Shown here: piece after piece, positions 1-21,177 of the stretch
Numbering within the stretch: position 1 is the stretch's first letter
How the letters are laid out: each line of letters opens with the position of its first letter
Origin: a virus
Direction: 5' to 3' (one strand)
DNA: 21,177 bases
IMG/VR virus record: IMGVR_UViG_3300034022_000567
Span: 1 to 21,177 of that record
Made by a program: the position numbers and the translations under genes
The notes under the pieces: generated by a model
Told to the model about the DNA's origin: nothing
Seen by the model: the letters and a program-made list of their open reading frames with translations, nothing else
The model's database searches: none

Positions 1-244
1 CGAGCGTCTCGCCTGCGCGGATGTGGGCATAAACCGATCCGGCCAGGTTGCCGTGGATGTGGTCGGCGGTGAGGGTGTCTGTGACGGTCGCCGTGACCGT
101 GGTGAGGTTGAGCAAGTCAAGGTCAGCAGTGCCGTCGCTGCCGGTCGTGTCGTCGATAAAGCCGGACAAGCCAGCCGGTCCCTGCCGGACCTCCACGATG
201 GCAATGCCGGTAGGTAGGGCGATTTCGACGATCTGAATACTCAT
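1..244 (-). CDS. Fibre-like tail protein, N-terminal part (cut by window edge)
   Basis: The reading frame starts at the ATG at 244 and stays open for 81 codons to the window edge, so only the N-terminus is seen. The start overlaps the stop of the upstream gene as ATGA, which supports it. The visible part is rich in Thr, Asp, Gly and Val, as in beta-structured fibre proteins. It contains a short collagen-like GPAG near residue 23 and ends in a run reading HGNLAGSVYAHIRAG. No cysteine is present. Lying last in the tail block, after a hub, a fibre-like protein and a beta-sandwich protein, it is probably part of a tail fibre, a tip protein or a receptor-binding protein. I do not recognise a named family. 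The gene call is firm; the function is inferred from position and composition. Confidence 0.6.
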   Translation of the reverse strand, partial: MSIQIVEIALPTGIAIVEVRQGPAGLSGFIDDTTGSDGTADLDLLNLTTVTATVTDTLTADHIHGNLAGSVYAHIRAGETL

Positions 245-570
245 GAGCGGGGGACGATTTGGCGGAAGATGATTGGGCCGGACTCGATAGGGATTACCTT
301 GTCGGCATCGGTGACGATGACCAGCCCCCAGACGTAGGAGCCCGCGGGAATCAAGGCAGTCACGGTGTCGGGGACGTCCACCATGATCACGCCGTTTGCC
401 GGCGTCGGGATCGTCGGAGCGAGGTCGAGGATCACCTCTTCGCTCGAGATGGTCTCGCGGACCTCGGCCCGCGCCGAGAACCCGGTGAGGTTCACCGGGT
501 CGCCGTCTTCGTCCTTCGCCGTGAAGGACAGGCTGAGAGTCGCGCCTGAATAGGCTTGAACCTTCGTCAT
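241..570 (-). CDS. Small beta-sandwich tail/baseplate protein (BppU N-domain-like)
   Basis: A 109-residue protein. I chose the ATG at 570 because the frame upstream of it runs into the glycosyltransferase-like gene and reads as non-phage-like sequence, whereas from MTKVQAYSGATL onward it looks like an all-beta domain. The pattern is a hydrophobic strand, then DEDGDPVNLTGF, then charged and hydrophobic strands, then SYVWGLVIV and a final strand before FRQIV. This resembles the N-terminal domain of siphophage baseplate upper proteins (BppU) and similar Ig-like modules that attach fibres to the tail tip. It starts 10 bp after the preceding stop and overlaps the next gene by 4 bp (ATGA). The family assignment is from general pattern only, and other Ig-like virion domains fit as well. 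Confidence 0.6.
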   Translation of the reverse strand: MTKVQAYSGATLSLSFTAKDEDGDPVNLTGFSARAEVRETISSEEVILDLAPTIPTPANGVIMVDVPDTVTALIPAGSYVWGLVIVTDADKVIPIESGPIIFRQIVPRS

Positions 571-580
571 GAGCGGCACG

Positions 581-1267
581 CTATTGGATTCCCCGCGCGC
601 GGTCAATGCCGGAGGCGAATCGTCGCATCTCCAGAGCAACTTGGATCTGCCGATCCCCCCAGCCGCCCTTGGGCTCGTTGCCGAAGGTCAGCGCGGCGAA
701 TCGCTCGGGCCGATCCACTGGCGATCCGATCGGCACAGCGGCTAGTCCTCCGCCGTCGGGGTCATGGTCGAGCAGCTCGAACGGGTGGCCGGTCGCTCGG
801 ATCGTGCTCCAAATCGTCAGATCCTCCGGGGCCGATGGGTCGTCCGGCATCCCGCGCAGGATCTCCAGCGCGGCGGCGATCGTCTCACGTCGCATCGAGT
901 AGCAGGCGCCGAAAGCATCGCGGCGAGCTGCCATCGTCGAGCAGCAGCCTACGGTGCCGCCGGCGAACAGGTCAGGCTGGACCAGCAGCGTGTCGGCATC
1001 GATTTTCGCGACGACATCGGCCCCGGTTGACAGCATCGCCTCAAGAATTCCTATGCAGCACTCGGTGCCGTTCAGGTTGCCGCGCCGGGGGAATCCCGTC
1101 ACGCCGTAGGCCGCTCCCATGCGCCATAGATCGCCCCTCACCCATCCCGGCAGGCGGCGCGCGACATCGTCAAAGACCCACGCCCGGACGCCGAGGCGAG
1201 CGAGGTGACGCACGCACTCGATCACCGGCAGCGCGTCGCCGGCGTAGGCGAAGATTGCAGCGATCAT
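581..1267 (-). CDS. Glycosyltransferase-like protein (GT-A type fold)
   Basis: A 228-residue protein taken from the ATG at 1267, whose ATGA overlaps the stop of the upstream fibre-like gene; an in-frame ATG four codons earlier (1279) is possible. The N-terminus, MIAAIFAYAGD followed by a helix and VRAWVFDD near residues 28-34, looks like the nucleotide-sugar half of a GT-A fold. A DAD triplet at residues 90-92, in VVAKIDADTLLVQPDLF, fits the metal-binding DxD motif. Such an enzyme would move a sugar from a nucleotide sugar to a protein, glycan or DNA. It lies between two tail-tip genes, so the virion fibre is a possible target, but the sequence does not show the substrate. There is no signal peptide or membrane segment. 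The fold call is moderate and the activity is inferred. Confidence 0.6.
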   Translation of the reverse strand: MIAAIFAYAGDALPVIECVRHLARLGVRAWVFDDVARRLPGWVRGDLWRMGAAYGVTGFPRRGNLNGTECCIGILEAMLSTGADVVAKIDADTLLVQPDLFAGGTVGCCSTMAARRDAFGACYSMRRETIAAALEILRGMPDDPSAPEDLTIWSTIRATGHPFELLDHDPDGGGLAAVPIGSPVDRPERFAALTFGNEPKGGWGDRQIQVALEMRRFASGIDRARGIQ

Positions 1268-2229
1268 GCCGGCCGCCATGTGATCGGCCCGAGTTGGATC
1301 TGAGTGACGGTGCCGGTGCCGTTGCTGTAGGCGATCGGTACCGAGACGGCGGTGGATGAGTTGGCCGGCAGGCTGGCGGCGAAGAACGGGCCACTGACCG
1401 CTGTCACCTCGTCGCTGCCGTTGAGGGTCAGGGTCACGTAGAGGTAGCCGGCGATCGGATAGGCGCGGAGAAGCGCGGTCTGCCCGTAAAAGAACTCCCC
1501 GCCGCCATAGGTCGTCTCCCCGTAGGCGGTGGACTCCCAGCCTCCGCTGGTCGGGTCATAAAGCAGCGTGGCATCGGCTGCGCGGGTCAGCACGTCATCC
1601 GTGCTGTCATTGATGACGGCCGCCCCGGTGCCGTCGATGGTGAGGGTCCAGTCGGGATCGACATCGGACTCCCATGTTTGCCAGCCGGTGCGATTGTAAA
1701 CGCCCTCCTGCACGGTGGAGCCCTCGGCCACGAGCGTCAGCCCGCGCCCTGGGTAGAGATCACCGCCCTCGTAGGTTGTGGCCACGGTGAAGGCTGTGCC
1801 GCTGTTGTAGGTCGTCCTCCCGTAGGTAGTGGCCGTGAACGTCCCGCTCGGTGCGATGGTCATCCCTGATGCCGTCGCTACGATGTCTGTGTCGTCCGAG
1901 ATTTCCGCGGCCCCCGTGCCGCTGTCGAACTCCATTGTCAGCGCCCCTGATTGCCAAGAGTCCGGCGCGATCGGAGTGAAGAGCCCGGCAGGGACGAGCG
2001 TCCCGAGAATCGCTGTGTCGGCCTTCACGTTATTCCCCGCTCCACCGAAGAACCCGCCGGCCGTCTGACTCGATTGCACAAGGTTGCGGTCGATGTCGTC
2101 GAACGGGATCGCCAGCGACTGATTGCCGATCGTGAAGTAGGTGGTTGTAGAGTTCAGCGCGATGATCGTCCCGGCCTGCATGTAGAGGTTGCCGAAGGCG
2201 TCGGTGAAGACTGAGAAAGGGCCGATCAT
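1264..2229 (-). CDS. Fibre-like tail protein with an internal duplication
   Basis: A 321-residue protein rich in Thr, Ser, Gly and Tyr and almost free of Lys and Cys, as is typical of beta-rich tail fibres and adhesins. Two related segments are visible: residues about 92-141 and about 186-241 each begin with W-Q/E-S, contain GTGAA followed by an acidic run, and end in TxYGxTTY. The DNA repeats too: TAGGTCGTC followed by CCCGTAGG occurs near 1508 and again near 1808. The C-terminal 80 residues form another beta-like stretch ending in GPITWRPA. It follows the hub gene directly: the hub stop at 2229 shares a base with this ATG (TGATG). The likely role is a tail-tip or receptor-contact protein. 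The family is not recognised. Confidence 0.6.
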   Translation of the reverse strand: MIGPFSVFTDAFGNLYMQAGTIIALNSTTTYFTIGNQSLAIPFDDIDRNLVQSSQTAGGFFGGAGNNVKADTAILGTLVPAGLFTPIAPDSWQSGALTMEFDSGTGAAEISDDTDIVATASGMTIAPSGTFTATTYGRTTYNSGTAFTVATTYEGGDLYPGRGLTLVAEGSTVQEGVYNRTGWQTWESDVDPDWTLTIDGTGAAVINDSTDDVLTRAADATLLYDPTSGGWESTAYGETTYGGGEFFYGQTALLRAYPIAGYLYVTLTLNGSDEVTAVSGPFFAASLPANSSTAVSVPIAYSNGTGTVTQIQLGPITWRPA

Positions 2230-4001
2230 CAGTTGATTGTGATGTTGGTCTGCGGGGTCTGGCGAACCTTTCCGCCGAGGGTCGAGAAGTTGAATCGAGA
2301 CGGCGCGCCGATCTCGATGTCGAGCGACTGACCGGCAAGGTCATAGGTGATGGCTCGAGCAAGAGCGCCTGCCGATGTCAGAGACGACTGAGCGCCCGAG
2401 ACGTTGACCTTGTATAGCAGCTCGTTGCTCAGATTCGGAAATGACGATCTGTCCAGTCGGATGCTGCCTTCGTAGGGCGTGAAGTTCTGCGCGCTGAGCA
2501 GGTTGGCTGCGAGGCTGGCAGGCGGGGCGAGGTAGTCGTAGTCCTGCGGCTTGTAGATTGTCGATGATCCAATAGGAGAAGTGGTGAGGATCGCCTCGAT
2601 CTTGAAGTCGAGGTAGTTGAAGAAGACCTTCGTGCCTTCGGTGACAGTGCCGGTCGTCGGCTTGTTGCTGCCCCAGTAGTAAAACCCGGTGTCTTCGCGC
2701 TGGGTCCAGCCGAAGGCTGACGACCAAGGCTCCTCGGTGTAGGTTTGGACGACCCCGTTCAGGTAGTGGTGCCGCGTCTTGTTCTGCGCCCGGTAGAGCC
2801 TCCCGGTGATCAATACCTTTTCGGCGTTCGCATATGCATCAACTGCCCAGTCCGGCTGTGCCTGACCGATCACAAGTCGTTTGCCCGTGAGTGAGATGGC
2901 AGCGCCGGTTTCTGGATTTGTAAACCGAAGCTCCGGTTGCTTCTGCTCGTAGTAGCTCGCGGTCTCCATGTCGCGGCCGATCTTGTTTCCATAAAAAAGG
3001 GTCTCGCCGGTTGCGATCTTGGCGTCGTTGTCATTGCCGACTCGCGGGTAGTTGCCGAACTGCGCCCGGCTTGCCACCACCTCCGGGATGATCGACTTAA
3101 CGGCATTGCTGATTGCAATCGACGTGTTCAGCGCCGCAGTCTGCGCCGTGTAGCTCTCGTAATCGTCCGGCGGAAGGAACGTGTCCAACTCCTTGCCCGA
3201 AAGGCCGATCACCTGAACGCGGCCGGTTTCGGCGGTGCCGTCGGCCTGGGTCTTGTATTCCGGCCGCCCAGCGGCGGTGCGCTCGATGAACTTCACCTCG
3301 ACGCGGGCGGGCACAAGGTCCGGCCTGCCGGTCAAGTCGAAGTCAACGAGCGGCGCAGTCCCGACCGTGTAGGTCGTCGCGCTCATGCCGCCGCGGCGGG
3401 ACAGGTTGAACGTCGGCGTGCCGCTGCCGACGTAGTTGTAGTCCCACCAGCCGACGCAGTCCGGCACCCATCGCATGAGTTCCGCCAGGACATCCGCGCA
3501 GCTCATCATCGAAAGCTGGAGCTTCGGGATCGTGAAGGTGCTGGCAATGGTCCCGATGGCGATCGGAGCATTGAGCGCGATGGCCCGATTCAAGAGCGCC
3601 GTGATGTTTGCCGTTACGGTCGCCTCGTTGAATATGATCGTCGGGCGCTCCTGCGTGCTGACGCTGGTCAACTCGGTCGTGATGTCGATCTTCTGGAGCC
3701 ACTGCCACGGGCCCTCGACGACGACCTGCACGCCGTAGTTCGTGGCCCGCGCTTGGGTGACCCACCCGCGGAAGTAGCGGGCGAGTCCGCCCGCGCTCCA
3801 CAGCTCTACCCGCTGCCCGACGTCGGGGATGATCGTCTCACCCGCGTTGATGCTCTCGGTGCGGCATGTCCACGTCAGGACATCCGGCCCGAGGTTCTCG
3901 AAGCGCAAGCTGGCGTTGACTGCCAGCAGGTCGGCACCGAGGAGGCGGTCGGTGGCGTTGAGGGTTTTTCCGGCTTCGCCCTTGATGATGTAGTCGGTCA
4001 T
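2229..4001 (-). CDS. Tail hub / tail-tip structural protein
   Basis: A 590-residue protein. The N-terminal quarter has features common in phage tail hub proteins (gp27-like or late-control-D-like fold): VELWSAGGLARYFRGWVT near residues 65-82, followed by VQVVVEGPWQWLQ, which fits paired beta barrels separated by short loops. Residues about 160-200, with SCADVLAELMRWVPDC and WWDYNYVGSG, resemble the segment of siphophage hub proteins that evaluates the second barrel. The rest is beta-rich, with a WGSNKPTTGTVTEGTK stretch. It starts 2 bp after the stop of the tape-measure candidate, which is the usual place for distal-tail or hub genes. I infer that it forms the ring at the end of the tail tube and carries the fibres. 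The exact family was not verified. Confidence 0.6.
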   Translation of the reverse strand: MTDYIIKGEAGKTLNATDRLLGADLLAVNASLRFENLGPDVLTWTCRTESINAGETIIPDVGQRVELWSAGGLARYFRGWVTQARATNYGVQVVVEGPWQWLQKIDITTELTSVSTQERPTIIFNEATVTANITALLNRAIALNAPIAIGTIASTFTIPKLQLSMMSCADVLAELMRWVPDCVGWWDYNYVGSGTPTFNLSRRGGMSATTYTVGTAPLVDFDLTGRPDLVPARVEVKFIERTAAGRPEYKTQADGTAETGRVQVIGLSGKELDTFLPPDDYESYTAQTAALNTSIAISNAVKSIIPEVVASRAQFGNYPRVGNDNDAKIATGETLFYGNKIGRDMETASYYEQKQPELRFTNPETGAAISLTGKRLVIGQAQPDWAVDAYANAEKVLITGRLYRAQNKTRHHYLNGVVQTYTEEPWSSAFGWTQREDTGFYYWGSNKPTTGTVTEGTKVFFNYLDFKIEAILTTSPIGSSTIYKPQDYDYLAPPASLAANLLSAQNFTPYEGSIRLDRSSFPNLSNELLYKVNVSGAQSSLTSAGALARAITYDLAGQSLDIEIGAPSRFNFSTLGGKVRQTPQTNITIN

Positions 4002-4003
4002 GG

Positions 4004-5332
4004 TCAGTTGCCGGATCGGAGTCGGGATTCTATCGCTTCAAACCGCAACGCCTGTTGATGCAGCCGCTCGGTCATCAGCTTCTGGCTGGCGGCAACCGCG
4101 TTGTTCGCCTTTTCCAGTTCTTGGAAACTCTTTTTGATCTCCGCGTCAGCCGCCTCCCGGCTGTTCTTCACTTGGTTGATTGCATCGCGGACCTGACCCA
4201 TCTCTTGCGGGTCCACTATACCATCCCTCAGTGCATCGGTCAGGATCTTGAGGGACTCCTTGGCACCTGCGGTTAGCTCGCGCCCTTGCTCTGCCGCCTC
4301 AGTCTCCAGCGCGGCCTTCGCTGTTTCGGCTGCTTCGGTCATGGCCGACTGGGCTGAAGTGACCACCGCATTTTGCTCACTAACTGCCGTTGCCGCAATC
4401 TCAGCTCTTGAAGATTCCGCCACGTTCTTCACTGACTCAAGATCAAGCAGCGCTTGATCACGGGCGGCGGTTGCCGCGTCGGCCTCCGAGGCTAAGGCCA
4501 TCGTGTTCAGGTTTAGCGCCACCCCCCTTTGATAGGCGGCGATTGCCGCGTCGGCCTCTTCCGAGGCTGCTATGTAAAAACTTTCTGCATCTCTGACCGT
4601 CCGGCTCACATCAAATTGACGAGATGCCTGCTCGCGGCCTGCTCGATTTGCAGCCACCTGCTCGGGTGTCGCGGAGCCCCTGCTTAACGCTAGATCCTCA
4701 GTGGCGCGGATGTTGGCTTCCTGCGCCGAACGGAGCGCATCAATTTCGTTCTTCTGCCTGCCGTAGGCTGCTGTAATTTCTTCAATTATTTGCAGCTCTC
4801 TGGACAGCGCGCCTTTGACATACGCCTCGTTTTCGGCGCGGATTTCCTCTCTCTTTGCTTTGAGGGTATCCTGATAGATTCGCTCCTGTTCGATCACGCG
4901 CCGCTGGCTTTCCTTCAGCGCGACAAGGTCAGCCTTGTAATCCGTGAAGGCATCGACGACGTAATCGAAAGGACTCGTCAGAAAATCCGCGAACTCCAGG
5001 CCGATGCTCTCGAAGCCCCGCAGTTCGACGCCAAGCTCTTTGTATTGACGGATCACGTCGATGGTCAGCGCCGCCACCTGCCGTGCGCTCGCGGCAAGCG
5101 CGGCTCCTGCCGCCAACCTCATTGCAGTTGAGTCCCGAGCTGCTTGCTGGGCTTCCCCCTCCGCCCTCAGTTCTCCCGCCTGCTGTTCTACGCGGCGCTC
5201 GCTTGCTTTCTTCTGGGCAGCGGCAAGGTCGGCCTGTTGCTGCTCAACGGACCCGATGGCGGCCTCAGCCTGCCTCGCGCCGGCCGTGTCGGCAGTCGTC
5301 GAAATCTGAATGTCAACTCTGCGGCTGGCCAT
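4004..5332 (-). CDS. Short tape-measure candidate (coiled-coil tail protein)
   Basis: A 442-residue protein dominated by Ala, Glu, Gln, Lys and Arg with heptad-like spacing, so nearly all helical and coiled coil. Clear stretches lie at residues about 15-70, 135-215 and 290-435. A mildly hydrophobic patch sits at about 72-93 (RLAAGAALAASARQVAALTIDVI). The N-terminus, MASRRVDIQISTTADTAGA, resembles the usual opening of tape-measure proteins. It lies after the tube candidate and before the hub, the standard place for a tape measure. At 442 residues it is short; at about 0.15 nm per residue the tail would be about 65 nm. No lysozyme or peptidase domain is visible. A generic helical tail protein is the alternative. 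Base composition over about 4550-4870 is a little more AT-rich than in the neighbours. Confidence 0.55.
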   Translation of the reverse strand: MASRRVDIQISTTADTAGARQAEAAIGSVEQQQADLAAAQKKASERRVEQQAGELRAEGEAQQAARDSTAMRLAAGAALAASARQVAALTIDVIRQYKELGVELRGFESIGLEFADFLTSPFDYVVDAFTDYKADLVALKESQRRVIEQERIYQDTLKAKREEIRAENEAYVKGALSRELQIIEEITAAYGRQKNEIDALRSAQEANIRATEDLALSRGSATPEQVAANRAGREQASRQFDVSRTVRDAESFYIAASEEADAAIAAYQRGVALNLNTMALASEADAATAARDQALLDLESVKNVAESSRAEIAATAVSEQNAVVTSAQSAMTEAAETAKAALETEAAEQGRELTAGAKESLKILTDALRDGIVDPQEMGQVRDAINQVKNSREAADAEIKKSFQELEKANNAVAASQKLMTERLHQQALRFEAIESRLRSGN

Positions 5333-5334
5333 GG

Positions 5335-6030
5335 TCAGGATGTGAGTCGGCCCGAAATCTGCACGTCAAGCGTGACGGCGCAACCGCGGTGCGATGCGGA
5401 GACGTTGGCCTGAGCGTCATAGATGGTCAAGGAGGGGTTGATCGTGGTTCCGGCTGTCACGGTGGGAGTCCCGGTGGCGGGTGATACAGCCACCCACCCG
5501 GTGGCTGAGTCGGGCGTGGATGCGCTTGATGGAGCGTACCAGATGTAGGACGGCGATCCCAGCAAGGCCAGCCGCCATGCTGGAAGTCCACCGGGCGCAT
5601 AAGAAGAAAGCCATCCAAGAATCCAGCTTCCCTGTTGATAGTAGGGCTTACCTTGGTCGATTCCAGCAAACGGAAGAGTCCCCGGAACTGCCGGAGTCGT
5701 GCCGTCGGTTGTTAGCGTGCCGGTCACCGCCATCGTTGCTACCTCGCGCCCGAGTTCTGCTGTCGCGCCGGACTGGTCAGCCAGATCCGCCGGCAGGCCG
5801 AGGACATAGGTCTCCGCCGCCTGCACGGTCCCGAACGTCTGGATCGACGAGAACGACGCCGAGACGTAGCTGCCAGGGCGAGCGAACTGCCGACCATCGG
5901 TCACGCCGAGGTAGGCGACCCGCTCGAAGTTCGTCTCCGTGTCGATCCGCAGGCCGGAGGTTTCGGACTCGCGCCCGTTGCCCCCGGCTAGCTCGATGAC
6001 CGTCGAGCCGATGGTCAGGTTGCAGATCAT
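5335..6030 (-). CDS. Virion protein with an appended beta module
   Basis: A 231-residue protein starting at the ATG at 6030, which shares one base with the stop of the tube candidate (TGATG). The N-terminal 100 residues are beta-rich, with no recognised family. Residues about 103-195 look like a separate module: TGTLTTDGT, then IDQGKPYYQQGSWILGW, then AWRLALLG, then a Tyr-rich strand, STPDSATGW and GTPTVTAG. I recall this order (TG-L-T-D, then G-K/P-x-Y-Y, I-x-W, W-x-L, then TG-x-P-T-V) from small domains scattered across phage tail and surface proteins, but I cannot name it. The gene sits between the tail tube and tape-measure candidates, where assembly chaperones usually lie. Its composition suggests a structural or decoration protein rather than a chaperone. 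Confidence 0.5.
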   Translation of the reverse strand: MICNLTIGSTVIELAGGNGRESETSGLRIDTETNFERVAYLGVTDGRQFARPGSYVSASFSSIQTFGTVQAAETYVLGLPADLADQSGATAELGREVATMAVTGTLTTDGTTPAVPGTLPFAGIDQGKPYYQQGSWILGWLSSYAPGGLPAWRLALLGSPSYIWYAPSSASTPDSATGWVAVSPATGTPTVTAGTTINPSLTIYDAQANVSASHRGCAVTLDVQISGRLTS

Positions 6031-6941
6031 CAGGCGACAGAGGAGATCGTGAAGAGGGCGACAGGAGCACCGGTGTTAAAGGTCCGCTTCGCCGCCAGCG
6101 TGATCTGACCGAGGCGGTTGTCGGTCGGTGAGAATCGGTTTTGCAGGTCGAGCAGTTGCACCGCAGCGCAGTCAAATTCGATACCTCCGCTCGTGGCGGT
6201 GACGATTTCAAGCGTGGACGATGCGAGTTCCTCGCCTGCGTCGAGCGATCCGAAGAATGCGTCGAAGCTCGTCTTGGAGATCCCGGTCGGGATGAACGTG
6301 ATCGTTGCGCCGAGATTTTGGAGGCTCATGTCAACCGTCCCGATCCCGTCCACGGTGATAGGGTTGAGCCCGAGGTCGAAGCTGATCTCGAAGCCGCCCT
6401 CGGAGAAGAACGGGCCGATCGCGCCGAGCGTCGCCCGGTATGGTGCTGTGATGAGCTTCGTGGCATCGAAGGCGGTGCCGATCGCTCCAGGCGCTCCGAC
6501 CGAGTAGTAGTCAGCCAGGAGCGAGGGATCGCCTCCGATGTCCACAAGCCCGGTGAACTGAACGCTGCCGAAGGCTGTGTTGTTCGCGCTGCACCGGATG
6601 CTCGGCATCTGAGTGATCGCGGCGTTGTTGACGGTGTAGGTGCCGTCGGTCGCGACGATGACTAGCGCCTTGTCGGCACTGCCGAAGATGCTCGCGCCCA
6701 TGGCGGTGTTGCCGTGCGGAAACAGCACGGTCAGCGATTCGATCTCGCCGATCGGCTCGAACTCAACCACGATCTGAAGGTCGGTCTTCGCCCGTCCGAC
6801 CACGCCATAAGCGTCGGTCTCCTTGTCGAAGGTCGAGTTGGTCAGGGTCAGCGAGACGCCGCCCTTTGAATAGAAAGTCGCGCCGTCATAGGTGATCTTG
6901 CACGGGCCGCGAACAATGGTGGTTCTGTCGAAGGTGGGCAT
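6030..6941 (-). CDS. Major tail protein / tail-tube candidate
   Basis: A 303-residue protein, all-beta by composition, with very little Cys or Trp and many Thr, Gly and Ala. It begins MPTFDRTTIVRGPCKITYDG, followed by TFYSKGGVSLTL. That early G-P-x-x-I-x-Y-D-G strand and the K-G-G-V-S-L-T-L strand look like the opening of tail-tube proteins that form stacked hexamer rings. The position fits: it follows the connector and tail-terminator candidates and precedes the tape-measure candidate. The protein is longer than a minimal tube protein of 150-200 residues, so an added surface domain is likely, perhaps residues 120-200. A sheath protein is less likely because there is no separate tube gene after it. 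The function is inferred from position and composition. Confidence 0.5.
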   Translation of the reverse strand: MPTFDRTTIVRGPCKITYDGATFYSKGGVSLTLTNSTFDKETDAYGVVGRAKTDLQIVVEFEPIGEIESLTVLFPHGNTAMGASIFGSADKALVIVATDGTYTVNNAAITQMPSIRCSANNTAFGSVQFTGLVDIGGDPSLLADYYSVGAPGAIGTAFDATKLITAPYRATLGAIGPFFSEGGFEISFDLGLNPITVDGIGTVDMSLQNLGATITFIPTGISKTSFDAFFGSLDAGEELASSTLEIVTATSGGIEFDCAAVQLLDLQNRFSPTDNRLGQITLAAKRTFNTGAPVALFTISSVA

Positions 6942-6944
6942 AGC

Positions 6945-7427
6945 TTAGCGGGTGGGTGGGTCGTTGGAGAGGCCGATTGGGATTGTGAATTGAAGGGCCT
7001 GCTGGAGCATCGAATCGTTCGCCTGCTGGCTCATGCCGGCGAAGAGCAGAACGCCGCCGGACAGTGGGGCGTCGTCGCGATCGGCCGGCTGCACGTGATG
7101 AAGCAGGCGGGCGACGGCCTCCGCGATCTCGGTGCATGACGGGCCGGGGCGAGCCTTGCTTCGCCAGATGCTCGGGATCTCAGAGACGGTGACTTGGAAT
7201 GTTGAGGTCGTGAGGTAGGGGCCGGGCGTGTTGTCGGTGTCGGTCTCGCCGGATGCGAAATTGACCATCACGAACGCGCCGGTCTTCTGCGCGGCGTTGA
7301 TGATCTCGCGCTCGACATCCTTCTGGTCCTCCACGAGCACGGGGATCGTCGGGACCGTGCGGAAATATTCGGACTCCCGCAGGTGGCCCGCGATGCTCTC
7401 GACGATCTGGCGGATGAGGGAGGCCAT
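6945..7427 (-). CDS. Tail-terminator / head-tail joining candidate (Mu gp37-like position)
   Basis: A 160-residue protein starting 3 bp after the stop of the Mu gp36-like gene. The N-terminus is a helix, MASLIRQIVESIAGHLRESEYF, followed by strands around IPVLVEDQKD and AFVMVNFASGE, then FQVTVSEIPSI and a second helix with CTEIAEAVARLLHHV. This helix-strand-strand-strand-helix plan, with a long final strand (LQFTIPIGL), matches the tail-terminator fold of phage proteins such as lambda U and Mu gp37 (DUF1834). In Mu, gp37 follows gp36 directly, the same order as here. Such a protein caps the tail tube and joins it to the head. The fold match is only by eye, so the identity is moderate at best. 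Confidence 0.45.
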   Translation of the reverse strand: MASLIRQIVESIAGHLRESEYFRTVPTIPVLVEDQKDVEREIINAAQKTGAFVMVNFASGETDTDNTPGPYLTTSTFQVTVSEIPSIWRSKARPGPSCTEIAEAVARLLHHVQPADRDDAPLSGGVLLFAGMSQQANDSMLQQALQFTIPIGLSNDPPTR

Positions 7428-7430
7428 GGG

Positions 7431-7883
7431 TCAGGGAGATTCGGCGAAATCCATCAAGGCCTTGCCCGAGTAGCGAAACGACGCACCCGAGGCGGTGGCG
7501 AATGATGCCGCGCCCGTGTCGTCGGCGTCGGCGTTGTTGTTGGCGAGATCGTCGAGGAAGTTCTCGGCGGCCTCCACGGAGAGCTTGCGGTCCTCGCCGT
7601 TGAACTCGGAGAGCGACGGGAACGCGTCGGTCAACAGGCGGCGGGCGATGGCGTAGGCGTGCCGCTGTGATCCCGGCGGGATGAAGAGCCCGGTGTTGAC
7701 CAGCGGGCCGAGGCCGCGCTTGCGGCGGCCGGCGTTGATGCGGGAGACAAACTCCGCGGCGACCTGCGCGAGGATCTCAGCGAGCTTTGCGTCAGGCGTC
7801 GGCGACTCTTCGACCAGCCGGTCGAGTTCGTCATTGCCGAGGCGGTCGCGGAAGGAGTCAACGGTGAGTGGGGTCCAAGCCAT
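7431..7883 (-). CDS. Head-tail connector, Mu gp36-like (DUF1320)
   Basis: A 150-residue mostly helical protein. The N-terminus, MAWTPLTVDSFRDRLGNDELDRLVEE, and the middle run ILAQVAAEFVSRINAGRRKRGLGP, followed by a proline-glycine turn and HAYAIARRLLTDAF, match the layout of DUF1320/Mu gp36-like connectors. In those, a helix with E-x-D-S/R, then a P-L-x-P segment and a final helix pack as a ring below the portal. The C-terminal 40 residues contain NNNADADDTG, probably a flexible loop. The start follows a strong terminator and has no SD-like sequence just upstream, since the leader is the T/C-rich terminator tail. Expression may therefore be low, which fits a protein needed in about 6-12 copies per virion. 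Confidence 0.6.
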   Translation of the reverse strand: MAWTPLTVDSFRDRLGNDELDRLVEESPTPDAKLAEILAQVAAEFVSRINAGRRKRGLGPLVNTGLFIPPGSQRHAYAIARRLLTDAFPSLSEFNGEDRKLSVEAAENFLDDLANNNADADDTGAASFATASGASFRYSGKALMDFAESP

Positions 7884-7890
7884 GAGTCAG

Positions 7891-7928
7891 GAAAAGGAAA
7901 GAGGCCCGCCCGCGAGCAGGCGGGCCTC
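7891..7928 (-). terminator. Intrinsic terminator after the capsid/cement genes
   Basis: A perfect 10-bp inverted repeat, GAGGCCCGCC (7901-7910) and GGCGGGCCTC (7919-7928), with an 8-nt loop. On the minus strand the stem is followed by TTTCCTTTTCC, a T-rich though interrupted tail. It lies between the cement-candidate stop (7943) and the next start (7883), so it would cut transcription after the two most abundant capsid proteins and lower the expression of connector and tail genes. Confidence 0.8.
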
Positions 7929-7942
7929 AATGGGGAGGTCGA

Positions 7943-8350
7943 TCAGAACAGCAGCTTGGCGACCATGGCAGCGGTGAGCGTGCCGGGGGTGCCGCTTGCA
8001 GTCTGAGCGATGCGGACGTAGCGGCGGGTGTTCGCCGGGACACGGAAGCGGACGGTCTTGGCGGCGGCGCCTGCGCCACCGGCGCCGGTCTGGGTCGTCG
8101 AGATCGCCGGGTCAACAGCGAGGAAGTTCGTGCCGTCGGCGCTGTCTTGCAGCGCGTAGGTGACGACCTTCGTGTCGGCGAGTTGGGCGGTGGTCAGGGC
8201 CGGGCCTGCCAACTCGAAGACGACGCGCTCCACGTCACCGCCAACGGCCTGCTCAAGGTCGAAGGCTGCGGTGGTCGCGCCGGCCGCGAGAAGCGTGACG
8301 GTCGAGACGTAGTTCTGGTCCTGCTGGTTGCGGTTGAATTCAAAGGCCAT
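7943..8350 (-). CDS. Capsid cement / head decoration candidate
   Basis: A 135-residue protein, beta-rich, with no Cys and many Ala, Thr and Val. The pattern VERVVFELAGPALTT, VVTYALQDSADGTNF, then VRFRVPANTRRYVRIAQTASGTPGTLTAA resembles phage capsid cement proteins, a single beta-sandwich domain that sits on the shell between capsomers; the last strand, YVRIAQTAS followed by TLTA, is the most typical part. It starts 8 bp after the major capsid gene ends and stops just before a strong terminator. Cement proteins usually lie next to the capsid gene and are made in similar amounts. There is no SD-like sequence before the ATG. A generic head protein is the alternative. Confidence 0.55.
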   Translation of the reverse strand: MAFEFNRNQQDQNYVSTVTLLAAGATTAAFDLEQAVGGDVERVVFELAGPALTTAQLADTKVVTYALQDSADGTNFLAVDPAISTTQTGAGGAGAAAKTVRFRVPANTRRYVRIAQTASGTPGTLTAAMVAKLLF

Positions 8351-8358
8351 GATCGTGA

Positions 8359-9300
8359 TTAGCTGAGGGTTTCGGTGTCACCGATGGAGTCGGTGATGAT
8401 GATGGGGATACCGAAGGACTCGGTAGGGACACCCGGGAGGATGCCGGTAAAGGCTTCCTGCTTGGTGCTGGCGGTCATCGTCCGGCTGATTTGCAGCTGA
8501 TAGGCCGAGCGGCGGGACATGAGCAGGTGGCTCGGGCGTTCGCCAACCGGGAATTTGCTGAGAAGCTCGGCGATCTTGGCGTCGGTGAGACGAGCGCCGG
8601 CTTCGGCGGCGGTGAGGTCTTTCAGTCGCCCCACGGCATACTTGTTGACGCACTGGAAGCCGATCCACGCGGTGAGGTCCGCGATGAACGCGGCATAACG
8701 CTTCGAGTTGGCGTCCACCGCGTCGCCCTCGCGGAAGGCCGAGAGGTCGAAGCTGGTGCCGTTGCCATAGACGTATTGCACGCCGGTGGTGCCGGCCTTG
8801 ATGGCATACACCGAGGAGCCGGTGCCGAGAGTGGTGCCGCCTGCATCAACAACCAACTCATCACCGAAGGTGCCGATGAGCTGCTGAAGGCCGAAGAAGC
8901 CCTTCGCGCCTGCGGCGGTGCCGTAGATCGTTTGGGATCCAACGGTTGAGAGCGCGGCGCGCATGACGCCGGCAGCTTCGATGGCCTGGATGGCTTCGGG
9001 GCCGTCCTCGTAGCCGCGAGCGACCGCCTTGTCCACCTCGACACGGGCCGAGAGAATGAAGCACTCGACGAGGCGTTCGGTGAAGTTCGACTTGGTGGCG
9101 TCGGTGCCTTCGTTGGCAGCGCGGAAACTGACAGCCGGGCGGCTGTTGCGGATCACCGTCTTGTAGGACGTGCCGCGGATGGTCCGCGCCGGGATGATGG
9201 TCACCTCGGGCGAAGCGGTTGCGACTTCCTCGATGAGTCCGACAATCGGGTCGGCACCGTTCAGCTTGGCGAGGTCAAGCAGGGTCAAGTTGTTGGGCAT
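8359..9300 (-). CDS. Major capsid protein (HK97-type fold)
   Basis: A 313-residue protein. The N-terminus, MPNNLTLLDLAKLNGADPIVGLIEE, followed by PARTIRGTSYKTVIRN and VSFRAANEGTD, is the familiar start of phage major head proteins with an HK97-like fold: N-arm, then E-loop near residues 37-70. The middle contains the spine helix VDKAVARGYEDGPEAIQAIEAAG, and the P-domain carries FGLQQLIGTFGDELVVDAGG. The C-terminal part, SRRSAYQLQISRTM then GIPIIITDSIG, forms the A-domain core strand. It lies directly after the protease/scaffold gene (6-bp gap), as expected for co-assembly. It has a C/A-rich leader and no SD-like sequence, which is surprising for a highly expressed gene. There is no long delta domain, so the protease/scaffold gene must supply the scaffold. 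Confidence 0.85.
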   Translation of the reverse strand: MPNNLTLLDLAKLNGADPIVGLIEEVATASPEVTIIPARTIRGTSYKTVIRNSRPAVSFRAANEGTDATKSNFTERLVECFILSARVEVDKAVARGYEDGPEAIQAIEAAGVMRAALSTVGSQTIYGTAAGAKGFFGLQQLIGTFGDELVVDAGGTTLGTGSSVYAIKAGTTGVQYVYGNGTSFDLSAFREGDAVDANSKRYAAFIADLTAWIGFQCVNKYAVGRLKDLTAAEAGARLTDAKIAELLSKFPVGERPSHLLMSRRSAYQLQISRTMTASTKQEAFTGILPGVPTESFGIPIIITDSIGDTETLS

Positions 9301-9306
9301 GATGGT

Positions 9307-10287
9307 TTAGGATTGGGATTGAGCTTTGAAGGCGGCCTCAACACGGGCGAGGCCGGTGAGAGCTGGGCCTTGAGGGGGTTCTTCGGTGCGGCCCGCGAGG
9401 ACCGTTTTGCCAGAGAGCACGGGGTTGACGGGGATGGCGTTGAGCGCCTTCACGGCTTCGGGGTTGGTCGTGATGGACGAGCGCCAGAATGCTTTCGTCG
9501 CGTCGTCTTGCGGGGCGATCCGGCCGGCCTTGATAGCGTCCTCGATGGCGGCGTCGGCGGATGCCGATGCCTTTGCGGCCATCTCGTCCTTGAGCGACTT
9601 GTAGGCGGCTTCGAGTTCGCCGTTCCGTTTCTTCATCTCCTCCAGTTCGTCCTCGGCGGACTTCCTGGCGATGTTGGCAGGTTCGACGTCTTCGGCCTGC
9701 GCTGCGACTTCCCGGAGGGTAGCGAGCGCGGCCTTGGCGGTTTCGAGGGCTTGATCGGGCGCGCAAGACGCCTCCACGAGCCCGAGTTCAACTAGGTGTT
9801 GCATGGGGTCTTCTGTTGCTTGGTGAGCTGCGGCGATCCGCGGGATTTCCTCGAAAGCAGGGTCGTTGACCAAGCTGCCGATCTCCCCGCGAGTCGTGAG
9901 GCCGGTGGGGATGCCGTCTTTGGAGACGAGGAAGGTCGGGGAAAAGTAGGAGTAGTCGCGGCCCTCGATGGCTGCGCGACCGGCGCTGGTCCAATCGACA
10001 TCGAGCATCAGCCCGACGCCCGGTTCATAGCGGAACGCGGTCGGGATGAACGATGCAGCACCCGGCTTGTGGTCGAACCCGGCGAAAGGCCGGACGTTGG
10101 ACTCCATCCGGCGAGCGAGGTCGTCGGCGAATCCGGCAAGAACCCGGTCATCGACCGTCACGGTCAAGGTCTTCGGCTTGCCGCCCACGCTCGCGGTGAT
10201 CTCGTGCGTGCCCTCAGGCAGGAACACAATTGACCCGGCTTCGGAAAGCTCGGATTGGAACGCGGAGTTGACTGTGAGGCCGGTCAT
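9307..10287 (-). CDS. Mu I-like prohead protease with scaffold region
   Basis: A 326-residue protein from the ATG at 10287; an ATG at 10326 is also in frame but would put the upstream palindrome inside the gene. Residues 1-150 match the Mu I-like protease layout: a first strand set, then FAGFDHKPG near 69-76 with His73 as a likely catalytic histidine, then GRDYSYFSPTF near 109-119 with Ser113 or Ser116 as the nucleophile, then GEIGSLVNDPAF. From about residue 160 the protein becomes helical and charged, with a coiled coil near 205-250 (ELEEMKKRNGELEAAYKS), as in scaffold proteins. An internal ATG at 9804 could make scaffold alone, as happens for Mu I and Z. It comes immediately before the capsid gene. 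The protease call is good; the catalytic residues are inferred. Confidence 0.75.
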   Translation of the reverse strand: MTGLTVNSAFQSELSEAGSIVFLPEGTHEITASVGGKPKTLTVTVDDRVLAGFADDLARRMESNVRPFAGFDHKPGAASFIPTAFRYEPGVGLMLDVDWTSAGRAAIEGRDYSYFSPTFLVSKDGIPTGLTTRGEIGSLVNDPAFEEIPRIAAAHQATEDPMQHLVELGLVEASCAPDQALETAKAALATLREVAAQAEDVEPANIARKSAEDELEEMKKRNGELEAAYKSLKDEMAAKASASADAAIEDAIKAGRIAPQDDATKAFWRSSITTNPEAVKALNAIPVNPVLSGKTVLAGRTEEPPQGPALTGLARVEAAFKAQSQS

Positions 10288-10296
10288 CTGGCGAAA

Positions 10297-10317
10297 CCTT
10301 AGTAAATTGCTCAGGAT
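10297..10317 (-). promoter_or_regulatory. Palindromic element upstream of the protease gene
   Basis: The plus strand reads CCTTAGTAAATTGCTCAGG, then AT: an imperfect inverted repeat with 6-bp arms (CCTTAG and CTCAGG, one mismatch) and a 7-nt centre. Read on the opposite strand it matches the element at 12808-12830 at 19 of 21 positions. On the minus strand its arm CTAAGG contains AAGG, 9 nt before the ATG at 10287, so an RNA hairpin would cover the ribosome binding site. It could instead be a protein operator. Confidence 0.55.
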
Positions 10318-10333
10318 AGTCAACATTGCAAAT

Positions 10334-10939
10334 TCAAGCCTCCTCCACGGTGGCGATCAGGCTGTCGAGAGCCTCGTCGATGAAGGCGTCGAGGTAACCC
10401 GCTTCGGGCGGCAGGGCACCCGGCCACGGGCGGTGCGTGACGCTTTTCCTCAGCGCGTAGGCGGCCTTGGCGTCGCCGGTTTGCTCGTCGGTGTACATCA
10501 GCATTCCCTTCGCGGCGAACAGCGGGGCGATCGTGCGGGCGAACGTCTTCGCGGTCAGCCCGTGCGCCCGAGGGTCCACCGGGATCGTCAGGAACTTCTT
10601 TCGCTTCGCTCGGATCGTGCCGCCGGTGACCTTGTGGGCGAGGCCGATCGTCTCGTTCTGGAATTTCACGTCGTAGCTGTTGGGCTGGAGCATGGCCCAC
10701 GCGGTTTCCGTCGAGCGCCACCATTGCGTCGGCCTCCGCCCCGGCCCGTGAGTCGGCAGCGCGGGGTTGACCCAGAACGGCCGCCCCTTGGCTTGGTAGT
10801 ACCCCTTGATCACAGCCAGCGCGGCCTGCCCGCCGTCACCGATGGCTTGCCGCCTGGCAGCAGGTGATGACAGCCGGATCAGCCCGAGCCTCACCTCCTG
10901 CGCCCCGGTGATCGCGACGTTGACGCTCAGGTTAGACAT
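10334..10939 (-). CDS. Phage virion morphogenesis protein (Mu gpG-like)
   Basis: A 201-residue protein from the ATG at 10939, whose start lies inside the end of the preceding gene (8-bp overlap). The N-terminus is beta plus helix, MSNLSVNVAITGAQEVRLGL. The strongest hint is VTGGTIRAKRKKFLTIPVDPRAHGLTA near residues 104-130: a G-G-T-I-x-A-K strand followed by a strand of aliphatics and proline is the core of the gpG-like virion morphogenesis/tail completion family, where the protein helps finish the tail or join it to the head. The next piece, FAAKGMLMYTDEQTGD, also fits. Low-complexity basic and proline residues around 50-75 (PTHGPGRRPTQWW) form a loop. In many DUF935-portal phages this gene is near the portal, as here. 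The exact role is uncertain. Confidence 0.6.
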   Translation of the reverse strand: MSNLSVNVAITGAQEVRLGLIRLSSPAARRQAIGDGGQAALAVIKGYYQAKGRPFWVNPALPTHGPGRRPTQWWRSTETAWAMLQPNSYDVKFQNETIGLAHKVTGGTIRAKRKKFLTIPVDPRAHGLTAKTFARTIAPLFAAKGMLMYTDEQTGDAKAAYALRKSVTHRPWPGALPPEAGYLDAFIDEALDSLIATVEEA

Positions 10940-11171
10940 TCGGTTCAATCCCTCGGATGATGGCCTCGCCGATTTCGGCTTCGAGAGCGTCTGCGAGCGC
11001 CCGCTGGTTGAGTTCGTGGAACATCCGCGGCACCCGCTGGACAGCTTGATCGACCAGCGCATTGAATGCGCCAGGCGTGAGCGTGCGGCTTTGCTCGATC
11101 AGATCGCCGAGCAGCTCGTCCATCGGGGCGAGCCATTCGGCGGCGAGGTCGCGTAGGTCGGCCTTGGTCAT
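10932..11171 (-). CDS. Small helical protein of unknown function downstream of the portal
   Basis: A 79-residue protein from the ATG at 11171, which overlaps the portal stop as ATGA; a longer in-frame start upstream would lie inside the portal gene. It is helical and acidic, with MTKADLRDLAAEWLAPMDELLGDLIEQ, then LTPGAFNALVDQAVQRVPRMFHELN and ALADALEAEIGEAIIRG. This two- to three-helix plan with amphipathic faces suggests a small bundle that may bind the portal or head. I do not recognise the family. Tight coupling to the portal on one side and to the gpG-like gene on the other means that the three are probably translated together. It could help portal assembly, but nothing in the sequence proves it. 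Confidence 0.6.
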   Translation of the reverse strand: MTKADLRDLAAEWLAPMDELLGDLIEQSRTLTPGAFNALVDQAVQRVPRMFHELNQRALADALEAEIGEAIIRGIEPNV

Positions 11172-12799
11172 TCTGCTTCGATGAGTTTCATCTTCGACTT
11201 GGCCCAGCGGTAGCCAGCGTCGCCGCCCCATCCGTGCCATGCTTGCCAGCCCTTGCCCTTCGCCGGCCACGTCTCGCCGCTCTTGTCCACCTCATGGCGG
11301 GCGAAGAACGAGACCATGCGCTTGACGGTGTCGGGCGTCAGGGTGGTCCGGTTGGCGATGTCGCGAGCGCGGGCGATCCCCACGGCGGTCATACCTCGCT
11401 CGCTGGCCGGTTTCGTGCGGCGAATGTCCAGCGCCTCCTGTGCGTTCGCTGCCATCTCGGCGGTCGGTCGTAGGTCGATCTCGTCGAGGCGGGCCGCGGC
11501 CAGCGTGTCGAGCGGGTCAGGCATGGCATCTTCGATCTCGTCGTCACCGAAGATCGCCTCACCGTCCACAGGCTCCGGGATCTCCAACTCCTCATAGACC
11601 CACTTGGCCGGCATCTTCACGCCGGTCTCAACCAGAATTTTAAACCGCTCGGCGGCGGCCTTGGTGTCCTTCACGCGAGGGATCGTGATCTCGGCGAACG
11701 GCATGTCCTCGGCCGGCACCGCGCCGAAGTTAAGCCGGACGATGGCAGGGATCAACTGCTCGGTCAGGATCGACGCCGTCCACGACGCGACCGATTGCAA
11801 AACCTCGGTGCGGATCCCGTCATGCACCTCGCCCAGCGCCCGCGATCCGGTGCCGGTGTTGTCGGTCGTCAGCGTCTGGCCGAGCAACAGGATGTCGCAG
11901 GCCCGATCGGCCACGTCCATCAAGTGCGACTGCGGCATCGAGTCGGCGGCGCCGGAAACCCCGTCGAGGATATTGAGCTTCACCCCGGGGCCGGTCACGG
12001 CCGCGCCGGTGCTGCCGACGTTTTCGAGCATCGCCTCGGCCGCATTCATCGCGCCTTCGCTGCCGTCGGTCTCGACGTGCCGCCACGGAACGCCGAAGAG
12101 CTGGGCATATTGCATCAACCATCCGAGGCCGTAGACGCTAGCGAGCCAGTATTTCGTCAGGGTCCGGAGGTTGGCGGCGTGGATCGGGTGTGTGCCGCCC
12201 TGACTCCAGACGGCGATGAGGAAGCGATCGGGCGGGAAGTCCTCCAGTGGGCTGTTGTTCGCTCCGCCTGGAGCGATCATCAGTCGGTCGATCTCGTTGC
12301 CGGCGGATGGGTAGGCGAGATATTTGGCCGGCACCGGGGCGTAGGCTCGCGGTGAGATGATGCCGTTCTGCGCGTGCCATGCGATTTCCAGCACGCTGAT
12401 GCCCTTGGCGTAGGCGTCGATGAGAGCGCGGATACCGCCCCCCATGTCGAGCTCCCAATATCCCGGCCGCGGCGCGAAGGATTCCATGGCCCGCTCGACG
12501 ACTTCATTGATCCGCAGGGCTTGCGGGGTTGGCTCCTCCGCGCCCTCACGGATGGCCGGCTTGATCTGGATTTCCAAGCGGGCGACGGCACCGGACACCT
12601 CGTTGAGCGCCTTCCGCAGGCGAGGCCACGTGTCCAGCATCAAGCGGAAGAGCCGGTCCTGGTCCTCCAGCTTGCCCGTGCGGACGTTCCGCAAAATGGC
12701 ACGGACCTGCTCAGGGGTGACGTTCGACAGGTCGAAGTCGTTGGTGCGATACTGCGCCGGCACGGGCCAGACGACGCCTTTTCGTTCGTCGATTGTCAT
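11168..12799 (-). CDS. Portal protein (DUF935 / Mu gp29-like) with extra C-terminal domain
   Basis: A 543-residue protein. The first 450 residues follow the DUF935 portal plan. A lead-in, RTNDFDLSNVTPEQVRAILRN, comes first. Then come LMLDTWPRLRKALNEVSGAV near 48-67 and YAKGISVLEIAWHAQNG near 129-145. WLASVYGLGWLMQYAQLFGVPWRH follows near 217-240. LLLGQTLTTDNTGTGSRALGEVHDGI lies near 301-326. The dodecameric portal is the ring through which DNA enters and leaves the head and to which terminase docks. Residues about 470-543 look like an added domain: GIARARDIANRTTLTPDTVKRM, then FFARHEVDK, and a Trp-rich tail with GWGGDAGYRWAKS. This module is known from the ends of other phage structural proteins. 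The gene follows a 48-bp gap that carries a palindrome. Confidence 0.8.
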   Translation of the reverse strand: MTIDERKGVVWPVPAQYRTNDFDLSNVTPEQVRAILRNVRTGKLEDQDRLFRLMLDTWPRLRKALNEVSGAVARLEIQIKPAIREGAEEPTPQALRINEVVERAMESFAPRPGYWELDMGGGIRALIDAYAKGISVLEIAWHAQNGIISPRAYAPVPAKYLAYPSAGNEIDRLMIAPGGANNSPLEDFPPDRFLIAVWSQGGTHPIHAANLRTLTKYWLASVYGLGWLMQYAQLFGVPWRHVETDGSEGAMNAAEAMLENVGSTGAAVTGPGVKLNILDGVSGAADSMPQSHLMDVADRACDILLLGQTLTTDNTGTGSRALGEVHDGIRTEVLQSVASWTASILTEQLIPAIVRLNFGAVPAEDMPFAEITIPRVKDTKAAAERFKILVETGVKMPAKWVYEELEIPEPVDGEAIFGDDEIEDAMPDPLDTLAAARLDEIDLRPTAEMAANAQEALDIRRTKPASERGMTAVGIARARDIANRTTLTPDTVKRMVSFFARHEVDKSGETWPAKGKGWQAWHGWGGDAGYRWAKSKMKLIEAE

Positions 12800-12807
12800 T
12801 CTTGAGC

Positions 12808-12830
12808 ATCCTTAGCAACTTACTAAGGAT
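12808..12830 (-). promoter_or_regulatory. Palindromic element upstream of the portal gene
   Basis: A near-perfect 23-bp palindrome. The plus strand reads CCTTAGCAACTTACTAAGG flanked by AT on both sides; arms ATCCTTAG (12808-12815) and CTAAGGAT (12823-12830) match exactly, and the inner arms differ by one base. On the minus strand the downstream arm CTAAGG carries AAGG, 10 nt before the portal ATG at 12799. It matches the element at 10297-10317, where the same arm sits 9 nt before a start. A hairpin that covers the ribosome binding site, or a dimer operator, would both fit. Confidence 0.6.
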
Positions 12831-12847
12831 TTGGCAAGGGCGGGGAT

Positions 12848-14188
12848 TCAGAGCGCGTTAAAGCCCCGAACCGCCCGCGTTGCCATCGGGTTCGGCTGCG
12901 TGCGGATCACCGACTTCTCCGACATCAGCCCGGAGTGGTGAGCTCCCAGCGCGATGCAGGCCAGTAGGGCGTCGGCGCGGTCGGGCGACTTGAGCCCGGC
13001 CTTCCGCATCTTCTCCTTGTCCTCGATCCGCAGCTTGCCGGTCGCGTTCCATTCGCTCTTGCGGGTGGTGATCTGCTCGAACGTCATTGGGTCCAGTTCG
13101 CCCAGGTTGACCTCGCCCCGGTGGATCGCCTGCGTCCCGGTGTGCCAGACCTCGCCGATCAGGTTGGCATACTCGTCGGAGTCCTTCGCGGCCTGCCCGC
13201 CGTGGAAGCGGTTGATGTGCCAGCCCTCCTCAGCCATCTGGCAGACGAAGCCGGTGCCGAGGCCGTCGGCGTCGCCGAAGATCTGCCCCGGCTTCAGCTT
13301 CTCCTCCTCGAACATCCGGATGAACTGGCGGGCGGCCTGCACGGTGTCCCGCTCCTGCCATGCCTTGACGACGCGGGCGCGATTGCCTCGGCGGATCGCC
13401 AGCACGTTCTCGTCCCGGCCGGCGGCGAAGTCGCAGAACGCGACCACCTCGCCGGACTCGTCGGCCTTGGGCTGCCGTTCCAGTGCCGCGGTCAGGCGGG
13501 CCGGTGAAAGCACCATCAGCTCGTCGTCGGCGGTGAACTCGGCAAGGTGCTTCGAGCGGTAGAGCGGATGGTCCTCGCCATACTTGATCCGGTCGAGCTG
13601 CCTCCGCTCCTCTGGAATGTGCGGGCATTCACTGCTCGGCACCTTCCGCGTCCAGTAGAGGCTGCGGTCCTTGTGGTGGGAGTCGTAGAACTGCCCGCGA
13701 GGCGCGCCGGGGGATGACACCCAGAGCTGAAGCAGGCGGGTGCATCGGTCGAAGGCCTCGAAGATTTGGTCGGGCACCGTCTTGGCCTCGTCCACGATGA
13801 GCATCAGCGGCGCGTCCGGCTCACCGTGCCAGCCCTCAGCACGGCCGGCGTCGTCGGTGGAGAAGCCCAGCGCGAACCCGCCCTCGGGCGTGCGCAGCTC
13901 ATCGGATAGGAACGTCCACGCGGGAAACTTGTCCCGGTGCTTGCGGATCGCCGGCCAGAGCTGGTTGGAGAGCTGGCGGAACGATCCCGAGGTGAAGACG
14001 ACCCTGCCCTTTGGGTGCTTGTCGAGGAACCAGAGGATCAGCGGCGCGACGAGCCGGTCAGTCTTGCCGCTGCCGTTGGCCGCCACCACGGATGAGAACT
14101 GCCCGATGCCGACGGACTCCAGAGCTTCGATCTGCCAGACGTAGGGGATGATACCCAGCTTCCGAATGCAGAACTCGGTGGGGGTCAT
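12848..14188 (-). CDS. Terminase large subunit (ATPase/nuclease)
   Basis: A 446-residue protein with the terminase signature. Walker A is AANGSGKT at residues 36-43 and Walker B is LMLIVDEA at 128-135. An SSPG coupling-motif candidate sits at 158-161. The C-terminal RNase-H-like nuclease shows CDFAAGRDENV near 252-262 (Asp253), FGDADGLG near 304-311 (Asp306 and Asp308) and SPDRADALLAC near 401-411 (Asp403 and Asp406), the usual acidic set for two metals. It cuts concatemeric DNA and pumps it through the portal into the head. It starts at the ATG at 14188, overlapping the preceding stop by ATGA, with a strong AAAGGAGAGG ribosome binding site upstream. The end is followed by 48 bp before the portal. 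The identification is firm. Confidence 0.93.
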   Translation of the reverse strand: MTPTEFCIRKLGIIPYVWQIEALESVGIGQFSSVVAANGSGKTDRLVAPLILWFLDKHPKGRVVFTSGSFRQLSNQLWPAIRKHRDKFPAWTFLSDELRTPEGGFALGFSTDDAGRAEGWHGEPDAPLMLIVDEAKTVPDQIFEAFDRCTRLLQLWVSSPGAPRGQFYDSHHKDRSLYWTRKVPSSECPHIPEERRQLDRIKYGEDHPLYRSKHLAEFTADDELMVLSPARLTAALERQPKADESGEVVAFCDFAAGRDENVLAIRRGNRARVVKAWQERDTVQAARQFIRMFEEEKLKPGQIFGDADGLGTGFVCQMAEEGWHINRFHGGQAAKDSDEYANLIGEVWHTGTQAIHRGEVNLGELDPMTFEQITTRKSEWNATGKLRIEDKEKMRKAGLKSPDRADALLACIALGAHHSGLMSEKSVIRTQPNPMATRAVRGFNAL

Positions 14189-14511
14189 CTCAACCTCTCC
14201 TTTAGCTTGTGGAGCTCAATGAACAGGCTGACCGCGGTCTCGTGTTCCGCCTTGAGTTGATCTCGCAGCGTCTCCACCTCATGCTTCCAGACGGCAAGTT
14301 CGCGCTCCAGTTCGGCGATCCGGTCAACGCGCGGCGCGTCGCAGTCGTCGCAAGCTTTTTGCGCGGCTCGGAACGTCTGGTTTTCGCGCTCTAGCTGGCG
14401 TGCGAAGTCGGCATCGACCAGCGGGTCCTCTCCGTAGTGGCATCGGGTGGCTTGGTGAGCCGGGAACTCAGCGGCATCGGTTCTCGGTGTTGGTGTCATG
14501 GTCGGTGTCAT
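14185..14511 (-). CDS. Small coiled-coil phage protein between terminase subunits
   Basis: A 108-residue protein with two possible starts, the ATG at 14511 (overlapping the small terminase stop as ATGA) and an in-frame ATG at 14499; the repeated MTPTMTPTPRTD start makes it hard to choose. The N-terminal part TPRTDAAEF followed later by VDADFARQLERE is a pattern I recognise from many small phage proteins of unknown function. Residues about 60-105 are a heptad-repeat coiled coil (RIAELERELAVWKHEVETLRDQL). Three or four cysteines and histidines (ATRCHYG, ACDDCD) lie before it but do not form a clear zinc site. Its place between TerS and TerL could suggest a packaging accessory role, but no function is known to me. 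Confidence 0.7.
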   Translation of the reverse strand: MTPTMTPTPRTDAAEFPAHQATRCHYGEDPLVDADFARQLERENQTFRAAQKACDDCDAPRVDRIAELERELAVWKHEVETLRDQLKAEHETAVSLFIELHKLKERLR

Positions 14512-14930
14512 GGTCGTCGAACTCGTTCCTGCGCGTCCTCGATCACCCGGCGGAGCGCGGCGTCTTGGTCGGGTGGAAGGTGAATGAGAGCAGACTTCGT
14601 GCTGTTGTCGATCCCGACGTTGACCTCCATCTCAGCCGGCGGCTTCCATCCGCCACGGCACTTGAGCCAGAAGATGCACGCGGTGAGCGCCTCCTTGCTC
14701 TCGCCGGTCGCTATGTCGAACAGCCGCTTGGCGATCTTGCTGGTGGCCTTGGCCTGGCCGATGTCGAGCGCGTCCCGGTAGTGCCGGTGGATCGTCTTCT
14801 TGTCGATGCCGACCACGCGCCCGATCTGATCGACCGGCACGCCGATGCCCGACAGCATCTCGATCTGCCGGGTCATGGCCTCGGTCACCTCATGCTTGGG
14901 GCGGCCTGCTTTGCGCTTGGCGGGTGTCAT
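14508..14930 (-). CDS. Terminase small subunit-like DNA-binding protein
   Basis: A 140-residue protein. The N-terminus is basic (MTPAKRKAGRPKHEVTEAM). It is followed by a helix-turn-helix: IEMLSGIGVPVDQIGRVVGIDKKTIHRHYRDALDIG near residues 23-58, where the second helix IDKKTIHRHYRDAL would enter the major groove. The next helix, KIAKRLFDIATGESKEALTACIFWLKCRGGW, is a well-known oligomerization-type stretch in this family. Such proteins bind the packaging site as a ring and recruit the large subunit. The gene sits just before TerL with one small gene between, as usual for terminases. Its start at 14930 lies opposite a plus-strand gene. The C-terminal 30 residues are variable. The function is family-level and fairly safe. 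Confidence 0.75.
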   Translation of the reverse strand: MTPAKRKAGRPKHEVTEAMTRQIEMLSGIGVPVDQIGRVVGIDKKTIHRHYRDALDIGQAKATSKIAKRLFDIATGESKEALTACIFWLKCRGGWKPPAEMEVNVGIDNSTKSALIHLPPDQDAALRRVIEDAQERVRRP

Positions 14931-14942
14931 GGGTTTTCTTGC

Positions 14943-14970
14943 TTTACAAACCCAAGCGGTTCGGTTTTAT
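14943..14970 (+). promoter_or_regulatory. Possible sigma-70-type promoter for the plus-strand gene
   Basis: On the plus strand TTTACA (14943-14948) and TTTTAT (14965-14970) are separated by 16 bp, close to the -35 and -10 consensus and upstream of the ATG at 14981. The spacing to the ATG would leave a very short leader of a few bases. This is a weak call by eye, but it is the only AT-rich interval near the gene, and a gene on this strand needs its own promoter. Confidence 0.35.
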
Positions 14971-14980
14971 TGGCCGCGCA

Positions 14981-15205
14981 ATGAAGAACAAAGCAGCAGC
15001 AACACTGGGTCGCCTCGGCGGCAAGGTTACATCGGAAGCCAAGGCCAGCGCAGCACGCGCCAACGGCAAAAAGGGCGGCCGCCCCACAAAGCAACTTGTG
15101 GCGGATGCCCTGAGCGGCAAGGAAGACGGCACCGCCGACGCGGGCTTTGATGAGCTTTGCGCCCGCCACGGCTACGCCGAGGCGACAAGACTTTGCGGCA
15201 AGTGA
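14981..15205 (+). CDS. Small basic KGGRP-type protein, lone plus-strand gene
   Basis: A 74-residue protein from the ATG at 14981; a GTG at 14924 would add 19 residues of less typical sequence. The first half, AAATLGRLGGKVTSEAKASAA then NGKKGGRPTK, matches small basic bacterial proteins with the pattern L-G-x-x-G-G-K then G-x-K-G-G-R-P, of unknown role. The second half is acidic: ALSGKEDGTADAGFDELCARHGYAEATRL. It is the only plus-strand gene in the window. Its 3' end lies 2 bp from the methyltransferase stop (tail-to-tail). It has no clear SD-like sequence. A moron, a host-modifying protein or an antitoxin-like protein could fit. A competing minus-strand frame across the same DNA (15211 to 14927) is discussed in the findings. 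Confidence 0.6.
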   Translation: MKNKAAATLGRLGGKVTSEAKASAARANGKKGGRPTKQLVADALSGKEDGTADAGFDELCARHGYAEATRLCGK

Positions 15206-15207
15206 GT

Positions 15208-16461
15208 TCATGGTTTCTCAGCCTTGAGTTCATCGAAGGTCTTGCCGCTGGCTTCGTGGATCGCCTGCTTGCCGGTGAACTCCTGCCAGCGGGTGACGGC
15301 GACATCCACGTAGGACGGATTGAGCTCGATGGCGTGAACGCATCGGCCCGTCATTTCGCCCGCGATGATCGTGGTCCCGCTGCCGCTGAATGGCTCGTAG
15401 ACCGCTTGTCCCGGGCTCGAGTTGTTCTCGATCGGGCGCTTCATGCACTCGACCGGCTTCTGGGTGCTGTGGCCGGTCTCGCTCTTCTGCGGCTTCGGGA
15501 TTTGCCAGAGGGTCGTCTGCTTGCGGTCGCCTGCCCAGTGTCCGGTGCCGCCTTTGCGGACGGCGTACCAGCACGGCTCGTGCTGGTGGTGGTAGTGGCC
15601 GCGGCTGATGGCCATGCAGGACTTGCCCCATACGATCAGGGCACGCCGTTGAAACTCGCACGCGTCGAGGCTGGCGGCAACCTCGGGCGAGTAGACGGAG
15701 GCGTGCCAGACATAGGCCACATCGCCGGGGAAAAGCGCCCACGCATCGCGCCAGTCGGCGCGGTCGTCGTTGGCGACGGTTCCGATTGCTTTAGCTCCAA
15801 TCGGAGTGCCGTCTGCTCGCTTGGCCTTGTTCCTCCACCCCGCATCATACTCCACCCCATACGGCGGGTCGGTCACCATCAGGTGCGGCTTCACGCCGTT
15901 AAGCGCCTTGTCCACCGTGCCTTGATCCGTGCAATCCCCGCAGGCAAGTCGGTGCCTCCCCAACACCCACACGTCGCCCAGCACGCTCACCGGATCGACC
16001 GGCGGCTCTGGAACCTCGTCCGGGTCGGTTTCGCCCTCGGTGGTCTCGGCGAGCAGGTTGGCGAGTTCGTTCCCATCGAACCCCGTCAACTCCAAGTCGA
16101 ACCCATCCTCGAGCAGGTCGGCCAGCTCCAGCCCGAGCAACTCCTCATCCCAGCCCGCGTTCAGCGCCAGCTTGTTGTCGGCGATGATGTAGGCGCGGCG
16201 CTGGGTGTCGGTGAGGTGAGAAAGCCGGATGCACGGGACCTTGCCGAGCCCGAGCTTCTGCGCAGCCAGAACGCGGCCATGGCCGGCGATGATTCCGTTA
16301 TCCCCGTCAATCAAGACCGGGTTGGTGAATCCGAATTCACGGATGCTTCCGGCGATCTGCGCGACCTGCGCCTCGGAGTGGGTCCGCGTGTTGCGGGCGT
16401 AGGGGATCAGGGTGTCGGTTGGTAGCTGCTCGATTTTCATAGCGGGGAAAAATATTGTCAC
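15208..16461 (-). CDS. ParB-like domain fused to DNA methyltransferase
   Basis: A 417-residue protein starting at a GTG at 16461 that overlaps the preceding stop as GTGA; an ATG eight codons in (16440) is the alternative, but AGAGGG upstream of the GTG supports the first. Residues 1-75 are a ParB/sulfiredoxin-type domain with the box NGIIAGHGRVLAAQKLG at 55-71. After a linker of acidic and proline residues comes a methyltransferase: DPPY at 198-201 and FSGSGTT at 358-364, with the AdoMet-binding motif near the C-terminus, as in beta-class N6-adenine or N4-cytosine enzymes. Such fusions are common in phages and are thought to protect phage DNA from host restriction. The target sequence cannot be read from the protein. 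Confidence 0.85.
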   Translation of the reverse strand: MTIFFPAMKIEQLPTDTLIPYARNTRTHSEAQVAQIAGSIREFGFTNPVLIDGDNGIIAGHGRVLAAQKLGLGKVPCIRLSHLTDTQRRAYIIADNKLALNAGWDEELLGLELADLLEDGFDLELTGFDGNELANLLAETTEGETDPDEVPEPPVDPVSVLGDVWVLGRHRLACGDCTDQGTVDKALNGVKPHLMVTDPPYGVEYDAGWRNKAKRADGTPIGAKAIGTVANDDRADWRDAWALFPGDVAYVWHASVYSPEVAASLDACEFQRRALIVWGKSCMAISRGHYHHQHEPCWYAVRKGGTGHWAGDRKQTTLWQIPKPQKSETGHSTQKPVECMKRPIENNSSPGQAVYEPFSGSGTTIIAGEMTGRCVHAIELNPSYVDVAVTRWQEFTGKQAIHEASGKTFDELKAEKP

Positions 16462-17345
16462 AAGTTGCGCGCCCTCTTCAGCGCGTCAAGCGTCGGCCTG
16501 CCATCAGGACCGAGCGCATTCGGCCCCAAGCGGGCAGTCACGGCCGCGATAGCCTCGCGGCGTAGGTCAGGCGGCAAATCGTCCACGTCGGCCTCCACGC
16601 CGGCGTTGAGCTGCTTGGCCGGCCCGATCCCGAACCGGGTCAGATCGGGCGGGACCAGCACCTCGCCCTTGCGGACCAGCCCGAGGGCTTCGGCCTCCTT
16701 CCGGCTGACCGGCTGCTGGGTCATGTAGCTGTTGAACCCGAACGGCCCCCAAGGCACCTCGAAGCCGCCGATCTCGGCGGCGTTCTGGAACAGCCAGAAC
16801 TCGAAATCGTCGTAGCGGCGGACCTGGCCCTCGGCGGCGACGTGCCGATCCCGGGGCGTGACTGCGCCAGGGCGGCGGAAGAACCGGGCGGCGGGCCATC
16901 GGTTGAGCGTGCGCGGGTTGGTCACCCGCGTCTGCCAGTAGGCGAACGTCTGCGCCTGCTCGGTGTTCGTCGTGAAGATGAGCTGGAGGCGGGCATTCGA
17001 GACAACGTTCGCGATCCGGGCGTCCTTGAAATCGGCCGGATCGGCGAGGCCCTCGGACACCAGCAGCGTCCCCGCACGTTCGCGGAACTCAGCGAGGCCT
17101 CCGACCTTGTAAACGGTCTCCTCCGCGCCGGTGGTCGGGTTGGTCACGGTCTCGGTGGTCCCGGCCTGCCAGTCCAGCAGCATGTTCCGCATCCGGTTCA
17201 GCACCTTCGCGCTGGTGATCGTCGCGGAGAAAAACGACCGCTGGCGGATCGCCGGGCCGACGGCCTGCCAGTCGGCGCTGTTGAACGTCGAAGGCGCGGC
17301 CTTGCGACGGAGCAAGGCTCGGAGCGCTTCGAGGAAAGCGATCAT
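16458..17345 (-). CDS. Mu F-like head morphogenesis protein
   Basis: A 295-residue protein from the ATG at 17345, which overlaps the stop of the small membrane protein as ATGA; an upstream in-frame extension is proline/arginine-rich and unlike the rest. Residues about 36-62 contain QRSFFSATITSAKVLNRMRNMLLDWQ, which recalls the helical start of Mu F/SPP1 gp7-type minor head proteins. The family core is near 118-200: ARLQLIFTTNTEQAQTFAYWQTR, PRDRHVAAEGQV and then FWLFQNA, where the R-x-x-I-x-x-T-N-x-x-x-A and the D-x-R-x-x-H signatures match. These proteins sit inside the head near the portal. Normally the gene follows the portal; here it precedes the terminase genes. Confidence 0.75.
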   Translation of the reverse strand: MIAFLEALRALLRRKAAPSTFNSADWQAVGPAIRQRSFFSATITSAKVLNRMRNMLLDWQAGTTETVTNPTTGAEETVYKVGGLAEFRERAGTLLVSEGLADPADFKDARIANVVSNARLQLIFTTNTEQAQTFAYWQTRVTNPRTLNRWPAARFFRRPGAVTPRDRHVAAEGQVRRYDDFEFWLFQNAAEIGGFEVPWGPFGFNSYMTQQPVSRKEAEALGLVRKGEVLVPPDLTRFGIGPAKQLNAGVEADVDDLPPDLRREAIAAVTARLGPNALGPDGRPTLDALKRARNL

Positions 17346-17497
17346 TCGATGAACCCGGGGGCGGTGAGGATGCCGAGCGACCCGATCGCGCAAAGAGCGA
17401 CCCCGGTGCAACCCAAGGCCGTCACGTCGAGCAGGACCGCGCCGAGGATGATCATGGCGGCGGAGCTGAGGATGGCGGTGATTTGGCGGCGGTTCAT
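17342..17497 (-). CDS. Small two-helix membrane protein
   Basis: A 51-residue protein from the ATG at 17497 to a TGA whose overlap ATGA carries the start of the Mu F-like gene, which strongly supports it. It has a basic start, MNRRQ, a hydrophobic stretch ITAILSSAAMIILGAVLL at residues 6-23, a short polar turn DVTALGCTG, and a second hydrophobic stretch VALCAIGSLGILTAPGF at 33-49. Two short membrane helices with a basic N-terminus are typical of small holins or other phage membrane proteins, but there is no endolysin next to it and late lysis genes are not seen in this window. Two cysteines (29 and 36) could pair. The role is unknown; the gene itself is likely real. Confidence 0.6.
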   Translation of the reverse strand: MNRRQITAILSSAAMIILGAVLLDVTALGCTGVALCAIGSLGILTAPGFIE

Positions 17498-17639
17498 GCG
17501 GTGGTGGTGGAGTCGGCTCCTCAGTTGTCGCGCCCGGCCGACGGCGAACGGTTATGAAAGGGCCTTGCGGCCCGCCCTTCGGCGACACTGTGGGATGGTC
17601 GGGATTCCGTCAGGCACGCCCCCAAGATGCCGGGGCCGG

Positions 17640-17686
17640 GCGGGATTGCAAGCAGGTAACGCGGGTAACGCGGGTAACAATCCCGC
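17640..17686. repeat. Three GGTAAC repeats inside a 9-bp inverted repeat
   Basis: GGTAAC occurs at 17655, 17664 and 17673, a 9-bp periodicity, with GCG between copies. The group is flanked by perfect 9-bp inverted arms, GCGGGATTG (17640-17648) and CAATCCCGC (17678-17686). Further copies of the same core, in inverted arrangement, lie at 17841-17853. Iteron-like spacing next to replication genes suggests protein binding. Confidence 0.6.
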
Positions 17687-17724
17687 GTTGGAGGCCAACC
17701 CCTTGAAAATCATGGCGGGAGACC

Positions 17725-17769
17725 CTACTTACTTACTCTACAACTAAAAATAGATTATTAAGTAAGTAG
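17725..17769. repeat. 11-bp inverted repeat in an AT-rich tract
   Basis: Perfect arms CTACTTACTTA (17725-17735) and TAAGTAAGTAG (17759-17769) flank a 23-nt loop that is almost entirely A and T. It is the most AT-rich place in this otherwise GC-rich window. It could be an unwinding element of an origin, a long hairpin, or a binding site overlapping the candidate promoter. Confidence 0.6.
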
Positions 17770-17886
17770 CCCTCTCCAATAGGGGCTCTCTCTCTAAATT
17801 TCTCTCTCTATTTTATAGGGGATGTATTTCCCCGGTTGCTGTTACCTCGTAACCCTTTGATTTGCAGCGGAAATCCCGTCACAAGT

Positions 17887-17923
17887 AACAACAAAGCCCG
17901 CCCTCCCCGAAGGAAAGGCGGGC
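17887..17923 (-). terminator. Intrinsic terminator after the SSB-like gene
   Basis: Inverted arms GCCCGCC (17896-17902) and GGCGGGC (17917-17923), with a short inner pairing TCC/GGA. On the minus strand the stem is followed by TTTGTTGTT, a broken T-run. It starts 18 bp past the stop of the SSB-like gene and would separate the replication genes from the head genes. Confidence 0.7.
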
Positions 17924-17940
17924 CGGATGGCGATGCCCGA

Positions 17941-18279
17941 TTAGAACGGGATGTCGTCGCCGCCGTCCGCGGGGGGCTCGGATTGCACCGGCGGAGGCGC
18001 CGCAGCGGCCCGCCCGATCGGCTTCCAGTTGCCGACGACCGGCCCCTTCTCCCCGGCTTCCCGGCGCTCCTTGGGGAGGTTGACGGCAGCGAATCCGGCG
18101 TAGCCGTATTTGTCCGCGCCATCTCGATTCGGGATGAGCGTCAGCTCGAGGTAGGAGCCCTTTTCGCCGACGTGGACGGCGTTTGCCTGGATCGGAATGG
18201 CGATGAACGCGGTGCCGTCCTTCGCGGTAAACGGGCGGGCTCCGGCGAATCTGAGCAGATCGATTTTCAGGCTTTGCAT
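17941..18279 (-). CDS. SSB-like single-stranded DNA-binding protein
   Basis: A 112-residue protein from the ATG at 18279, inside the end of the preceding gene (13-bp overlap); a longer in-frame extension reads as out-of-frame basic sequence and is rejected. The N-terminal 75 residues are a beta-rich OB-like piece: SLKIDLLRF, FIAIPIQANAVHVGEKGSYLELTLIPN and KYGYAGFAAVNLPKE. A low-complexity Ala/Pro-rich linker follows, and the protein ends GGDDIPF, the acidic tip that bacterial SSBs use to bind partner proteins. The family usually has 140-180 residues, so this one is short. It would coat single-stranded DNA during phage replication and recruit host or phage proteins through its tail. The tail is strong evidence; the OB fold is inferred. 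Confidence 0.7.
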   Translation of the reverse strand: MQSLKIDLLRFAGARPFTAKDGTAFIAIPIQANAVHVGEKGSYLELTLIPNRDGADKYGYAGFAAVNLPKERREAGEKGPVVGNWKPIGRAAAAPPPVQSEPPADGGDDIPF

Positions 18280-18512
18280 GATGTTCTTCTGAGTGCGGTG
18301 AGGATGGTCTGCATGGTGCGGTTGAAGCCGATGGCAAGCAAGGATTTGTCGACGCCCTGCTCGTAGGCGGCGCGGATCGCTTCGTCGCGCGCCTTGATCG
18401 CGGGCGGTTTGTTGACTCCGGGGCTGAGTGCCTCGCTGGGTTTGCAGCCGTTGGATTTGGCGGCCTCCCGGATGCACTCGCGGATGATGAGGGCGGTTTG
18501 TTTTGTGGTCAT
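18267..18512 (-). CDS. DnaA domain IV-like small DNA-binding protein
   Basis: An 81-residue basic protein starting at the ATG at 18512. The layout recalls the C-terminal DNA-binding domain of DnaA: a first helix with IRECIREAAKSNG, a loop, then AIKARDEAIRAAYEQGVDKSLLAIGFNR, which matches the A-R-x-x-A-x-x-x-A-x-E-x-x-x-x-S/K-x-x-x-I-G-x-x-F-x-R pattern at about residues 38-65. The typical DHxT signature that contacts the DnaA box is not present; the corresponding stretch reads NRTMQTILTAL. The leader is C/A-rich with no SD-like sequence. If correct, it would bind a phage origin site, perhaps in 17640-17770. A generic helix-turn-helix regulator is the alternative. Confidence 0.5.
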   Translation of the reverse strand: MTTKQTALIIRECIREAAKSNGCKPSEALSPGVNKPPAIKARDEAIRAAYEQGVDKSLLAIGFNRTMQTILTALRRTSCKA

Positions 18513-18549
18513 GGGATTGGTTGGGGTTGGTTGAGATTGCGCGTGTCCG

Positions 18550-18579
18550 CCGCGCCCCGGTGCCCGGCGGGGTTAGCGG
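18550..18579. repeat. GC-rich hairpin between two early genes
   Basis: CCCCG (18555-18559) and CGGGG (18668 is not involved; the arm is 18568-18572) enclose an 8-nt loop, with outer CCGC (18550-18553) and GCGG (18576-18579) extending it across a small bulge. It lies 14 bp after the minus-strand stop at 18593. No T-run follows, so it is a weak terminator candidate or an RNA-stabilizing stem. Confidence 0.35.
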
Positions 18580-18592
18580 CGGGCTGGATGGG

Positions 18593-18856
18593 TTAGGCTT
18601 TCGGGGTGCGGTATTCTAGTCCGTCAGGGTTGAGCGTCATTCCGTCGTTCAGGCGAAGACGTTCGGCCCATGGCTTAAGCGAGCACACCTTAAGCTTGGT
18701 CGTGAGCTTCATCCGCTCGGTGTATCCCTTGCTGCCCTTGTGGGCCTGAGCTTGCCATTGCACCTTGGCGGTCTTGCCGTCCGTTTCGGTGATGATACCG
18801 TAGCGGGTGATGTGCGAGCTGAAGGTGTAGGCGACTGGTGTTTCGGTGGCGTTCAT
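18593..18856 (-). CDS. Small early protein of unknown function
   Basis: An 87-residue basic protein from the ATG at 18856. A TTG codon at 18907 would add 17 residues, but it lies inside a palindrome and the added residues are atypical. The sequence shows strands AYTFSSHITRYGIITE and KTAKVQWQAQ, then a basic region HKGSKGYTERMKLTTKLKVC and LKPWAERLRLNDGM. The I-T-E-T-D-G-K-T-A-K-V-Q-W run suggests a small SH3-like or beta-barrel fold that could bind nucleic acid. I do not recognise a family. It sits between the primase and the DnaA-like gene, so it belongs to the replication block. The C/A-rich leader CAACCAAACCAAGCC has no SD-like sequence. Confidence 0.55.
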   Translation of the reverse strand: MNATETPVAYTFSSHITRYGIITETDGKTAKVQWQAQAHKGSKGYTERMKLTTKLKVCSLKPWAERLRLNDGMTLNPDGLEYRTPKA

Positions 18857-18891
18857 GGCTTGGTTTGGTTGACGGCGCAAACCTACCGCGC

Positions 18892-18909
18892 CGTTGCATA
18901 AGTGCAACG
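18892..18909. repeat. 7-bp palindrome upstream of the small early gene
   Basis: Arms CGTTGCA (18892-18898) and TGCAACG (18903-18909) with a 4-nt centre TAAG. It lies 36 bp upstream of the ATG at 18856 and 18 bp after the primase stop. Its size and symmetry fit a dimeric operator. It is the only palindrome of this kind in this gap. Confidence 0.45.
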
Positions 18910-18926
18910 CAATTTTTCGATTATTT

Positions 18927-21177
18927 TCAGCTGCCAGTCACCGGCACCGAAACCGCCCGCTGCCGGATGTTGAGCCCGAAATTCAAAACCTCGTGCTTCT
19001 CATGCCCCGCCACCCGCTCAAGCTGCTGCCGCCATTTCGCGCCGGCCCATGGAGTATCCGCGAAAATCCGCTCGAGCGCCGGGTGCCGGTTGGCGATGCT
19101 CGCGCGGCCGTCTTTGATCAGGATTCCGTGCCGGCGGAGCGCCTCGCGGGTCTCGGCGACGACCCGCAGCGCGTCGTCGCTGATGGCGGAGCCGCCGAGC
19201 AATTGGACCGCCTCGGAGATCGATCTGGTAACGGCCCGCTCGTGGACCTCGTAGCGGATCGACGCGGCGAACAAATGGCTCAGGCACTGGTTTTCGTCGT
19301 TGTCGATCTCCTCGGATTTGAAGCCTGTCCAGTCCTGTTTTGCCATCCAGTCTTTCGCGAACTCCTCGGTGGCGATCCGGGTTGAGGTCAAAGAGAATGC
19401 GCCGGCGAGCAGGGTGCCTAGCTGGTCGGCGCTCCGTTTGTCGCCGGTAAATTGGACCGCCACGCAAGAGAACGTCTCGGCATTCGCCCGCAGGGTTTTG
19501 GCGTTGGCGAGCGATCGGGCGCGGATTTGCTCGGCGAAGCCCTTGCGCTGCACGGTGTCCATCCACAGCGCCTTGACGATCTCGAAATGCTCCTGCGAGC
19601 CGGGTCCGTTGTTTTTGCGCAACTGGAGGACAGTCACGCGGCTGACATCGGCCTTTTTCACCGCGGCGACACCGATCGATGCGAACAGGAAGCACGAGCG
19701 GACCATGTAGTCGATCGCCCCGCCGCCGGCGCTGCCTTTGGTGATCCGGGCCTTGCTCTCGCTCGACGCCTGGCGGGCGAGCTCCAGCACGCCCTCAAGC
19801 CGCTGTTGCCCCCGCTTGTCCTCGCTCTCGGCCTCGTCGAAAACGACCGGCAGCGCGTCGGAGCCGATTTTTTGCCTCAGGCCAGCCTCTGTGGTTGCGC
19901 CCTGCACGTGGATTGCAGAGTCCCCGACGATCGGCGAGATGATGTTCGCGACGCTCCATGACTTGCCCGATCCCGAAGGCCCGGTCAGCCACAAGTGCGG
20001 CCTCCAGACGAGCGCCCCGCAGATCGGCGCAATGGCGAGCCAGCCGGCGAGGAGTTTGCCGTAGAGCGGGCGCTCCCAACTGAGCATCTCGCAAAGCTCG
20101 ATCAGGCGGGCCGCGGTTCGATTGTCGGCACCATCACCAGAGTCGACGGGGATTTCCAGAGCGCCCTCGTAGATCGCCCGGACGGACGAGGAGAACTGCG
20201 GGATCGGTTTCGCGGTGCCATTGATCACCAGCCGATCGCCGGCATGGAAAACCACATCGTCGCCGTCGATCCAACATCCACGGCCGCGGATGCGCTGGGG
20301 ATCGAATTTCGGCAGGGACTGGCTGCGCTGAATGAGCGCGTTGACCGCCTGGTCCCAGCCTTTGCCGGTCAACTCGGTCCCGCCGCCGTAGCCCTCCTCC
20401 CACGCGTTCAGGACCGCTAGCCGCATCAGGTTGTTTTTCGTGTGGCTGCTGGCGGTCAGGCTCACCACCTGCTGCCCGCGGTCGGGCATGTAAAAAAACG
20501 AGTCACCATCGACTCCGAGTAGGCGGAACGGCAGGTCTTCGATCCGGTCATCCTGCCGCGGCTTGGCCGGCGGCGGCGGCGAAGCCTGCGCGGGTTGCCA
20601 CGGCTCGACCTCATCCTGCGGCGGTTCCTGCTCAGGCATCGGATCGGCCCGCGGACTCATGGCCTCGATGAATCGCGCCCGGTCCCAGCCCTCGGCAACC
20701 GCGTCGGCCAGATCCCATCCGTCGTCCGGCCCTGCCGGCGGCGTGATGATGCGGACTTTCGCGGCGATCCCGGCGAGAGCCTTGGCGACGGCGTGCGCGG
20801 CCTCGATGCCCGGCGCGTCCCGATCTGGCCAGATGACGACCTTGCGCCCGGCGAGCGGCGTCCAGTCGGCAAACCGGACGGCCTTCGACCCACCCGGCCA
20901 CGTCACCACGACGTGCGAGATCGTCCGCGCCGCGTCGGCGGCTTTCTCACCCTCGACGATCAGCACGCCGGCGTCGGGGTTGGTGGCGAGCAGGTCGAGG
21001 CCGTAGAGCGGGCGGGGCTTCCCGAAGGACAACCAGCGCCACTGCTCGCGGCCGTCGGTGTGGCGTGCCCATGTCAGCGGAATCACGTCCTTGCCGCCGT
21101 CGGGTTGATCGAACCGGCAGACGGCACCGAACAGGCAGCCGGTGGCGTCGCGGTATTGCCAGACGCCGGACGGTGCA
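18927..21177 (-). CDS. Primase-helicase (TOPRIM-like and DUF927-type ATPase), N-terminus cut
   Basis: The frame is open to the window edge, so the start lies outside; about 750 residues are visible (a GTG at 21086 is in frame but internal, since the upstream 30 residues continue the same domain). Counting from that GTG, the TOPRIM-like part has LIVEGEK at residues 42-48 and WPDRDAPG at 86-93, the acidic metal-binding set of primases. A linker rich in Pro and Gln spans 145-180. The helicase part has Walker A GPSGSGKS at 369-376 and Walker B LPVVFDEAE at 412-420, like the DUF927 family. It likely makes primers and unwinds DNA at the phage fork. It is the first gene of the visible block. Confidence 0.85.
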   Translation of the reverse strand, partial: APSGVWQYRDATGCLFGAVCRFDQPDGGKDVIPLTWARHTDGREQWRWLSFGKPRPLYGLDLLATNPDAGVLIVEGEKAADAARTISHVVVTWPGGSKAVRFADWTPLAGRKVVIWPDRDAPGIEAAHAVAKALAGIAAKVRIITPPAGPDDGWDLADAVAEGWDRARFIEAMSPRADPMPEQEPPQDEVEPWQPAQASPPPPAKPRQDDRIEDLPFRLLGVDGDSFFYMPDRGQQVVSLTASSHTKNNLMRLAVLNAWEEGYGGGTELTGKGWDQAVNALIQRSQSLPKFDPQRIRGRGCWIDGDDVVFHAGDRLVINGTAKPIPQFSSSVRAIYEGALEIPVDSGDGADNRTAARLIELCEMLSWERPLYGKLLAGWLAIAPICGALVWRPHLWLTGPSGSGKSWSVANIISPIVGDSAIHVQGATTEAGLRQKIGSDALPVVFDEAESEDKRGQQRLEGVLELARQASSESKARITKGSAGGGAIDYMVRSCFLFASIGVAAVKKADVSRVTVLQLRKNNGPGSQEHFEIVKALWMDTVQRKGFAEQIRARSLANAKTLRANAETFSCVAVQFTGDKRSADQLGTLLAGAFSLTSTRIATEEFAKDWMAKQDWTGFKSEEIDNDENQCLSHLFAASIRYEVHERAVTRSISEAVQLLGGSAISDDALRVVAETREALRRHGILIKDGRASIANRHPALERIFADTPWAGAKWRQQLERVAGHEKHEVLNFGLNIRQRAVSVPVTGS

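Follow-up and report, generated by a model that had tools for sequence, protein, structure and literature searches.

Positions 17655–17889 of the window, which is the whole IMG/VR record of 21,177 b, probably constitute an origin of replication like those of P4, SaPIs and PICIs, to which the C-terminal domain of the phage's own primase-helicase would bind. The conserved position and architecture of the region, a repeated word that switches between lineages while the layout is kept, and the precedents of P4, PICI and SaPI elements all argue for this interpretation, in line with an earlier sequence-only reading that had proposed a plausible phage origin at this place. In the suggested mechanism, the AT-rich region that melts lies between two groups of short GTAAC iterons. 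The primase-helicase, whose gene is found just upstream in the same orientation, would bind the iterons via its winged-helix-like C-terminal domain and assemble there as hexamers, which in turn would melt the AT-rich core and allow replication to start.

The virus is an ordinary tailed phage, with structural genes for a Mu-like portal, terminase, a Mu-like protease/scaffold and a GP7-like capsid protein; all identified genes of the window are located on the minus strand. The primase-helicase gene (18927–21177, minus strand) has lost its 5' part at the contig end, and residue numbers given here count from a GTG at 21086. Its product matches phrog_35358 (E = 2.3e-98) and phrog_239, and its matches to DUF6371 and Toprim_3 are weak and below the Pfam cut-off. 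In gene sense, the array is preceded by the primase-helicase gene, two small genes and an SSB-like gene (17941–18279, minus strand). The latter, which lies between primase and origin in the window clade, codes for a 112-aa protein with a DDIPF tail that is matched solely by function-unknown families (phrog_36980), and it is presumed to be an SSB from this acidic tail and the gene context. In L137–L145 and L168, its homologs lie on the upstream instead of the downstream side of the point where the primase-helicase match ends. Downstream of the array follow a small ORF (17342–17497) and genes for a head-associated protein, a ParB-domain methyltransferase, terminase subunits, the Mu-like portal and capsid proteins. 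The gene-free gap beside the replication genes that had been described before is indeed present, between the small ORF and the SSB-like gene as the last gene on the replication side. The closest genome-borne relatives of the primase-helicase, with 45–50% identity, occur in Verrucomicrobiales/Verrucomicrobiaceae assemblies (L209–L211), which by sequence relatedness hints at a possible host.

Three GGTAAC copies with a spacing of 9 bp, as previously noticed, are situated on the plus strand at 17655–17660, 17664–17669 and 17673–17678 (unit GGTAACGCG). This first iteron group (17655–17678) is conserved with changes in L122–L130. The earlier reading did not include the second group, with sites at 17841 (minus), 17849 (plus) and 17885 (plus), nor the AT-rich stretch between the groups. 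The inner pair of group 2 (17841–17853) consists of GGTAAC at 17841–17846 on the minus strand and GTAAC at 17849–17853 on the plus strand, and the same inverted pair is likewise present in L122, L129 and L136; the outer GTAAC (17885–17889, plus strand) has equivalents in L122 and L129. The array is bipartite: an AT-rich stretch of about 110 bp (17719–17830), a candidate DNA unwinding element, separates two sets of three GTAAC sites. With 67% AT, positions 17729–17828 are richer in AT than any other 100 b of the window, most 1-kb stretches of which have a GC content of 58–68%. Six GTAAC/GTTAC sites fall within 250 b in the window, compared with a maximum of three in any of 200 shuffled sequences. 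The exact repetition of a 6-mer is less discriminating: one triple with constant spacing of 7–15 b is found in the window, and at least one occurs in 5% of 200 dinucleotide shuffles.

The triple had also been described as being enclosed by perfect 9-bp inverted-repeat arms. These arms do exist (17640–17648 and 17678–17686; the first base of the second arm is part of the third GGTAAC), but a functional role was rejected. The window contains eight perfect 9-bp inverted repeats with loops of up to 40 b, as compared to a mean of 7.3 in shuffled sequences, so that the arms are ordinary in number, and they decay in relatives; the best 9-mer matches to the arm in nine relatives comprise 8, 8, 7, 6, 6, 5, 7, 5 and 6 of the 9 positions.

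A search of viral contigs with the primase-helicase yielded 80 loci (33–97% identity). At least five GTAAC/GTTAC sites within 250 b were detected in 21 of these, and all 21 clusters are located 3' of the primase-helicase gene. The succession of iterons, AT-rich core and iterons recurs in relatives, including lineages at 35–43% identity; the conservation of the repeats in relatives, which the sequence-only reading had put forward as a check, was therefore confirmed. In the window clade, the cluster lies 0.8–2 kb past the primase-helicase stop codon, behind small genes. Clusters starting within about 200 b of the gene end were found in L131, L133–L136, L164, L165, L167, L169, L183, L186, L197, L199 and L201, and such gene-adjacent clusters extend down to 35% identity.

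The position of the clusters was also assessed in a blind test, in which 6-mer repeats were ranked without a preset word and the 400 b after the stop codon were compared with 400 b upstream, a region being scored if it ranked in the top 2% of its own locus. Downstream regions scored in 28 of 77 viral loci, upstream regions in none of 71. For bacterial genome contigs, which were fetched after the iteron words had been chosen, the corresponding counts were 20 of 77 and 1 of 68. No gene-adjacent cluster was revealed by this test in 49 of the 77 viral and 57 of the 77 genome loci; the window clade is scored negative on account of the distance between gene and origin, and other negative loci may truly be devoid of a cluster. 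Among five isolated phages checked, Synechococcus phage S-H1 (CGTTAG/AACGGT) and KLER1-1 (CTTACA) possess gene-adjacent clusters, and in PBb001, ZRG1 and MQ-4 none was found beside the primase-helicase gene. In the Parcubacteria assembly L279, the top GGTAAC cluster (six copies) is located upstream of the primase-helicase gene, not downstream. GC skew does not clearly favour an origin here: in the window it does not change sign at the array, and the cumulative skew peaks at 18875. For S-H1, the extremes are at 8280 and 32945, away from the candidate origin at 17684–18000. KLER1-1 has its minimum at 157 and its maximum at 24492, and its candidate is at the end of the record (48678–49168); circular permutation of the map could account for this pattern, but the genes change direction near 24.8 kb as well.

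Lineages lacking GTAAC clusters keep this layout but repeat another word. The word-free ranking identified GCAAAC, CATACA (GCATAC), GTCAAC, GACTAC, TATACA (GTATAC) and GTCAC as gene-adjacent types; with eleven words defined post hoc, one of them reached p < 1e-5 in 35 of 77 loci. The top word of the related locus L284 in the blind test was GTGAAC. Among the distinct top words at positive loci, 24 of 25 contain AC or GT, the exception, TGCAAA, being part of TGCAAAC, as compared to 31 of 107 distinct words upstream and 28 of 67 at negative loci. Locus L161 carries a GC-rich tract of the CGCACG type, nine copies in 350 b, which lies 500 b past the primase-helicase match end (8133) and, as a GC-rich tract, probably does not represent an iteron array.

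The words replace each other in register. The primase-helicases of L153/L155 and L158/L159 are 96–97% identical, and their origins are equal in length and layout; at the same offsets (20, 45, 96, 245, 258 and 278), GCATAC is found in L153/L155 and GCAAAC in L158/L159. In a second case, the core (residues 180–590) of the L185 protein (GTATAC) is 98.3–98.5% identical to those of L183 and L186 (GTAAC), and the identity of the last 55 aligned residues is 81.8%. When near pairs (core difference < 6%; L187, with GCACAA, left out) were compared, the ratio of divergence in the last 54 residues to that in the core was 4.0 for the 10 pairs with different words and 0.97 for the 62 pairs with a shared word, an effect that represents two or three lineages rather than sixty, because pairs share members and switches are few. 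The Toprim part showed no such rise, the ratios being 1.7 for different-word and 3.1 for same-word pairs. Residue 663, which falls in a beta strand predicted for the winged-helix-like domain, separates the 4 GCATAC from the 13 GCAAAC proteins, as do residue 510 (D/E) and, in the N-terminal part, two columns rich in gaps; apart from the latter, 510 and 663 are the only ones of 719 columns that do so. The notion of residue 663 as a single specificity switch was discarded, considering that the tree contains only two independent changes.

The AlphaFold model of the primase-helicase, based on 47 sequences, has a mean pLDDT of 84.8 and matches D5-type helicases. In Foldseek searches, the helicase core, an AAA+ helicase fold, retrieved the NrS-1 CTR, D5/E5 and SaPI5 7ola with E values of about 1e-6 to 3e-5. 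With this core and a Toprim-like N-terminal part, the protein belongs to the D5/SF3-like type; among PDB chains, its sequence profile found no match with an E value lower than 0.019. The C-terminal domain (residues 590–719, codons 18930–19319, minus strand), modelled alone, comprises 130 residues with a pLDDT of 89.6. Foldseek did not find a significant match to this domain. The top rows of VIA-align were the DUF1528 domain 2ipq (Z 5.2), residues 452–554 of SaPIbov1 Rep 8tch (Z 5.0, 3.2 Å over 85 residues) and the oriT-binding protein 5vfx (Z 4.6), scores that are modest and tied, with unrelated winged helices among the rows at Z of about 5. The covariation of word and C-terminus, together with the fold likeness of the model to SaPIbov1 Rep, indirectly suggests that this domain reads the iterons.

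A true origin whose iterons are read by another protein, either an HTH protein like the 81-aa product of a neighbouring gene or a host factor, appears rather unlikely. The 81-aa gene (18267–18512, minus strand) is adjacent to the array in the window clade, and two of nine members of its family show a weak HTH_23 match. In the sequence-only reading, a DnaA-domain-IV-like protein encoded 600 bp away had been connected with the repeats as a small DNA-binding protein with its target. The ORF is indeed found about 580 b from the arms; the likeness to DnaA could not be substantiated, as the family lacks a DnaA match in Pfam and in profile searches against PDB sequences. Moreover, the gene is present in only 10 of 80 loci, and GTAAC clusters are maintained in 14 loci without it, which speaks against the proposed connection. 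A DnaA-like partner was rejected on the basis of the family searches and this distribution, and the 81-aa protein was not judged to be part of the origin system. Word changes accompany changes in the C-terminus of the primase-helicase, and if a host factor read the iterons, one would not expect near-identical phages to differ in their word.

An operator for a phage repressor or another regulator of the neighbouring transcription units, the second option of the earlier reading, is very improbable, and no support for a repressor site was obtained. Intergenic repeats with dyad elements could be understood in this way, as could a terminator-like hairpin (17895–17924, minus strand) at the border between the ssb-like gene and the origin, two terminator-like sites having been found in the region against 1.0 expected. 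However, a search for the sigma-70 consensus did not detect a promoter-like site in 17300–18300, and across lineages it is the 3' end of the primase-helicase gene that the cluster follows, and not the 5' end of any gene. Still less probable is a centromere-like partition site. It would be the target of the ParB-domain protein, encoded by the window at 15208–16461, between origin and terminase genes, as a fusion of ParB_N with an N6/N4 DNA methyltransferase; but matches to this protein occur in few array loci, with the proviso that many loci are too short for one to be seen, and an arrangement around an AT-rich core is characteristic of origins. Chance, which would suffice for the inverted repeat and perhaps for the exact 6-mer triple, is practically eliminated for the iterons by the number of GTAAC sites, which exceeds that in all shuffles, by the clusters of the relatives and by the blind test.

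The interpretation as an origin read by the primase-helicase is consistent with several known systems. In phage P4 (NC_001609), the crr with its GGTGAACA type 1 repeats immediately follows the 3' end of the alpha primase-helicase gene, from which a terminator separates it, and ori comprises three direct copies, one inverted copy and two more around AT-rich DNA. P4 and the window have in common short repeats in both orientations, a likeness to the alpha system in layout. They differ in that the repeated word of the window is GTAAC and not the P4 type 1 word GGTGAACA, in that P4 has two separate cis sites, and in that P4 is a satellite, while the window encodes terminase, portal and capsid. SaPI origins are located directly downstream of rep, and the C-terminal domain of Rep reads the iterons, according to passages in PMC6092414 and PMC7581432; it is the C-terminus of SaPIbov1 Rep to which the C-terminal model of the window protein can be aligned. 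In contrast to PICI/SaPI elements, the array described here belongs to a tailed phage, and the window was not assigned to the PICIs, satellites that lack a complete set of structural genes, because it encodes phage structural genes of its own. The origin of the window clade is also separated from the initiator gene by about 1.0–1.3 kb and small genes, unlike the directly downstream origins of PICI/SaPI; the latter arrangement is seen in L131, L133–L136, L164, L183 and others. In SCCmec elements, the C-terminal domain of the helicase Cch2 binds direct repeats downstream of its gene, as stated in a passage of PMC7581432; this three-iteron site differs from the window in its repeats, in the type of element and in the presence of a separate primase. 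The crenarchaeal plasmid pRN1 has an essential cis region just 3' of the ORF904 primase-helicase gene (passage in PMC4234260), but its origin is a 100-b stem-loop instead of iterons, and the primase domain is of the archaeo-eukaryotic and not of the Toprim type.

Besides the iterons, the origins contain another motif, TCAANNNSTTR, which usually precedes an iteron by a few bases and stays constant while the iteron word changes. Of the four copies present in the window, two belong to the origin and lie on opposite sides of the core: 17696–17706 (minus strand) on the side of group 1, and 17850–17860 (minus strand), overlapping the iteron at 17849–17853, on the side of group 2. In the 28 iteron-positive viral loci, from some of which the motif was derived, 30 sites were counted against 0.98 expected. 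Independently fetched iteron-positive genome loci contained 12 sites in 20 loci (0.66 expected; present in 9 of the 20), compared with 4 sites against 2.1 expected in iteron-negative genome loci; p-values for the box are overstated, since related loci are not independent. Passages on PICI/SaPI in PMC6092414 and PMC7581432 make no mention of such a box, and in the literature, titles and abstract openings, which are weak evidence, gave no account of GGTAAC iterons or a TCAA box in this phage family. What seems to be new is the occurrence of the P4/SaPI/PICI origin plan in tailed phages, together with a constant box and several switches of the word.

As a tentative extension, to which we attribute slightly less than an even chance, primase-helicases of phages and satellites might use a two-part origin code, composed of the constant TCAANNNSTTR, recognized by an invariant surface or a partner, and of rewritable iterons. 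The word would then be repeatedly rewritten by a small number of substitutions within the ~54 C-terminal residues of the initiator, with the AC/GT step kept in nearly all words, and replication incompatibility groups would result. If so, such groups could perhaps provide an escape from parasites or relatives that use the same origin. How initiator and origin change specificity together is a long-standing question, and near-identical initiators with different words (L153/L158, L185/L186) make this co-change directly testable. The data moreover provide a predicted origin and initiator for many uncultivated and isolated tailed-phage relatives as well as genome-borne ones, and iteron words may serve in the search for origins and initiators of other mobile elements.

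The abundance of GGTAAC triples in viral contigs as such proves nothing, because the reversed control word is abundant as well and many matches of both words lie in coding repeats. Among the matches listed, 40 of 120 loci have the GGTAAC triple outside genes of at least 100 aa, compared with 13 of 120 loci for the reversed word. From these 40 loci, again among the matches listed, 20 large ORFs near non-coding GGTAAC arrays were picked by size and nearness; 16 of them code for primase-helicases (8 VapE-like, 5 DUF927, 2 DUF5906/D5_N, 1 NrS-1-like), and the other four for a DNA polymerase, an integrase and two proteins without a match. The TCAA box is not general beside the arrays of these other helicase families, being found within 300 b in 8 of 40 loci among the matches listed. 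Of 5426 complete E. coli genomes, 449 contain a match to an array region of the L050 type; the element contains integrase, ogr/Delta-like and capsid genes, and its array lies about 30 b after a DUF927 gene. At L208:12259 (E. coli SK1144) and L050:6158, a GGTAAC triple and an inverted copy are located just 3' of the DUF927 gene of an integrated element. Two GGTAAC triples at a distance of about 200 b or less occur in the viral contigs L034, in opposite orientation, and L121, in the same orientation. Three of the 13 non-coding control-word loci (L306:7119, L311:5039 and L346:521) contain three CAATGG/CCATTG copies spaced by 9 b, with inverted copies, beside ORFs of 729–760 aa, and judged by eye they seemingly follow the same origin plan with another word.
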